From positions 4,732,501 to 4,796,500 of the forward strand of contig LT629764.1 of the NCBI GenBank assembly GCA_900105225.1: 64,000 bases of DNA. The letters run 5' to 3'. The notes below the pieces were generated by a model, which saw only the letters and a program-made list of their open reading frames with translations, did not search any database and had not been told where the DNA came from. The DNA comes from Paenibacillaceae bacterium GAS479. Lineage in GTDB: Bacteria > Bacillota > Bacilli > Paenibacillales > Paenibacillaceae. Below are positions 1 to 64,000 of the stretch, in pieces. The position numbers and the translations under genes are program-made. Every line of letters starts with the position of its first letter. The first letter of the stretch is position 1.

Positions 1-575
1 TGGAAGATATTACGGATGGCCGCGTCGTCGTTGACGACAAGGACATTAACGACAACGGCGTGGACATCAACAAGGTGCGCGAGAACATCGGTATGGTGTT
101 CCAGCATTTCAATCTTTTCCCGCATTTCAATGTGTTGAAAAATATTATGTTCGCCCCAATAGAGCTTGGCAAACAGAGTGCGGAGCAGGCTCGTACTACA
201 GCGCTCCGGCTGCTGGAGCGGGTCGGTCTATCGGACAAAGCGGATGCGTATCCGCATCAGTTGTCCGGCGGCCAAAAGCAGCGCGTAGCAATCGCTCGCG
301 CGCTGGCGATGAATCCCGACATCATGCTGTTCGATGAGCCGACCTCGGCACTCGACCCGGAGATGGTCGGCGAGGTGCTCGGCGTCATGAAGGATTTGGC
401 GCGCGAAGGCATGACGATGATGGTCGTCACGCATGAGATGGGCTTTGCACGCGAAGTGGCTGACCGGGTCGTATTCATGGACGGCGGCTACATCGTAGAA
501 GAAGGGCCGCCGGAGGAAGTATTTGGCCGCCCTAAGCATGAGCGGACGATCAGCTTCCTGGAGAAGGTGCTTTAG
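1..575 (+). CDS. Polar amino acid ABC transporter, ATP-binding protein (3' part)
   Basis: This is the ATPase subunit of an amino-acid importer of the GlnQ/HisP/ArtM class, which powers uptake through a membrane permease and a binding protein. The gene enters from the left edge, so the Walker A motif is lost outside the window. The remainder shows the Q-loop context ([12 protein letters not shown]), the ABC signature [15 protein letters not shown], Walker [15 protein letters not shown] and the H-loop MVVTHEM. The FQHFNLFPH segment and the DPEMVGEVL stretch after Walker B are typical of the polar amino-acid subfamily. The open frame extends upstream of the first ATG to the window edge. The substrate cannot be told without the permease and binding-protein genes. 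A strong terminator follows. Confidence 0.93.
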
Positions 576-662
576 AACAGGCGTTATTCCGTCGTGTATC
601 GCTTAAGCCGGATAGTTGCGGCGGTATACGATCAATAAGTTGGCCGATTTTCTTCTGGAAGG

Positions 663-710
663 AAAAGGTCCCGCAAGGGCAGCTGATGCTGCTTTTTGCG
701 GGACCTTTTT
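663..710 (+). terminator. Rho-independent terminator after the ABC transporter gene
   Basis: A 14-base arm AAAAGGTCCCGCAA pairs with TTGCGGGACCTTTT and is followed by T residues. It lies between two convergent genes. The A-run on the left and T-run on the right mean it could stop transcription from both sides. Confidence 0.9.
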
Positions 711-731
711 GGCGTTGCATACGATAGCCCT

Positions 732-1184
732 TTAAGGGACGACAAACCGGACCTTGGTGCCGTCTGGATACTCTTCCAGCTGGTTGCCGACCCAGGAGCC
801 GGCTCCCCGGTTGTCCGACGATTTAACATAAGCGACATGGGCGCCTGCGCCGCCTTCACGGCACATGGCCATTGGCCATTCGTCGCGGTCGTACTTTTTG
901 CGTGTCGGGATACCCTGAAGTGATTCCCGTCGATTGTCCTCCGCATCATCGCGGTCGATCGTGCAAGTAGTGGATTCGCCTGCTGCGATCGCTTTTTTGA
1001 TATGAGCGGCGGTGTCGGGGTAACGCTTGGACGGGAAATAAAGCGTCACATCGTAACTTAGCTTAGCGGCGGACGGTTTGGGCAGCTGAAGCTCCCAATT
1101 GACAGTACAGCCGCCGAGCAGCGCGGACGCCAGCAGGAAAGCGAGTCCGATCAGGAACGCGCGAACAGCTGTTATGCGAATCAT
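732..1184 (-). CDS. NucA/NucB-family deoxyribonuclease, predicted lipoprotein
   Basis: Predicted secreted nuclease of the NucA/NucB (DNA-entry/sporulation nuclease) family, 150 residues. The N-terminus has a positive charge, a hydrophobic stretch and a lipobox LLGGC, so Cys-26 is probably lipidated and the protein tethered outside the membrane. The C-terminal half carries the family hallmarks: [34 protein letters not shown] and a YPDGTKVRF end. The Asp/Glu of DRDEW and the SDNRGAGS block are the expected catalytic and metal region by analogy with NucB. A ribosome site (GGAGGACA) precedes the ATG. The gene stands alone and is convergent with the upstream transporter. A role in degrading extracellular or mother-cell DNA, or in DNA uptake, is inferred from the family. 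Confidence 0.87.
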
Positions 1185-1289
1185 GTTGTCCTCCAGGCTG
1201 CCATAAAGTACGTTATTTCGCGTCTAGCCACCAGTATAAATGGGACCCGCCCATGTTGAAAAGCTAATTTTTCCAGCTGGGCGACAGCA

Positions 1290-1790
1290 TCATTGTGTTA
1301 TTCCCTTGTTAGAAGTTGGAGGGAGGGGGTTTCTTTCAGTGATTTCAAGCACCCCTTTGTCGGCTCTTGCCCTGAATGGTCTGGAAAGCTGGTTTACATG
1401 CCACGATTGTGTGCCAAATTCATTGACATTCATGAAGCTCGACAAAGTTCCGTAGCTTGCTCCGTACAAAGGCAGCTCAAAGTCAAACAGCGCATAGGCG
1501 CTGCTGACTCTACCAATCTGATAAGTGAGCTGAAAGCCATAGGACTCGTTCGGAGAAATGTAGAGTAAAAACGGCGGCGGCGGAGCGAAGTCTCCAGAAA
1601 GATTGATAACCTGCATATAAAAAGGGGTCATATTTCTTATGGTGAATCCTCTAGTATCTGCAGGGAGAACGGCACCGCTGTCGGCCTGCTCTGAAGGATC
1701 GGCAAAGAAGCGGATGGCAATGACCAGCAAAATAAACAAAACGAGGACGACTCCTATACCTTTAGAATTGCGGTGTTCAAGTTGTTCCAT
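1290..1790 (-). CDS. Membrane-anchored protein with YjcZ-like N-terminus (paralogue 1)
   Basis: Unknown function, 166 residues. Residues 1-10 are polar, then comes a single membrane segment (VVLVLFILLVIAIRFF) that closely resembles the core of the tiny YjcZ-type transmembrane proteins of spore formers. A roughly 130-residue outer domain follows, with the family pattern GFTIRNMTPFYMQVINLSGD, a proline cluster, and a serine/aromatic region ending in a predicted beta-rich tail. It is the most divergent of five intact paralogues here: the tail runs past the usual end and lacks the TTAPINT motif. The ribosome site AGGAGAAA lies 7 bases before the ATG. No enzymatic motif is seen. The topology (short N-terminus inside, C-domain outside) is inferred. 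Confidence 0.75.
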   Translation of the reverse strand: MEQLEHRNSKGIGVVLVLFILLVIAIRFFADPSEQADSGAVLPADTRGFTIRNMTPFYMQVINLSGDFAPPPPFLLYISPNESYGFQLTYQIGRVSSAYALFDFELPLYGASYGTLSSFMNVNEFGTQSWHVNQLSRPFRARADKGVLEITERNPLPPTSNKGITQ

Positions 1791-1902
1791 ATCAATTTCT
1801 CCTGTTCGGATTGGATTGGCCCCAAAGGGCTAGTCTAGCTTGCCATGCCCTGGGAATAAGCTTAACTAACGACTCCGAAGAGCGGAGCTTGGGGGATGGA
1901 GC

Positions 1903-2640
1903 ATGCGGGGGGACATTAGGGCGTTTTTTGTAACAACGATCAAAGCCTGGATGATTGTTTTCATCGCAGCGGGTATCGCGTTTTTTTTGACGGCTGCGTC
2001 CGGCGTGTCCGCCAAAGATGCGCACGAATCATGGACAACTATGAAATGGGATAACATGAAGCTGAAAGCTTCTCCGAGCGGCGTTTCATCGGGAATGCAA
2101 ACCGCTCTAGATAATAAGGATGATTCAATGAGCAATCATCAACATGAAGTGTCCGTTTCAGCTTTTAACAAGGGAAGCGGCGGAGCTTGGCAAACGGCCC
2201 AAGCTATCCTTTCAACAGTTGGGCTCACAGCGATAGTGATCGCATCGGCGATTGTCATGCTGCGTATCCGGTTTTGGCGGCAGCCGCAGCAAATGCCGCT
2301 TATGATGGCGTGCATGGGACTGGCGATGGCGGCAGGACTGTCAGGCGGAGCGATATTGTCCATCTTGCTTGCCAGTTTTACTCTGCCTGCCATCGGGTCG
2401 GCGGCAGCCGCAGCCGCAGCGGGATATTACGCCGGTAACGGGCATGGCGTTGTGCCAGCGGCAGAAGGTTTATTTGCAGGAATTATGGGCGGACTGATGG
2501 GGCCAATGCTCGGTTACATGGCGCTGAGTGAGCACCCTTTTACCGTTGTACTTTTCTCCATCGGGCTTTTTATCGTATTTTTGCGATTGGGAGGTCGGCT
2601 GTTGCGGGAGGAAGGTAACAAAGCGGAAGCGGGCAGCTAA
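1903..2640 (+). CDS. Polytopic membrane protein of unknown function
   Basis: Not recognised; 245 residues. It begins with a signal-like or first membrane segment (about residues 13-35, ending near SGVSA), then a polar outer loop of about 60 residues containing NHQHEVS. At least four more hydrophobic stretches follow, near 98-120, 128-150, 150-172 (very Ala/Gly rich) and 187-228. The glycine-rich GLFAGIMGGLMGPMLGYM is a helix-packing type of segment. The C-terminus is basic (RLGGRLLREEGNK), so it probably lies in the cytoplasm. It stands alone between minus-strand members of the YjcZ-like family. No transporter signature was identified. A transport or metal-related role cannot be supported from sequence alone. 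Confidence 0.65.
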   Translation: MRGDIRAFFVTTIKAWMIVFIAAGIAFFLTAASGVSAKDAHESWTTMKWDNMKLKASPSGVSSGMQTALDNKDDSMSNHQHEVSVSAFNKGSGGAWQTAQAILSTVGLTAIVIASAIVMLRIRFWRQPQQMPLMMACMGLAMAAGLSGGAILSILLASFTLPAIGSAAAAAAAGYYAGNGHGVVPAAEGLFAGIMGGLMGPMLGYMALSEHPFTVVLFSIGLFIVFLRLGGRLLREEGNKAEAGS

Positions 2641-2743
2641 TGGGGAAGGGGAAGAGTACAGGAGCAGCCGAGCGTATGAAGAGCAGAAATTCGGTAAACC
2701 TCTATAATTATCTCCGAGCATAATTGCAACGGTAGAGCTGTTA

Positions 2744-3226
2744 TCATGCATTTCGGACTATAGCGTTTCTACCGCTGGTTGTAACGGAAATACTTCCGGA
2801 CCCAGTCGCACTGATCCTCCAAGCATACCCATTCTCTACGTTCATTGTAACTGTAACCTTTCCAACTACATAATAACTGCCTGATGTTACGTTATAATAA
2901 GCGTAGGCGCTTTTATAACCAAGGATACTCCCTGTTACCTCAAAATGGTAACTCCCTCCACCGGGTTGGAGTGTGTGTGGAGCTGGTCCAGGTGACTGAA
3001 AATCTCCTTCAAACGACGTAGATTGCAATAGTAACTCTGATGTGTTGTTGATAACATTGAATCCTTGAGAGCTTTGTATTCCAGGTAAATTATCCTCCTG
3101 CAGATTCTCCCCTCCTACAGGGGTGTGAAAAAGACTTGTAACAATTACCAATAAAATGAATAAAACTAAAATCATTCCCATATTAGATCCTTTGGAATTA
3201 CTGATTTCTACTTGTTCATAATTCAT
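2744..3226 (-). CDS. Membrane-anchored protein with YjcZ-like N-terminus (paralogue 2)
   Basis: Unknown function, 160 residues, same family as the genes at 1290, 4354, 4887 and 5721. It has a polar N-terminus of about 16 residues, a membrane segment GMILVLFILLVIVTSLF, and a linker GGENLQEDNLPGIQ. The outer domain contains GFNVINNTSELLLQ, STSFEGDFQSPGPAP, LQPGGGSYHFEV, VVGKVTVTMNV and a Ser/Thr-rich end. The PGG-S-x-x-F-E-V and VGK-x-T-x-T elements align with the other copies. The ribosome site TAGGAGAC is well placed before the ATG. It lies next to a broken copy on the same strand, which shares its GxNLxxDNL linker and so looks like its closest relative. Confidence 0.78.
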   Translation of the reverse strand: MNYEQVEISNSKGSNMGMILVLFILLVIVTSLFHTPVGGENLQEDNLPGIQSSQGFNVINNTSELLLQSTSFEGDFQSPGPAPHTLQPGGGSYHFEVTGSILGYKSAYAYYNVTSGSYYVVGKVTVTMNVENGYAWRISATGSGSISVTTSGRNAIVRNA

Positions 3227-3350
3227 TATGTCTCCTACTCCCGACGATGTATATCAATATAGTATGGGAAGGGAAGACTCTCGGACTCTGGCAATTGTCC
3301 AGGTGAATTAATAGTTTATCAACTTCATATCCGAAAGGGGCAGAGGAGCG

Positions 3351-3681
3351 CTATGTCTGAAAATTTCGGATATTTGCGTAGGTTCCGCCGGTATCTGCGA
3401 CAATCGGTCCGGTGACTTCAGCTGATGTTTGTTTAGTTTCGGGCCAGTATACACTCCCTTTAATGAGGTGCATTTTTATGATAGCAGTTCCCACCTTTCC
3501 TACAGCGGATTCTATATCGTAGTAAGCAAAGCCAGTGCGAGTAAGATCATAATTGGAGCCTGTTGATAGAACCCTCTATATTTGATAAATTGTCATCCCG
3601 CAGGTTCCGTCCTTGAAAAGGACAATGAAAGAGAGATATCACAATGACCAATAAAATAAATAAAACAAGAGTGGTTCCCAT
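3351..3681 (-). pseudogene. Broken copy of the YjcZ-like membrane protein family
   Basis: Reading the minus strand from 3681 gives MGTTLVLFILLVIVISLF and a linker GRNLRDDNLSNIEGS, clearly the N-terminus of paralogue 2, and then a stop at 3547-3549. The next frame carries YDLTRTGFAYYDI, ESAVGKVGTAIIK and EVTGPIVADTGG, ending in a stop at 3351-3353; this matches the C-terminal part of the family. About 45 residues of the middle (the GFxVxNNT...PGGGS part) are missing and the frame is shifted at the join. No good start region remains upstream, because the sequence changes character near 3681, where an excisionase-like fragment abuts. Confidence 0.8.
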
Positions 3682-4069
3682 GCGGAGAGTATTAGGGATA
3701 AGCAAGAATACGGCCTATAACTTGGTTAACTTCGGGGAATTTCATATGGTTAGGATCAGGAAGAAGATTCGGATTCCTAGGATTCATAAAGGTTTACAAA
3801 CAAAAAATCGAGACCCCCTTGCGGGGGCCTCTTTCATGGGAGAGGAGAAACCGGACGAAGAGCTTATGGGGAAACGTAAGCCTTCTCCGCGGTGTCTACG
3901 GCATCTCTCGACGCCGATAATTACAGGTTGCTCTAAGACGAGCAAATATATACATGGGAGACGGAAATTTGCTGAAATGATTTCCGATAAGCTGTCGCTC
4001 GGGACGATTTCGATGGTGTACGACCATCATGTGGATAAACTGCCTAAGCTGCCGACAGACTCCAGCTAA
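3644..4069 (+). pseudogene. Chimeric remnant: excisionase-like HTH fragment and possible integrase tail
   Basis: The open frame is not one protein. Its first 13 or so codons are antisense to the broken membrane-protein copy. From about 3683 it reads VLGISKNTAYNLVN, then VRIRKKIRIPR, which resembles the helix-turn-helix of MerR-type excisionases. After a terminator-like hairpin comes an unrecognised stretch. The last part, AEMISDKLSLGTISMVYDHH followed by VDKLPKLP, weakly resembles the C-terminus of a tyrosine recombinase (the GHSSISMTLDTYSHVLP region). The catalytic Tyr context is not preserved. I read this as the scar of a lost integrative element. The HTH match is fair; the integrase match is weak. 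Confidence 0.4.
3810..3835 (+). terminator. Hairpin, terminator-like, inside the remnant region
   Basis: GAGACCCCC pairs with GGGGGCCTC around a TTGC loop, with one mismatch, and is followed by TTTC. It cuts through the apparent open frame, which supports that frame being non-coding here. Confidence 0.55.
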
Positions 4070-4138
4070 TGATCATGACAAGATCATCTCCACAATTAAT
4101 GTGCATCTGATGCATCGTCGATACGTGGAGATTTATAG

Positions 4139-4177
4139 AACCGTTAAAGCCATTTAAAAAGGCCTTAACGGTTTTTT
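4139..4177 (+). terminator. Rho-independent terminator
   Basis: AACCGTTAA and TTAACGGTT form a stem with an additional GCC/GGC inside, followed by six T residues. It lies about 70 bases after the end of the remnant frame and insulates the following plus-strand genes. Confidence 0.85.
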
Positions 4178-4353
4178 GTGATTTCTGTTAACTATGAATC
4201 AATAGGGACGCATGCCGGGTGCCGATACCTTCTCGTTACATACACTATTAATAGTTAGATAGGAATAAAAGAGTCTGGTTATACCGTAAAGGTAGCACGA
4301 TTGACTATTTTCTATCAGTCAGATGCCTGCTAACACAGAAGAGGAGACTCGCT

Positions 4354-4833
4354 ATGAATAATAAACCCTCTTCACCAGCAAACAGCAATTTTAGCAACCT
4401 AGGGATTATTCTCATTCTGTTTATTCTGTTAGTTGTCGTTATTGGTTCCTTTCCTAAAGCTCAAAAACTAAATGAGACATCCTCTGTAGTATCTACGGCA
4501 GGATTCATCGTTAGAAATAACACGTTCTACTACACGCTTGTCTTAACTGGTTTAGAGGGGGAAACGCAATTGCCCGAAATTATCTTCATGCCCCCCGGTG
4601 GCAGCGTTCGCTTCGAGGTACCTAGCAGAGCATTCCAAACGACCAGGGCTAATATTGAGTACACTGTATTGGGCGATTATGGGGAATTGGGCAAACTCAC
4701 TTTTACTCTTGTAAATCCAATTGTTTTTCCTACATTCAGCAACATCAGGACGACAGCGCCAATTAATACACAGAATACCAGCACGGCTTACCCGGACGTT
4801 ACACCATTATTGATTGTTACGGAAAAGTACTAA
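4354..4833 (+). CDS. Membrane-anchored protein with YjcZ-like N-terminus (paralogue 3)
   Basis: Unknown function, 159 residues. It has a polar N-terminus (about 18 residues), a membrane segment GIILILFILLVVVIGSF, a short linker, then an outer domain beginning GFIVRNNTFYYTLVLTGLEG. This continues with LPEIIFMPPGGSVRFEV, a presumed strand region ANIEYTVLGDYGELGKLTFT, and the segment NPIVFPTFSNIRTTAPINT. That last segment is identical, residue for residue, in the gene at 5721. The beta-strand-like alternation and PPGG turn suggest a small beta-sandwich, which is inference. The ribosome site GAGGAGAC precedes the ATG. It begins a run of three intact copies in the same direction, with a decayed fragment between the second and third. 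Confidence 0.78.
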   Translation: MNNKPSSPANSNFSNLGIILILFILLVVVIGSFPKAQKLNETSSVVSTAGFIVRNNTFYYTLVLTGLEGETQLPEIIFMPPGGSVRFEVPSRAFQTTRANIEYTVLGDYGELGKLTFTLVNPIVFPTFSNIRTTAPINTQNTSTAYPDVTPLLIVTEKY

Positions 4834-4886
4834 ACACAGCAATTGCAAATGTATAAGATTATTCGTGTTAACAGGAGGGGATATGG

Positions 4887-5396
4887 ATGAAAGATGGACT
4901 TAACAAATCAGTAGCTAATAATAGAAATGGTATAAGCATAGGAGTTATTCTCGTTTTGTTTATTTTGCTCGTTATCGTTACCCGCGTCTTTAATCCTGCA
5001 AGAAACAGAAACGAAAATAGAGCCAGGAACAGTTGGTCCTCTGCAACGGAAGAGTATCGAAGATTCTACATCATAAACAGCACTATTGGTTATACAGCCG
5101 TCCTTACCGGACTTGAAGGGGATGCGGGTCTGCCTACTCTTATTTTTATTCCTCCCGGCGGAAGAACTAGTTACGAGCTACTAAACATTCCAAACAATCT
5201 CACCACAGCTATCGTCAAGTATGACATCTGGAATGAGGAGGGTATTTCGGTAGGAGAGCTGAATGCCACACTGTATAATTCAAACGTGTATATCCCGGGA
5301 TATATTGATATCACCACAACAGGACCGATCACAACAAGGACGAGTTACAGTCCGTCTCCAGATTTTTACCCGCAATTGACGATTAGAGATGCATGA
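4887..5396 (+). CDS. Membrane-anchored protein with YjcZ-like N-terminus (paralogue 4)
   Basis: Unknown function, 169 residues. The membrane segment is IGVILVLFILLVIVTRVF, preceded by about 17 polar residues and followed by a highly basic, Asn/Arg-rich linker. The outer domain shows FYIINSTIGYTAVLTGLEGD, LPTLIFIPPGGRTSYEL, VGELNATLY, and a DITTTGPITTRTSY region followed by LTIRDA; this is the same order of elements as in paralogues 3 and 5. The SD AGGAGGGG favours the ATG at 4887 over the in-line ATG at 4883, which is too close. It follows paralogue 3 after 53 bases, so the two may be co-transcribed. The stop codon overlaps an ATG that opens a decayed fragment. Confidence 0.77.
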   Translation: MKDGLNKSVANNRNGISIGVILVLFILLVIVTRVFNPARNRNENRARNSWSSATEEYRRFYIINSTIGYTAVLTGLEGDAGLPTLIFIPPGGRTSYELLNIPNNLTTAIVKYDIWNEEGISVGELNATLYNSNVYIPGYIDITTTGPITTRTSYSPSPDFYPQLTIRDA

Positions 5397-5404
5397 TTGC
5401 CAGT

Positions 5405-5587
5405 TCAATCGCTGCATCTTTAGTGTTTGAAATATCCAACGACACTTATTACTACACGCTCAGCCGCACCTCATTTGTGGGAGACACGGGAGCACCAGTC
5501 CCAAGCGCAATAATTGCCCCCACCAGGATCTCACGTTTACCAGTGAAAACCGAGTTATTTTTGTTTTCTTCAAAAAATTTTAATTGA
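5405..5587 (+). pseudogene. Fragment of a YjcZ-like family outer domain
   Basis: Reads LVFEISNDTYYYTLSRTSFV followed by GDTGAP, which matches the GFxIRNxTxYYTLxLTGLEGD start of the outer domain. After a frame change near 5520 it reads DLTFTSENRVIFVFF, matching the later LTFTxxNPIVFPTF element. The N-terminus with membrane segment, the middle and the end are gone. The frame opens with an ATG overlapping the stop of the preceding gene, but there is no hydrophobic anchor, so a working product is unlikely. Confidence 0.65.
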
Positions 5588-5720
5588 AAGAGAGACAGTC
5601 GCCGTCCCAATATCGATTTGTTTTACGTATATTGCAAGCAGATAGAGGGCTTTTTTTTGCTGTTAAATTGCTAGATGCGCTGTTAGAGACCGAAGCTTTA
5701 CTAAAAGGGAGACTGATAAC

Positions 5721-6200
5721 GTGAGCTCAAAATCCCGTTTCAATCCAAGCGTCATTCTCATTTTATTTATTCTGCTAATTGTAGCCGTTGGAGTAACATC
5801 CCATGAGCAACGGGTCAGCTCGATACACCCTCCTGGCAACGGATCGGGTATATTATCGACTCAGGGGTTCCTTCTTCGAAATGATACCGTTACTTTTACA
5901 CTAGTAATTACAGATATAAGTGGGGAGCCTGTAGGTTTGCCAAGCCCGATATTTATGTATCCGGGGGCAATTAATAGTTTTGAGCTGCCAAGTAGAATAT
6001 TTGAAACAACGCAGGTTCATGCCGAATATACCGTATTCAGCGAAATGGGGGAAATTTTGGGGCTGCTGACCTTTACGATGAAAAATCCGATCGTCTTTCC
6101 TACATTCAGTAATATTAGAACGACAGCTCCAATCAACACAAGAACTACAACTACGGAATATCCGGAAGTGAATCCGCTATTAATTGTTACGAATAAATAA
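5721..6200 (+). CDS. Membrane-anchored protein with YjcZ-like N-terminus (paralogue 5)
   Basis: Unknown function, 159 residues, GTG start with ribosome site AAGGGAGA. It has a very short polar N-terminus (about 9 residues), a membrane segment VILILFILLIVAVGV, a linker, and an outer domain GFLLRNDTVTFTLVITDISG. This is followed by LPSPIFMYPGAINSFELPSR, a strand region HAEYTVFSEMGEILGLLTFT and the segment NPIVFPTFSNIRTTAPINT. That last segment is identical to paralogue 3, while the N-terminal halves differ much more. This pattern fits recent duplication followed by uneven divergence, or gene conversion of the 3' part. No catalytic motif is seen. Confidence 0.78.
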   Translation: MSSKSRFNPSVILILFILLIVAVGVTSHEQRVSSIHPPGNGSGILSTQGFLLRNDTVTFTLVITDISGEPVGLPSPIFMYPGAINSFELPSRIFETTQVHAEYTVFSEMGEILGLLTFTMKNPIVFPTFSNIRTTAPINTRTTTTEYPEVNPLLIVTNK

Positions 6201-6412
6201 GCTGTTATAAGCACCGAATTAAAAGTAGGAAATTGGATCTTGAGCGCAGCAAGCGCATTTATCGTGATTGTAGTGATTGTAGATAGTAGCGCGCTTTGAG
6301 AGCGCAACGGATATCGAGCTTCGCCAGCGCTTTCATCGAATACTTCGGATGTGGTACGATAGGAGGGTCATTTTGGCGGCAACTGCCGCAGCAACAGGAG
6401 GACCGTTCATCC

Positions 6413-7587
<1,175 letters not shown>

Positions 7588-7628
7588 GCATGGGCAAGCG
7601 AGGCATGACATGTCATGCGGGGCAGATT

Positions 7629-7796
7629 GCGGCGTAGCCCCTTCAACGGCGGCGCGTGGAAGCTGCGTCTGTGATGTAAGCGGACACAGATATGTGTGCG
7701 GCGGAGCCGCTTCAGCGGCATGTTAAGTCCGCGCCTAAGCGGTGTAAGCGGGCAAGTTCGCTGCGGCTGCGGCTGCGGCGTAGCCGCTTCAGCGGC
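7629..7796. repeat. Three direct copies of a 22-base GC-rich palindromic motif
   Basis: Copies lie at 7629-7650, 7698-7719 and 7775-7796, close to GCGGCGTAGCCGCTTCAGCG plus GC. Copies 2 and 3 differ at one base; copy 1 is more degenerate. Each contains AGCCGCTTCAGCGGC, which can fold on itself. The third copy reaches into the 3' end of the minus-strand ylbJ gene, so part of the array may serve as its transcript end. No T-run was found. Confidence 0.6.
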
Positions 7797-9063
7797 TCGT
7801 AGAGCCTGGGCTCAGGCGGCGGAGGCGGGCAAAAGCACCGGTTGCAGCGGACAGCACCAGCAATGCCGCGATGAGCCCGGCCATGAGCGGAAGCTGCAGC
7901 AGCAGCGAGCCGCGCAATATGTTTGCCCATGCGCCGGGCTCTTGCAGCAGCTGGGCTGTGAGAGCCCTCCATGCAGGCATATGCGTGCCGCTCGCGGCAA
8001 AGGCTGGCGCTGCTGCTGCCATCAGCGCCTCAAGTGGGCGCCATAGCAGCAGCGCTAAGCCGCCGGCAATCGCGCCGGCCAGCAGGCGCGCGCTTGCTAG
8101 CGGCAGCAGCCGCAGGCCGGTGGCGGAGGTCGCGCCGCCTGCCTGCAGCAGTCCGCAAAGGCCGCCCCAGCCAAGGGCTGCGGCCAAAACAGCCGCCTGC
8201 AGCATAGCGGCTGGCTCTGGAGCATGCCAGCTGGCGAGCGAGGCGGCGCCAAGATGCACCTCTACAGCTGCGTTCAGCGCTGGGCCGTGCAGGGCGGCAG
8301 GCAGCAACGGCTGCAATAGACGCAGTAGGACAGAGGCGAGAATGATTAGGCCGCCGGTTGCCATTAATTGTTGGACGGCTCCGGCGACGCCGTCTCCAAG
8401 TGCTTTTCCGAAGCTGCGGCCATCTCTATTTCTGCCATCTTCCATCGCTTGTAATGTGCGTGAAAGCAGCGAGCCGCTCCCAGTGGATTCATGGAGGTTC
8501 TTTTTTTCTGGAGAAGAAGAAGGGGCGTCACTTGTCCCCTGGTTGGAAAGGGCTTCGCCAGTGCGGGGAGCGGCCCAAGCGCTTAGAAGGCCGGCAAGAA
8601 GTGAACCGAGCCAGATGATCGGCAGCAGAAGTAGGCCGTACAGTGGTTGATGTAGGAAACCCGCTCCAAGCACAACAATGAGGAAAAGTGGATTCGGCGA
8701 ATGGGCCAAAGCAAGTAAACGCTGCCCCTGGCGCTGGGTCAGCCGACCGGTCGTAACGAGCTTCCCTGTGGCTGCAGCGCCTGCTGGAAAGCCGCTTGTC
8801 CAACCTTGAACGAGCGCCCAACCAGCCGATCCAGGCAGGCGGAGTAGCCGCATAAGAGGGGAAAGCAGGACGCCAAGGCCGTCTGCAAGCCCGAAGGCCA
8901 GCGTCAACTCGGCAAGCACAAGAAAAGGCAGCAAGGCAGGAAAAACAAAGTTCCACCACAAGGAAAGGCCGGCCAGCGAAGCCTGGAACGCCTCGGACGT
9001 GCCGCTGACAATAGCGACAACAAGCAGGATGGCGGCACAAGCGGTAATGAGGGAACGAAACAT
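7789..9063 (-). CDS. ylbJ: Sporulation integral membrane protein YlbJ
   Basis: Polytopic membrane protein of the nucleoside-recognition (Gate) superfamily. In B. subtilis YlbJ belongs to the sigma-E regulon and is needed for proper spore formation. About 424 residues with many hydrophobic helices. Recognisable segments are SLWWNFVFPALLPFLVLAEL, GWTSGFPAGAAATGKLV (the conserved GxPxGA loop), LLALAHSPNPLFLIVVLG and LILASVLLRLL. The ATG at 9063 has AAGGAGGATC before it and starts MFRSLITAC; the longer frame adds 14 residues without a good site. A polar Ser/Lys-rich loop lies near residues 190-225. It is inserted on the opposite strand in the ylb cluster, as in relatives. Confidence 0.88.
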   Translation of the reverse strand: MFRSLITACAAILLVVAIVSGTSEAFQASLAGLSLWWNFVFPALLPFLVLAELTLAFGLADGLGVLLSPLMRLLRLPGSAGWALVQGWTSGFPAGAAATGKLVTTGRLTQRQGQRLLALAHSPNPLFLIVVLGAGFLHQPLYGLLLLPIIWLGSLLAGLLSAWAAPRTGEALSNQGTSDAPSSSPEKKNLHESTGSGSLLSRTLQAMEDGRNRDGRSFGKALGDGVAGAVQQLMATGGLIILASVLLRLLQPLLPAALHGPALNAAVEVHLGAASLASWHAPEPAAMLQAAVLAAALGWGGLCGLLQAGGATSATGLRLLPLASARLLAGAIAGGLALLLWRPLEALMAAAAPAFAASGTHMPAWRALTAQLLQEPGAWANILRGSLLLQLPLMAGLIAALLVLSAATGAFARLRRLSPGSTSR

Positions 9064-9199
9064 CAGGGATCCTCCTTCAAGTCGTTGCCAGCTGCCGAGA
9101 TTCACTGACGGGCCGTCCTGGGCGCCGCAGCTGATCTATGGACAGGATATCCTATTTATACGCAGCGACGGACGAGCTTAGAAGGAGAAGGAGCAGGCG

Positions 9200-10402
9200 A
9201 TGAAACTAAAACATCCTTTAACTATGCAAAAAATCGCTCAGCAGCGCCCCGTGATGAAGGTACTCTGCGCGTTGCTCTTGTTTGCGGCAATTGTATTCGG
9301 CATGACGATTCCGAAGCTTTATTATATTTCCGAACCTGGGTTTGCCAGGGACGCTGGTGGACTGATTCGGATGCCGCTCACCAGCAGCGGGGATGAAGAA
9401 GCTATAACCGGCTTTTCAGGTACAGGGTCGAGTGAAGATGGTTTACGGCCGAGCGCCAAGTCCACTAATCCCGCTACCAATGGCAATAAGAAAATAAACG
9501 AAAATCCAGTGCCGACTCCCGGCTGGTATTACACGACTATACGTCTAGATCGGGCTAACATGCTCCAGGCTTTATCAGCCTGGATCGGCGGGGGAGAGGT
9601 TTATACGGCCCGATCTGTTCTGGGCGGATTGGACGAAGCAACCTACATGAAACGAATGAATAGAATCATGCTTCTTGCTTTGCAGGATGCGGCCGAGGCG
9701 GCTTCAAAAGAAGCGGGTATACCGCTGAAAAGCGTATCGCAAAGCGTAGTTGTCGAGTCAGGCGGGGCGCTTGGCGAAGGTCTTAAGCTGGAGGTAGGAG
9801 ATATGGTGCTGAAGGCGGGTGAAAAGCCCGTCCACGAAGCGGTAGGGCTACTGACCGAGCTAGATGCAGCCTTTAACGCCGAAGCCCCGATGCGTTTGGA
9901 GATAGAGCGTGACGGAAATCGATTCGAGCTTGAGGGCCGAGTTGAACTGCAAAACTTGGCACGGCTAAGTAGTTCTAAAGGTCCCCAGGATAGCAGACAG
10001 CCATCATTCAATGAGCTGCGGCAGCTGTATTTGCCGGGAGAATCGGAGCCGTTGGAATGGGGCGAAGCTGGAGCAGGAGGCCCTTCCGCAGGTTTGATGG
10101 CGGCGCTGGCCTGGTACGACTTGCTGGATCAAGGTGATCTGCTTGCTGGTCGCGCCATCGCAGGTACAGGCACATTGGATGTGGAAGGCTTCGTAGGGGC
10201 TGTAGGAGGAGTCGCGGAAAAGGTGAACGCCGCCGCTGCGGCGGGAGCGGAATGGTTCCTTGTGCCAGCTTCGGAGGCGAAGCTAGCTGAGGGGGCGGCA
10301 CGGTCGGTTCGGAGGAACGACCGCACCGGGCAGGAGATGAACATCATCGCCGTCACCAGTTTGGCGGAAGCAATCGAGATGCTGCAATCTGATGCTCTTT
10401 GA
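9200..10402 (+). CDS. ylbL: PDZ domain-containing Lon-type serine protease (YlbL family)
   Basis: Membrane-tethered protease of the YlbL/SepM group. It is 400 residues, with one N-terminal membrane segment at about residues 18-38 (VMKVLCALLLFAAIVFGM), so the rest is outside. A PDZ domain at about residues 180-260 (GGALGEGLKLEVGDMVLKAG...) precedes a Lon S16 domain. The catalytic Ser lies in GGPSAGLMAAL (about residue 296) and the Lys in GGVAEKVNAAAAAGA (about 340). A polar Ser/Asn-rich spacer of about 45 residues follows the region after the anchor. B. subtilis YlbL has been linked to cell division and DNA-damage checkpoint recovery (degradation of YneA), which would be the expected role. The AGGAGAAGGAG site precedes the ATG. 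It is convergent with ylbM. Confidence 0.9.
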   Translation: MKLKHPLTMQKIAQQRPVMKVLCALLLFAAIVFGMTIPKLYYISEPGFARDAGGLIRMPLTSSGDEEAITGFSGTGSSEDGLRPSAKSTNPATNGNKKINENPVPTPGWYYTTIRLDRANMLQALSAWIGGGEVYTARSVLGGLDEATYMKRMNRIMLLALQDAAEAASKEAGIPLKSVSQSVVVESGGALGEGLKLEVGDMVLKAGEKPVHEAVGLLTELDAAFNAEAPMRLEIERDGNRFELEGRVELQNLARLSSSKGPQDSRQPSFNELRQLYLPGESEPLEWGEAGAGGPSAGLMAALAWYDLLDQGDLLAGRAIAGTGTLDVEGFVGAVGGVAEKVNAAAAAGAEWFLVPASEAKLAEGAARSVRRNDRTGQEMNIIAVTSLAEAIEMLQSDAL

Positions 10403-10418
10403 AGAGCATCAGATTGCA
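10383..10418. terminator. Perfect 17-base inverted repeat between convergent ylbL and ylbM
   Basis: TGCAATCTGATGCTCTT and its exact complement flank only TG, so the last ylbL codons form the left arm. There is no T-run on either side, so it may be a bidirectional hairpin ending or a transcript stabiliser and not a classical terminator. Confidence 0.5.
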
Positions 10419-10510
10419 CCTGAGGTATTGCCTATTCAATAACTAGCCTAGCCAAGGAATGAACCTAAGCAGACGGAACGACCCTAATCTAATCTTTAAA
10501 ATCCACTCAT

Positions 10511-11899
10511 CTACAGCCGAATCGGCGGCTCGTAATAGTCGCGTAGCAGGCGGCGCGGATCGGTCTGGCCTCCGGCGGCGGCATAAACAGCGGTACCTCG
10601 CACGTCCAGCTCCAGCAGCGGCAGCTCCGGTGCTCGCGCGGCGCTCATGAGCACCGGAACGGAGGCGCTTGAGCGCATGCGCGCCAGCAGCTCTCGCCCG
10701 CGCTCAGTGAAACCCAACACCCGGATGTAACCGGGTCCGGCAGCCAGTCGCTCGCGCGTCAGCTCGGACTTGCGCAGATTGAGCAGCACGCCGAGCAGCG
10801 CCCGCTGCAGACGGGTGCGGGTGTAACGCTTCGTTTTGAGCGCGCCCAGCAGCTCATCGAATCCGAGCGCGGGGAGGGTCGGGAGCTTGGCGGAAATGCG
10901 ATGCTGCAATCCCTCCGCAAAGCCGAGTGTGCCGGCCAGCGATTCCTGAGACTCCGTCAGCAGGCGATGCAGCAGCGCCGGAAAATAATCCTCCCACTGG
11001 CGCGGAGCAGCGCCAGCAGCGAGCTGCTCCTCCAGCACTCTCAGCGTGCTGGAGGGCATGTACGGCGCGAGCGGGGCGACATTGCCCGCCTCCTCGAGCA
11101 TGCGCCGCAAAGCCGTCGCGCTGGCGATGGAGCCGCTGCCGGCCACGTCGTGGTAGCCGGCTCCTTCTCGCCTGATCGTGAGCGGCTCCATACGGCCGCC
11201 GATCCGCTCCAGCGCGATCAAATAGTGCAGCCCCAGCGTCATATTCGGCTGGGCCAGCTGCTCCTGCGTCAGCGCGAAATCGCCGTCCGCATCAACCGCC
11301 TGAGTCGGCGCCAATCCATCGCCGCTGCTCTTCGCCTGTGGCAGGTCTGCACCTGCCTCTAGCGCCAATCCTGAACCACGGCGCTCCGCCAACTCCAGCT
11401 TGTCGCCCGCCGCTGCCAAGCCCCCGCCCCGCGCCGCATCGGCGCGAATATACTCCGCTGCCGCGGCCGAGTACGCGGACGGGTAAGGAGCTCCCTCGGC
11501 GAGCTTCGCCGCCAGCAGGGCGCGAAACCCGTCCGTCTCGGCAGCGAGCATGCTCGCTGCCCGGCGCAGCGGAGGCAGCTCGCCGCTCTCGCTGCCGAAG
11601 CAGAAGGCGTCGACGACACCCGTCGACTCCAAGACGGAGACCGCGCCGTAGGCGAACCATTCCGCAGGCTGCACGGAATAGGCAAGCGGCAGCTCCAACA
11701 CGAGGTCGCAGCCGCCCTCCAGGGCGGTGCGCGTGCGGGCCCACTTGTCCATTAGCGCCGGTTCACCGCGCTGCAGAAAATGGCCGCTCATGACGGCGAC
11801 GGCGGCTTCCGCACCGGCGGCTTCTTTGGATTTTTGCAAATGATAAGCATGTCCGTTATGAAAAGGGTTATACTCGACGATAAGGCCGACACTTCGCAT
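10511..11899 (-). CDS. tmcAL: tRNA(Met) cytidine acetate ligase TmcAL (YlbM)
   Basis: Nucleotidyltransferase-like enzyme that uses acetate and ATP to form N4-acetylcytidine at the wobble base of elongator tRNA-Met. It is 462 residues. It starts MRSVGLIVEYNPFHNGHAYH with the HIGH-type NGHxxH motif, then VAVMSGHFLQRGEPALMDKW and CDLVLELPLAYSVQPAEWFA, and later the GAGYHDVAGSGSIASATALR region. Relatives are about 400-415 residues. The extra length lies in an Ala/Gly-rich, poorly conserved stretch around residues 165-220, between the AEYIRADAA and LAQPNMTLGLHYL blocks. That stretch has very GC-rich codon use and long antisense frames. It is divergent from the ylbN promoter. Confidence 0.9.
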   Translation of the reverse strand: MRSVGLIVEYNPFHNGHAYHLQKSKEAAGAEAAVAVMSGHFLQRGEPALMDKWARTRTALEGGCDLVLELPLAYSVQPAEWFAYGAVSVLESTGVVDAFCFGSESGELPPLRRAASMLAAETDGFRALLAAKLAEGAPYPSAYSAAAAEYIRADAARGGGLAAAGDKLELAERRGSGLALEAGADLPQAKSSGDGLAPTQAVDADGDFALTQEQLAQPNMTLGLHYLIALERIGGRMEPLTIRREGAGYHDVAGSGSIASATALRRMLEEAGNVAPLAPYMPSSTLRVLEEQLAAGAAPRQWEDYFPALLHRLLTESQESLAGTLGFAEGLQHRISAKLPTLPALGFDELLGALKTKRYTRTRLQRALLGVLLNLRKSELTRERLAAGPGYIRVLGFTERGRELLARMRSSASVPVLMSAARAPELPLLELDVRGTAVYAAAGGQTDPRRLLRDYYEPPIRL

Positions 11900-11981
11900 T
11901 TAGCACCTCTGCTTGGAGAAGAAATTGTTGCTCCTACTATATCATGGTGATGGAAGAGCAGCGAATTGCTCTGGGATTCGG

Positions 11982-12011
11982 TTGACAAAAGGTTACGCGT
12001 CTCGATATAAT
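11982..12011 (+). promoter_or_regulatory. Sigma-A promoter for ylbN-rpmF
   Basis: TTGACA at 11982-11987 and TATAAT at 12006-12011 are separated by 18 bases; both hexamers match consensus exactly. Transcription should start near 12018, which rules out the upstream ATG at 12017 as the ylbN start. Confidence 0.88.
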
Positions 12012-12037
12012 AAATTTTGTTTGTTTGGAGTGATCTT

Positions 12038-12541
12038 ATGGAATTTCGTGTCATGGAAGTCGTGTCCAAAGGTCTGACGTCGAGCTTCCGCGAGGGGTTG
12101 GATGTCAGCGAGCTGCTTCAGGAACGCAAGGACATCGTCTCGGCCAAGCCACTGTCCGTAGAGCTGGATGTTGGGCCTAAGGGAGAGTATGCTGGGGTCA
12201 AGGGTCAGCTTAATGCCGATCTGACGATGGTTTGTTCACGTTGCCTGGAGCCGGTGGATAAGCAATTTTCGATTCCAATCGAAGAGCGCTTTGCACTTGC
12301 CACCATGGTGAAGAATCCGGACGAGGATGAGGATCTCATCATCGTCAAAGAGGACAAGGTCAACCTTCAGCCTTATGTGGAGGGAACTTTGCTCATCTAT
12401 CTGCCGCTCGCGCCACTCTGCAGTGAAGACTGCAAGGGGCTATGCCCGGATTGCGGAACCAACCTGAACGAGCAATCATGCGGCTGTTCCAGGGACCGTA
12501 TTGATCCCCGGTTCGAGGCGCTTAAAAAGCTGCTGGAGTAG
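12038..12541 (+). CDS. ylbN: DUF177 (YceD/YlbN) protein
   Basis: YceD/DUF177 family protein, 167 residues from the ATG at 12038, which has a GGAGTGAT site. Members are almost always upstream of rpmF, as here, and have been connected with 23S rRNA accumulation or ribosome assembly. Visible features are an acidic N-terminal beta-rich half and two metal-type cysteine clusters: CSRCLEP near residues 66-72, then CSEDCKGLCPDCG and CGCS near the end. The spacing suggests zinc binding. Exact activity is unknown for this organism. Confidence 0.9.
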   Translation: MEFRVMEVVSKGLTSSFREGLDVSELLQERKDIVSAKPLSVELDVGPKGEYAGVKGQLNADLTMVCSRCLEPVDKQFSIPIEERFALATMVKNPDEDEDLIIVKEDKVNLQPYVEGTLLIYLPLAPLCSEDCKGLCPDCGTNLNEQSCGCSRDRIDPRFEALKKLLE

Positions 12542-12594
12542 AACCACTAGGCATGATTGAATGCAACGCCGATCTTTGAAGGAGGTGTTAGACA

Positions 12595-12768
12595 ATGGCA
12601 GTACCACAACGCAGAACGTCCAAAACCCGCCGCGACAAACGCCGCACGCATTTCAAGTTGACTGTGCCAGGCATGGTGAAATGTGAGCAATGCGGAGAGC
12701 TGAAACTGGCTCACCATGTTTGCAAAGTTTGCGGATACTACAAAACCAAAGAGGTTATTTCCCAATAA
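12595..12768 (+). CDS. rpmF: 50S ribosomal protein L32
   Basis: Small zinc-type ribosomal protein of 57 residues: [19 protein letters not shown], then CEQCG and CKVCG, which form the CxxC pairs of the zinc-binding (C+) form. A strong GAAGGAGGTG site lies 7-8 bases before the ATG. It sits 53 bases after ylbN and is presumably co-transcribed from the same sigma-A promoter. A terminator follows. Confidence 0.96.
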
Positions 12769-12796
12769 TCTCGTTTGTCCCGGGTTCGGGACTCCC

Positions 12797-12828
12797 GAAG
12801 CGTTCGCCCCTGTGGCGAGCGCTTTTTT
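12797..12828 (+). terminator. Terminator after rpmF
   Basis: AGCGTTCGCC and GGCGAGCGCT pair with one mismatch around a CCTGT loop, followed by six T residues. Confidence 0.85.
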
Positions 12829-12861
12829 ATTATGCATAATGATTACATATAACGCTTTGGT

Positions 12862-12890
12862 TTGCGGGCGCGGAATAATTTCTATATACT
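12862..12890 (+). promoter_or_regulatory. Probable promoter of the fapR-fab operon
   Basis: TTGCGG at 12862-12867 and TATACT at 12885-12890 are 17 bases apart. Start would be near 12897, inside the FapR box. The -35 is imperfect; the overlap with the operator supports the assignment. Confidence 0.6.
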
Positions 12891-12893
12891 GAA

Positions 12894-12910
12894 TTGGTAC
12901 CAGGTGTTAA
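12894..12910 (+). promoter_or_regulatory. FapR operator
   Basis: TTGGTACCAGGTGTTAA matches the B. subtilis-type FapR box TTAGTACCTAGTCTTAA at 13 of 17 positions, including GTACC and TTAA. It lies immediately after the -10 element. FapR would repress its own operon here, with release by malonyl-CoA. Confidence 0.8.
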
Positions 12911-12954
12911 ACTTCGGAATTGTGCATACGTATCTTTTAAAGGTGGTGCAGGTC

Positions 12955-13548
12955 ATCGAACGCCTTCCGAAAAAGCAGCGGCACCAGCAGCTACTGAAAC
13001 ATATGGAGGATAATCCCTTCATGACGGACCGCGAGCTGACCCGCCTGCTAAAAGTCAGCATCCAAACAATCCGTCTGGACCGGATGGAGCTCGGCATTCC
13101 CGAGCTGAGAGAGCGGCTAAAGCTCATGGCGGAGCGCTCCTACGATCCGGTCCGTTCGCTGCAGGCCGATGAAGTGATTGGTGAGATCGTGGATTTGCAG
13201 CTCGACAAGAGCGGTATCTCTATCTTTGAGATCGGCGAAGAGCATGCTTTCGCCCGCACGGGCATTGCTCGCGGGCATCATCTGTTTGCTCAAGCGAACT
13301 CCTTGGCTGTCGCCGTCATCAACGACGAAGTCGCGTTGACGGCAACGGCGGATATTCGCTTTCTGAGGCCGGTCCATCTCGGGGAAAAATGCATCGCCAA
13401 GGCTTACGTCCGCCGCGCTGGTCAGCGCAGCAAAGCCAAGGTCGAGGTATTTTCTTACGTTGGGGACGAGCTCGTTTTCGAAGGGCAGTTCGTGATCCAT
13501 CACTCCGGCAACGAGGCGGCCAGCATAGAAGGAGGAGACGAGCATTGA
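12955..13548 (+). CDS. fapR: Transcription factor FapR, fatty acid and phospholipid synthesis repressor
   Basis: Homodimeric repressor of lipid-synthesis genes, released by malonyl-CoA. An N-terminal DeoR-like helix-turn-helix (FMTDRELTRLLKVSIQTIRL, DRMELGIPELRERLK) is followed by a hot-dog effector domain with EEHAFARTGIARGHHLFAQA, then ATADIRFLRPVHLGEKCIAK. The start is uncertain. The only good ribosome site, AAAGGTGGTG, is spaced for codon 12955, which is ATC, not ATG, giving (M)ERLPKKQRHQQ as expected for the family. In-frame GTG codons at 12922, 12943 and 12946 lack a site. The open frame from 12862 begins upstream of the promoter and cannot be the start. It overlaps plsX by 4 bases. Confidence 0.92.
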   Translation: MERLPKKQRHQQLLKHMEDNPFMTDRELTRLLKVSIQTIRLDRMELGIPELRERLKLMAERSYDPVRSLQADEVIGEIVDLQLDKSGISIFEIGEEHAFARTGIARGHHLFAQANSLAVAVINDEVALTATADIRFLRPVHLGEKCIAKAYVRRAGQRSKAKVEVFSYVGDELVFEGQFVIHHSGNEAASIEGGDEH

Positions 13549-14546
13549 AAATCGCGATTGACGCGATGGGTGGAGACCATGCCCCAGAACAAATCGTCAA
13601 AGGAGCTCTGATTGCGGCGCGGGAGTGGCCGGATACGGAGCTTGTGCTCGTCGGCAACCCGGAGGCCATCAAAGCGCATATTGAAGGAGCGATGCCTCCA
13701 AACCTCAGCATTCATCCGGCGTTAGATGTAATTGAAGCCGATGACGAGCCTGTACGTGCCGTCCGCCGCAAGAAGGACGCCTCCATGGTCGTAGCGGGAC
13801 GGCTCCTCCGCGAAGGTCAAGCTGACGCGATGCTGTCGGCTGGCAACACCGGCGCTCTAATGACGACAGGACTGCTCGTCGTAGGTCGTTTGGAGGGCAT
13901 TGAGCGGCCAGCGCTAGCTCCGGTGCTGCCGACGCTAGACAATATTGGCGTGCTGGCCCTGGATCTTGGAGCTAACATGGACGCGAAGCCGGAGCATCTG
14001 GCGCAGTACGCGATCATGGGCAGCATTTACCGTGAAAAGGTGCATGGCATTCAGCGTCCGCGAGTCGGCCTGCTCAATGTCGGCACAGAGCCTGGCAAAG
14101 GCAGCGAGCTCACGAAGGCAGCCTTCGAGCTGATGGAGAAGGCTCCGATCCATTTTGTCGGCAACGTAGAATCCCGCGACGTCATGCAGCGCAGCTGCGA
14201 TGTTCTGGTGTGCGACGGATTTTCCGGCAATATTTTGCTGAAGGCGATGGAGGGAACGGCGGGGGCCGTGATGAAAGAACTAAAGGACGCCTTCAAAAGC
14301 AGCCTGCTCACCAAGCTTGCCGCAGCCATCATGATGCCAGGGCTTAAAGGGCTCAAAAACAAGATGGACTACGCACAGTACGGCGGCGCTCCGCTGCTCG
14401 GCGTGAACGGCCTCGTCGTGAAGTGCCATGGCTCCTCGGACGCCGAGTCGGTCAAAAATGCGGTCCGCCAAGCGCGGCTCGCGCTGCAGGCTCGGCTCAT
14501 CCCGACGCTTGCCGCTGAAATCAAAGGAAAAGAGGTCTCCTTATGA
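13545..14546 (+). CDS. plsX: Phosphate acyltransferase PlsX
   Basis: Converts acyl-ACP to acyl-phosphate, feeding PlsY and phospholipid synthesis at the membrane surface. It is 333 residues, starting MKIAIDAMGGDHAPEQIVKG. Family blocks include MLSAGNTGALMTTGLLVVGR, LALDLGANMDAKPEHLAQYA, GLLNVGTEPGKGSEL and DVLVCDGFSGNILLKAMEGT. The start is a TTG inside ATTGA, overlapping the fapR stop, with GAAGGAGGAG upstream, so it is translationally coupled. The open frame extends a further 52 codons upstream through fapR, but homologues begin at MKIAIDAMGGD. The stop overlaps the fabH start (ATGA). Confidence 0.95.
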   Translation: MKIAIDAMGGDHAPEQIVKGALIAAREWPDTELVLVGNPEAIKAHIEGAMPPNLSIHPALDVIEADDEPVRAVRRKKDASMVVAGRLLREGQADAMLSAGNTGALMTTGLLVVGRLEGIERPALAPVLPTLDNIGVLALDLGANMDAKPEHLAQYAIMGSIYREKVHGIQRPRVGLLNVGTEPGKGSELTKAAFELMEKAPIHFVGNVESRDVMQRSCDVLVCDGFSGNILLKAMEGTAGAVMKELKDAFKSSLLTKLAAAIMMPGLKGLKNKMDYAQYGGAPLLGVNGLVVKCHGSSDAESVKNAVRQARLALQARLIPTLAAEIKGKEVSL

Positions 14547-15529
14547 CATTAATCCCGGTAGGTATTATCGGTACGGGCAAATATGTTCCAGAGCGCGTCC
14601 TTACGAATGAGGATCTGGAGCAAATTGTGGAGACCAATGACGAGTGGATCGTCACCCGCACTGGAATCCGCGAACGGAGAATCGCGGCCGAGCATCAAGC
14701 GACCTCCGATCTCGCCTACGAGGCTGGCATCAAGGCGCTGGAGAGCGCCGGACTGACGGCGGAGGATCTGGATCTCATCATCGTAGCGACGATTACGCCG
14801 GATATGTTCTTCCCGTCTACGGCAAGCTTGCTGCAGCATCGGCTCGGCGCTACCCGCGCAGCAGCTTTTGATCTGTCGGCAGCTTGCTCCGGCTTTATCT
14901 ACGGCTTAGCTACGGCGTCCAACATGATCGCAACAGGCATGTACAAAAATATTCTGCTGGTCGGAGCCGAATGCCTTTCGCGCATTACGGACTATAGCGA
15001 CCGCAACACTTGCATCTTGTTCGGCGACGGAGCCGGAGCGGTTGTGCTCGGCGAAGTTCCGGCAGGGCGCGGCTTCCAATCGTTTGAGCTTGGCTCGGAC
15101 GGCTCGGGCGGCCAGCTGCTCAAAATTCCGGGAGGCGGCTCACGCCTGCCATCCACGGCGGACAGTGTTGAATCCAAGCAGCATTATCTCAAAATGGCCG
15201 GTAACGACGTGTTCAAATTCGCCGTCCGCGTCATGGGCTCTTCCGCTGAGAACGCCCTTGCTAAAGCAGGCATGACCAAAGCCGACATCGACCTGCTTAT
15301 TCCACATCAGGCGAACATCCGTATCATCCAGTCGGCCTTGAATCGATTGGAGCTTTCGGAAGACAAGGCAATGGTCAATCTGGATCGTTACGGCAATGTG
15401 TCGGCGGCCTCGATTCCGCTGGCGCTAGCTGAGGCGGTCGAGCAAGGACGCGTCCAAGAGGGTGATAAGCTGCTGCTTGTCGGCTTCGGCGGCGGACTGA
15501 CCTGGGGTGCTTGCACGCTCGTTTGGTAA
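14543..15529 (+). CDS. fabH: Beta-ketoacyl-ACP synthase III (FabH)
   Basis: Initiates fatty-acid synthesis by condensing an acyl-CoA primer with malonyl-ACP; in Gram-positives the primer is usually branched-chain. It is 328 residues with a thiolase fold. Catalytic Cys-115 lies in AAFDLSAACSGF, His in LIPHQANIRII (near 256) and Asn in DRYGNVSAASIPLAL (near 286). The C-terminus is the typical LLVGFGGGLTWGAC. The start is coupled to the plsX stop by an ATGA overlap. Its place between plsX and fabD puts initiation under FapR control. Confidence 0.96.
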   Translation: MTLIPVGIIGTGKYVPERVLTNEDLEQIVETNDEWIVTRTGIRERRIAAEHQATSDLAYEAGIKALESAGLTAEDLDLIIVATITPDMFFPSTASLLQHRLGATRAAAFDLSAACSGFIYGLATASNMIATGMYKNILLVGAECLSRITDYSDRNTCILFGDGAGAVVLGEVPAGRGFQSFELGSDGSGGQLLKIPGGGSRLPSTADSVESKQHYLKMAGNDVFKFAVRVMGSSAENALAKAGMTKADIDLLIPHQANIRIIQSALNRLELSEDKAMVNLDRYGNVSAASIPLALAEAVEQGRVQEGDKLLLVGFGGGLTWGACTLVW

Positions 15530-15575
15530 GCTTATTTTCAACCGTTATCATATGTAAATCCGGGAGGGCATTCGC

Positions 15576-16520
15576 TTGAGCAAAATTGCATTTGTATTTC
15601 CGGGACAGGGAGCCCAGGTTGTCGGAATGGGCAAGGATCTGTACGACTCCAGCCCGCGTGCCCGTGCGGTGTTCGAGGAAGCCGATTCCGCGCTAGGTTT
15701 CCCTCTGTCGGATATTATATTCAGCGGACCAGATGAAGCTCTGAAACAGACCGCTAACACGCAGCCTGCTCTTCTGACGGTCAGCATTGCCTTTCTGGAG
15801 GCGTTTCGGGAGTCCGGTATTACGCCTGACTTTGCAGCAGGACATAGTCTCGGTGAGTACAGCGCGCTGACGGCTGCGGGATCGCTCGGTTTTGCCGATG
15901 CGGTGCGCACTGTACGTGCTCGCGGCGAGTTCATGGAGCAAGCTGTACCGGGCGGCAAAGGCGCGATGAGCGCTGTGCTCGGTGCGGAGCGTGAAGCTTT
16001 GGCGGCACTCTGCGCGTCTATATCTGCGGAAGGACATGCTGTTGAGCTGGCAAACGTCAACTGTCCAGGACAGATTGTCATTTCCGGCAGCGCCGAAGGG
16101 GTTGCTCTAGCTAGTGAGCGGATCAAAGAAGCGGGAGCCAAGCGCGCTATTGCGCTGGAAGTGAGTGGTCCTTTCCACTCTTCGCTGATGAAGCCGGCGG
16201 CGGAGCGCCTATCCGAAGTGCTGGAGCAGGTCGCAATTAGCGACGCCTCTATACCGGTCATTGCCAATGTCACGGCAGAAGCTGTTACATCTGCCGCCGA
16301 CATCCGCAGGCTGCTTGTTGAGCAGGTATACTCCCCGGTGCTGTGGGAGGATACGGTGCAGGGGTTGATCCGCGAGGGCGTGGACACCTTTGTCGAGCTC
16401 GGTTCGGGAGCAGTACTGGCGGGGCTTATCAAAAAAACCGACCGGAGCGTGCGTGTCCTGTCCGTGAACAGCGTTGAATCGCTGCAAGCGGCAGTTGCCG
16501 AGCTTCAGTCCCAATCCTAA
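15576..16520 (+). CDS. fabD: Malonyl-CoA:ACP transacylase (FabD)
   Basis: Loads malonate onto acyl carrier protein. It is 314 residues from a TTG start with site GGGAGGG. Motifs are [19 protein letters not shown], the nucleophile Ser-91 in [10 protein letters not shown], the active-site Arg in [12 protein letters not shown], and His in [16 protein letters not shown]. The C-terminal [16 protein letters not shown] is standard. It is separated from fabH by 46 bases and from fabG by 13 bases, within the FapR-headed operon. Confidence 0.96.
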
Positions 16521-16533
16521 GGAGGTACGAGGA

Positions 16534-17283
16534 ATGTTTGCAGATTTAACTGGCAAAACGGCTCTCGTCACCGGAGCTTCGCGCGGCATCGGCCGGGCAA
16601 TTGCAGTAGCGCTTGCCGAGGCTGGCGCGGATGTCGCCGTCAACTACTCTGGAAGCGAAGCGGCAGCGGCTGAGACTGCCGCTGCCGTAGAAGCACTCGG
16701 CCGCAAGGCGCTCATCCTCAAAGGCGACGTCGGCAAATCCGCTGATTTCGACGGTTTGGTCAAGAGCGTCCTGGATGCTTGGGGCAAAATCGATATCCTG
16801 GTCAACAACGCCGGTATTACGCGTGACAACTTGATCATGCGCATGAAGGAAGAGGAATTTGACCAAGTTATCGAAACGAATCTGAAGGGTGTATTCAACG
16901 GTATTAAAGCCGTTAGTCGCCCGATGATGAAGCAACGCTTCGGCCGTATTATCAATATTTCTTCGGTCGTTGGCGCGCTTGGCAACCCTGGGCAAGCCAA
17001 CTATGTAGCGGCTAAAGCCGGTGTTATTGGCTTGACGAAGTCCTCTGCCCGCGAGCTGAGCTCACGCGGTATTACGGTCAACTGTGTTGCGCCGGGCTTC
17101 ATCGAGACGGATATGACGGGCAAGCTGCCAGAAGAGGCGCGTCAGGCTCTCTTGGGCGGCATTCCGCTGGCTCGTCTGGGCAAACCGGAGGATATTGCTG
17201 CGGCCGTGCGCTTCTTGGCATCCGATGCGGCGGGTTACATGACCGGCCAAACCGTCCATGTAGACGGCGGCATGTACATGTAA
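16534..17283 (+). CDS. fabG: 3-oxoacyl-ACP reductase (FabG)
   Basis: NADPH-dependent reductase of the fatty-acid elongation cycle, 249 residues, SDR superfamily. Cofactor site [16 protein letters not shown] motif ([11 protein letters not shown]), catalytic Ser in [15 protein letters not shown], and YxxxK at Tyr-157/Lys-161 (YVAAKAG). The C-terminus [16 protein letters not shown] is typical. The AAGGAGGTACG site fixes the ATG; the open frame starts further upstream within fabD. Operon member. Confidence 0.96.
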
Positions 17284-17400
17284 CTTGGAGCATCCGGCTA
17301 TGCTATAACGCAGTGCGTGAACGGTTGCAAAGCATGGAGCCGTTTACGTGTGGCATTTTGAAACAGATTCTCGTATAATACCATGGAGGAGGTGAACCGG

Positions 17401-17634
17401 ATGTCCGAAGTAGTGGATCGCGTCAAACGCATCGTAGTCGATCGCCTTGGCGTTGACGAAGCGGAAGTAACCCTCGAAGCTTCCTTCAAGGATGACCTCG
17501 GCGCTGACTCGTTAGACGTTGTCGAGCTGGTCATGGAACTTGAAGATGAATTCGACCTGGAGATCTCTGATGAAGATGCAGAGAAGATTACAACTGTGGG
17601 AGAAGTAGTCAATTACATACAATCTCATACGTAA
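17401..17634 (+). CDS. acpP: Acyl carrier protein
   Basis: Small acidic carrier for growing acyl chains, 77 residues. The phosphopantetheine attachment Ser-37 lies in [13 protein letters not shown]. Helices before and after are typical ([33 protein letters not shown]). The GGAGGAGGTG site is spaced for this ATG and not the one 18 bases upstream. It is separated from fabG by 117 bases that contain TATAAT (17374-17379) without a properly spaced -35, so a local promoter is uncertain. Confidence 0.97.
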
Positions 17635-17644
17635 TTGCCAACAA

Positions 17645-17672
17645 GAGTCCCGTTTTACGACGGGACTTCTCT
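17645..17672 (+). terminator. Terminator-like hairpin after acpP
   Basis: AGTCCCGT and ACGGGACT-type arms flank a short loop, followed by a pyrimidine-rich TTCTCTCTT tail. The U-run is interrupted, so readthrough is possible. Confidence 0.65.
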
Positions 17673-17677
17673 CTTAG

Positions 17678-17859
17678 AGTGCGTGTTCAAAAAGGTCGTC
17701 ATTGGGCACCGAGAAGGTTGTATGAACGGGAAGAAGGAGGAGCGGAGTGTAGGGCAGACCTACATGAGCACCGGACTTCGAAGGTGAACACAAGATTCGA
17801 TGTCGAGTCCGCTTCCTGGTTTACATCGTGATCAATGGCGGCCTTTTTGAATAACCACT
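17678..17859. repeat. ~180-bp repeat with terminal inverted repeats, copy 1 (MITE-like)
   Basis: The core runs from TTCAAAAAGGTCGTCATT on the left to AATGGCGGCCTTTTTGAA on the right, which are near-perfect inverse complements, with AGTGCGTG/ACCACT outside. The interior is about 92% identical to a second copy at 20181-20361 in the same direction. No open frame long enough for a transposase is present. The interior holds AGAAGGAGGAG and CTTCGAAG. It fits a non-autonomous mobile element or a repeated structured RNA; nothing in it is recognised as a known family. Confidence 0.7.
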
Positions 17860-18094
17860 TAAAGGGGCAATCTCCGCAAGGTTCTTCCAATGCAGCTAAC
17901 CGTGCTGCGGTACTGCTGCCTTCAATTAATCCGCTGCCTGCGCCACTGAAGTGACAGGCGCTGGAATCATCCCGCTTCATCTGATTTAATTGCAAGCAGC
18001 CCGCGCCGCTGGCGCCGGGATTCCTATATAAGTTAGACAAGCTATACGACGGTTGAACAATCGCCGTCCATCTTGCCGTTCTCCGAGGTGAATA
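17860..18094. other. Intergenic stretch between repeat copy 1 and fabF
   Basis: No gene can be supported here. A minus-strand frame (18040 down into the repeat) begins at a TTG without a ribosome site and contains MKRDDSSACHFSGAG and EEPCGDCPFKW, then runs into the repeat. It may be the remains of a gene cut by the repeat, but it is not recognised. TATATAAG near 18029 could belong to a fabF promoter; no clear -35 was found. Confidence 0.3.
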
Positions 18095-19342
18095 ATGTCC
18101 ATGAAAAATAGAGTCGTAGTTACCGGCCTAGGTGTATTGACAAGCCTAGGTGACAATAAGGAAGAGTTCTGGGGAAACCTGATGGAAGGCAAGTCGGGCA
18201 TATCCAGCATCGAATCATTCGACGTCTCTGACTATACAACGCAAATCGCGGCGGAAGTTAAAGATTTCAGCCCAGAGAAGTACGGACTGGACAAAAAGGA
18301 AGCACGTCGCATGGACCGTTTCGTCCAGATGGCAGTTGTAGCGAGTCTAAAAGCGATTGAAGACGCGAAGCTGCGCATTGGCGAGAACAGCGATGCCGAG
18401 CGCACTGGCGTAATGGTCGGCTCCGGTATCGGCGGCCTGGGAACTTGGGAAGATCAGCATAGCATCCTGCTCGAAAAGGGTCCTAAGCGCGTCAGCCCAT
18501 TTTTCATCCCGATGATGATTGCCAATATGGCATCTGGCCAAGTGTCCATGGCGACAGGCGCTAAAGGGCCTAACTCGACGGTTGTGACCGCCTGTGCGAC
18601 TGGAACGCATTCGATCGGCGATTCATTCAAAATGATCCAACGCGGCGATGCCGACGTTATGATCTGCGGCGGCGCCGAGTCGACGATTCGTCCCATGGCA
18701 ATGGCTGGATTTTGCAGCATGCGGGCGATGTCCGTGCGCAACGATGAGCCGCAACTAGCCAGCCGTCCCTTCGATGTAGACCGTGACGGATTCGTCATGG
18801 GCGAAGGAGCGGGCGTACTGATCCTTGAATCGCTGGAGCATGCACAGGCGCGCGGCGCACATATTTACGCTGAGGTTATCGGCTACGGTATGAGCGGCGA
18901 TGCGCATCATATGACGGAGCCTGATCCTGCTGGAGCGGCACGTTGCATGAAGATGGCGATTCGCGATGCCGGCCTCAAGCCGGAAGATATCGATTACATT
19001 AATGCTCACGGTACCTCGACGCCGGTTGGCGACAAGTCCGAGACAACTGCAATCAAAACGACATTCGGCGACCATGCCTACAAGCTGGCTGTCAGCTCCA
19101 CCAAGTCGATGACGGGCCATCTGCTCGGCGCCGCGGGCGGAGTAGAGGCGGTTATCCTGGCAATGACGCTGGAGCAAGGTATTATCGCACCGACGATCAA
19201 CCTTGTGAACCAAGATCCAGAATGCGATCTTGATTACGTACCGAACGTACCACGTAAGGCGGACGTGCGAGTGGCGCTCTCGAACTCTTTCGGCTTCGGC
19301 GGCCATAACGCGACGATCATCTTGAAAAAGCATGAAGCGTGA
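18095..19342 (+). CDS. fabF: Beta-ketoacyl-ACP synthase II (FabF)
   Basis: Elongating condensing enzyme of fatty-acid synthesis, 415 residues. Thiolase fold with catalytic Cys-167 in [12 protein letters not shown], first His in [13 protein letters not shown], second His in [16 protein letters not shown], and the C-terminal [13 protein letters not shown]. The start is [14 protein letters not shown], with GAGGTGA upstream. It lies downstream of a MITE-like repeat and a terminator-like hairpin, so it probably has its own promoter. Its 3' end overlaps rnc by 11 bases. Confidence 0.96.
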
Positions 19343-20030
19343 TCGATTTCAAGATCTTCAGCGGCAATTGGGTCTTCCGTTTCGCAAACCCCAGCTGCTG
19401 AGACTGGCCTTTACGCATACATCTTATGTCAACGAGCATCGGAGCAGTGTTTCCGAAGATAACGAGCGGCTGGAGTTTCTCGGTGATGCCGTGCTGCAAC
19501 TGCTCGTCTCGGAGCATCTATTCCAGACTCATCCCCAGCGGCCCGAGGGCGAGCTGACCCGGATGCGGGCGGCTATCGTCTGCGAGCCATCGCTGGCGCG
19601 CTTTGCAGAGCTGCTTGACTTCGGTTCCTTTGTCCGGCTCGGCAAGGGCGAGGAGCAGCTCGGCGGACGACAACGTCCGGCGCTGCTGGCAGATCTGTTT
19701 GAAGCTTTTGTCGGTGCGCTCTACTTGGATGCTGGTGTGGACACCGTTCGGGAGTTTCTCCGCAAGGAGATGTTCCCGCGGCTGGAGGACACGCCTGGGC
19801 TATCCGGCAAGGACTACAAGTCCAAGCTGCAGGAGCTGGCGCAAAACTTGTCACTCGGCGCAGTGGAATATCGCGTAGCCGAGGAGCGGGGGCCTGCTCA
19901 TGACCGTGAGTTCGTCGTCGAGGTGCTAGTCGGCGAGCAAGTGCTTGGCATCGGCTCCGGCCGCACCAAAAAAGAAGCCGAGCAACGCGCGGCTGAGGAA
20001 GCTTGGGAGCGGACACGCGAGAAAGTATGA
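19332..20030 (+). CDS. rnc: Ribonuclease III
   Basis: Double-strand-specific endoribonuclease for rRNA processing and antisense RNA decay, 232 residues. The RNase III domain shows the signature [15 protein letters not shown] and a second metal-site block [17 protein letters not shown] dsRNA-binding domain follows from [14 protein letters not shown] to [13 protein letters not shown]. Start [14 protein letters not shown] overlaps the fabF end, so expression is coupled. The order fab-acp-rnc-smc-ftsY matches Bacillus. Confidence 0.96.
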
Positions 20031-20068
20031 CCGTCTGGGCCGTATGGTCACAGGCGGGCGCCAAGGTT

Positions 20069-20110
20069 GTCCCGGTTACCTGATCGTTTACAGGTGCCCG
20101 GGACTTTTTT
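20069..20110 (+). terminator. Strong terminator after rnc
   Basis: GTCCCGG..ACCTG pairs with CAGGT.CCGGGAC, an interrupted 12-pair stem, followed by six T residues. Confidence 0.92.
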
Positions 20111-20180
20111 GGTCGAATGGAATATGTATCCTATGCTGTATCGAGAGTTTGCGGAGCTGTTTCGCTCATTCTCTCCTATG

Positions 20181-20361
20181 AGTGCGTGTTCAAAAAGGTC
20201 GCCATTTAGCACCGAGAAGGTTGTGTGAACGGGAAGAAGGAGGAGCGGAGTGTAGGCAAACCTACATGAGCACCGGACTTCGAAGGTGAACACAAGGTTC
20301 GATGTCGAATTGGCTTCCTGCTTTACTTCGTGATCAATGGGGGCCTTTTTGAACAACCTCT
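20181..20361. repeat. ~180-bp repeat with terminal inverted repeats, copy 2 (MITE-like)
   Basis: Same element as at 17678-17859, in the same orientation, with about 13 differences over the 166-base core. It runs from AGTGCGTGTTCAAAAAGG to CCTTTTTGAACAACCTCT. Its right end lies just 35 bases before the smc start codon and may provide part of the smc promoter region (TATGATACAAT begins at its edge). The rest of the rnc-smc gap (20031-20395) holds the terminator above and nothing else that I can recognise. Confidence 0.7.
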
Positions 20362-20395
20362 ATGATACAATAGTCGCAAGAGGTGACACCGACCT

Positions 20396-23300
20396 ATGTT
20401 GTTGAAACGTATTGAACTATCCGGTTTTAAGTCCTTCGCTGATAAGACCGAGATGGAGTTTGTCCGGGGTATTACCGCTGTTGTCGGCCCCAATGGGAGC
20501 GGCAAAAGCAATATTTCCGACGGCATCCGCTGGGTGCTGGGGGAGCAGAGCGCCAAAAGTCTGCGCGGCGGCAAGATGGAGGATATCATCTTCGCTGGCA
20601 GTGATGCGCGTAAAGCGGTCAATTTTGGCGAAGTGTCGCTGACGCTGGACAATACTGACGGTACTCTTTCTGTAGAGCACCACGAGGTGACGGTCACACG
20701 GCGTGTGCATCGCAGCGGCGACAGCGAGTACATGATTAACCGCCAGCCTTGCCGGCTAAAGGATATTACCGAGCTGTTCATGGACACCGGCATCGGCAAA
20801 GAGGCTTACTCCATAATCGGCCAAGGCCGGATCGAGGAGATTCTCAGTACCCGCTCGGAGGACCGTCGCGGTATTTTTGAGGAAGCTTCAGGCATTGTAA
20901 AGTACAAGTCCCGCAAAAAGGAAGCCCAGCGCAAGCTGGACGACACCGAGAACAATCTGCTGCGCATCCATGATCTTGTGTCGGAGCTGGAGGATCAGGT
21001 GGAGCCGCTGCGGGAGCAGTCCGAACGTGCGGTACTGTACAAGGCGCTCAAGGAAGAGCTCAAAAACAGCGAGATTTCCCTGTATGTCCACCAGATCGAC
21101 GGCGTGCATAAGAGCTGGAACGAGAACAGCGGACGTCTGGAGGCTCTGAAGCAGGAGGAGCTGGAGCTTGCCTCGGTTGTCAGTCGTCATGATGCTTCCT
21201 TGGAGAAGGACCGTCAGCAGCTGCGCCGCCTGGAGGAGCAGATTGAAGAGCTTCATGCCGGGATGCTGGAGTACAGCGAGGAATTTGAAAAATGCGAGGG
21301 CTACGGCGAGGTGCTCAAGGAACGCCGCCATTATCTCGGCGACAGCCGTGAGCAGCTGCAGCAGTCGCTTGAAGCGCTGACGCTACGGAAGGCCGAGCTT
21401 ACCGCCGAGGAAGACACGGTACGAGCCAAGGCTGGCATCCTGGAGGCCGAGCTGATCGATCTGCGCAGCCGCATGGGTAGCGAGGAGAATCGGCTGCAAG
21501 GCGTTGCAGGCGGCACCTCGATTGAGGCTGGCGAGTCGCTGAAGGGCGAGCTGCTTGAAGTGCTCAGCACGATGGCTCAGCTGCGCAACGAGATCCGCTA
21601 TGCGGAACAGCAGCAGGAAGCGTTGCTGCGGCGCAAGGAAAGGCTCGGCGGGGAAGAGGGCAAGTGGCAGGAGCAATCTAGCCGCCTTGGGGCGAGGCAA
21701 GCGGAGCTTAGCAAGGCGCTCGCGGCTACGTCTCTTGAGCTAGAGAGCATCGGCAGCAAATACATACAGGAATCACAGCGCGTCCAGCAGCTGCAAAAGC
21801 AGCAGGAAGAAGCGTCCGGCGCTCTGAGGAGCTGGGAGCAGCGCAAGGAGGCGTTAGTGTCCCGCCGCGATACGATGAAGGAAATGCAGGATGCGCTTGA
21901 CGGGTTTATGCACGGCGTACGTGAGGTGCTGAAGGCGTCTCGCCGCTCTTCTGGCGGCCTGGATGGCGTGCATGGAGCTGTGGCTGAGTTAATTCGTGTG
22001 CCGCAGCGCATCGAGACGGCGGTAGAAACCGCGCTTGGCGGTTCTCTACAGCATGTCGTCATGCAAGACGAGCGGACGGCGCGGGCGGCGATTGCTTTTC
22101 TGAAGCAACGCCAGCTCGGCCGAGCGACGTTCCTGCCGCTTGATGTCATCAAGGCGCGGACTGTACCGGAGCAGGACCGTAGGCAGATCGCTTCGATAGA
22201 GGGCTTCATCGGCATCGCTGCGGAGCTCGTCACGAGTGAGCCGAAGTATGAAGCGATCGTCGGCAATCTGCTCGGCAATGTGCTGCTTGCCGACAATTTG
22301 GAAGCGGCGAATCGCATCGCCGCACGCTGCAGCTATCGCTTCCGCGTCGTGACGCTGGAAGGCGACGTTGTTAATGCAGGCGGCTCCATGACTGGAGGAA
22401 GCCTGCAGAAGAAGGGGGCCAGCTTGCTAGGCCGCCAAAGACAAATTGAGCAGCTCGACGAGGAGTCGCGCGAGCTACAGCAGCAGTTGGACCGCGTGCG
22501 GGCGGAGCTGTCCGACCTGCGCAAGGAAGGTTCGATCGCGGCGCAGAACCGCGATGAGCTGCGCGAGAGCGCGGAGCGCCTCAAGCTGCAGGAGCAGCAG
22601 CAGCGCGCCGAGCTGCAGCATGCTGAGAGTGAGCTTGCTGCGCTGGCGGAGCAAGGAGCTGTATTCAGCGCCGACCGCTCCGGATACGAGGCGGAGGAGC
22701 AGGGGCTCGTCCAGAGCGCGGCCGATGCGGCTGTGCGGCTGGACGAGCTGGGCATCCGCGAGGCTGGGCTGCAGGAAGCGATCCGTATCGCCGAGGAGCG
22801 CCGCAAGGCGAACGAATCGGAGAAGGAAGAGCTTCAGGTTCAGCTGACTGATCTTAAGATCCAGGTGGCCAAGGCGGATCAGGAGCGGCTCGCCGTGCAG
22901 GATACGCTGAACCGGCTGCGCGGCGAATCGAGCCGGACGGGAAGCGAGGCTGCTGCTGTTGAAGTGCAGCTGCGCCAACGATCCGCCGAGCTTGAGAAGC
23001 TGGAGGCGGACTCCGTGCTGCAGATCGAGGAACTGAACCGGCTGCGTCTGCGTAAGCAGGAATGCAGCGAGCAGACCGATCTGAAGCGCTCTGCGCGCGC
23101 CGACAAGAGCCGTGAGCTGGAACTCATGGAAAATGAGACGCGCGAACAGAGGAACGGACTGAAGCGTGTGGAAGAGCAGCTGCGTCAGACCGAGATCGCC
23201 GTCAACCGGCTCGATGTCGAGCTGGATAATCTGCTGCGCAAGCTGAGTGAGGAGTACGGCCTCAGCTATGAGCTGGCCAAGGCGCGTTATACGCTGGAAG

Positions 23301-23986
23301 GCGATGCTGCGGAAACCCAGTCTGCCGTAAGAGATCTCAAACGGCGCATTGGAGCGCTCGGTGAGGTCAATCTTGGGGCGATCGAAGAGTACCAGCGCGT
23401 ACGCGAGCGCTTCGAGTTTCTCGACAGCCAGCGGCAGGATCTTATGGAAGCAAAAGCGACGCTTTACGAGGTCATCCGCGAGATGGAGGAAGAGATGTCC
23501 CGTCGCTTCCGTATTACCTTCGAGGAAATCCGCAAACATTTTGTCGTTGTGTTTGCCAAGTTGTTCGGCGGCGGTCGCGCCGATTTGACGCTTGCCGATC
23601 CCGAGCGGATTTTGGATACGGGCATCGATATTCTGGCTCAACCGCCAGGCAAAAAGCTGCAGAATCTACAGCTGCTGTCGGGCGGGGAGCGGGCTCTAAC
23701 AGCAATTGCGTTGTTATTTGCCATCCTGCAGGTGAAGCCGGTGCCGTTCTGTGTGCTCGACGAAGTCGAAGCGGCGCTCGATGAGGCCAATGTATCGCGC
23801 TTTGCCCAGTATTTGCGGGAGTTTTCCGAGTTGACTCAATTCATCGTTGTTACGCACCGCAAAGGCACGATGGAAGAGGCCGATGTGCTGTACGGTGTCA
23901 CGATGGAGGAGGGCGGCGTGTCCAAGCTCGTGTCGGTGCGCCTGGAGGACGAGTTCGGAGACGAAGGTGAGTCTGCATCTGCGTGA
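20396..23986 (+). CDS. smc: Chromosome segregation ATPase SMC
   Basis: Structural maintenance of chromosomes protein, 1196 residues, which forms dimers with ScpA/ScpB to organise and segregate the nucleoid. Head: Walker A VVGPNGSGKSNISDGI near residue 32, and IIGQGRIEEIL. Long heptad-type coiled coils run about 170-500 and 680-1010. The hinge is near 515-665 (GVHGAVAELIRVP ... NAGGSMTGGS). The C-terminal head has the signature LSGGERALTAIALLF (about 1094) and Walker B PFCVLDEVEAALDEAN (about 1118). The GAGGTGA site is 12 bases upstream. Very long antisense frames in this gene are shadows of its skewed codon use. Confidence 0.97.
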   Translation: MLLKRIELSGFKSFADKTEMEFVRGITAVVGPNGSGKSNISDGIRWVLGEQSAKSLRGGKMEDIIFAGSDARKAVNFGEVSLTLDNTDGTLSVEHHEVTVTRRVHRSGDSEYMINRQPCRLKDITELFMDTGIGKEAYSIIGQGRIEEILSTRSEDRRGIFEEASGIVKYKSRKKEAQRKLDDTENNLLRIHDLVSELEDQVEPLREQSERAVLYKALKEELKNSEISLYVHQIDGVHKSWNENSGRLEALKQEELELASVVSRHDASLEKDRQQLRRLEEQIEELHAGMLEYSEEFEKCEGYGEVLKERRHYLGDSREQLQQSLEALTLRKAELTAEEDTVRAKAGILEAELIDLRSRMGSEENRLQGVAGGTSIEAGESLKGELLEVLSTMAQLRNEIRYAEQQQEALLRRKERLGGEEGKWQEQSSRLGARQAELSKALAATSLELESIGSKYIQESQRVQQLQKQQEEASGALRSWEQRKEALVSRRDTMKEMQDALDGFMHGVREVLKASRRSSGGLDGVHGAVAELIRVPQRIETAVETALGGSLQHVVMQDERTARAAIAFLKQRQLGRATFLPLDVIKARTVPEQDRRQIASIEGFIGIAAELVTSEPKYEAIVGNLLGNVLLADNLEAANRIAARCSYRFRVVTLEGDVVNAGGSMTGGSLQKKGASLLGRQRQIEQLDEESRELQQQLDRVRAELSDLRKEGSIAAQNRDELRESAERLKLQEQQQRAELQHAESELAALAEQGAVFSADRSGYEAEEQGLVQSAADAAVRLDELGIREAGLQEAIRIAEERRKANESEKEELQVQLTDLKIQVAKADQERLAVQDTLNRLRGESSRTGSEAAAVEVQLRQRSAELEKLEADSVLQIEELNRLRLRKQECSEQTDLKRSARADKSRELELMENETREQRNGLKRVEEQLRQTEIAVNRLDVELDNLLRKLSEEYGLSYELAKARYTLEGDAAETQSAVRDLKRRIGALGEVNLGAIEEYQRVRERFEFLDSQRQDLMEAKATLYEVIREMEEEMSRRFRITFEEIRKHFVVVFAKLFGGGRADLTLADPERILDTGIDILAQPPGKKLQNLQLLSGGERALTAIALLFAILQVKPVPFCVLDEVEAALDEANVSRFAQYLREFSELTQFIVVTHRKGTMEEADVLYGVTMEEGGVSKLVSVRLEDEFGDEGESASA

Positions 23987-24089
23987 TGAGCTGACATTTA
24001 TAAACATCGATAGCTGAGCGAAGGTTGTTCCTCGTTCGCCCTATCAAAACGCTAAATTTTACCCCAATGCAAGCATCGGAGGGATTGGA

Positions 24090-25082
24090 ATGGGCTTTTT
24101 TAAGAAGCTTAAGGATAGCATCGCGAGCAAAACGGAATCCGTCACAAATGTATTTAAAGAAGGTCTGGCCAAGACGCGCACGGCCCTCGTCGAAAGAGTC
24201 GAGGAGTTAATCACGCGGCGCAAAAAGATCGACGAAGAGTTCTATGAGGAGCTTGAGGAGATTCTGATCAGCGCCGATGTCGGCGTCAATACGGTTATGG
24301 ATCTGATCGAAGATCTGCGTGCCGAGGTTAAAAAGCGGAAGATCGAAGATGCGGCTCAGCTGCAGCCTGTGCTCTCCGAGAAGCTGATCGGCTTGCTCGG
24401 CGCGGACGACAACAACATCTTGCGCATGGCCGAGAGCGGCATTACGGTCATCCTGTTCGTCGGCGTGAACGGCGTCGGCAAAACGACGACGATCGGCAAG
24501 CTTGCTCATCGCTTCAAAAGCGAAGGCAAATCGGTACTGCTGGCCGCTGGTGATACATTCCGCGCCGGGGCGATCGAACAGTTGGAAGTTTGGGGCCAGC
24601 GTGTCGGCGTTGATGTCATTCGCCAGCAGTCGGGCTCCGACCCGGCGGCCGTTATGTTTGATGCCGTACAGGCAGCCAAGCAGCGTAAGGTAGACGTATT
24701 GTTATGCGACACGGCGGGACGGCTGCAGAACAAGAATAACCTCATGGATGAGCTGAACAAGATTTTCCGCGTTATCCAGCGGGAAATCCCAAGTGCGCCG
24801 CATGAGGTACTGCTTGTGCTCGATGCCAACACAGGCCAGAATGCGCTCAGCCAAGCGAAGCTTTTCGGCGAGAAAAGCGGTGTGACCGGTCTTGTACTGA
24901 CCAAACTGGACAGCACTGCCAAGGGCGGCATCGTCATCGCGATTCGGCATGAGCTGAGTCTGCCGGTTAAGTTTGTTGGTCTCGGCGAGAAGATGGAGGA
25001 TCTCCAGCAGTTTGACAGCGAGCAGTTCGTGCATGCGTTGTTTGCCGGGCTAATTCGCGATCAGGAGCCGGAGAAAGAGTAG
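24090..25082 (+). CDS. ftsY: Signal recognition particle receptor FtsY
   Basis: GTPase receptor that docks the SRP-ribosome complex at the membrane, 330 residues. The N domain (about 1-100) is a helical bundle starting MGFFKKLKDSIASKTESVTN. The G domain has G1 GVNGVGKTTTIGKLAH (about 126), DTFRAGAIEQL, DTAGRLQNKNNLM (about 207), TKLDSTAKGG (about 271) and the closing GLGEKMEDLQQF. The long acidic A domain of enterobacterial FtsY is absent, as usual in Bacilli. The GGAGGG site is present. It is followed by a separate promoter for ylxM-ffh. Confidence 0.96.
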   Translation: MGFFKKLKDSIASKTESVTNVFKEGLAKTRTALVERVEELITRRKKIDEEFYEELEEILISADVGVNTVMDLIEDLRAEVKKRKIEDAAQLQPVLSEKLIGLLGADDNNILRMAESGITVILFVGVNGVGKTTTIGKLAHRFKSEGKSVLLAAGDTFRAGAIEQLEVWGQRVGVDVIRQQSGSDPAAVMFDAVQAAKQRKVDVLLCDTAGRLQNKNNLMDELNKIFRVIQREIPSAPHEVLLVLDANTGQNALSQAKLFGEKSGVTGLVLTKLDSTAKGGIVIAIRHELSLPVKFVGLGEKMEDLQQFDSEQFVHALFAGLIRDQEPEKE

Positions 25083-25130
25083 CTCCTTCGCCGATTACTG
25101 GGCTACCTTCAGGGTGACAAGGTTCAGAGC

Positions 25131-25159
25131 TTGACACCTGCTGCGCTCTGCGTTATGAT
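25131..25159 (+). promoter_or_regulatory. Sigma-A promoter for ylxM-ffh
   Basis: TTGACA at 25131-25136 and TATGAT at 25154-25159 with a 17-base spacer. It overlaps what would otherwise be an extended ylxM frame and shows that translation must begin later. Confidence 0.85.
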
Positions 25160-25199
25160 AGGTCTCGCGAAGGAACATCCGGCGGAAGGAGCTGCTGTG

Positions 25200-25592
25200 A
25201 TGGGAGCGGACAGCCGCGATGCATTAGAGAAGACGACCCGGATTAACATGTTGTTCGATATATACGGGCCGCTGCTCACCGAGAAGCAGATGGACATTAT
25301 GACCTACTACTTCCGGGAGGACTTCTCTCTCGGCGAGATCGCTGCAGAGCTTGGCGTCAGCAGACAGGCTGTATATGAGCATGTGAAGCGTGGAGGCTTG
25401 CTGCTAGAGGAGTACGAGGCGAAGATCGGCCTGCTGGGCCGCTCGCTCTCGGCGGCGTTGCTGCTCGACAACCTGGATCATGCGCTAAGTGAGGCGCATG
25501 GTATGGCAGCGTCTGAGGCCCGAAGGATTCAAGGGCTGGCTCGGGAGCTTCGGGAAGCGTTGCTTCCCGGGGCGCAGAACGATGGAACGTAA
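25200..25592 (+). CDS. ylxM: YlxM family DNA-binding protein (SRP-associated)
   Basis: Putative helix-turn-helix protein of the YlxM/p13 (UPF0122) family, 130 residues, always beside ffh and thought to influence SRP function. The N-terminus has EKTTRINMLFDIYGPLLTEK, then a sigma-factor-like HTH: YYFREDFSLGEIAAELGVSR followed by QAVYEHVKR. The C-terminal half is helical. The ATG at 25200, with AAGGAGC upstream, is chosen because the promoter sits at the 5' end of the longer frame. It is 90 bases before ffh and likely co-transcribed. Confidence 0.92.
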   Translation: MGADSRDALEKTTRINMLFDIYGPLLTEKQMDIMTYYFREDFSLGEIAAELGVSRQAVYEHVKRGGLLLEEYEAKIGLLGRSLSAALLLDNLDHALSEAHGMAASEARRIQGLARELREALLPGAQNDGT

Positions 25593-25682
25593 TTAGACTG
25601 CCCCTGGCGATGAAGCCGGTGGCATGAAATAGATACGACTTACGAAGACGAATAACGATGAAGCGGACAGGAGGTGGCGACG

Positions 25683-27089
25683 ATGGCTTTTGAAGGACTA
25701 TCGAGCCGGCTGCAGAACGTGTTCGGCAAGCTGCGCGGCAAGGGAAAAGTAACGGAAGAAGACCTTAATGACGCCATGCGCGAGGTCAGACTTGCCCTGT
25801 TGGAAGCTGATGTCAACTTCAAGGTGGTCAAGGAGTTCATCGCGAAGGTCAAGGAGAAAGCCCTCGGTCAGGAGCTGCAGAAGAGCTTCACGCCGGGCAT
25901 GATTATCATCGACATCGTGAACAAAGAACTTACCGAGCTGATGGGCGGCACGCAGAGCAAGCTTGCTAAGGCTGCCAAGTCGCCGACCGTCATTATGATG
26001 GCGGGTTTGCAGGGCGCCGGCAAGACGACGACATCCGGCAAGCTGGCTCTCATGCTGAAGAAGTCGAACCACAAGCCGTTGCTCGTGGCTGGCGACATTT
26101 ATCGTCCTGCCGCAATCAAGCAGCTACAGGTTGTCGGAAGCGGCGTTGGTGTGCCTGTGTTTACACTGGGTGATCAGACTTCTCCAGTAGAGATTGCCCG
26201 TCAGGGCGTACAACATGCTAAGGACAACGGACTTGATTATGTCATCATCGATACCGCGGGACGGCTGCATATCGATGAGGCACTTATGGACGAGCTCAAG
26301 CAGATCCATGAGGTTACGAAGCCAGATGAAGTGCTGCTCGTCGTTGATGCGATGACCGGGCAGGAAGCGGTCAATGTGGCGCAGAGCTTCCATGATCAGC
26401 TGGCGCTGACCGGCGTTGTGCTGACGAAGCTCGACGGCGACACTCGCGGCGGCGCGGCTCTCTCCATCAAGGCCGTGACTGGCTGCCCGATCAAGTTTGC
26501 CGCCACCGGTGAGAAGATCGAGCCGCTAGAGCCTTTCCATCCTGAGCGGATGGCTTCCCGAATTCTCGGTATGGGCGACATGCTCTCTCTGATCGAGAAA
26601 GCGCAGGCTGGCATCGACGCCGATAAGGCAGCCGAGATGGAACGCAAGATGAGAACCGCCGAATTCACCTTCGAGGATTTCCTGGATCAGATGGAGCAGG
26701 TCCGCAAGATGGGGCCGCTGGATCAGATCATGGATATGCTGCCCGGCATGAATAAGATGAAGGGCATGAAAGACATGAAGGTGGACGACAAGCAGGTCGG
26801 CCGAGTCGAGGCAATTGTGAAGTCGATGACGACCGAGGAGAAGCGCAAGCCGGAAGTTCTGAACCATAGTCGGCGCAAGCGGATCGCCGCTGGCAGCGGC
26901 ACCTCGGTTGCCGAGGTCAACCGACTCATCAAGCAGTTTGACGATATGCGCAAGATGATGAAGCAGTTCAGCTCCATGATGGGTCCCGGCTCAAAAGGGC
27001 CGAAGGGCGCCAAGGGTGCTAAGGGCGGCTTGAATATGAATAGTCTCAAAGGTTTGATGGGCAAGAACAAGAAATTCCCGTTCGGCTAA
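25683..27089 (+). CDS. ffh: Signal recognition particle protein Ffh
   Basis: GTPase core of the SRP, which binds 4.5S/6S RNA and signal peptides, 468 residues. N domain, then G1 GLQGAGKTTTSGKLAL (about 108), DTAGRLHIDEALMDEL (about 190), TKLDGDTRGGAALS (about 247) and ATGEKIEPLEPFHP. The Met-rich M domain (about 300-468) includes MLPGMNKMKGMKDMK, the RNA-binding RRKRIAAGSGTSVAEVN and a Gly/Lys-rich tail. AGGAGGTG is spaced for the ATG at 25683, not for the GTG that is part of the SD itself. Order ylxM-ffh-rpsP is as in Bacillus. Confidence 0.96.
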   Translation: MAFEGLSSRLQNVFGKLRGKGKVTEEDLNDAMREVRLALLEADVNFKVVKEFIAKVKEKALGQELQKSFTPGMIIIDIVNKELTELMGGTQSKLAKAAKSPTVIMMAGLQGAGKTTTSGKLALMLKKSNHKPLLVAGDIYRPAAIKQLQVVGSGVGVPVFTLGDQTSPVEIARQGVQHAKDNGLDYVIIDTAGRLHIDEALMDELKQIHEVTKPDEVLLVVDAMTGQEAVNVAQSFHDQLALTGVVLTKLDGDTRGGAALSIKAVTGCPIKFAATGEKIEPLEPFHPERMASRILGMGDMLSLIEKAQAGIDADKAAEMERKMRTAEFTFEDFLDQMEQVRKMGPLDQIMDMLPGMNKMKGMKDMKVDDKQVGRVEAIVKSMTTEEKRKPEVLNHSRRKRIAAGSGTSVAEVNRLIKQFDDMRKMMKQFSSMMGPGSKGPKGAKGAKGGLNMNSLKGLMGKNKKFPFG

Positions 27090-27167
27090 CAGCTGCCCGA
27101 AGTGACTGGCAGTTGGACAGAAGCAGGTTCATATCAGCTTCTGATTCTTTCAAGGAGGTGAAGTATA

Positions 27168-27443
27168 ATGGCAGTACGTATCCGTCTGAAACGCATTGGT
27201 GCTCACAAGTCCCCTTTCTACCGCGTCGTGGTATCGGATTCCCGTTCCCCGCGTGATGGTCGTTTCATCGAAGAAATCGGCACTTATAACCCGGTTGCAC
27301 AACCGGCTCAAGTGAATATCGACGAAGAGAAAGCCCTCAAATGGCTGCAAACGGGAGCGCAAGCTTCTGACACCGTCCGCAACCTGCTTTCCAAAGCAGG
27401 CGTGCTCACGAAGTTCCATGAGCTGAAGCAACAACAGAAGTAA
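27168..27443 (+). CDS. rpsP: 30S ribosomal protein S16
   Basis: 91-residue small-subunit protein: start [20 protein letters not shown], with [20 protein letters not shown] and [20 protein letters not shown], typical of the family. The ribosome site CAAGGAGGTG is strong. Upstream, CAGAAGC and GCTTCTG (27118-27143) form a small hairpin that might tune readthrough from ffh. Unlike B. subtilis, no KH-domain gene follows. Confidence 0.96.
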
Positions 27444-27486
27444 GGAATCGTCCCTTGGGACGCTCCGCAATAAGAGTTTGGCATGA

Positions 27487-27514
27487 GGGTTAGGATGTAT
27501 ATCCTAACCCCTTT
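27487..27514 (+). terminator. Terminator between rpsP and rimM
   Basis: GGGTTAGGAT and ATCCTAACCC flank GTAT, followed by CTTTT. It is placed inside an otherwise continuous operon, so it may act as a partial terminator that lowers rimM-trmD expression relative to rpsP. Confidence 0.8.
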
Positions 27515-27538
27515 TGCATACAACGCGAGGTGAATCTG

Positions 27539-28057
27539 ATGGCAGATCAATGGTATACAGTCGGCGAGATTGTTAATACGCAGGGAATTCGCGGTGAGCT
27601 GAAGGTCGTTCCGCATACGGACTTTGGAGATCAGCGCTTCGCTCCCGGCAGCAGACTGTCAATTCAAAAAGAAAATCAGCCTGGAGGCGTGCAGGTTGAG
27701 GTGCAGAATTCACGACTTCATAAAAATGTGTATATCGTTAAGCTGAAAGGCTACGATAATATCAACGACGTCGAGAAATTCAAGGGCAGCCTGCTTAAAG
27801 TTACCGCGGAACAGCGCGATCCTTTGGCTGAAGGCGAGTTCTACTATACCGACATCGTCGGCAGCGAAGCCGTCACGGAAGATGGCGAGCGACTTGGTGT
27901 CGTCACAGAGATTTTGCGGCCTGGAGCCAACGATGTTTGGGTCGTGGAGCTGGAGAATGGCAAAGAGCTGCTGTTGCCGTATATCGACGATGTAGTTTTG
28001 AAGGTCAATGTGCGCACCAAACAGATTACGGTTCGACTGCTCGAAGGGTTGATGTAG
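27539..28057 (+). CDS. rimM: Ribosome maturation factor RimM
   Basis: Binds S19/16S rRNA head and assists 30S maturation, 172 residues. N-terminal RimM beta-barrel (WYTVGEIVNTQGIRGELKVV) and C-terminal PRC barrel (YYTDIVGSEAVTEDGERLGV ... LLPYIDDVVLKVN). The ATG at 27539 is chosen because the SD GAGGTGA occupies the earlier GTG. It is separated from trmD by only 3 bases. Confidence 0.94.
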   Translation: MADQWYTVGEIVNTQGIRGELKVVPHTDFGDQRFAPGSRLSIQKENQPGGVQVEVQNSRLHKNVYIVKLKGYDNINDVEKFKGSLLKVTAEQRDPLAEGEFYYTDIVGSEAVTEDGERLGVVTEILRPGANDVWVVELENGKELLLPYIDDVVLKVNVRTKQITVRLLEGLM

Positions 28058-28060
28058 GTC

Positions 28061-28954
28061 ATGCGGATTGATGTGCTGACGTTGTTCCCGGAAATGTTCC
28101 ACGGTGTTTTCGGGGCCAGCATTCTTGGCAAGGCGCGGGACAAGGGCATCGTCTCGCTTAATGCGGTCAACTTCCGTGATTATGCGAACAATAAGCATAA
28201 CACCGTTGACGACTATCCATACGGCGGCGGCGGGGGCATGGTGCTCAAGGCCGAGCCGGTGTTTTCGGCCGTGGAGGATTTGCTTCGGACGGATGCGCAG
28301 CTTGACGAGTTGACTGACGAGCAGCTTAGCCAGCAGCGTGATGAGCAATCTGACGTACAAACTGACGTAAAGGATCGCGTGCAGCCTGAAAGATCCGCAG
28401 CGGAAAAAGCCCCGCGCATTATTCTGATGTGCCCACAAGGGCAGCCGTTTACGCAGCGCAAGGCGGAAGAGCTGGCGGCGGAGGATCGACTGATCTTTAT
28501 TTGCGGCCACTACGAGGGCTACGATGAGCGGATTCGAGAGCATCTTGTGACGGACGAGCTGTCGATTGGTGATTATGTACTTACCGGCGGCGAGCTGCCG
28601 GCAATGGTCATGATCGACAGCGTCGTCAGGCTGCTGCCTGGCGTACTTGGCAACGAGTCATCGGCTGTAACGGACTCCTATAGCACCGGGCTGTTGGAGT
28701 ATCCGCATTACACCAGGCCGGCCAGCTTCAGAGGCTGGGAAGTGCCGGAAGTGTTGCTGTCAGGGCATCACAGCCGCATCGACCAATGGCGACGGGAGCA
28801 GTCGTTGCTGCGGACGCTGCAGCGCAGGCCGGATCTGCTGGATGATGCTCCGCTAACGGACAAGGAGCGCAAATGGGTTCGCGATCAGCTAACGGAGCTA
28901 AAGCGTAAGGAAGCTGAGCAGCCCTCAACCGACCTTCCTAAAGGAGAAATTTAG
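28061..28954 (+). CDS. trmD: tRNA (guanine(37)-N(1))-methyltransferase TrmD
   Basis: SPOUT-class (trefoil-knot) methyltransferase forming m1G37 in tRNA, which prevents frameshifting. It is 297 residues against about 243 in B. subtilis. Motifs are [47 protein letters not shown], the knot segment [20 protein letters not shown], and [20 protein letters not shown]. The extra length is partly an insertion of about 33 residues around residues 76-117, which is acidic and Gln rich ([20 protein letters not shown]), just before the [10 protein letters not shown] strand. The rest is a polar C-terminal tail. Both look disordered. The active-site elements are intact. Confidence 0.95.
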
Positions 28955-28975
28955 CATTCGCGCCTCTCAATTGCA

Positions 28976-29004
28976 TTGTATTTTTCTCTGGGCTATGGTA
29001 TGAT
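28976..29004 (+). promoter_or_regulatory. Promoter for rplS
   Basis: TTGTAT at 28976-28981, 17 bases, then TATGAT at 28999-29004 preceded by TGG (extended -10). Start near 29011 gives a leader of about 100 bases. Confidence 0.78.
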
Positions 29005-29010
29005 TTGAAA

Positions 29011-29100
29011 TGTTGTTTATAACTCGGACGGTCCTCTATCGGCCATGATCCGACTCATAAGGCGAGTCGGTTAGCTTATATGAACGTCTATGGTGGAAGG
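29011..29100 (+). ncRNA. Probable L19 leader (ribosomal protein autoregulatory leader)
   Basis: The leader between the promoter and rplS contains a stable hairpin CCGACTC..GAGTCGG (29050-29070) preceded by GGACGGTCC and GGCC elements. Firmicutes rplS genes often carry a structured L19 leader at this position. Assignment is by position and the presence of hairpins, not by a covariance match. Confidence 0.5.
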
Positions 29101-29112
29101 AGGCACTAACTC

Positions 29113-29457
29113 ATGAATCTTTTACAGACTATTGCTCAAGAGTCACTTCGTACGGATCTTCCTAGCTTCCGTCCAGGCGACACACTGAAAGTGTATGTTA
29201 AGGTTATCGAGGGTTCCCGTGAGCGTGTTCAGCTGTTCGAAGGCGTTGTTATCAAACGTCGCGGCGGCGGAATCAGCGAGACTTTCACAGTCCGCAAAAT
29301 CTCTTACGGTGTTGGCGTGGAGCGTACGTTCCCGTTCAACTCGCCTAAGATCGATCGCATTGAAGTTACTCGCCGCGGTAAAGTGCGCCGCGCGAAACTG
29401 TACTACCTGCGCGAACTGCGCGGTAAAGCTGCACGGATTAAAGAAATCCGTCGCTAG
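29113..29457 (+). CDS. rplS: 50S ribosomal protein L19
   Basis: 114-residue protein at the 30S-50S interface. Family blocks: [76 protein letters not shown]. The GGAAGGAGGC site precedes the ATG. It has its own promoter and structured leader, and a terminator after the gene. Confidence 0.97.
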
Positions 29458-29488
29458 TATTGAAGTACAGCTAAGATGTTATGCTAAG

Positions 29489-29516
29489 AGGGGCTTGCCG
29501 CAAACAAGCCCCTTTT
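29489..29516 (+). terminator. Terminator after rplS
   Basis: AGGGGCTTG and CAAGCCCCT arms with a 7-base loop, then TTTT. Confidence 0.88.
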
Positions 29517-29606
29517 CGTTATGAATGAAAGCTTTTACCTTTCATCATTGAAGGGTAGCTGTTCATAGAGAACACCCTTGCGGGATATGGAAAGAAGGCT
29601 GAGCAG

Positions 29607-30224
29607 ATGGTGGACGAGCAGCTCCAAGAGCAGCAACAACCGGCGTCAGGCGGTGGCAAGGCCCGTAAAGAGATTTTTGAATGGGTCAAGGCATTGGCGA
29701 TAGCTGCCATTCTGGTTTGGGTTATCCGCTGGTTCCTTTTCGCGCCGTTCGCGGTAGATGGGCCATCCATGAAGCCTAACTTCCACACCGGAGAGCGCTT
29801 GATCGTTAACAAGATCCTCTACGATTTCCGCGAACCGAAGCGGGGCGAGGTCGTTGTATTCCATGTCCCTCAGCAAGGTCGCGACTTCATCAAGCGCGTC
29901 ATTGCATTGCCGGGCGACACTGTACGTGTGGAAGGCGACGATGTGTATGTGAACGACCAGAAGCAGGATGAGCCATATCTAAAAGAAGCCATTGCAGAAG
30001 CTCAAGCGAAAGGTGAACTTTGGAATCAGAACGGGCCGAATTTTCCGAACGAATACGTTTCGGATATGAAGGTGCCAGCCGATTCTTTCCTAGCGATGGG
30101 CGACAACCGCAGCAATAGTGAAGATAGCCGGCGAATCGGCTATATTCCTTACGATCAGGTAATCGGACGGGCCGATGTTATTTTCTGGCCGATGGACGAT
30201 ATTCAAATTATTAAGCATGGGTAG
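29607..30224 (+). CDS. lepB: Signal peptidase I
   Basis: Membrane-bound type I signal peptidase (SipS-like), 205 residues, which cleaves Sec signal peptides outside the membrane. One N-terminal membrane segment (about 28-48, LAIAAILVWVIRWFLF). Ser-54 in VDGPSMKPNFH and Lys-96 in DFIKRVIALPGD form the catalytic dyad, and the late box is MGDNRSNSEDSRRIGYI. The cytoplasmic N-terminus is Gln/Glu rich. It lies between rplS and rbgA, an arrangement also found in other Bacilli. Confidence 0.95.
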   Translation: MVDEQLQEQQQPASGGGKARKEIFEWVKALAIAAILVWVIRWFLFAPFAVDGPSMKPNFHTGERLIVNKILYDFREPKRGEVVVFHVPQQGRDFIKRVIALPGDTVRVEGDDVYVNDQKQDEPYLKEAIAEAQAKGELWNQNGPNFPNEYVSDMKVPADSFLAMGDNRSNSEDSRRIGYIPYDQVIGRADVIFWPMDDIQIIKHG

Positions 30225-30264
30225 GCGCTGAGCCTGCCCTCAATTTTTAAAAAGAGGTGTTCGC

Positions 30265-31143
30265 ATGACGATTCAGTGGTTCCCCGGACATATGACCCGC
30301 GCCCGCAGACAAATCGAGGACAAGCTCAAGCTGATTGACATTGCCATCGAATTGCTGGATGCTCGTGTTCCTATGTCCAGCCGAAACCCGATGGTAGACG
30401 ACATCCTGAGGGGAAAACCACGACTCATTCTGCTGAACAAGGCGGATCTTGCCGATCCTCGGGAGACGGAGCGGTGGATGGCTTATTTCACCTCTCAGGG
30501 CTACGCCAGCATCGCTGTGGATTCGTCCACAGGATCCAGGGTAAACGAAATTCCCGTCAAGGTGCGTGAAATTTTGCATGACAAGATTCAGCGTATGCTG
30601 GATCGCGGCATGAATCCGCGCGCAATGCGTGCGCTCATCGTAGGAATTCCAAACGTTGGCAAGTCTACTCTGACGAACCGACTGGCAGGACGCCATATCG
30701 CCGCAACCGGCGACCGTCCCGGTGTTACGAAGGGCCAGCAATGGATCAAGGTTGGCAGCGAGATGGAATTGCTCGATACACCAGGTATTCTATGGCCGAA
30801 ATTCGAAGATCAACTGGTCGGTTACAAGCTGGCAATGACTGGCGCGATCAAGGAGCAAGTCATCAACATCGAGGATGTAGCTTATTTTGCGATGCGGGTG
30901 CTTGCTGAGCGCTATTGGCCGGATATGAAGGAGCGATTCGGTCTGGAAGAGCAACCAACTGATTTGGATGATAATATGCAAATAGTTGGCCTGATGGAAG
31001 AGATCGGACGCAACCGCGGTTGCTTGATCAGTGGTGGACGTGTCGATTTGGAAAAGGTCTCCGGCATTATTTTGCGTGAGCTTCGCGCAGGCAAGCTTGG
31101 CCGTTTGACGCTGGAGGCGGCGCCACCAGCATCCCGCTCATGA
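30265..31143 (+). CDS. rbgA: Ribosome biogenesis GTPase RbgA (YlqF)
   Basis: Circularly permuted GTPase essential for late 50S assembly in B. subtilis, 292 residues. Start [21 protein letters not shown]4 (LLNKADLAD) precedes G1 ([16 protein letters not shown]), then [12 protein letters not shown] and G3 [13 protein letters not shown], the expected permuted order. A C-terminal helical domain contacts 23S rRNA. The AAAAGAGGTG site is present. Its end overlaps rnhB by 4 bases (ATGA). Confidence 0.96.
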
Positions 31144-31871
31144 GCCGCCCCAAGCGGAGCGCTGTACAGCAGCAGGATGCGGAGGTTTCCGGTTTGCTGT
31201 TAGATGGTGCCGCTGGGCTATCAACGGAGACGCAGAAGCGAGAGGAGCCGAGCGATCGGCTTGCCTTTGAGAAGGGGCTATGGGCGGAAGGAATGGGTCT
31301 TGTTTGCGGCGTCGACGAGGTCGGACGGGGATGCCTGTTCGGCGACGTGGTTGCGGCAGCAGTCGTTCTTCCGGCTGGTCTCGTGATGGAAGGAGTCCAT
31401 GACTCCAAAAAGCTATCCGAGAAAAAGCGGGAGCAGCTTTATGAGGAGATTTTAGGTGCGGCTATCGCCTGGGCTGTGGCACGGGTAGATGCGGCCGAAA
31501 TCGACCGAATTAATATCCGCCAAGCGTCTCGCTTAGCGATGAAACAGGCAGTTCTGGCGCTTGGTCTCCAGCCAGATCATCTTCTCATCGATGCCGAGAC
31601 GGTAGATCTTGAACTTCCTCAGTCACGCATCATCCACGGTGACGCGCTTAGTCAATCGATCGGCGCTGCTTCCATTATCGCAAAGGTAACGCGTGACCGG
31701 CTCTGTAAGGAGATCTGGGATTTGCACTATCCCGCTTATGGCATCGCGGTACATAAAGGCTATGCGACCGCTCAGCATCGAGAGGCGCTGGCGCAGCATG
31801 GGCCATCTCCGCTGCATCGCCGCTCATTTCTGCGCAAAATTTTGCCGGAAGAGCAATTATCTTTGTTTTAA
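31140..31871 (+). CDS. rnhB: Ribonuclease HII
   Basis: Cleaves the RNA strand of RNA-DNA hybrids and misincorporated ribonucleotides, 243 residues. Acidic active site: Asp-Glu in [20 protein letters not shown], Asp in [11 protein letters not shown] and Asp in [20 protein letters not shown]. The first motif reads GRGCLFGD where most bacteria have GRGPLAGP, a local variation next to but not in the catalytic DE. An N-terminal extension of about 55 polar residues precedes the core. Start coupled to rbgA. Confidence 0.95.
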
Positions 31872-31918
31872 CCTTGTTTTTGAGACGCGGTAGGCGTTTC
31901 TTGAACAAGGTTTTTTTT
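31870..31918 (+). terminator. Terminator after rnhB
   Basis: AACCTTGTT and AACAAGGTT form the outer stem, with GAGACGC/GCGTTTC inside, followed by eight T residues. Confidence 0.9.
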
Positions 31919-31983
31919 CGTCATATGCCTGATATATAGTCTAAATGGGGATTTCACTTGATATTCCAATACATACGCTCCTA

Positions 31984-32034
31984 TCCCGCCTTAAAAAAAG
32001 CGAACCCTTCTTGCTCCAAGTACTGGTGCGGGAT
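31984..32034. repeat. Inverted repeat in the ylqG leader
   Basis: ATCCCGC and GCGGGAT are separated by about 36 bases. The arms are short and the loop long, so a regulatory role is unproven. The rest of the gap before ylqG shows no gene. Confidence 0.25.
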
Positions 32035-32163
32035 AGTCCGTAAACGGGGAAGCAGACTCACAATCCGACTAAGTATGGTCGATATAACGACGTATAGATA
32101 ATGCCCTGCCTTTGGGGGAATTTGTATAGTAATCGGGCAGTGGAAAGTGAAGGAGGCAGCGGG

Positions 32164-34392
32164 ATGAACATCGGATCGTTCATGAAGCTCGTCGGCGAGA
32201 TTCAGCCTGCCGCCAATCGGCCGCTTGAGCTGCGGCCTGGTCAGACCGTGCGCGCGACGGTCATCGAGCAGCAACAAGGAAGCAATGAGGCGTTGCTGCA
32301 GATTGGCGATAGCCAGTTGATGGCCAAGCTGGAAACACCGCTTAAGGTAGGTCAGACGGCCGTGCTGCAGGTGCAAGGTGAAACGCCAGAGGGAATAGTC
32401 GTCCTGAAAATGGCGGACAAAGGAACTCAAGCTGCGGCTGAGCCGGAGCTGGAGCAGTGGAAGGAGCTGGCTTCGCGCCTTGGTTTGCCTGGGCGAGACA
32501 ATGGAGTCGGAACGCTGTTGAAGGAGCTTCGCGCGGCAGGTTTGCCGCTCACCCGTGAAACGGCTGCAGCGCTCTCTACAGCGGCAGCATTGAAGCCGGA
32601 AGGGACTGATCCTGGAGAATGGCTGAGAGCGGCAGCTTCCGCCATTGAGCGCGGATTACCGGTGACGAAGGATACGCTAGTGGCATTGCGGCAAGCATTA
32701 TCCGGTCCGCCAGTGCACGAACTGCTCGCTCGGTTGCAGCAGCAGCTGGAACAGCTTCCGGGGTCACGCTTATCTAGCGGAGTAGGAGGAGCTGGCAATG
32801 CTCATGGGCTGGCAGCAGATCCGGGTCCTGGAGCGGCAGGCGTTACAAGCCCGTCTCAGGCCGTTGCGGCTGGTGCGTCTATTAACGGAGGAGCAGCCGA
32901 CGCGGCGAAAGGCGGCGCACAGGCAGGCATGATACCGATTAAAGGAGAGGAGCTTGCAGCAAAGCTATTGAGCATGTTGCAAGGGGGTAAAGCTTGGATC
33001 GAGCCGGAGGGGACAGCAAGGGACGGACGTACCTCTCAAGGAACTGCAATCCAAGGAACTGCAATCCAAGGAACTGCAACTCAAGGGATTGCTCAAGGAA
33101 CAACTCAAGGGACAGCTCAAGGAACTTCAACTCAAGGGCAAGGACCGTCCTCGTTAATTCCAGGCAGTGTTTCCGGAACGATGGGATCTGCCCGTTTAGA
33201 TCCATTAGCGGGAGGGGCGGCTGCTAGTCGACCTGATATTGCGGGAGATGAAAACTCTTCAGCCATCATAAAGAGTGGCGATGATCGCGCAAGCTACGGG
33301 CAAGCTGCTTCAGCGGCACGAATGGCAGGAGGAGGCTTAGGAGAGACCGGAGCGGCTGCTCTCAAAATGTTGCTGCAGTTTATGGGCGTTTCGCATGAAA
33401 AGCAACTGCTTGAACTGCCCGCGCAAGCGAAAGCTTCTGGCGAGCAGACTGGAGCTGGAGTTGCAGCTGCGGGTGGGCGGCTTGCAGCTGAGGCAGACGC
33501 CGGAATTATTGCTGCTGGTCGAAGCGCTGCTGCGGCCGCGGAAGAGCAGGGTGGCCGGGCTTTGGCCGGGTCCGCGACTGTCCCCGCTGCAGTAGCCGGT
33601 CCCTTGTCGGGCAGCGCAGCATTAGACGCTGCAGAGCGTGTGCTGGCAGAGCCGACGCGCATTACCCTCCAAGCGGTTCCAACGGTTGACGCAGGAGCTG
33701 TCGGCGCCTCAGCGATTGAGGACGAAGCAGCAAGCGCTGCTGCCCGCGTTGCTGCCGGTGTAGGAGAGAGGCTGGAGCCGCCAGGTTCACGCGCAGTGCC
33801 CGCCCCAGCAGTCCCGAATCTAACAGCGGCTGATGCGCAAGCTGAAGCAACGCTCAAGTCTACCCTGTTACAGCTGCTGGAAGTGCCAGACTTGCCCGCT
33901 GGACTGAAGGATAGCGCTTCACAGCTACTGCAGCAGGTGACAGGGCAGCAGCTGTTGCTCTCGCCGGAGCGCAGCGGGACGTTTTTCTCGCAGTTAACGT
34001 TACAGCTTCCGATTCGAACTCAGGACGGCGAGACGACGGCCTCCATTCACGTCCAGACTCGGCGGGGTGCCAAAGGCGGAGTGGATGCTTCCAACTGCCG
34101 ACTGTTGTTCAATCTCGAGCTCAGCTCACTCGGCGCCACTGTGGTAGATGTGAACATCGTGGATAAAGTCGTATCGCTAACTGTTTATGGTTCGCATCCT
34201 GATATTCCTTTGCTGGTAGAGGCTGGTCGTAACGAATTGACCGAACGAATTCAGGAATCCGGCTACCGACTACTAGGTCTTCGCGCGGCTGAGAACATAC
34301 AGCAACAGAATGTCGGCAACAAGGTTGACGAAGCGGTTGGGCAGCCGCATTGGGGAAAGGAAGCCTATCGTGGGGTGGATATAAAAGTATGA
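32164..34392 (+). CDS. ylqG: FliK C-terminal-domain protein YlqG
   Basis: Large protein (743 residues) with a flagellar hook-length-control-type C-terminal domain, at the position of B. subtilis ylqG. The N-terminal 90 residues form a beta-rich module (VRATVIEQQQGSNEALLQIG). The middle, about 200-560, is Ala/Gly/Thr/Gln rich and low in complexity, including tandem QGTA-type repeats. The C-terminal 120 residues (LPIRTQDGETTASIHVQT, then NLELSSLGATVVDVNIVDK and ESGYRLLGLRA) match the FliK C-domain. The ATG at 32164 with GAAGGAGGC is chosen; the frame opens 21 codons earlier. It is paired with ylqH, an FlhB-tail homologue, but no function is proven. Confidence 0.85.
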   Translation: MNIGSFMKLVGEIQPAANRPLELRPGQTVRATVIEQQQGSNEALLQIGDSQLMAKLETPLKVGQTAVLQVQGETPEGIVVLKMADKGTQAAAEPELEQWKELASRLGLPGRDNGVGTLLKELRAAGLPLTRETAAALSTAAALKPEGTDPGEWLRAAASAIERGLPVTKDTLVALRQALSGPPVHELLARLQQQLEQLPGSRLSSGVGGAGNAHGLAADPGPGAAGVTSPSQAVAAGASINGGAADAAKGGAQAGMIPIKGEELAAKLLSMLQGGKAWIEPEGTARDGRTSQGTAIQGTAIQGTATQGIAQGTTQGTAQGTSTQGQGPSSLIPGSVSGTMGSARLDPLAGGAAASRPDIAGDENSSAIIKSGDDRASYGQAASAARMAGGGLGETGAAALKMLLQFMGVSHEKQLLELPAQAKASGEQTGAGVAAAGGRLAAEADAGIIAAGRSAAAAAEEQGGRALAGSATVPAAVAGPLSGSAALDAAERVLAEPTRITLQAVPTVDAGAVGASAIEDEAASAAARVAAGVGERLEPPGSRAVPAPAVPNLTAADAQAEATLKSTLLQLLEVPDLPAGLKDSASQLLQQVTGQQLLLSPERSGTFFSQLTLQLPIRTQDGETTASIHVQTRRGAKGGVDASNCRLLFNLELSSLGATVVDVNIVDKVVSLTVYGSHPDIPLLVEAGRNELTERIQESGYRLLGLRAAENIQQQNVGNKVDEAVGQPHWGKEAYRGVDIKV
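33036..33143 (+). repeat. Tandem short repeats within ylqG
   Basis: About seven degenerate copies of a 12-15-base unit close to CAAGGAACTGCAATC encode a run of QGT(A/S/T)(I/T) units. Two adjacent copies are identical. Copy number should vary by slippage without shifting the frame, because the unit lengths are multiples of three. Confidence 0.8.
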
Positions 34393-34787
34393 GCCAGTTT
34401 GATCACAGAACGGAGTCGCTGGGCAGCGGAACCTCTCAGGGCAGCGCAACCCCCAAGAGCAGCCAGACTCCAAACGGCTCCTCCGCAACGGTGGACGCTC
34501 CCCGCAAGGCCGTCGCTCTCAAATATAATCCCACCGACGGAGCGCCAGTTGTTGTAGCTAAAGGCAAAGGACAACTCGCGGATGAAATTATTCAGCGTGC
34601 AAGAGAGAACGGTGTAGCAGTCCAGGAGGACCGATCCCTTGTTGAGGTATTGTCAAAGCTGGACCTCGATCAACAAATCCCGGGAGAGCTGTACGAGCTG
34701 GTAGCGGAAGTGCTGAGCTTCATTTATCGGACGGACAAGCAGGCTGCTCCGCTATCCGACTTAAGTGAAAGCAGGGATCGTCGATGA
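34389..34787 (+). CDS. ylqH: FlhB C-terminal-domain homologue YlqH
   Basis: 132 residues: a Ser/Thr/Gly-rich N-terminus of about 40 residues, then a domain like the cytoplasmic tail of the export-gate protein FlhB (AVALKYNPTDGAPVVVAKGK, then LADEIIQRARENGVAVQED and ELYELVAEVLSFIYR). The autocleavage motif NPTH of FlhB reads NPTD here, so cleavage may not occur or may differ. The start at the second ATG of the frame overlaps the ylqG end by 4 bases. A role as substitute for the FlhB tail has been proposed for such proteins in other bacteria; here that is inference. Confidence 0.88.
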   Translation: MSQFDHRTESLGSGTSQGSATPKSSQTPNGSSATVDAPRKAVALKYNPTDGAPVVVAKGKGQLADEIIQRARENGVAVQEDRSLVEVLSKLDLDQQIPGELYELVAEVLSFIYRTDKQAAPLSDLSESRDRR

Positions 34788-35347
34788 GCGTACGGGATCA
34801 GGGCGGCGAACAAGCAGGCCGGAACATGACCGGCGCAGGTGAATGGAATAGAGAAGCTGAGCGAATTGACGTCCTTGACCGAGACAAGCTCGGTACAGGT
34901 GAATCGAATAGAGAGCCCGCTCGAAGTGAGGCCAAGCACAGAGGCCAGCAGGGGCGAACAGGAGCAGGAACTCGGGCTCGTGGAGATCAAAGGATACAAT
35001 CCGGACGGATTGCTGAGTCAGCTGCTGCGGTCTGGTTGGAGGAGCAGGGATACTCTCTATTGCAGCGTAACTGGCGCTGTCGGCAAGGCGAGCTGGATCT
35101 GATCGCGGAGGACAATGGAATGCTCGTTGTCGTTGAGGTAAGATCCGCTCGCGCTGGAAGCCGTTTTGGCACGGCGGCAGAGGCGGTCAATACCCGCAAG
35201 CAGCAAAAGGTAAGACTGGTTGCGGCTATTTATATGCAACAGATGGGCTGGAGCAGCAGGAGCATACGTTTTGATGCGGCAGCGATTACGCTGGATGCAA
35301 GCGGCAGCAAGGTTGAGGATATTCTTTTTATTAAAGACGCCTTTTAA
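34784..35347 (+). CDS. YraN family (UPF0102) endonuclease-fold protein
   Basis: 187 residues, coupled to ylqH by a 4-base overlap. The C-terminal 120 residues match the YraN/UPF0102 family, a restriction-endonuclease-like fold: GRIAESAAAVWLEEQGYSLL, then RNWRCRQGELDLIAEDNGML and VVVEVRSARAGSRFG. The E-x-D...E-x-R pattern fits the predicted PD-(D/E)XK metal site. The N-terminal 65 residues are a polar, Arg/Glu/Gly-rich extension that includes a partial 60-base duplication (34837-34854 and 34897-34914 share 17 of 18 bases). Precise function unknown; a link to DNA uptake or repair is only suggested by neighbouring comM and dprA. Confidence 0.85.
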   Translation: MSVRDQGGEQAGRNMTGAGEWNREAERIDVLDRDKLGTGESNREPARSEAKHRGQQGRTGAGTRARGDQRIQSGRIAESAAAVWLEEQGYSLLQRNWRCRQGELDLIAEDNGMLVVVEVRSARAGSRFGTAAEAVNTRKQQKVRLVAAIYMQQMGWSSRSIRFDAAAITLDASGSKVEDILFIKDAF

Positions 35348-35372
35348 AACGGGAGCTGGATTAATAAGTCGG

Positions 35373-36989
35373 TCAGTTCCAGCCAGGAAGCCTGCGATAT
35401 TGAATTGCTTCCGCTACATGGGAAGTCTCTATAGCAGAACAACCTTCCATATCAGCAATTGTGCGCGAAAGCTTCAAGATTCGGTCATGAGCCCGCAGGC
35501 TGATGCCGAGTTCGTCAAAAGCCTGCTGCAGCAGGCGGGTCGCTTCCGGCTTGAGGCGTGCAGCTCGGCGCAGTGAGCTCCCCGATAGCTCACTATTCCA
35601 TAGAACGCCGGTCATAGACTGGCGTTCTTGTTGTGCTTGGGCAGCACGCTGGACAAGCTGCTGCATATCGGCTGTGCTCATCCCGGCTTTTGCGCTGTCG
35701 AGGGACATTGGACGCTGCACCTCGATCAGCAGATCGATTCGGTCGAGCATCGGCCCAGATATGCGAGAGCGATAACGGTCTATTGCTGATTGCGAACAGG
35801 AGCATTCAGGCTGACCCTGCGTTGTATGAGCCGCCCCAAAATATCCACAAGGACATGGATTCATCGAAGCTGCTAGTTGAAAAGAGGCCGGAAAGCGGAA
35901 TACGGCGCGGGCCCGCGCCAAAGTGACTTCTCGGTCTTCCAGCGGCTGACGCAGCACCTCCAGCACTGAACGTGGGAATTCAGGCAGCTCATCGAGGAAA
36001 AGAACGCCGCGATGCGCCAGCGTCACCTCGCCTGGTCGGGGAATAGATCCACCGCCAACCAAACCTCCCGCCGAAATCGTATGATGAGGGGTGCGGAAGG
36101 GCCTTTGCGTAATCAGCGTGTCCAACCGGGGAAGTTTACCGGCTACGCTGAAAATTTTGGTCACCTCAAGCGACTCCTGCACGGTCATAGGCGGCAAGAT
36201 GCCTGGCAGTCTGCGGATCAGCATTGTTTTGCCGGTGCCTGGGGACCCCGACATCAGCAAATTGTGGCGACCAGCTGCTGCAATCGCTAGTGCTCGCTTT
36301 GCGGCATGCTGCCCAAGCACTTCTACATAGTCAAGCTGTACTTCACTGGATAGTGGAGGGTTAGAGGCTATGGCATCAATGCCGGAATCCGAGTTATCCG
36401 AGCTCTTAGCTACTTCAAGGCGGCCATGCCAGAGCATATCTTTCCATCCTAAATCCCCACGGCAGCAAGCCGCCAGCTGCGTCAAGCTCTGTGCCGCGTA
36501 AACTTTCATGCCGCCGATCAACGCTGCTTCGGCTGCATTGCCTGCAGGCAACAGCACCTTTGTCATGCCGAGACGCCTTGCTTCTTCCACCATAGGCAAT
36601 ACGCCAGGCACTTTGCGCAGCTCTCCGCTCAGCGCCAGCTCCCCGATAACGAGCATATCCTCAAAATGCCGTTCCTCTAATTGCCCGCTGGCGGTGAGAA
36701 TTGCTGCAGCGATGGCTAAATCATAAGCTGTACCTTCCTTGCGAATATCTGCTGGTGCGAGGTTCACCGTAATGCGCTGCATCGGAAACTGGAAGCCGCA
36801 ATTACGCAGAGCCGCGCGCACACGCTCCACCGATTCCCGCACGGATGGATCTGGCAATCCAACGATATGAATTTGTGGTAAACCGCTCGCCAGATCAACC
36901 TCAACGGCGATCGCGCAGCCATCGACTCCTTGCACGCTTGCGCTTGTGAATTTGCTATAGGACATGGATTTGCTATAGGACATAGACAT
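35373..36989 (-). CDS. comM: YifB/ComM family Mg chelatase-like AAA+ ATPase
   Basis: ComM-type branch-migration helicase homologue, which helps integrate transforming DNA in competent bacteria. It is 538 residues from the ATG at 36989. The N-terminal lon-like domain (SASVQGVDGCAIAVEVDL ... IHIVGLPDPSVRESVERV) is followed by an AAA+ core. Walker A is LMSGSPGTGKTMLIRRLPG; then come FRTPHHTISAGGLVGGG, Walker B RGVLFLDELPEF, ASMNPCPCGYFG with a cysteine cluster, and the C-terminal Mg-chelatase-like helices. An 18-base tandem duplication gives MSYSKS MSYSKF at the N-terminus, so a later ATG (36965) is also possible. A hairpin covers its ribosome site. It is opposite to its neighbours. Confidence 0.93.
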   Translation of the reverse strand: MSMSYSKSMSYSKFTSASVQGVDGCAIAVEVDLASGLPQIHIVGLPDPSVRESVERVRAALRNCGFQFPMQRITVNLAPADIRKEGTAYDLAIAAAILTASGQLEERHFEDMLVIGELALSGELRKVPGVLPMVEEARRLGMTKVLLPAGNAAEAALIGGMKVYAAQSLTQLAACCRGDLGWKDMLWHGRLEVAKSSDNSDSGIDAIASNPPLSSEVQLDYVEVLGQHAAKRALAIAAAGRHNLLMSGSPGTGKTMLIRRLPGILPPMTVQESLEVTKIFSVAGKLPRLDTLITQRPFRTPHHTISAGGLVGGGSIPRPGEVTLAHRGVLFLDELPEFPRSVLEVLRQPLEDREVTLARARAVFRFPASFQLAASMNPCPCGYFGAAHTTQGQPECSCSQSAIDRYRSRISGPMLDRIDLLIEVQRPMSLDSAKAGMSTADMQQLVQRAAQAQQERQSMTGVLWNSELSGSSLRRAARLKPEATRLLQQAFDELGISLRAHDRILKLSRTIADMEGCSAIETSHVAEAIQYRRLPGWN

Positions 36990-36996
36990 GACAAAA

Positions 36997-37029
36997 AGCA
37001 CCCTCCCCAAATAAATGGGCGAAGGTGCT
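36997..37029 (-). promoter_or_regulatory. Terminator-like hairpin enclosing the comM ribosome site
   Basis: On the minus strand AGCACCTTCGCCC pairs with GGGGAGGGTGCT (one mismatch and a G-T pair), followed by TTTTT. The right arm contains the only SD-like sequence (GGGGAGGG), about 12 bases before the comM ATG. It could act as an attenuator or as an RNA switch that hides the SD. Confidence 0.55.
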
Positions 37030-37179
37030 TCCTCACTTCCCGGAAATTCAATATTCAGGTACAGAATAGGCTAGAAGGGGGAAAATGTCAACAAAAGCTC
37101 CATTTATAACCATTTTAACGACAGCAAAAAAATTTTTTCCCAATGGAGCGCTTTTTTACGCGAAGCATGTCTCAGGATG

Positions 37180-37188
37180 TGCTATAAT
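37180..37188 (+). promoter_or_regulatory. Extended -10 promoter element for sucCD
   Basis: TGCTATAAT (TG at 37180-37181, TATAAT at 37183-37188), with no good -35 at 16-18 bases. It is the only strong candidate in the gap before sucC. Confidence 0.6.
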
Positions 37189-37253
37189 GACAGATGTTTG
37201 TTTGATGTTTCCTAGCTGTTCCACCTGAGTCAGAGGATTGGAGGATGTCGTGA

Positions 37254-38414
37254 ATGAATATTCATGAGTATCAAGGCAAAGAAGTCTTGAAACAATACGG
37301 GGTTTTAGTCCCTGAAGGTAAAGTGGCCTTCACGGTTGATGAGGCTGTTGAGGCAGCTAAGCAACTGGGAACTTCCGTTGTTGTGGTCAAGGCACAGATC
37401 CACGCTGGCGGCCGCGGTAAAGCGGGCGGCGTCAAGGTAGCGAAAAACCTGGATGAGGTTCGCGCTTACGCGTCCGAGATTCTGGGCAAGGTGCTTGTCA
37501 CCCACCAGACGGGTCCAGAAGGCAAGGAAGTTAAGCGCTTGCTAATCGAGCAAGGCTGTGACATCAAGAAGGAATACTACGTCGGCGTTGTTGTCGACCG
37601 TGCTACTGGTTGCGTTGTCATGATGGCCTCGGAAGAGGGCGGCATGGATATCGAGGAAGTAGCCGAGCATTCCCCAGAAAAAATCCTCAAGGAAGTTATC
37701 GATCCGGCTGTAGGCCTGCTGCCATTCCAAGCACAGCGTCTTGCATACGCTATCAATATTCCGAAGGAACTCGTTCGTAAGGCAGTTCAGTTCATGACGG
37801 CTCTTTACACAGCTTTTGTGGACAAGGATTGCTCCATCGCCGAGATCAACCCGCTTGTCGTAACTGGCGACGGCAACGTTATGGCGCTTGACGCCAAGCT
37901 CAACTTCGACTCCAACGCGCTGTTCCGTCACAAGGACATCTTGGCGCTGCGCGACCTCGAAGAAGAGGACGAAAAAGAAATCGAAGCTTCCAAATACGAT
38001 CTCAGCTACATCGCACTTGATGGCAACATCGGTTGCATGGTTAACGGCGCAGGCCTTGCTATGGCAACGATGGATATCATCAAGCACTTTGGCGGCGAAC
38101 CCGCTAACTTCCTCGATGTAGGGGGCGGTGCAACGAAGGAGAAAGTTACCGAAGCGTTCAAAATCCTTCTGTCCGATGCGAATGTCAAAGGTATTTTTGT
38201 CAACATTTTCGGCGGAATTATGCGCTGTGACGTTATTGCTGAAGGCGTAGTTGCGGCTGCTCGCGAGCTTGGTCTGGAGCGTCCGCTTGTCGTGCGTCTC
38301 GAAGGTACGAATGTCGAGCTCGGCAAGAAGATTCTGAACGAATCCGGCCTCAACCTTGTCGCTGCGGACAGCATGTCCGATGGCGCTCAAAAAATCGTTG
38401 CGCTCGTAAAATAA
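37254..38414 (+). CDS. sucC: Succinate-CoA ligase (ADP-forming) subunit beta
   Basis: TCA-cycle enzyme producing succinate and ATP from succinyl-CoA, 386 residues. N-terminal ATP-grasp domain: [40 protein letters not shown], and the metal/ATP residues in [20 protein letters not shown]. The C-terminal CoA-ligase flavodoxin-like domain has [20 protein letters not shown] and [31 protein letters not shown] site precedes the ATG. Followed after 49 bases by sucD, its obligate partner. Confidence 0.97.
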
Positions 38415-38463
38415 TGCCCTTGGGGCTGCAGATACGAATTCTGTTAGGGGATGTGAATTTGCG

Positions 38464-39393
38464 ATGAGCATTTTGATCAACAAAGACACCAAAGTGATCA
38501 CCCAGGGCATTACCGGCCAAACCGGATTGTTCCATACGAAGGGCGCTCTTGACTATGGCACCCAGATGGTCGGCGGCGTAACCCCCGGCAAGGGCGGCAC
38601 GAATGTGGACATCACGCTGGAAAACGGCGATACGAAGTCCCTTCCTGTATTCAACTCCGTACGCGAAGCAGTAGACGCAACGGGTGCTACCGTTTCCGTC
38701 ATCTACGTTCCACCGGCATTCGCGGCTGATTCCATTCTGGAAGCAGTTGAAGCTGAGCTGGACCTCGTTATTTGCATCACGGAGGGAATTCCGGTTCTGG
38801 ACATGGTACGTGTTAAGCGTTACATGGAAGGCAAGAACACCCGCCTGATCGGACCGAACTGTCCGGGCGTTATTACTCCGGATGAGATCAAGATCGGCAT
38901 CATGCCGGGATACATCCACAAAAAAGGCCATGTTGGCGTCGTTTCCCGCTCGGGAACGCTCACCTACGAGGCTGTTCATCAGCTGAGCACGCGCGGCATC
39001 GGCCAATCGACTGCTGTCGGCATCGGTGGCGATCCGGTGAAAGGCTCCGAGTTCATCGATATTCTGAGCCTGTTTAACGAAGATCCAGACACCTACGCGG
39101 TGATCATGATCGGCGAGATCGGCGGAACGGCTGAGGAAGAAGCGGCTGAGTGGATCAAAGCTAACATGACGAAGCCAGTTGTCGGTTTCATCGGCGGCGC
39201 TACAGCTCCTCCGGGCAAACGGATGGGACATGCTGGAGCAATCATTTCTGGCGGCAAAGGTACAGCAGCTGAGAAAATCTCAACGCTGGAAGCTTGCGGC
39301 ATCAAAGTTGCTCCTACACCGTCCGACATGGGCTCCACGCTCGTGAGTGTACTTGAAGAGCAAGGATTGCTGGAAAAGTGCAAAACGCACTGA
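38464..39393 (+). CDS. sucD: Succinate-CoA ligase subunit alpha
   Basis: CoA-binding subunit carrying the phosphohistidine, 309 residues. Motifs: [73 protein letters not shown], and the active His in [18 protein letters not shown]. It ends with the expected [19 protein letters not shown] strong terminator closes the operon. Confidence 0.97.
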
Positions 39394-39417
39394 TCCATTT
39401 ATAGAAGACTGGAAGGC

Positions 39418-39462
39418 AAGCAGCCTTCTTCTCCTAACTAGGGGAAGAAGGCTGCTTTTTTT
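39418..39462 (+). terminator. Terminator after sucCD
   Basis: AAGCAGCCTTCTTC and GAAGAAGGCTGCTT make a 14-pair stem followed by seven T residues in all. Confidence 0.93.
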
Positions 39463-39580
39463 CATTATTCAAAGCTTATACGCTTTACAGCGGCGCTTGC
39501 ATTCTGTTTCCCTGTGCCCCACAATAGGGAATGGCGCAAGTACCGTTCTTATTAATAGTAGATAAAGGACGGGAGCCAAT

Positions 39581-40708
39581 ATGTTTGACTTATATGAACG
39601 AGAATTGAATAACGGAGAACGTGAGCGAGCACGCGCGTTTCTCATTAGCATGCATGAAACGCCTGGAATCGGATGGCAGTCTTTAAGCCGTGTTATGAAT
39701 GCTGGCTGCTGGAGCTGTGATCTGCTGAGTACGGACCAGTTGGAACGAATCGGCATTCGGCAGGGACCGGCTGCAGAAGCGGCGCGCCGTTGGTCGGAGG
39801 GGTTCACACCGGACTGGGAAGCTGCGTTTGCTGCTCTTGGTGGGAAAAGAATAACTTTCCTCGACCCTGATTACCCGGAGCTTTTGAGACAGATTCCACA
39901 GCCTCCTTGGGTACTTTATGCGGTAGGACGATTGGAACTTTTAGAAGAGCCATGTTTGTCTATTGTCGGAACCCGTAACCCTACGGCGTACGGCAGGCAA
40001 GGGGCGTTAAGCTTCTCGGCAGATTTGGCCAGAGCTGGATATACGATTGTGAGCGGTATGGCCAAAGGGATAGACGGTTTGTCCCATACCGCTGCACTTG
40101 ATGCTGGTGGGGGTACAATCGCCATCTTGGGAACTCCTGTTGATACGGCATATCCGCCGGAGAATCGTGCTCTATATCGCAGGATAGCTCGCGAAGGGCT
40201 GCTCCTCTCGGAATTTCCGCTTGGAACTCCGGTCAAGCCGGGGATGTTTCCTCAGAGGAATCGGATTATTGCGGGATTATCCCTTGGAACAGTTATTATT
40301 GAAGCTGCTTCCGGCAGCGGTTCGCTCATTACAGCAGATCAGGCGCTGGAGATGAACCGTGAAATCTACGCGATGCCCGGCCCGATTAACTCACCCAAGA
40401 GTGAAGGCTGTAATATGCTGATTCGTGACGGAAGAGCCCGTCTAGTTACTCGAGGAGAGCAGGTCGACAGTGATTTTCAGCATCTCTCGATGATGAGACG
40501 AACGCCTCTGCAGTCATCTCAGCATGAGAGTCCGCTTACGGCGGAAGAGCTCCAAATCTATACCCTGATACAAGATGAGCCACGTTCAGCGGATAAGCTG
40601 TACGAGGCTTCGGGCATCGCTTTTGGACTTTTACAGACAGTTCTGATAAATTTATGTTTAAAACGTAAGATTGAACTGCACAACGGTTCCATATATATGG
40701 CATTGTAG
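39581..40708 (+). CDS. dprA: DNA-processing protein DprA (Smf)
   Basis: Loads RecA onto incoming single-stranded DNA during transformation, 375 residues. N-terminal SAM-like region (to about 70), then the Rossmann-type DprA core: CLSIVGTRNPTAYGRQGALS, YTIVSGMAKGIDGLSHTAAL, GGTIAILGTPVDTAYPPEN, FPQRNRIIAGLS, SGSGSLITADQAL, MPGPINSPKSEGCNMLIRDG. A winged-helix-like C-terminus follows (LTAEELQIYTLIQDEP). Together with comM and the nuclease lipoprotein it suggests natural-transformation capacity, though the uptake pilus genes are not in the window. Confidence 0.95.
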   Translation: MFDLYERELNNGERERARAFLISMHETPGIGWQSLSRVMNAGCWSCDLLSTDQLERIGIRQGPAAEAARRWSEGFTPDWEAAFAALGGKRITFLDPDYPELLRQIPQPPWVLYAVGRLELLEEPCLSIVGTRNPTAYGRQGALSFSADLARAGYTIVSGMAKGIDGLSHTAALDAGGGTIAILGTPVDTAYPPENRALYRRIAREGLLLSEFPLGTPVKPGMFPQRNRIIAGLSLGTVIIEAASGSGSLITADQALEMNREIYAMPGPINSPKSEGCNMLIRDGRARLVTRGEQVDSDFQHLSMMRRTPLQSSQHESPLTAEELQIYTLIQDEPRSADKLYEASGIAFGLLQTVLINLCLKRKIELHNGSIYMAL

Positions 40709-40733
40709 GCAGCTGTGAAAGGAGGACGCCAAA

Positions 40734-42827
40734 ATGGCCGATTCACTTGTCATTGTCGAATCACCGGCAAAAGCGAAGACGATTGGCAAATATTTGGGAA
40801 GCAAATTTATCGTTAAAGCCTCCATGGGCCACATCCGCGATTTGCCGAAAAGCCAAATCGGCGTCGAAGTCGAGAACGATTTCAATCCCAAATATATTAC
40901 GATCAGGGGCAAAGGCTCCGTACTGAAAGAACTTAAGGAAGCTAGCAAAAAGGTTAAAAGAGTTTATCTGGCGGCTGACCCGGATCGCGAAGGGGAGGCA
41001 ATTGCCTGGCATTTGGCGCATTACTTGGACTTGGACGAAACCGACAGCTGTCGCGTCGTATTCAATGAGATTACGAAGCAGGCCGTCAAGGATGCCTTCA
41101 AGACTCCACGCAAAATTGATATGGATCTGGTTAACGCTCAACAGGCCCGCCGGATTCTTGATCGTCTGGTTGGCTATAAGATCAGTCCACTATTATGGAA
41201 GAAGGTCAAGAAAGGTCTCTCCGCTGGACGCGTCCAGTCGGTTGCGGTGAAGCTGATCAGCGATCGCGAAAACGAGATTGATGCTTTTGTACCTGAGGAA
41301 TACTGGTCCATAACGGCGGGTCTTCAGAAGGGTAAGTCATCCTTCGAGGCTAAGTTCCATTCCTATGGGGGAGACAAGTCAGAACTTCGTAGTCAGGCGG
41401 AAGTCCAGGTCATTCTTGACAACATCAAAGGGCAGAGCTTCACTATTGCTGAGGTAAAGGAAAAGGAACGCCTGCGCAATCCGGCTCCACCTTTCATCAC
41501 TAGTTCGTTGCAGCAAGAGGCGGCGCGCAAGCTGGGCTTTAGAGCCTCCAAAACAATGTCAGTCGCTCAACAGCTTTATGAGGGCGTCGATTTGGGCAAG
41601 GAAGGCACTGCCGGCTTGATCACGTATATGAGGACGGATTCCACGCGTATTTCCCCTGTCGCACAGGAGGAAGCGAAGGAATTCATCGCGGGCAAATACG
41701 GTCCAGAGTTTTATCCAGAGCAACCGCGGGTGTATTTAAAAAAGAATGCCAACGCACAAGATGCGCATGAAGCCATTCGCCCGACTTCAATCGCTTGGGA
41801 GCCGGATTCGGTCAAGGGATTCTTGAGCCGCGATCAGTTCCGTCTGTACAAGCTCGTTTGGGAGCGCTTTGTGGCCAGCCAGATGAGTTCGGCTGTTCTT
41901 GATACGATGACGGTAGATATGACGGCTGGAGAGGCTACCTTCCGTGCTTCCGGTTCCAAAGTCAAGTTCCCTGGTTTTATGAAGGTATACGTCGAGGGTA
42001 ATGATGACGGCACGACAGAGGAAGACAAATTCCTGCCTGCATTAGAGCCTGGTGAGAGTATCAAGGCGGAGTCCATAGATCCGAAACAGCATTTTACACA
42101 GCCGCCTCCACGATATACTGAGGCCAGACTCGTAAAAACGCTGGAGGAGCTCGGAATAGGGCGACCAAGCACATACGCTCCGACATTGGAGACAATCCAG
42201 AAGCGCGGTTATATTGCTATGGAAGAGAAGAAGTTTATTCCCACGGAGCTTGGGGGGCTGGTTATCCAGCTGATGGAAGAGTTTTTCCCTGAGATTCTCG
42301 ATGCGGAATTTACGGCTCATATGGAAGGCGATCTCGACCATGTTGAGGAGGGCAAGGAGGATTGGGTGAAAGTACTTGCCCAGTTCTACTCTTCCTTCGA
42401 AAAGCGGCTGGAAGTAGCCGAGGAAGAGATGAAGGAAGTTGAGCTGCAGGACGAGATTTCCGATGAAGTCTGCGAAAAATGCGGCAGCCATATGGTCTAC
42501 AAAATGGGCCGTTTCGGAAAATTCCTGGCTTGCTCGGGCTTCCCGGATTGTCGCAACACCAAGCCGATCGTCAAAAATATCGGTGTTCCTTGCCCGAAAT
42601 GTGCAGAAGGCCAAATAATCGAGCGGCGCAGCAAAAAAGGCCGTATCTTTTACGGCTGCGATCAGTACCCGGGCTGTGATTATGTATCCTGGGATCGCCC
42701 GGCAGGCAAGCCATGTCCGGACTGCGGTACGATGTTGGTCATCAAGCGCAACAAAAATGGAGCTCGGTACCAATGCACCTCCTGTGATTTCAAAGAGGAG
42801 TTGCCAGAGGACCAGGATTTCGGATAA
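40734..42827 (+). CDS. topA: DNA topoisomerase I
   Basis: Type IA topoisomerase that relaxes negative supercoils, 697 residues. Toprim domain near the start ([36 protein letters not shown]), strand-passage core, and catalytic Tyr-298 in [19 protein letters not shown]. The C-terminus has three CxxC-type zinc-binding repeats: [11 protein letters not shown] ... [18 protein letters not shown] ... CDQYPGC, and [11 protein letters not shown] ... CTSC. The AAAGGAGGACG site precedes the ATG. It lies 25 bases after dprA, the usual order in Bacilli. Confidence 0.97.
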
Positions 42828-42837
42828 CACATCCATC

Positions 42838-42877
42838 GGGAAGCGGAAAGCAGGTATTTCACAGCTTTCCGCTTCCC
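42838..42877 (+). terminator. Long hairpin after topA
   Basis: GGGAAGCGGAAAGC and GCTTTCCGCTTCCC form a perfect 14-pair stem with a 12-base loop. No T-run follows, so it may protect the 3' end or terminate only partly before trmFO. Confidence 0.6.
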
Positions 42878-42922
42878 TGCGGTTGTTAGATAGTTGGATC
42901 TATAGAAAGAGAGGAATTTTCA

Positions 42923-44248
42923 TTGTCTTCATTTCCCCATGTTACAGTAATCGGAGCCGGCTTGGCTGGCAGTGAGGCTGCTTGGCAGATCGCTTCACAA
43001 GGAGTTCCAGTTAAATTGTACGAAATGCGTCCGGTCAAGCAAACCCCAGCGCATCATACAGATAAATTCGCCGAGCTGGTATGCAGCAACAGCTTGCGTG
43101 CCAACGGCCTCGCGAATGCAGTAGGCGTGCTGAAGGAAGAGATGAGACAGCTTGGCTCATTGATTTTAGGTGCGGCAGATCGCAATGCTGTTCCGGCGGG
43201 CGGCGCACTCGCAGTAGACCGCGACGGTTTCTCAGGCGATGTGACGGGAACACTGCGTAATCATCCGTTAATTACAGTTTGCAATGAGGAGATTACCGAT
43301 ATTCCAACGGACGGCATTACCGTAATTGCCACAGGTCCGCTTACGGCTCCGTCGCTAGCTACTGCAATTAAGGAGTTGATGGGCGAGGAATATTTTTATT
43401 TTTATGATGCAGCTGCTCCTATTGTGGAGAAAGACTCCATAGATATGGAGAAGGTCTATCTTGCTTCCCGGTATGACAAGGGAGAAGCAGCCTACTTGAA
43501 CTGCCCAATGACCGAAGAGGAATTCGAGCGATTCCATGAAGCTCTCATTACAGCAGAAACGGCGGCGCTGAAAGAGTTCGAAAAAGAAGTCTACTTCGAA
43601 GGCTGTATGCCGATTGAAGTGCTGGCGCAGCGCGGCAAGCAAACGGTGTTGTTTGGGCCGATGAAACCAGTGGGATTGATTAACCCGCGTACAGGCAAGA
43701 TACCTCATGCAGTTATTCAACTGCGCCAGGACAACGCAGCCGGAACGCTGTATAATCTGGTCGGTTTCCAGACTCATCTCAAATGGGGAGAGCAGAAGCG
43801 GGTGTTCTCGCTCATTCCGGGCCTGGAGAATGCGGAATTTGTTCGGTACGGCGTTATGCACCGCAATACGTTCATCAATTCTCCTAAGCTGCTTGAGGCA
43901 ACCTATCAGTTCAAAGGCCGCGACAATCTTTTCTTTGCGGGCCAGATGACAGGTGTGGAAGGGTATGTCGAGTCAGCGGCATCTGGTCTGCTGGCAGGCA
44001 TGAACGCAGGACGTTTGGCTAAAGGTCAGGAGCCGATTGTACTTCCGCAGGAGACAGCTCTAGGCAGCATGGCGCATTATATTACGACGGCTGACTTCAA
44101 GCATTTTCAACCGATGAATGCCAACTTCGGCTTGTTCCCGCCGCTTGAGAAGCGCATTCGCAACAAAAAAGAGAAAAATGAATCAATCGCAAATCGTGCG
44201 CTTTCTGCGCTCGAGCAGTTCAAACGGGAGCAGCTGGTCACCGAGTAA
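42923..44248 (+). CDS. trmFO: Methylenetetrahydrofolate--tRNA-(uracil-5-)-methyltransferase TrmFO
   Basis: Flavoprotein making m5U54 in tRNA with methylene-THF as carbon donor, 441 residues, TTG start with GAGAGAGGAATT upstream. FAD site [53 protein letters not shown] (including a conserved Cys), the [14 protein letters not shown] block with the second active Cys, and [20 protein letters not shown]. The C-terminus is helical. In B. subtilis xerC/codV follows; here clpQ follows directly after 33 bases. Confidence 0.96.
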
Positions 44249-44281
44249 TCGGCAACCGGCGCCGAGGAGGAGGAGATTTCC

Positions 44282-44824
44282 GTGGAGATGCAGTTTCACG
44301 CAACGACGATCTGTGCCGTCCGCCATAATGGAAAAGGCGCGATTGCAGGGGATGGTCAGGTTACGTTCGGCAACAGCATGATCATGAAAGGTTCCGCCAA
44401 GAAGGTGAGGCGTCTATACCGTGGCCAGGTCGCCGCGGGCTTCGCAGGTTCTGTCGCTGATGCAATTACGCTGTTCGAGAAGTTCGAGAGCAAGCTTGAG
44501 GAGCATCATGGCAATTTGCAGCGTGCTGCAGTTGAGTTGGCAAAGGATTGGCGATCTGATCGTATACTGAGGCGACTCGAAGCGATGCTGCTCGTCATGG
44601 ATGATTCTGGACTGCTGCTCATATCCGGCAATGGAGAGGTCATCGAGCCGGATGACGGCATCCTTGCCATCGGCTCCGGTGGTAGCTTCGCTCTTGCTGC
44701 AGCCAGGGCGCTCAAAAAGCATGCTCCTACTCTCAGTGCGAGAGAAATGGCTCAGGCTGCACTTGAGACAGCGGCCGAAATTTGCGTGTTCACTAATCAT
44801 AACATCATTGTTGAAGAGGTTTAG
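44282..44824 (+). CDS. clpQ: ATP-dependent protease subunit ClpQ (HslV)
   Basis: Proteasome-beta-like peptidase subunit working with ClpY, 180 residues. Core blocks: [80 protein letters not shown]. In B. subtilis the mature N-terminus is a catalytic Ser (MSSFHATTI). Here the start GTG-GAG-ATG-CAG gives MEMQFHATT, with no Ser or Thr at position 2, so a TT nucleophile would need removal of about seven residues. The GAGGAGGAGGAG site best fits the GTG; the ATG at 44288 is the alternative. Confidence 0.94.
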
Positions 44825-44870
44825 CGGCACCATCGTAGGTTGAATTCAGTATGGATAAGGAGTGAGCCTG

Positions 44871-46265
44871 GTGAAGGAAGCCATGACACCGCGTCAAATC
44901 GTAGCTGAATTGGACAAATATATTGTGGGACAAAAACAGGCCAAACGTTCGGTAGCTGTTGCGCTTCGCAACCGATACCGCCGTAGCCGCCTGGAGGAAA
45001 GCCTGCGGGACGAGATTGTGCCGAAAAACATTTTAATGATCGGCCCTACCGGCGTAGGCAAGACAGAAATCGCTCGGAGACTGGCGAAGCTCGTTGGCGC
45101 GCCTTTTGTCAAAGTAGAAGCGACGAAATTCACTGAAGTGGGTTATGTAGGTCGTGATGTAGAGGCTATTATTCGCGATCTCGTGGAAGTCTCGATTCGT
45201 ATGGTGAAGTTCGAGCGTATGGAAAAGGTCAAAGCCAAGGCGGAAGAAATGGCCAATGAGCGGCTGGTTGAGCTGTTGGTGCCATCACCAGCGAAGCCGA
45301 AGAGCGGTAAAAATCCGCTTGAGATGCTGTTTGGCGGCAATGGGCGTGAAGACGAGCCAGAAGATAAAACATCCGAGCCTGAGCGTGAAGCTAAACGCCA
45401 AGCTGTCCGAGTCAAGTTGCTCGCCGGCGAGCTCGAAAAGGATATGCTTGAGCTGGATGTGGAGGACACATCGCCTAATATGATGGATATGCTTAGCGGG
45501 CAAGGCAACGAGATGATGGGAATGAACATGCAAGAGCTGATGGGCCAGTTCATGCCTAAGCGTACGAAGCTTCGCAAGCTAAGCGTCAAGGAAGCTCGCA
45601 AAGTACTGACTCATGAGGAAGCTGGCAAGCTGATCGATATGGACGACGTTATCGCGGAGTCGGTGAATCGCGCCGAACAGTCAGGCATTGTATTCCTCGA
45701 CGAAATTGATAAGATTGCTAGTCCTTCAAAGGGCTCTGGCCCTGATATTTCCCGTGAGGGAGTTCAGAGAGACATCCTACCAATTGTCGAAGGTTCGACA
45801 ATTATGACCAAGTATGGCGCAGTCAAAACAGATTATATGCTGTTCATTGCGGCTGGAGCGTTCCATGTATCAAAGCCTGCAGACCTCATTCCCGAGCTGC
45901 AAGGGCGTTTTCCAATTCGTGTGGAGCTCACATCACTGAGCCTTGAGGACTTTATACAGATCCTTAAGGAGCCTCAAAATGCATTAACTAAGCAATATGC
46001 TGCCCTTCTTGGAACAGAGGGCATTAATATTTCGTTCTCGGATGAAGCGATTGCGGAACTCGCTTCCATTGCTGCCGAGGTGAATCGGAATACTGAAAAT
46101 ATCGGAGCTCGCAGGCTTCATACCATATTGGAGAAGCTGCTGGAGGATTTGTCGTTTGAGGCGCCGGATCTAACGCTGGAGAGTCTTCAGATTACTCCAG
46201 AATACGTCAGGGAGAAGCTGGCTTCAATCGCCCAGAATCGGGATTTGAGCCAGTACATTTTATAG
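44871..46265 (+). CDS. clpY: ATP-dependent protease ATPase subunit ClpY (HslU)
   Basis: AAA+ unfoldase partner of ClpQ, 464 residues. Start region [20 protein letters not shown]; Walker [21 protein letters not shown]; the [16 protein letters not shown] pore region; a charged intermediate (I) domain about 130-235, rich in Met/Glu; Walker [18 protein letters not shown]; and sensor motifs in [15 protein letters not shown]. The GTG at 44871 fits AAGGAG at 44858 better than the earlier GTG at 44862, which overlaps the SD. Forms an operon with clpQ and probably codY. Confidence 0.95.
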
Positions 46266-46299
46266 CAATGCAGAGGGGTTCGGGGGGCAACTATTACTT

Positions 46300-47070
46300 A
46301 TGACTTTATTGACTAAAACAAGAACGCTTAACAGACTATTGCAAAAGGCAGCTGGCAAAGCGCTGAGTTTCAGGGAGATGGCTGAGGTTTTAAGTACAGT
46401 CATTCAGGCGAATATCTTTGTTGTAAGTCGCAGAGGAAAAATTCTTGGCTGTGCTGCAGTGGATCGCTTTGATCATGATCAATTTCGGAATATGGCCTCG
46501 GAAGAACTTCGTTTTCCGAATGAAAGCAATGATCGCTTTCTGTTTATGAATGATCCTGCGACCAATGTTGAACCTGATCCGGGTATCGCAGCTGTGTTTC
46601 CGTTCATGGGTACTCAGGAGATTATGTGTGTCGTTCCTGTGACGGGAGGCGGAGATCGTCTGGGAACAGTTGTACTTTCACGCGGCAATGGAGCTTTTGA
46701 CGATGATGATCTGATATTGGCGGAGTATGGTTCTACGATTGTCGGTATGGAAATATTGCGAGAACGAGCCGAGGAGATTGCGCTGGAGGCTAGAAGCCGT
46801 GCAGTCGTCTCCGTGGCGATGGGATCGCTCTCCTTCAGCGAAATGGAAGCTGTTGAGCATATTTTCGATGAACTTGAAGGCAAGGAAGGTTTGTTGGTCG
46901 CTTCCAAAATTGCCGACCGGGTCGGAATAACTAGGTCTGTAATCGTAAACGCGCTACGCAAACTTGAGAGTGCTGGAGTTATCGAAACGCGATCACTTGG
47001 GATGAAAGGAACTTACATCCGCATCCTTAATCAACAACTTTTGGAAGAATTAAGTAAATTGAAAAAGTAA
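46300..47070 (+). CDS. codY: GTP-sensing transcriptional regulator CodY
   Basis: Global repressor responding to branched-chain amino acids and GTP, 256 residues. N-terminal GAF domain (about 1-155) with the ligand loops [20 protein letters not shown] and [14 protein letters not shown]. The C-terminal winged HTH ([20 protein letters not shown], then [18 protein letters not shown]) is nearly invariant in the family. It ends clpQY-codY just before the flagellar operon, as in B. subtilis. A strong terminator follows. Confidence 0.97.
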
Positions 47071-47094
47071 ATAAGGGACAATAGTCCCAAAGAG

Positions 47095-47127
47095 GCCCTA
47101 TCTTTATATAAAGATAGGGCTTTTTTC
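47095..47127 (+). terminator. Terminator after codY
   Basis: GCCCTATCTTTA and TAAAGATAGGGC form a long perfect stem followed by six T residues. It separates codY from the flagellar operon. In the remaining gap to flgB no clear sigma-A or sigma-D promoter was identified. Confidence 0.93.
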
Positions 47128-47287
47128 TCATTGTAATAAATATGGAAATTTAGGAAGATAAGCATGTCGGCAAATCTCGACATTAGTTTCTCATTTTTTT
47201 AATTTTTAATTGTCGAAGAAGCAGGAATGCTGCGAGATTTGTTGAATAAGTGATATTAGAATTCGTCAGGAAAGTGGTGAATTGGGG

Positions 47288-47701
47288 TTGAATGTCTTGG
47301 GAGGCGCGGATTTTGGCAGACTTGTTGGGGCAATGAGAGCTGCAGAGTCAAGGCAGCAAATCATATCGGATAATATATCCAATGCAGACACACCGCAGTT
47401 CAAACGTTCCGAACTAGTATTCGAAGAGTTACTTGCGGAGCAAATGAATGAGTCTGGTCGTAGGTCTTTAGAAGGAACGAGGACCGACAAAAGACACTTT
47501 GAAATAGGACCTTCGAATCATATCCCAGATTCTAAGCTTGTAACAGATGAGACTTCAGTCATAAATAATAATGGTAGTAATGTGGATATAGATCGGGAGA
47601 TGGCGCTGCTAGCGAAAAATCAGCTCCGGTATAACTCCTATATTCAACAAATAAACCATGAGATTTCAATGAAGCGAATGGCGTTAGACGGGAGAGGATA
47701 A
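47288..47701 (+). CDS. flgB: Flagellar basal body rod protein FlgB
   Basis: Proximal rod subunit exported through the flagellar secretion gate, 137 residues. The N-terminal rod motif is RQQIISDNISNADTPQFKRS, and the C-terminal helix includes AKNQLRYNSYIQQINHEIS. A TTG at 47288 is preferred because AAAGTGGTG lies about 9 bases upstream; the TTG at 47282 is too close. First gene of the flagellar operon; its stop is 3 bases before flgC. Confidence 0.94.
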   Translation: MNVLGGADFGRLVGAMRAAESRQQIISDNISNADTPQFKRSELVFEELLAEQMNESGRRSLEGTRTDKRHFEIGPSNHIPDSKLVTDETSVINNNGSNVDIDREMALLAKNQLRYNSYIQQINHEISMKRMALDGRG

Positions 47702-47704
47702 GCG

Positions 47705-48151
47705 ATGAAATTGACCAATGGTTTCGACATCAGCGCCTCCGCGCTTACCGCACAGAGATTGCGGATGGATGTAATTTCATCCAATATCGCGAACGCCGAG
47801 ACGACTAGAGGTTCATTTGTGAATGGAGAATTCCAGCCCTATAAACGAAAGATGGTCGTGCTAGAGCCGATGGGGCAGAATAGCTTTTCTTCTATGCTTC
47901 AAAACGAGATGGATGGAAAAAGCAAAGGAGTAAAGGTTGGACGCATCGTTGAGGATCAAACGCCGGAGAAGCTGGTTTATAACCCAACTCATCCCGATGC
48001 GGATGCTAGCGGTTATGTACGAATGCCGAACGTCGATGTAACCAAAGAGATGGTAGATATGATTTCAGCATCTCGATCCTATGAAGCGAACGTGACCGCT
48101 CTTAACGCGACGAAGGCAATGTTCGTCAAGGCGCTTGAAATCGGAAAATAG
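47705..48151 (+). CDS. flgC: Flagellar basal body rod protein FlgC
   Basis: Rod subunit, 148 residues. N-terminal motif ALTAQRLRMDVISSNIANAE, then TTRGSFVNGEFQPYKRKM. The C-terminal helix MVDMISASRSYEANVTALNA pairs with the N-terminus in the assembled rod. Close spacing after flgB and before fliE shows operon membership. Confidence 0.96.
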   Translation: MKLTNGFDISASALTAQRLRMDVISSNIANAETTRGSFVNGEFQPYKRKMVVLEPMGQNSFSSMLQNEMDGKSKGVKVGRIVEDQTPEKLVYNPTHPDADASGYVRMPNVDVTKEMVDMISASRSYEANVTALNATKAMFVKALEIGK

Positions 48152-48167
48152 AAAGGAGAAAGCCTAG

Positions 48168-48476
48168 ATGATTCAACCGATATCGCTCGCTCAAGTACAA
48201 CAGCCGAATCCTATTATTCAAACGGCTAAGACGACAGAAGCGACCCCGAGCGAACTTACCGATAGTTTTGCGAGTATGCTTAAAAATGCGCTTGACAGTG
48301 CAAGTGCTCAAGAGCAGAACGTACATAAAGTCAATAATCAGTTCTTGGTTGGACAGGCGGATATTTCTCAAGTGATGGTGGTCTCGCAGCAGGCTCAATT
48401 AACCCTTCAGCTCGTGACGCAGGTCCGGAACAAGGCTGTCGAAGCTTATCAGGAAATCATGCGTATGCAAATCTAG
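48168..48476 (+). CDS. fliE: Flagellar hook-basal body complex protein FliE
   Basis: Adapter between the MS ring and the rod, 102 residues. The C-terminal half is diagnostic: DSFASMLKNALDSASAQEQN, VNNQFLVGQADISQVMV, and AQLTLQLVTQVRNKAVEAYQ. AGAAAGGAGAAAG precedes the ATG. Confidence 0.95.
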   Translation: MIQPISLAQVQQPNPIIQTAKTTEATPSELTDSFASMLKNALDSASAQEQNVHKVNNQFLVGQADISQVMVVSQQAQLTLQLVTQVRNKAVEAYQEIMRMQI

Positions 48477-48515
48477 AGCTGAGCTTCGTGCAACAGCAAT
48501 CTGCGGGGTGAAAAA

Positions 48516-50081
48516 GTGAACGAGAAATTAGCCCGGTATAGCGCCTCCGTTAAAAATTACTGGAGCGCAATGGGGAAAAAACAAAAGATTTGGCTCGGCG
48601 CTACGTTAGGGGTGCTGTTGCTGACAATCATACTGCTAACGGCTATTCTCACAAAGACGCAGTATGAGACCGTATTTAATGAATTAGATACTACCGATGC
48701 TCAAGCAATAATGAATTACCTGGATAGTAGCAATGTTGCATACAAACTCGAAAATGGCGGATCGTCTATCGCTGTTCCTAGCAGCGAAGCAGATCGAGTC
48801 AGAGTAGCCGCAGGCTCCCAAGGCCTGGTTCAAAACGGCTCCATCGGTTTTGAAGCTTTCAGTGCAAGCTCCTCGCAATTCGGTATGACAGATAATGAAT
48901 TTAACGTTCGTTACAAAAATGCTTTGAATGGTGAGGTTCAACAGCTTCTCAACGCCATGCAAGGTGTTTCCACAAGTAAGGTCGTCGTCAATCTTCCGAA
49001 GGAAAGCGTGTTTGCTCAGCCGGATGAAGGCTCAGGAGCTTCGGTATCCGTCGTCATGAAGTTTAAACCAGGCTTCAGACCGAGTCAGGATGAGATTGAT
49101 GGATATTTCAATCTTGTGAAAACCTCCATTCCTAATTTGAAGGTTACTGACATTACAATTACAAGTCCTCAAGGAGAGCTAAGCCCTTCTTCCAAGGCTG
49201 GCGGTGTTCTCTCAGGCACTGGCGACACAGAATCCCTTTTCCAAATTAGGAAAAAGTACGAGGCTGAACTGAAACGGAACATAGAGGAATTCCTCGGTCC
49301 GATGCTTGGCAGCGAAAATCTGGTTGTCAGCGTTACAAGCAGTCTTAACTTCGATCAAACGAATCGAGTGGAAGATCTCGTGAGTCCGCTTGAGGGTAAC
49401 AACAATAATGGCATCATCATAAGCCAGCAAGAAGAAAACGAGAGCTCAGAAGGATCTGCTGGCGATGTTGGTGGAGTTGCAGGAACGGGAGAAACGGATG
49501 TTCCAGGTTATTCTTCAGCAGCAAGCGGCTCCAACACTTCCGAGAAAAGCTCCCGAACGACTAACTATGATGTGAATCGTATCAAAAACACGGTTGTGGG
49601 CGGTCCATATGCCGTCAAGGATCTGAGCGTAAGCATAGGACTTCCTAATGATCTATTAAACCAGGAAACACGTGATCAAATCACCAATTATTTAACATCT
49701 TTTGTCCGGTCTCAGTTAATTGATTCAGGACAAGACGTAAGTAATGACGATTTAATCGCTAAGAAAGTTGCGGTTATTGGACAAAATTTTGCGGGATCGT
49801 CTACTGCTGCCGGAGTTGGTGGATTGTCTACAGCCTGGATGATCGCAATTGGCGTCGCCGCCGCTGCACTTGTTGCAGGTATCATCTTCGCGGTTCGCAA
49901 ACGCCGTCGTAACGTAGAGGAAGAGTTTATTGAAGAACTTCCACCTAGAGTTGAGTATCCATCAATCAACCTCGAGAGCGTCAACAATGAAAGTCAGGTC
50001 CGCAAAAATCTTGAAACTCTTGCCAAGCGTAAGCCGGATGAATTCGTCAGTCTTCTCCGCACCTGGCTAGTAGAAGAATAG
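48516..50081 (+). CDS. fliF: Flagellar MS-ring protein FliF
   Basis: Membrane ring that anchors the motor, 521 residues, GTG start. First membrane segment at about 27-47 (IWLGATLGVLLLTIILLTAI). The ring-building domains follow (YLDSSNVAYKLENGGSSIAV, SSQFGMTDNEFNVRYKNALN, VVVNLPKESVFA). A periplasmic-type low-complexity loop lies near 300-350. The second membrane segment is at about 440-462 (AWMIAIGVAAAALVAGIIFA), and a short C-terminal tail (VRKNLETLAKRKPDEFVSLL) docks FliG. Confidence 0.96.
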   Translation: MNEKLARYSASVKNYWSAMGKKQKIWLGATLGVLLLTIILLTAILTKTQYETVFNELDTTDAQAIMNYLDSSNVAYKLENGGSSIAVPSSEADRVRVAAGSQGLVQNGSIGFEAFSASSSQFGMTDNEFNVRYKNALNGEVQQLLNAMQGVSTSKVVVNLPKESVFAQPDEGSGASVSVVMKFKPGFRPSQDEIDGYFNLVKTSIPNLKVTDITITSPQGELSPSSKAGGVLSGTGDTESLFQIRKKYEAELKRNIEEFLGPMLGSENLVVSVTSSLNFDQTNRVEDLVSPLEGNNNNGIIISQQEENESSEGSAGDVGGVAGTGETDVPGYSSAASGSNTSEKSSRTTNYDVNRIKNTVVGGPYAVKDLSVSIGLPNDLLNQETRDQITNYLTSFVRSQLIDSGQDVSNDDLIAKKVAVIGQNFAGSSTAAGVGGLSTAWMIAIGVAAAALVAGIIFAVRKRRRNVEEEFIEELPPRVEYPSINLESVNNESQVRKNLETLAKRKPDEFVSLLRTWLVEE

Positions 50082-50093
50082 GAGGAGCTTTTT

Positions 50094-51107
50094 GTGGCTA
50101 AAGCGATGCAGACTTTAACCGGCCGCCAAAAGGCTGCCATTCTCCTCATTACGCTGGGGCCGGAAGTGTCCGCTCAGATTTTTAAAAATCTGAGGGAAGA
50201 AGAGATTGAACAGCTGACGCTTGAGATTGCTAATGTTCGCAAGGTGGACAGCATCGAGCGAGACACAATCATGGGCGAGTTTTATCAAATATGTCTGGCT
50301 CAGGAATATATTTCGCAGGGCGGTATCGCTTATGCCAAGGATATTCTCGAAAAGGCGCTTGGCGCACAGAAGGCTCAGGAAGTTCTGAACCGATTGACCG
50401 CCACTTTGCAGGTAAGACCGTTCGATTTTGCCCGCAAAGCGGAGCCGACACAGATTCTCAACTTTATTCAAAACGAAAACGTGCAGACGATTGCTCTTGT
50501 ACTCTCGTACTTGCAGCCAGAGCAGGCGTCCCATATTCTGTCTTCGCTACCTCAGGATAAACAGGCTGATGTTGCTAGACGCGTAGCGCTGATGGACAGT
50601 ACATCGCCGGATGTTATTTCGCAAGTTGAACGTGTTCTGGAGCAGAAGCTATCGGCAACAGTCACGCAGGACTACACGAATGCTGGCGGTATCGACTCTA
50701 TCGTTCAGATCCTCAACGGCGTCGACCGCGGCACTGAGCGCACGATTCTGGATTCACTTGAGATTCAAGATCCTGAGCTCGCCGAAGAAATCAAAAAGCG
50801 TATGTTCGTTTTCGAGGACATCGTCAACATCGACAACCGTGCGATTCAGCGAATCATCCGCGATATCGAGAACTCCGACCTACAGCTTGCGCTCAAGGTC
50901 GCCAGCGAAGAAGTACGCGAAGCGATTTTCCGCAATATGTCCAAGCGTATGGCCGAAACGTTCAAGGAAGAAATGGAATTCATGGGTCCTGTCCGGCTGC
51001 GTGATGTCGAGGAAGCTCAGACCCGCATCGTAGCGACGATTCGCAGGTTGGAGGAATCCGGAGACATTATAATCGCCCGCGGCGGAGGAGATGACATTAT
51101 TGTCTAA
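50094..51107 (+). CDS. fliG: Flagellar motor switch protein FliG
   Basis: Rotor component that converts ion flow into torque, 337 residues. N-terminal FliF-binding domain (LTGRQKAAILLITLGPEVSA), middle ARM domain with EHPQ-like region QPEQASHILSSLPQDKQADV, and C-terminal charged torque helix with MFVFEDIVNIDNRAIQRIIR and DLQLALKVASEEVREAIFRN. AGGAGGAGC precedes the start. The 3' end overlaps fliH. Confidence 0.97.
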   Translation: MAKAMQTLTGRQKAAILLITLGPEVSAQIFKNLREEEIEQLTLEIANVRKVDSIERDTIMGEFYQICLAQEYISQGGIAYAKDILEKALGAQKAQEVLNRLTATLQVRPFDFARKAEPTQILNFIQNENVQTIALVLSYLQPEQASHILSSLPQDKQADVARRVALMDSTSPDVISQVERVLEQKLSATVTQDYTNAGGIDSIVQILNGVDRGTERTILDSLEIQDPELAEEIKKRMFVFEDIVNIDNRAIQRIIRDIENSDLQLALKVASEEVREAIFRNMSKRMAETFKEEMEFMGPVRLRDVEEAQTRIVATIRRLEESGDIIIARGGGDDIIV

Positions 51108-51957
51108 TCTGATCAAATCCTCTCATGTAATCCCGAAACAAGAGCATCAACGGCTGGAACGGTACTATACCCGTCAGGGGGATGGTCAGCCTGGAGAGAT
51201 GGCGAATTCGGCGGATCTAACGATGCGACTGGATCTAGAGCTGTATCAGCCCCGTGTGGATCAAGCGACGGAAGCTCTGCAAAAGCAGATTTTGGCCGAT
51301 GCCCAAGGTGTAGCTGACGATACAATCGCCGATGCGGTTAGGCGTTCTGAAGAGCTGCTCCAGCAGGCCAACCATGAAGCTGAACAGTGGTGGCATGCTC
51401 GCAGAGCCGATGATGAGCATTTAATTCAGGAAATCCGCAGCTCCGGTTATGAAGCAGGATTTCAACTCGGGCGCCAGGAAGCGGAGGCTGAGCTGAAACA
51501 GCAGTGGGAGCAGCAAATTCAGGAATCCGCTGTAATGCTGGAGTCGGCTTATCAGATGCGAGAGCAGATTATCCAAGAAGCAGAGCCGTTTCTCATCGAG
51601 CTAAGCTGCAGCATTGCCGAAAAGCTTGTAGGAAAGCAACTGACGCTGGATCCGAACATCGCCACTGAGCTCATTCGCAGTGCGTTGTCACGACGCAGAG
51701 AGCATGGAGTCATCGTATTATGCGTCGCTCCGTCACAGCTTGCTGCAGTACAGGCGGCGAGAGACGAGCTTGAGCTATCAATCGACTCGCAAGCTGAGCT
51801 CCAAATTCTGCCTGATGCTTCGGTTAAAGATCATGGATGCGTCATTCGTTCAGCATTCGGCAGCATTGATGCTCGCATCGATACTCAGCTGGCCGAGATA
51901 AAGAAGGAGCTTGTCCAACTGGCGCAACAGCGTGATGGACAGGAGGCGCATCCATGA
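51091..51957 (+). CDS. fliH: Flagellar assembly protein FliH
   Basis: Regulator of the export ATPase FliI, 288 residues. N-terminal half helical and Glu/Gln rich (about 60-150, coiled coil). The C-terminal domain, EPFLIELSCSIAEKLVGKQL and VIVLCVAPSQLAAVQAARDE, then SVKDHGCVIRSAFGSIDARI, matches the FliH/V-ATPase subunit E type. The ATG at 51091 lies within the end of fliG. A TTG at 51100 (LSNLIKSSH) is an alternative start because the GGAGG is very close to the ATG. Confidence 0.93.
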   Translation: MTLLSNLIKSSHVIPKQEHQRLERYYTRQGDGQPGEMANSADLTMRLDLELYQPRVDQATEALQKQILADAQGVADDTIADAVRRSEELLQQANHEAEQWWHARRADDEHLIQEIRSSGYEAGFQLGRQEAEAELKQQWEQQIQESAVMLESAYQMREQIIQEAEPFLIELSCSIAEKLVGKQLTLDPNIATELIRSALSRRREHGVIVLCVAPSQLAAVQAARDELELSIDSQAELQILPDASVKDHGCVIRSAFGSIDARIDTQLAEIKKELVQLAQQRDGQEAHP

Positions 51958-53273
51958 ACGGGCTATCCGCTTCAAAGTATGTAGAGCATCTTGCTGGAAT
52001 TGATCCGGTGCGGGTAAACGGCAAGGTTACACAGGTAATCGGACTGACCGTGGAAAGCGAAGGGCCAGATGCCGGCATTGGAGATGTCTGCTACATTTAC
52101 CCCGGAAAAGGATCTCCGCCGCTAATGGCTGAGGTTGTAGGTTTCCGAGACAATCGGCTGGTGCTGATGCCGCTTGGCGATCTGAATGCAATCGGGCCAG
52201 GATGCGATGTCGTCGGTACAGGTAAACCCCTCACGGTACAGGTTGGATCTGAACTTCTCGGCAAAGTTTTAGACGGTCTGGGCAGGCCGCTAGACGGTAG
52301 CTTTATTCCGAGCCGCATGGTGCGCTATCCGACGACAGCTCCTCCAAGTAACCCGCTATTCCGGCCTAGAGTAACGGAGCCGCTCGGCATTGGAGTCAGG
52401 GCGATCGACGGTTTGCTAACTGTAGGGCAAGGTCAGCGTGTCGGCATTTTCGCCGGATCAGGCGTCGGGAAGAGCACTCTGCTGGGAATGATTGCTCGTA
52501 ATACTGCCGCAGATGTCAATGTTATCGCGCTGATCGGTGAGCGGGGCCGTGAGGTGCTCGAGTTTATCGAGAAGGATCTCGGTCCCGAAGGGCTAGCCCG
52601 TTCCGTGGTGATCGTGGCAACCTCAGATCAGCCGGCACTCATTCGCATCAAAGGTGCAGTTATCGCAACTACAATTGCGGAATATTTCCGTGATCGCGGG
52701 CTCAACGTCATGCTGATGATGGACTCAGTGACTCGCTACGCAATGGCCCAGCGCGAGGTTGGACTCGCTGTTGGTGAACCGCCTGCAACTAGGGGCTATA
52801 CACCTTCTGTGTTTGCAACATTGCCTAAGCTGCTTGAGCGGGCAGGAACGGGTCCGACCGGTTCCATCACAGCCTTCTACACCGTGTTGGTAGATGGCGA
52901 CGATATGAATGAGCCGGTAGCCGACGCAGTCCGCGGTATTTTGGATGGGCATATTGTGCTAAGTCGCGATCTTGCTCACAAAGGACATTTCCCGGCTATC
53001 GATGTTCTCAGCTCGGTCAGCCGTGTCATGAATGAAATCGTGACTAATGAGCATCGAAGTGCTTCCGCTGAGCTCAAAAAATTGCTTGCTATATATAGAG
53101 ATTCGGAAGATCTCATCAATATAGGGGCGTACCAAAGCGGATCAAATCATGAAATTGATGAGGCTATTTCCCAAATTGGCGCCATTCATAACTTTACGCG
53201 CCAGAGTACGAATGAAAAAGCGGATTACCAGCAGACGCTGGATAAGCTGATGAATCAATTCAACGGAGGCTGA
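51954..53273 (+). CDS. fliI: Flagellum-specific ATPase FliI
   Basis: ATPase energising flagellar type III export, related to F1-beta, 439 residues. Walker A FAGSGVGKSTLLGMIARNT, Walker B with the VMLMMDSVTRYAMAQREVGL segment, and GEPPATRGYTPSVFATLPKL, the signature of the family. The start overlaps the fliH stop by 4 bases (ATGA). The catalytic Glu lies in LIGERGREVLEFIE. Confidence 0.97.
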   Translation: MNGLSASKYVEHLAGIDPVRVNGKVTQVIGLTVESEGPDAGIGDVCYIYPGKGSPPLMAEVVGFRDNRLVLMPLGDLNAIGPGCDVVGTGKPLTVQVGSELLGKVLDGLGRPLDGSFIPSRMVRYPTTAPPSNPLFRPRVTEPLGIGVRAIDGLLTVGQGQRVGIFAGSGVGKSTLLGMIARNTAADVNVIALIGERGREVLEFIEKDLGPEGLARSVVIVATSDQPALIRIKGAVIATTIAEYFRDRGLNVMLMMDSVTRYAMAQREVGLAVGEPPATRGYTPSVFATLPKLLERAGTGPTGSITAFYTVLVDGDDMNEPVADAVRGILDGHIVLSRDLAHKGHFPAIDVLSSVSRVMNEIVTNEHRSASAELKKLLAIYRDSEDLINIGAYQSGSNHEIDEAISQIGAIHNFTRQSTNEKADYQQTLDKLMNQFNGG

Positions 53274-53281
53274 CAACGCAA

Positions 53282-53731
53282 ATGATGGCATTCCGATATT
53301 CCTATCAAAGTATCGTCAATCTCAAAGCCAGTGAGACGACACAAGCAGAGTGGATGCTGACCGCGGCTGTCAGCCAGTTGAGAGCAGAGGAAATGTCGCT
53401 TGAAGAGCTTCGCAGCCAGCGGCGGCAATGGGAGGATAAGCTGACCCGTCTCGGTGAGCAAGGCAGCACGCTTATCGAGCTGCAGCAAATTCAGTATTTT
53501 ATCCGTCATCTGGACAAATGTATCGGTAGCAAGGAGCTTATGGTACGAGCGGCTGAGCATGAAGTGCTTAACTCAAGGCACAAGCTGTCGGAGCGTAAGG
53601 TACAGGAAAAGATTTGGCTGAAATCCAAGGATAAGGCCTGGCAGAAATTCAAATCCAGCATGCTGGCGGTGGAGCAAGCCGAGTTGGATGAAATCGCAGT
53701 TCAGCGGCATGCCCGTACGGCTCAGCTATAG
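53282..53731 (+). CDS. fliJ: Flagellar export chaperone FliJ
   Basis: 149-residue, almost entirely coiled-coil protein that links FliI and the export gate. Features: FRYSYQSIVNLKASETTQAE at the start, then long Gln/Glu/Arg helices (LEELRSQRRQWEDKLTRLGE, ELMVRAAEHEVLNSRHKLSE). Homology is weak, as usual for FliJ; the call rests on position directly after fliI, length and the helical pattern. Confidence 0.92.
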   Translation: MMAFRYSYQSIVNLKASETTQAEWMLTAAVSQLRAEEMSLEELRSQRRQWEDKLTRLGEQGSTLIELQQIQYFIRHLDKCIGSKELMVRAAEHEVLNSRHKLSERKVQEKIWLKSKDKAWQKFKSSMLAVEQAELDEIAVQRHARTAQL

Positions 53732-53797
53732 GCTGACCAGAAATGACTCGGAAGCTGGATAGACGGGGATGTGCAGTACCCCCGGGAGGGATGACAA

Positions 53798-54697
53798 GTG
53801 GCAAAAGAAGAAATGGAAAAGCAAGGTTATAGCGGAATGGAGAAATTCCTCTTTTTTGTAACTCCGCTGCTGTTCACGGTTGTGCTCGTCATGGTGCTGT
53901 TCGTCGTCTTCAACCCTTCCTTACGAGAACGATTGGTCGAAGCTGGGCAGGGGATACCGGTTGTTGGAGCTTTGCTGCCGGAGCCAACCGGCAATGGGCA
54001 AAAGGCGGCGAACACACAGGGGAGCGAGCTGGATCGCAAACAATTGGCTAGCCTGCAGGCGGATCTTCAAGCGGCGCAAGCAAAGCTGGCCGCCGCACAA
54101 GATGAAAAAACAGGGTTGGAAACTCAGATCAAAACCCTTCAGGATCAGATCGACGGCCTGATTAAAAGCGGTGACGCTGAGAAGCTAAGTGCGGAGCAGT
54201 ACAAGAGCAAAATTGATGAGCTTGCCGGAATGTTTGCTTCTATGTCCGCCAGCAAAGCAGCTCCGATTTTGCAGAGCATGACGCTTGAGGAGTCTGTGCT
54301 TGTTCTTAGCTCGATGGATGCCCGGGCTCAAGGTGGAATACTGGCCAAGATGGACCCGAAGCGTGCAGCTCAAACCGCTGCACGGATGAAGGATGACGAG
54401 CCGGTTAAGGATCAGCAGATTGCAGCGCTTCAATCGAGGCTTCAATTAGAAGCGACAGCGACTACGGGAACGTCTACGATCCTTAATCAGGAGCAGTTAA
54501 CTAAAACGTTTGAGAGTATGAACGCGGCCCAAGCGGCTCCATTGCTGCTGCAAATGGCCGATGTCAGCCCAAGCAAAGTGCTCCGGATTCTTGGTGGGGT
54601 GAGCGATACGACTCGTTCATCCATCGTAGCGGAAATGTCTGGCCTGAATAAAGATATTACTTCCCAGCTTGTTTCCAAATTGATGGCTGGAAAATAA
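53798..54697 (+). CDS. ylxF: YlxF/MotE-like protein with MgtE N-terminal-type domain
   Basis: Membrane-anchored flagellar-operon protein, 299 residues, GTG start. One membrane segment at about 17-41 (FLFFVTPLLFTVVLVMVLFV), a coiled coil about 75-130 (LQADLQAAQAKLAAAQDEKT), then helical repeats like the MgtE N-terminal domain. These are KIDELAGMFASMSASKAAPI and SSMDARAQGGILAKMDPKRA, plus a second repeat set FESMNAAQAAPLLLQM. Occupies the ylxF position between fliJ and fliK. Similar proteins chaperone motor stators in other bacteria; that role is inference here. Confidence 0.85.
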   Translation: MAKEEMEKQGYSGMEKFLFFVTPLLFTVVLVMVLFVVFNPSLRERLVEAGQGIPVVGALLPEPTGNGQKAANTQGSELDRKQLASLQADLQAAQAKLAAAQDEKTGLETQIKTLQDQIDGLIKSGDAEKLSAEQYKSKIDELAGMFASMSASKAAPILQSMTLEESVLVLSSMDARAQGGILAKMDPKRAAQTAARMKDDEPVKDQQIAALQSRLQLEATATTGTSTILNQEQLTKTFESMNAAQAAPLLLQMADVSPSKVLRILGGVSDTTRSSIVAEMSGLNKDITSQLVSKLMAGK

Positions 54698-54712
54698 AAG
54701 GGGGTTCAGGGC

Positions 54713-56218
54713 ATGGAAATGGCAGTATCGCAGCCTATGACTCCCGCAGCAGGTTCAACAGCAGCAGGTGCTGGACAGTCTGCCAGACAAGGTGGTAGTA
54801 CAACAAGTGGGCAGACGTTCCAGCAAGTTATGGGGAGCGCTCAAACGTCGAGCGGATCAAGCCCTGCAGCAGCTTCACAGACGGGAGCAACAACTTCCGA
54901 TGCCACTGCTGCTGGAGGAGAGACTGCTGCAGCATTAATACAAGCAGCCTTGGCTCAATTGACGGTCGACTTGCAGAAAGCGAAAGGGACGCTTGGTTCT
55001 CCGCAGGCCGGCATAGACGGAGCTGCTGCCCTTCCTGGGCAGGAGGGAATTGCTGGCCAGTTGGAAGTCGATCTTACGAACACTGATTTGCTTGGCCAAC
55101 TGGAGGCGCTTCTCGACAAGCTGTTCGCTGCTGGTGAAGAAGCGATAGAGATTCCCGAGCAAGATTGGCAGGCAGCTGCATCCGAACTCAGTGCTTTACT
55201 TGCGCTGCTTGGGCTTCCCGTGCAACAGATGCTTGCGGCTCAGAGTCAGGAAGTTACGGATGGAATGGAGCTGCAAGGAGTAAATGCTGCCGGTAGTGGA
55301 AGCAGACAGCTCGTTCTGGAATCACTGCTGATGCTTGGACAAGCGCTTGAAACAGGAGCGGCTCCGAAGATCGGCTCGCAGGATGCGAGCACGATGATTC
55401 AACAGCAAATGGGCAAGCTGGAATCGCTGCTAAAAGGCGAAACCAAGGCGCAGGATAGCGACAGCCTGCCAGCTTCCGGTGATACGAATGCCGGTAAGGG
55501 AGCTAGCGCAGCTCCGGCAGCAGCGATGTTACTTGCTCGGCTGAATGCTTCCTCGGTGCATGTTCGGGCAGCACTTGAAGCTCAGGGGACATCACCTGCG
55601 GCGAACGTGGACAATGTTGTTGCTGGTGAAGCGGCGGTTAATACGACAGTTGCACCAGTTATGACATCATCCGAGCAGCCGCAGGGTCTCATTGCTGGAA
55701 CGCCGCAGAGCCCAGTTCAGCCAGCTCCTGCTTCTGCAGGGCCAGCAGCACCAGTTCCCGTAGTATCCATTCATCGATTCGCTGAGGAACTTGGAGGCAT
55801 GATCATTCAGAAGCTGGATATCACGTCCTTAGGCCAAGCGACTGAGGCTCGGATCATGCTGAACCCGGAACATCTGGGTCAGGTCGATATTAAGCTGCAG
55901 TTACAAAGTGGACAATTGACCGCAGTATTCATGGCTGACTCGCCAGCGGCGAGGGAAGCGATCGAGAATCAGTTAGCACAACTGAGGCAGTCGCTGCAGC
56001 TGCAGGGCATTCAGGTCGAGCGCATGGAGGTCAGCAGCAACCAACTGCAATCCAGCTTTTCCTTTGGCCAACAAAGTCATGGAGGCGGCCAACAGCGGCA
56101 AAGCTTCACTGGTGATCGAAGCGTCTCGGAAGAAGCTGCACTGAGAGAAGCCGACTTGACGACACAAACAGTCATCCGCGAGCTTGGCTTCGGACGGGCA
56201 GTCAATGAGACGGCTTAA
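54713..56218 (+). CDS. fliK: Flagellar hook-length control protein FliK
   Basis: Molecular ruler that sets hook length, 501 residues. The N-terminal 360 residues are Ala/Gln/Ser/Gly rich and low in complexity, as expected. The C-terminal domain shows TEARIMLNPEHLGQVDIKLQ, LQSGQLTAVFMADSPAAREA and IENQLAQLRQSLQLQGIQVE, the conserved substrate-specificity switch domain. The tail is Gln/Gly/Ser rich. It is a second FliK-type protein besides YlqG in this window. Confidence 0.93.
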   Translation: MEMAVSQPMTPAAGSTAAGAGQSARQGGSTTSGQTFQQVMGSAQTSSGSSPAAASQTGATTSDATAAGGETAAALIQAALAQLTVDLQKAKGTLGSPQAGIDGAAALPGQEGIAGQLEVDLTNTDLLGQLEALLDKLFAAGEEAIEIPEQDWQAAASELSALLALLGLPVQQMLAAQSQEVTDGMELQGVNAAGSGSRQLVLESLLMLGQALETGAAPKIGSQDASTMIQQQMGKLESLLKGETKAQDSDSLPASGDTNAGKGASAAPAAAMLLARLNASSVHVRAALEAQGTSPAANVDNVVAGEAAVNTTVAPVMTSSEQPQGLIAGTPQSPVQPAPASAGPAAPVPVVSIHRFAEELGGMIIQKLDITSLGQATEARIMLNPEHLGQVDIKLQLQSGQLTAVFMADSPAAREAIENQLAQLRQSLQLQGIQVERMEVSSNQLQSSFSFGQQSHGGGQQRQSFTGDRSVSEEAALREADLTTQTVIRELGFGRAVNETA

Positions 56219-56239
56219 TCAGAAACGGGGGATAAGCAG

Positions 56240-56734
56240 ATGGCATCAGGCTCAGTAAACAACAATTCCATTTATCCTTACATCAGTCAAAAAAATGCAA
56301 GTGCGGCATCGACCAGCATGGATAACTCGACGATGGGCAAAGACTCTTTCCTGCAACTGCTCGTCGCGCAGCTGAAGTATCAGGATCCTCTGAAGCCGGC
56401 CGACAATACGACTTATATTGCTCAGCTTGCGCAATTCTCTTCGGTTGAGCAGTTGACGAACATATCTGGCCAGTTAAATGTACAGGGACAGAATCTTGGG
56501 CTTACTTCCGATCTGATTGGAAGAACGGTTCAATGGGATGTTTATGATGCGGGAGGTAAGCTGACAACCGAAAAAGGCATCGTAGAGTCCATAATTCTGA
56601 AAGATGGCTTACAGTACATCGTCTCCGGCGGCAAAAATATTCCTCTTGACGCGCTGAAGCAGGTTGACAGCGAAAATAAAGAGGAACAACCGGAAGAAGA
56701 AGCTCCAGCACCACCTGACGAAGTTCTGGCTTGA
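56240..56734 (+). CDS. flgD: Flagellar hook assembly protein FlgD
   Basis: Hook-capping protein, 164 residues. N-terminal signature: MGKDSFLQLLVAQLKYQDPL, KPADNTTYIAQLAQFSSVEQ, then ISGQLNVQGQNLGLTSDLIG. The C-terminal part is short, lacking the larger FlgD Ig-like domains, and ends in an acidic Glu/Pro-rich tail. Followed after 41 bases by the hook gene. Confidence 0.94.
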   Translation: MASGSVNNNSIYPYISQKNASAASTSMDNSTMGKDSFLQLLVAQLKYQDPLKPADNTTYIAQLAQFSSVEQLTNISGQLNVQGQNLGLTSDLIGRTVQWDVYDAGGKLTTEKGIVESIILKDGLQYIVSGGKNIPLDALKQVDSENKEEQPEEEAPAPPDEVLA

Positions 56735-56775
56735 ATGTTTTCTAACCAAACATACCAATTAGGGGGCTAACACCT

Positions 56776-57591
56776 ATGCTTAGATCGATGTATTCGGGAG
56801 TATCAGGCATGCGCGGTTTTCAAACAAAGCTTGACGTAATCGGCAACAACATTGCCAATGTGAACACAGTCGGCTTCAAGTCCGGCCGGGTTATGTTCCA
56901 AGACATTCTTAGCCAAACCGTGTCAGGAGCAAGCATGGCTGAGGCAGATGCACGTGGCGGTAAAAATGCACAGCAGATTGGCCTGGGCGTTACAGTTGCT
57001 TCGGTAGACTCGCTCCATACGGCGGGTAGCGCGATGACGACCAATGTTCCAACCGACCTGCGTATTGATGGAGACGGATTTTTCGCAGTTCGTCCAGCTG
57101 GTATGGAAGATGGATTCTACCTTACTCGGGCTGGTAATTTCTCTGTTGACGCTGCTGGTCAGCTAGTAACCGCCGATGGCGGCCTCGTGCTGAGCTCGGA
57201 TGGCGGGATCATCTCGCTTGCCGGAGTGAATGCCTACTCGATCGGCAAAGACGGCTCCATCGTCGGCATAAACGCCGACGGAACGACTGGCGACGCAATT
57301 GCAACCATCGGTGTTGTACAAGTACAGAACCCGAACGGTTTGGAGAAAATGGGAGCCAACCTCTATCGTTCCACCGTCAACTCCAATCTGGAAGAGCTGG
57401 AACTCGGTGTTCCTGGAGATCCGGAGACGGGCAGCGGCACAATTGTAGCTGGGCAACTAGAAATGTCCAACGTCGATCTGACGAGCGAGTTCACGGAAAT
57501 GATCGTCGCTCAGCGCGGCTTCCAATCGAACTCCCGCATCATCACTACTTCCGACGAGATCCTCCAGGAGCTTGTCAACCTGAAGCGTTAA
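56776..57591 (+). CDS. flgG: Flagellar hook/basal-body rod protein (FlgE/FlgG family)
   Basis: 271 residues. N-terminal rod-family motif MLRSMYSGVSGMRGFQTKLD followed by VIGNNIANVNTVGFKSGRVM; middle LRIDGDGFFAVRPAGMEDGF and YLTRAGNFSVDAAGQLVTAD; C-terminal helix LTSEFTEMIVAQRGFQSNSR. In B. subtilis the gene in this position encodes the hook protein, first called flgG and now FlgE. From length and position this is probably the hook subunit, not the distal rod. Confidence 0.92.
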   Translation: MLRSMYSGVSGMRGFQTKLDVIGNNIANVNTVGFKSGRVMFQDILSQTVSGASMAEADARGGKNAQQIGLGVTVASVDSLHTAGSAMTTNVPTDLRIDGDGFFAVRPAGMEDGFYLTRAGNFSVDAAGQLVTADGGLVLSSDGGIISLAGVNAYSIGKDGSIVGINADGTTGDAIATIGVVQVQNPNGLEKMGANLYRSTVNSNLEELELGVPGDPETGSGTIVAGQLEMSNVDLTSEFTEMIVAQRGFQSNSRIITTSDEILQELVNLKR

Positions 57592-57680
57592 TCGCCGCAG
57601 GCTGAAGCTGCGACCATCGCGTGAGTGCTGCTTGATAATAACAGCATTTATGCGAGGGTTGCCAAGCGGGAAGGAGCTCT

Positions 57681-57899
57681 ATGATTCAGGTAACCAGGCT
57701 GAATGGCAGCAAGCTCACGATCAACGCTTTGTTGATCGAGCTGATCGAAGAAACGCCGGATACGCTCATTTCAATGACCACCGGCAAAAAAATGGTCATT
57801 CAGGAATCGGCCTCAGTGCTGGTAGGCCGAATTATCGACTATCAGCGCGCCATTGGACTTACGGCCGCATCTGTGAAGAGCGCAGCGACGGAGGAATAA
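57681..57899 (+). CDS. swrD: FlbD/SwrD family flagellar protein
   Basis: 72-residue protein of the FlbD/YlzI family: MIQVTRLNGSKLTINALLIE, then ETPDTLISMTTGKKMVIQES. In B. subtilis SwrD raises flagellar power and swarming. GGGAAGGAGC precedes the ATG. It lies directly before fliL with a 5-base gap. Confidence 0.9.
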   Translation: MIQVTRLNGSKLTINALLIELIEETPDTLISMTTGKKMVIQESASVLVGRIIDYQRAIGLTAASVKSAATEE

Positions 57900-57904
57900 C
57901 TGCG

Positions 57905-58375
57905 ATGAAAAAAATGCTTCCCTGGATGATTACGACCTTGCTAGCCATATCTTTGATTGCCGTAGTGGCGGTGTTTTTATACAACTCCCTTCTAGGCAGT
58001 CCAGATAAAGCAGAGTCAGATGGCAAAGTAGTCGCCGCGACAGTGAAGCCGCTGTCTGCCAAAGACAGGCTTGCCGTGACGCTTGAGCTCAAGGAAATCA
58101 AGCGTAATCTTAAGGACAACGAGAAGTTAGTCATTATCAGCTTTGCCTTCCAAATGGATAAAAAAGCGTCCAAGACAGAATTGGATCAAATTAAGGATAT
58201 TGCTGTGAAGCCGATTATTAATCGGATTCTGGCGGATACAACCGCTCAGCAGCTGGAAGGTTCCGCAGGACAGGATGCGCTAGAAGCTAAGCTGCTCAAT
58301 GAGATCAACAAGATCCTTCCAAAAGGGAAACTAGTCAAGGTTTCCATTACGGACTATCTTCTGACTGATATTTAA
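57905..58375 (+). CDS. fliL: Flagellar basal body-associated protein FliL
   Basis: Single-pass membrane protein that supports stator function, 156 residues. Membrane segment at about 5-27 (LPWMITTLLAISLIAVVAVF). The outer domain has RLAVTLELKEIKRNLKDNEK, VIISFAFQMDKKASKTELDQ and a C-terminal LLNEINKILPKGKLVKVSIT. The ATG at 57905 follows GGAGGAA; the open frame extends much further upstream but lacks support there. Confidence 0.92.
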   Translation: MKKMLPWMITTLLAISLIAVVAVFLYNSLLGSPDKAESDGKVVAATVKPLSAKDRLAVTLELKEIKRNLKDNEKLVIISFAFQMDKKASKTELDQIKDIAVKPIINRILADTTAQQLEGSAGQDALEAKLLNEINKILPKGKLVKVSITDYLLTDI

Positions 58376-58409
58376 GCCAGCTAAGCATCAGGCAAGGAGG
58401 TGAGAGAGA

Positions 58410-59411
58410 TTGGTAGATGTTCTATCGCAAAATGAAATAGACGCGCTGCTTGCCGCTCTTTCTTCGGGCGAGATGGATGCGGAAGAGCTGAAAAAGGAAG
58501 AGAGCCAGAAAAAAGTCCGTTCGTATGACTTCAAACGGGCTGTAAGGTTCTCGAAGGATCATATTCGCAGCCTCACCCGAATTCATGAAAACTTCGCTCG
58601 TTTCCTGACGACTTATTTCTCCGCTCAGCTGCGGACGTTCGTTCAGATCAACGTCGTACAGGTCGAGCAGCTGCCTTATGATGAATTTATCCGTTCCATC
58701 CCGAAAATGACGATTCTGAACATTTTTGATGCAGAGCCGCTCAAAGGACGCATGGTGCTTGAGGTCCATCCTAATGTCGCCTATTCCATGGTGGATCGGC
58801 TACTCGGTGGTTCAGGTACGGCTCCGACCAAGATCGGAAATTTGACGGAAATTGAAACGATGATCATGGAGAAAATGTTCAGCCGTGCATTCGAAAGTTT
58901 GCAAGAGGCTTGGAAATCGGTCATCGATATTTCTCCAAGGCTCGAATCACTGGAGACGAATCCGCAGTTCATGCAGATTGTCTCACCGAATGAAACGATC
59001 GCTCTCATCTCATTGAGCACAAAGATCGGCGATACGACAGGGATGATTAATCTTTGTATCCCTCATGTGGTCATTGAGCCGATTATGCCGAGACTTTCTG
59101 TACACCACTGGTTTGTTTCCCAAAAGAAATCCAGAGTTCCTGAAGAAGTAGAGATGTTGGAGCAACGGGTACATAAAGCGAGACTACCTATTATTGCAGA
59201 GCTAGGTGAATCTTCTATAACCGTTCATGAGTTCATGAATCTTGCTATCGGAGATGTCATTTCCCTTAAAAAGCCAGTGGGCGATGGGCTCCATATCAAG
59301 GTAGGGGAAAAGCTGAAATTTATCGGCAGCCCGGGGTCGGTCCGTGATCGGCTTGCGGTTCAAGTAGAAGAGATCGTAAGTGAAGGAGCGGACGAAGACT
59401 ATGACGAGTAA
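58410..59411 (+). CDS. fliM: Flagellar motor switch protein FliM
   Basis: C-ring protein that binds phosphorylated CheY, 333 residues, TTG start with AGGAGGTG. The N-terminal CheY-binding peptide LSQNEIDALLAALSSGEMDA is well conserved. The middle CheC-like domain (YDFKRAVRFSKDHIRSLTRI, GRMVLEVHPNVAYSMVDRLL) is followed by a C-terminal SpoA domain (GESSITVHEFMNLAIGDVIS). It overlaps the fliY start by 11 bases. Confidence 0.96.
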   Translation: MVDVLSQNEIDALLAALSSGEMDAEELKKEESQKKVRSYDFKRAVRFSKDHIRSLTRIHENFARFLTTYFSAQLRTFVQINVVQVEQLPYDEFIRSIPKMTILNIFDAEPLKGRMVLEVHPNVAYSMVDRLLGGSGTAPTKIGNLTEIETMIMEKMFSRAFESLQEAWKSVIDISPRLESLETNPQFMQIVSPNETIALISLSTKIGDTTGMINLCIPHVVIEPIMPRLSVHHWFVSQKKSRVPEEVEMLEQRVHKARLPIIAELGESSITVHEFMNLAIGDVISLKKPVGDGLHIKVGEKLKFIGSPGSVRDRLAVQVEEIVSEGADEDYDE

Positions 59412-60624
59412 AGATTATTTGTCCCAGGAGGAAATCGATGCTCTGTTAAGGCAGAGCTCCGGAGAATCCGATGACGCGGCCATTTCACCATCCGAGAGCA
59501 AGATCGAGCATTACTTGACCGGAATGGAGCAGGATGCTCTTGGAGAAATCGGCAATATCACCTTTGGCAGCGCAGCAACAGCATTGTCGACCTTGCTTGG
59601 CCGAAAGGTGGATATTACGACTCCTACCGTTTCCCTGATTCGTCGCGCGGAGCTCGGCGATGAGTTTCCGAAGCCGCATGTTGCGGTGTCGGTTAGTTAT
59701 GTGGAAGGTTTTGAGGGCATTAACTCCCTCGTCATCAAGACTAGAGATGCAGGTATTATCGCTGATCTTATGCTCGGTGGTGAGGGGATTGTCGGCCAGC
59801 AAGAGCTGAACGATATCCACATTAGCGCCGTGCAGGAAGCAATGAATCAGATGATGGGATCTTCTGCAACGTCGATGTCGACCATTTTCAATCGTATGGT
59901 CAACATCTCGCCACCAGGCATCGATATTTTGGATGTGGAGCAGGGCGGTGGCTTACAGCAGTTGCCTCCAGATGATGTATTCATCAAAATCAGCTTCCGT
60001 CTTATGATCGGCGATCTGATCGACTCAACTATCATGCAGCTTCTCCCTGTAGCATTCGCGAAACAGATGGTGGATTCACTTATGGGCGGCTCAAGCTCTG
60101 AATCTGCGGCAGCTTCAGCTCCGGCAGCGCCTGTTGCCCATGCGGCAGCACCGCCGGCTGAAATTCCTTATGCGGCTCCGCCTGTTCAATCCAGTCAGCC
60201 ACATGTACAAGCTCCACAGCCGACTTACCAGGCGCCTTATTCAGATCCAATGGCACCGGCAGCGGCAGGGCCTCAAACGTACGGAGCGCCTGTAGGACGG
60301 AATGTGAGCGTTCAGCCTGTACAATTCGGAGGTTTCCAGGGCGGGGGTTATCAACAGCCGGACGAGACAAATCTTGGCCTGTTGCTTGATATTCCACTCA
60401 AGGTAACAGTGGAGCTTGGTCGGACACAAAAGCAGATTAAGGACATTCTCGAGCTGTCCCAGGGTTCGATCATCGAGCTGGACAAACTTGCCGGCGAACC
60501 GGTCGATATTCTGGTGAACAACAAGCTCATTGCAAAAGGCGAGGTTGTCGTCATAGACGAGAATTTTGGGGTCAGGGTGACTGATATTGTCAGCCAATGG
60601 GACCGCATTACCAAAATACAGTAA
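59401..60624 (+). CDS. fliY: Flagellar motor switch phosphatase FliY
   Basis: CheC-type CheY-P phosphatase and switch protein, 407 residues. It starts YLSQEEIDALLRQSSG, a FliM-like N-terminal peptide. Two CheC active-site helices are visible (DALGEIGNITFGSAATALST and DIHISAVQEAMNQMMGSSAT). A Pro/Ala/Gln-rich linker of about 75 residues (about 240-320) leads to the C-terminal SpoA domain (DIPLKVTVELGRTQKQIKDI, LSQGSIIELDKLAGEPVDIL). The ATG at 59401 lies inside the fliM end. Confidence 0.95.
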   Translation: MTSKDYLSQEEIDALLRQSSGESDDAAISPSESKIEHYLTGMEQDALGEIGNITFGSAATALSTLLGRKVDITTPTVSLIRRAELGDEFPKPHVAVSVSYVEGFEGINSLVIKTRDAGIIADLMLGGEGIVGQQELNDIHISAVQEAMNQMMGSSATSMSTIFNRMVNISPPGIDILDVEQGGGLQQLPPDDVFIKISFRLMIGDLIDSTIMQLLPVAFAKQMVDSLMGGSSSESAAASAPAAPVAHAAAPPAEIPYAAPPVQSSQPHVQAPQPTYQAPYSDPMAPAAAGPQTYGAPVGRNVSVQPVQFGGFQGGGYQQPDETNLGLLLDIPLKVTVELGRTQKQIKDILELSQGSIIELDKLAGEPVDILVNNKLIAKGEVVVIDENFGVRVTDIVSQWDRITKIQ

Positions 60625-60648
60625 TTCACATCCTGGGAGGAAATTACA

Positions 60649-61011
60649 ATGGCAAACCGTATTCTTATCGTTGATGATGCTGCCTTCATGCGAATGATGA
60701 TTCGCGATATTCTAACTAAAAACGGCTACGAGGTAGTAGGCGAGGCCCAGGACGGCTCCCAAGCAATTGAAAAATATAAAGAGCTGAAGCCGGATTTGAT
60801 CACAATGGACATTACGATGCCTGAAATGGACGGAATTGCCGCTCTAAAGGAAATCAAAAAAATGGATGGCAATGTAAAAGTCATCATGTGTTCAGCAATG
60901 GGCCAGCAGGCAATGGTTATCGATGCTATCCAGGCGGGAGCGAAAGACTTTATCGTAAAGCCTTTCCAAGCTGACCGGGTCATCGAAGCTATCAAGAAAA
61001 CACTGGGCTGA
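60649..61011 (+). CDS. cheY: Chemotaxis response regulator CheY
   Basis: Single receiver domain, 120 residues. Acidic pocket near the start (ILIVDDAAFMRMMIRDILTK), the phospho-acceptor Asp-54 in PDLITMDITMPEMDGIAALK, Ser/Thr in KVIMCSAMGQQAMV and Lys in AGAKDFIVKPFQADRV. Phospho-CheY binds FliM/FliY next door to control rotation. GGGAGGAAATT precedes the ATG. Confidence 0.97.
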   Translation: MANRILIVDDAAFMRMMIRDILTKNGYEVVGEAQDGSQAIEKYKELKPDLITMDITMPEMDGIAALKEIKKMDGNVKVIMCSAMGQQAMVIDAIQAGAKDFIVKPFQADRVIEAIKKTLG

Positions 61012-61014
61012 TTC

Positions 61015-61665
61015 GTGAGTGCACTGTATATCCATCCGCTATCCTCAGGGGTGGCGAAAACGGGTTTGACGGCTGCGAGTCCCTCCCCGGGGGAAGATAT
61101 TTCCTTGTTTCCTTCCCCGGGTCCAGCTCTGGAGGGGGCGCCTCAATTTACAACTGGCAGCATGATGGGAAGCATGATCTGGATGATCGTAGCGCTAGCG
61201 CTTGTTATCGGCCTGATCGTGCTGCTCATCAAATTTCTCTCCAAGCGCAGTCAGTTATGGAGCGGTCCAAGGTCACTTCAGTCACTAGCTGGAATGACTC
61301 TTGCGCAAGGTAAGTCGATCCAACTTGTAGAGGTTGCTGGAAAAATCTATGTACTTGGCATAGGTGATAATGTAGCCGCGCTGGATATCATTTCAGATCC
61401 AGACGCGGTGGAGGCAGTCCGCAAGGGGCTAGCGAAGCAAACTAACGATGCTGCAAGCACTAGTCCAGCCGCCGAGTGGATGAAGCTGCTGCAGGGCAAA
61501 GTTGCAGGACGAAGAGACACTGCGCTTCAAGCTGGCGAAGGCGGAGATGCAAAACGGTTCGAAATGATGCTCCAACAAAAGCTGGAGCAGCAGTCCAGGC
61601 AGCAAGAGGAACTGGAGCATCTGCTGCAGGAAACCAGAGACAGGGAACGGTTGAGAGAAGAATGA
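61015..61665 (+). CDS. fliZ: Flagellar biosynthetic protein FliO/FliZ
   Basis: Export-apparatus assembly protein, 216 residues, GTG start 3 bases after cheY. An outer N-terminal region of about 45 residues, rich in Pro/Ser, precedes one membrane segment (about 50-75, SMIWMIVALALVIGLIVLLI). The FliO domain follows: GMTLAQGKSIQLVEVAGKIY and VLGIGDNVAALDIISD. A C-terminal Gln/Glu coiled coil (QQKLEQQSRQQEELEHLLQE) ends the protein. No strong SD; probably translationally coupled. The stop overlaps fliP. Confidence 0.9.
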   Translation: MSALYIHPLSSGVAKTGLTAASPSPGEDISLFPSPGPALEGAPQFTTGSMMGSMIWMIVALALVIGLIVLLIKFLSKRSQLWSGPRSLQSLAGMTLAQGKSIQLVEVAGKIYVLGIGDNVAALDIISDPDAVEAVRKGLAKQTNDAASTSPAAEWMKLLQGKVAGRRDTALQAGEGGDAKRFEMMLQQKLEQQSRQQEELEHLLQETRDRERLREE

Positions 61666-62414
61666 AATGGAAATGGATGCTGTCGATGCTGGCCGCTGGT
61701 GTTTTATCGCTTGCTTTGCAGCAATCGGCTTATGCAGAGCCGCTGCCAGGGATCGACATTAGCATTGGCGGAGAAGAATCGGGTGGGACAAGCGCGATCT
61801 CGCTAGTACTGCTGATTACCGTAATGACAATCGCACCTTCGATCCTGATTCTGATGACTAGCTTCACACGAATCGTCATCGTTCTTGGATTTGTTCGGAC
61901 CTCGCTGGGAACCCAGCAAATGCCTCCGAACCAAGTCATGATTGGGCTGGCCCTGTTTTTAACCTTGTTCATTATGGCGCCGACTTTGTCGCAGGTTAAC
62001 GAGGTTGCATTGCAGCCTTACATCAAAGGAGAACTGACGCAGACGGAAGCTCTTGAGCAGGCGGCCAAGCCGATGAAAAAGTTCATGTTCCAGCATACGC
62101 GGGAGAAGGATCTGCTGCTCTTTCTGAACTACTCCAAGGCAGAAAAGCCTAAAACCTATGAGGATATTTCCCTCACCGTGCTTGTGCCAGCTTATGCGAT
62201 CAGCGAGCTCAAGACGGCGTTCCAGATGGGATTCATGATCTTCATTCCGTTCCTCATCATTGATATGGTCGTCTCTAGTACATTGATGGCCATGGGTATG
62301 ATGATGCTCCCGCCGGTCATGATTTCACTTCCGTTCAAGATCCTATTATTCGTTCTTGTAGACGGCTGGTATCTGATCGTCAAATCGCTGCTGCTCAGCT
62401 TCAGTTCGTCGTGA
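61662..62414 (+). CDS. fliP: Flagellar export gate protein FliP
   Basis: Core of the type III export channel, 250 residues. A cleavable signal peptide (MLSMLAAGVLSLALQQSAYA) is followed by four membrane segments. Family motifs: PSILILMTSFTRIVIVLGFV, RTSLGTQQMPPNQVMIGLAL, MGFMIFIPFLIIDMVVSSTL and PPVMISLPFKILLFVLVDGW. The ATG overlaps the fliZ stop (ATGA); the longer open frame runs inside fliZ. Confidence 0.96.
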   Translation: MKWKWMLSMLAAGVLSLALQQSAYAEPLPGIDISIGGEESGGTSAISLVLLITVMTIAPSILILMTSFTRIVIVLGFVRTSLGTQQMPPNQVMIGLALFLTLFIMAPTLSQVNEVALQPYIKGELTQTEALEQAAKPMKKFMFQHTREKDLLLFLNYSKAEKPKTYEDISLTVLVPAYAISELKTAFQMGFMIFIPFLIIDMVVSSTLMAMGMMMLPPVMISLPFKILLFVLVDGWYLIVKSLLLSFSSS

Positions 62415-62436
62415 TTCAAGCGGGAGGAAATACGGC

Positions 62437-62706
62437 ATGAATTCGGACTTTGTTATCGGCCTGGCTGGCCAGGCAATCCTCGTCACTCTTAAGGCCAGCG
62501 CTCCGATGTTGATTATTGGGCTTATCGTCGGTCTGATTATTAGTATCTTTCAGGCTACGACCCAGATCCAGGAGCAGACTCTAGCTTTCGTGCCCAAAAT
62601 TGTCGCGGTTTTTGCAGCAGTGCTGCTGTTCGGGCCGTGGATTCTCAGCACATTGGTGGATTTCACCTATAACCTGCTGAACAACCTGCACAATTACATC
62701 GGGTAG
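62437..62706 (+). CDS. fliQ: Flagellar export gate protein FliQ
   Basis: Small channel protein with two membrane helices, 89 residues: AILVTLKASAPMLIIGLIVG, LIISIFQATTQIQEQTLAFV, then PKIVAVFAAVLLFGPWILST. GGGAGGAAATAC precedes the ATG. Confidence 0.96.
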   Translation: MNSDFVIGLAGQAILVTLKASAPMLIIGLIVGLIISIFQATTQIQEQTLAFVPKIVAVFAAVLLFGPWILSTLVDFTYNLLNNLHNYIG

Positions 62707-62714
62707 GCGAGGAT

Positions 62715-63503
62715 ATGGAGTTATTTACGCAAGGATTTCCTGTTTTTCTGTTGATTTTTTGTCGAATTACTTCCTTTTTTGTCGTAGTCCCCGTGTTCTC
62801 AGCCCGGACTGTTCCGGCAAGGTTCAAAGTAGGGATCGGTTTTTTTGTGTCTTATCTCGTCTTTTTAACTTATGGAACGACGAAGCAGATTACACCTAAC
62901 GCAACCTACCTGCTGACAATTGTGCAAGAAATCATGGTAGGACTGCTGCTTGGTTTTATCGTTTATCTGTTTTTTACGGTCGTGCAGACGGCCGGAGCAC
63001 TCATTGACCTTCAAGTTGGTTTTGCCATGGCGAATGTTGTGGACCCGCTGACAGGTATTTCCGCTCCGATCACGGGCAACTTCAAATACATGGTGCTGTT
63101 GCTGCTGTTCCTGACGATGAATGGCCATCTTTACCTTCTGCAAGCCTTGATGAACAGTTATCAATGGATTCCGCTCGAACTGAACATCTATACCTATATA
63201 GCGGACGGGACGATTTCTGAATTTCTAGTCAAAGGGTTTTCGCAGTCTTTTCTACTGGCGGTTCAGATTGCAGCTCCAATCATGGTGGCCATGTTCCTGA
63301 CGGATGTAGGTTTGGGCTTTCTGGCTCGAACAGCTCCGCAATACAATGTGTTCGTCATCGGAATGCCGCTTAAAATCCTGCTAGGCTTTCTGCTGCTGGT
63401 GCTGCTGATGCCGTCGATGAGCGTCTTGTTCGGACATTTATTTTCCTTAATGTTCGATTTTCTGGGCGAGTTTTTCGGAGCGATCCAGGGCGGGACCGAC
63501 TGA
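62715..63503 (+). CDS. fliR: Flagellar export gate protein FliR
   Basis: Channel protein, 262 residues, with about six hydrophobic segments. Motifs: FPVFLLIFCRITSFFVVVPV, FSARTVPARFKVGIGFFVSY, GALIDLQVGFAMANVVDPLT, and GLGFLARTAPQYNVFVIGMP. Placed 8 bases after fliQ and 20 bases before flhB, the normal order. Confidence 0.96.
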   Translation: MELFTQGFPVFLLIFCRITSFFVVVPVFSARTVPARFKVGIGFFVSYLVFLTYGTTKQITPNATYLLTIVQEIMVGLLLGFIVYLFFTVVQTAGALIDLQVGFAMANVVDPLTGISAPITGNFKYMVLLLLFLTMNGHLYLLQALMNSYQWIPLELNIYTYIADGTISEFLVKGFSQSFLLAVQIAAPIMVAMFLTDVGLGFLARTAPQYNVFVIGMPLKILLGFLLLVLLMPSMSVLFGHLFSLMFDFLGEFFGAIQGGTD

Positions 63504-63523
63504 TCGGAAGGAGGATGAGAGCG

Positions 63524-64000
63524 ATGTCCAGGCTGCGTTATAGAGTAGACCTCCAGTTATTTAATGGAGAAAAGACGGAAGACGCAACTCCTAAGAAAAA
63601 GCAGGAGGCCAGAGACAAGGGTCAGGTTGCCAAAACTCCTGAGCTTCCCGGAGCTTTTATTATCCTGTTTGTATTCGCTAGCTTTTATATGCTGGGTGGA
63701 TTCTACAAGGAAAGAATCTATCGTTTGTTCGGCAGCCTGTTCAACAGCTGGCTGACGATGGACCTTACGGATGGGAACGTAATGTCGCTGTTCTACGACA
63801 TTATGATTCAGCTGTTGATTCTTCTCTCGCCAATTTTGCTGCTTGCCTTCCTGGCCGCGCTTCTGTTCAATTACGCACAGGTTGGATTCCTGTTGGCTAC
63901 GGAGCCGATAACACCGGATCTGAAAAAGCTTGATCCCATTAAAGGCATGCAAAATATATTTTCTATGCGCTCGGTTGTCGAGTTTTTCAAAAGCATTATA
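63524..64000 (+). CDS. flhB: Flagellar export switch protein FlhB (5' part)
   Basis: First 159 codons of the export-gate protein that switches substrate class. N-terminus YRVDLQLFNGEKTEDATPKK, then KKQEARDKGQVAKTPELPGA, the usual basic cytoplasmic start. Three membrane segments or parts follow (AFIILFVFASFYMLGG; IQLLILLSPILLLAFLAALL), and the region KKLDPIKGMQNIFSMRSVVE is highly conserved. The cytoplasmic tail with NPTH lies beyond the window. GGAAGGAGGATG precedes the ATG. Confidence 0.95.
   Translation, partial: MSRLRYRVDLQLFNGEKTEDATPKKKQEARDKGQVAKTPELPGAFIILFVFASFYMLGGFYKERIYRLFGSLFNSWLTMDLTDGNVMSLFYDIMIQLLILLSPILLLAFLAALLFNYAQVGFLLATEPITPDLKKLDPIKGMQNIFSMRSVVEFFKSII

Follow-up and report, generated by a model that had tools for sequence, protein, structure and literature searches.

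comM belongs to a family of predicted attenuators that links DNA-uptake genes in Paenibacillales

Why should comM lie behind an RNA hairpin that appears to hide the only ribosome-binding site of the gene? The question arises from a 64,000-nt stretch of the Paenibacillaceae bacterium GAS479 genome (contig LT629764.1, positions 4,732,501 to 4,796,500; hereafter the window), in which comM occupies positions 35373–36989 of the minus strand, counted from the first ATG. The profile matches of its product, an AAA ATPase, place it in the YifB/ComM family (TIGR00368, 564.5 bits against a curated cut-off of 362.4; Mg_chelatase, 296.2 bits). The start of the gene (about 36950–36989, minus strand) carries a tandem duplication in which ATGTCCTATAGCAAAT occurs twice; the resulting N-terminus is MSMSYSKSMSYSK, and several start codons are possible.

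An earlier note on this DNA had described a strong terminator-like stem with the only Shine-Dalgarno (SD)-like sequence of comM in its 3′ arm, followed by five U residues. Folding bears this out: the minus strand from 37029 to 36997 folds at −21.7 kcal/mol (z −6.16), a stability reached by none of 200 dinucleotide shuffles, and the plus strand of the same region at −16.9 kcal/mol. With up to three mismatches allowed, this hairpin sequence is present at a single place in the window (shuffles, 0). The terminator hairpin, as delimited by folding and covariation, spans 36997–37030 (minus strand) and contains GGAGG (37002–37006), the sole SD-like sequence ahead of the comM ATG, at a long, hand-counted spacing of 12 nt. 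Behind the hairpin come five U (36993–36997), then GUC and the ATG at 36989–36987. A consensus match to a sigma-A-type promoter, TTGACA-17-TATTCT, lies at 37063–37091 on the same strand; over 6 kb it is the only such site, against 3.8 in shuffles, and is therefore no evidence by itself. Thus, in a leader of about 65 nt, a U-run terminator sits between a promoter-like site and the start codon, the arrangement expected of an attenuator.

The 5′ arm of this terminator can alternatively pair with the sequence immediately upstream. When the leader is folded without the 3′ arm, the best structure combines GGG/CCC with GAGG-AAGCA-CCUU (−7.1 kcal/mol; z 0.17, a stability no greater than that of shuffles), and the entire leader folds into the terminator (−27.5). 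The putative antiterminator hairpin (37017–37041, minus strand), delineated by the fold and by covariation of its core, comprises GAGG (37034–37031), the loop AAGCA (37030–37026) and CCUU (37025–37022), below which an outer helix GGG/CCC (37041–37039 with 37019–37017) does not exceed shuffles. Because the small upstream hairpin uses the 5′ arm of the terminator, the two structures are mutually exclusive. This alternative hairpin, like its sharing with other genes, was absent from the earlier note.

Both structures recur in relatives. Searching with the protein in place of the RNA located comM in 39 of 40 family genomes, and the hairpin pair is present in all their comM leaders, 36 under the strict rule and three in a shifted register. 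The 30 loci retrieved first all carry the strict pair (26 directly and four after re-anchoring); six of the remaining nine do so as well, and the three deviating leaders (G034, G043 and G013) keep AAGCA and the terminator with the stem slipped by one, as GAGG-AAGCA-CCCU. The comM leader of G053 likewise departs from the strict rule, with AAGCA present and the stem slipped by one. Searching upstream of comM for five-nucleotide loops of whatever sequence returned AAGCA at 30 of 30 loci and no other. In 27 of these 30 leaders an SD match of at least 5 nt lies in the 3′ arm of the terminator and the U-run is no more than 14 nt from a comM start; in the remaining three the match is 4 nt. The earlier note had proposed that its reading would fail if the stem were not conserved; on these counts the terminator hiding the SD just before the ATG is conserved.

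Of the 30 comM leaders, 28 have a promoter-like site that agrees with the consensus at 10 or more of 12 bases and lies no farther than about 110 nt upstream, against a mean of 0.6 and a maximum of 6 in mononucleotide shuffles. The near-consensus promoter suggests, by comparison of sequences, that transcription of comM may start freely and that control would be exerted in the leader. Within the leader, (A/G)AGG pairs with the CCUU just downstream around the loop AAGCA, and the 5′ arm CACCUUC is nearly invariant, likely because it has two pairing partners; the 3′ arm varies within pairing. For the terminator helix, pairing in the first nine comM leaders taken alone did not go beyond shuffles (95.9% vs 94.6%; 88 of 500), because most columns are invariant. 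The outer helix is not claimed, its mean of 4.09 bp comparing with 3.73 in shuffles (maximum 4.32). One stretch, L115 (G141), has the comM leader twice at a distance of 741 bp (1032–1119 and 1773–1860, minus strand), and what follows the upstream copy is just a short, broken start of comM.

A second copy of the switch lies in the window itself, at 39411–39462 on the plus strand between sucD and dprA (39581–40708, plus strand; PF02481, 257.5 bits). Here the predicted antiterminator hairpin GGAAGGC-AAGCA-GCCUUCU (39411–39429) has an arm in common with the 5′ arm of the terminator hairpin (39418–39457), which is followed by a U-run (39456–39462). The truncated leader folds into the antiterminator at −13.2 kcal/mol (z −3.2), making it stronger than that of comM, and the full leader into the terminator at −36.5 kcal/mol (z −6.6). 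We took this U-run terminator, located between sucD and dprA, as the counterpart of the comM arrangement, any dprA promoter ahead of it being putative. In dprA leaders retrieved by gene order alone from 20 genomes, the pair was found in all 20 (16 in the first stretches and the other four in wider ones), with stems of GGC/GCC, GGU/ACC and GAC/GUC closing loops of AAGCA, AGGCA and GGGCA.

The element extends beyond these two genes. When comM leaders were built into a covariance model (R1), 213 of the 245 genomes in the family gave a match with an E value of 0.1 or better, some of these matches lying elsewhere than at comM. Its second-place matches, together with those of a broader model (R2), placed the element before an HRDC-domain gene (identified by PF00570), comEC (PF03772), a pilus operon and others. 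For comEC the strict pair was present at 16 of 30 loci, with AAGAA (14), AGGAA (1) and AAGCA (1) as the loops and no other pentaloop, on stems that include GAGG/CCUC, AUGG/CCAU and AAGG/CCUU. The other 14 loci failed the strict rule; several resemble the element by eye, and some of the stretches may stop short of the leader. In the genome of the window the comEC copy lies farther upstream, in L300. The pilus operon is Tad-like and carries the element in its leader. Its first gene is related to CpaE/MinD-like ATPases, with no Pfam match in the genome of the window and a CbiA match for the homologue in G175; in the genome of the window the operon also encodes a T2SSE ATPase, two T2SSF proteins, an A24 prepilin peptidase and a TadE-like protein scoring just under the cut-off. 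The element also precedes some genes assigned by eye to SLH-domain or secreted proteins.

Several looser occurrences were recorded alongside these. The element or something similar is present in L390, L223, L239, L246, L219 and L104, where the genes behind it, mostly named by eye, include YabE-like, SLH-domain and neutral-protease-like genes (the last about 350 nt away) and one with a weak DnaD_N match. The recA–recX interval of the genome of the window (L306) holds a terminator with AAGCA and an alternative stem of only about 3 bp; this terminator has relatives in the genus, and its membership of the family is doubtful. In family f9 (G252, G259, G263 and G266) the homologues of the HRDC gene are short (the two examined encode 211 and 215 aa), and the profile match crosses in-frame stops.

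Across the order, 135 of 149 genomes have an R2 match with an E value of 0.01 or better. Among 17 order loci examined, 16 of them from other families, the switch was present in 15, where the gene behind it was comM, comEC or of HRDC type; it was likewise present in 14 of 20 further weak or unusual matches with genes named by eye. At the level of the class, R2 matched 17 of 200 genomes, 16 of which belong to the family of the window; the sole match outside it, G459, gave two hits, both lacking the antiterminator stem.

What is constant across these leaders is the loop. Over the genes its consensus is (A/G)(A/G)G(C/A)A, with the stem letters changing in compensation; labelled rows with other loops (4 of 53 for comM, 4 of 45 for HRDC) we take for other registers or chance. 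We also surveyed 864 kb of the genome of the window (the window together with 40 grid-spaced stretches of 20 kb each) for hairpins with a 4-bp stem competing with a terminator. Among 18 pentaloop double structures AAGCA occurred four times, before comM, dprA, comEC and the HRDC gene, two of these places having been known beforehand and the window having been included deliberately; the other 14 pentaloops occurred once each, so that AAGCA alone recurs. Non-pentaloop double structures occupied 60 places, with no loop seen more than twice. A looser scan beside all terminator-like sites was too noisy to give a clear excess (122 vs 112 in controls; pentaloops, 21 vs 13.8), and the stricter rule was used instead; an open pentaloop scan also picks up chance loops in coding regions. 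The terminator scan additionally met CRISPR-array-like repeats at about 8400–8700 (plus strand) of L294, in the same genome.

A fixed loop on varying stems suggests, as far as sequence comparison reaches, a factor that reads the loop. The strongest rival is an attenuator working kinetically, in which the hairpins compete, elongation speed or general factors set read-through and nothing reads the loop. Such a device could partly account for the constancy, as the nucleotides of the loop also pair at the base of the terminator (AAGCA/UGCUU, AAGAA/UUCUU). The persistence of (A/G)(A/G)G(C/A)A before several unrelated genes and on many stems, together with the solitary recurrence of AAGCA in the genome sample, argues against it, and we consider it unlikely.

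The stems themselves covary. In a set of 36 distinct 17-mers covering six classes of gene, antiterminator cells were paired in 84.3% of cases vs 64.7% in shuffles, double-change cells numbered 50 vs 15.5, and the covariation score was 0.604 vs 0.220, each value being reached in 0 of 500 shuffles; compensating changes were found at all six stem pairs. This set was partly chosen with the model built from comM leaders, which favours GGAAGCACC, and excludes one misregistered dprA row (L193:330–346). At the fourth stem pair, 28 leaders drawn from several genes have A-U (11), G-C (11) or G-U (six), and in none is the pair broken; the terminator helix in the same leaders has 34 double-change cells vs 10.4 in shuffles (0 of 500). 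The predicted attenuator is thus backed by covariation of a mutually exclusive upstream structure. These changes speak against a fixed low-expression device, in which the terminator and the hidden SD would simply keep comM low with no regulated opening. The far greater stability of the full leader as terminator is consistent with such a device, but a fixed terminator would not need a conserved and covarying upstream strand, and we regard this explanation as improbable.

If a factor reads the loop, the HRDC-domain protein, whose own gene carries the switch, might be the antiterminator. The switch precedes its gene in several families of the order, and the HRDC profile matches 147 of 149 order genomes, a count that includes RecQ-type HRDC matches. 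Against this, G023 has only a RecQ-like HRDC match yet carries a strict comM switch (L121, L406), and G013, G043 and G053 have no full-length HRDC orthologue yet keep AAGCA in the shifted register. These four switch-bearing genomes argue against the HRDC protein as the regulator, a role that we hold to be very improbable. A sequence profile of the protein searched against the PDB gave as best matches the HRDC domains of RecQ/WRN-type helicases. At class level, a query with its N-terminal part found 16 of 200 genomes, all in the family of the window, so that co-occurrence with R2 has no power there. Least probable of all is an ordinary terminator or insulator against the transcription of neighbouring genes: the dprA copy does follow sucD immediately, where it can terminate sucCD transcripts, but the comM copy stands behind comM's own promoter-like site and faces comM.

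We therefore favour a two-state attenuator in the comM leader, operated by a loop-reading trans-acting factor that is shared with the dprA, comEC, pilus and HRDC genes, and judge this reading likely. Comparison of leaders shows both helices, their conservation, the shared loop and the near-consensus comM promoter. In the OFF state the terminator hairpin would form and RNA polymerase would halt at the U-run; in any comM mRNA that reads through, the SD would remain paired. In the ON state the AAGCA-loop hairpin would capture the 5′ arm of the terminator, so that transcription would continue and the ribosome site would be free. The ON hairpin would be stabilized by the trans-acting factor, most likely an RNA-binding protein that reads (A/G)(A/G)G(C/A)A and would respond to a signal. 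We infer a shared factor because the same loop on changing stems precedes several genes, and this factor would induce comM, dprA, comEC, the Tad-like pilus operon and the HRDC gene together.

In the HRDC, comEC, dprA and pilus-operon leaders examined, the distance from the terminator down to the start codon is mostly greater, and the act common to the family would therefore be the choice between termination and read-through. Strong promoter-like sites precede only 14 of 40 HRDC leaders. In comM, with the SD inside the 3′ arm of the terminator, one refolding would release both transcription and translation. comM is in this sense the double-locked member of a Paenibacillales family of predicted attenuators that links DNA-uptake genes.

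In a few model species, competence is known to be controlled mainly through transcription or sigma factors. If one RNA switch is shared by dprA, comEC, comM and a Tad-like pilus operon, DNA uptake would be coordinated in a different way. In Liberibacters, Tad pili have been linked to DNA uptake (PMC8513845). The wider proposal, to which we give an even chance, is that a previously undescribed RNA-binding antiterminator that reads the loop coordinates DNA uptake and recombination (comEC, dprA, comM and the Tad-like pilus) in Paenibacillales, that these bacteria switch competence once transcription is under way and not through a competence promoter factor, and that comM adds a simultaneous translation lock. 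If true, the switch family would offer an entry into the competence of Paenibacillales: it predicts a co-regulated gene set, its hairpin could serve as bait RNA for the regulator, and the leader could serve as a reporter for the inducing condition.

None of 4227 Rfam families reached its gathering score at either the comM or the dprA leader; sub-threshold scores included 20.6 of 44.3 bits for Ref64 and 20.6 and 20.1 of 54 for PyrR. The only Rfam match in the window lies elsewhere, at the ylbH leader (3800–3892, plus strand; RF00516, 71.8 bits). Searches of the open-access literature gave no paper that, by title or the start of the abstract, describes the element, subscription papers being mostly outside this search. 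A transcriptome study of Paenibacillus riograndensis screened, according to the portion consulted, only 5′ leaders longer than 100 bp (PMC5670726) and would thus miss a leader of about 65 nt.

Among known systems, the targets of ANTAR proteins (EutV, NasR, AmiR) come close. As described in the sections consulted, they too present a small conserved-loop hairpin that overlaps the 5′ strand of a terminator, and one element serves several genes (PMC3369931, PMC3369936). The ANTAR loop is read by a protein (same sections); here a protein reader is our proposal. The ANTAR element consists of two hairpins with hexaloops bearing A at position 1 and G at position 4 (same sources), unlike the single pentaloop hairpin here; comM leaders leave little upstream room for a second one, and none appears in the fold of the comM leader of the window. 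We rejected an ANTAR target because the loop in strict cases has five letters, (A/G)(A/G)G(C/A)A, and the shifted comM register would give AAGCAC, with no G at position 4.

The CAT/RAT elements bound by LicT, SacY and BglG likewise oppose an antiterminator hairpin, of about 25–30 nt and stabilized by the protein, to a terminator, and their stems contain two asymmetric internal loops, according to the excerpt consulted (PMC3369936). In the element described here the conserved part is a short stem capped by an invariable apical loop, and it precedes DNA-uptake genes where RAT precedes sugar genes. It was rejected as a RAT element because its conserved stem is uninterrupted; comM may have one internal loop, below the unproven outer helix. 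In riboswitches that both terminate transcription and hide the ribosome site, one hairpin may control both steps, as proposed for comM; the comM leader differs from them in having no large aptamer, a length of about 65 nt and no Rfam family at gathering score. The main text of a genome-wide attenuator survey, in the parts consulted, does not mention competence, dprA or Paenibacillus, and describes attenuator 'regulons' in which, as here, one terminator-based element precedes non-homologous genes (PMC2965389). The mechanism is of a known kind; what appears to be new is the family, along with its loop and gene set.
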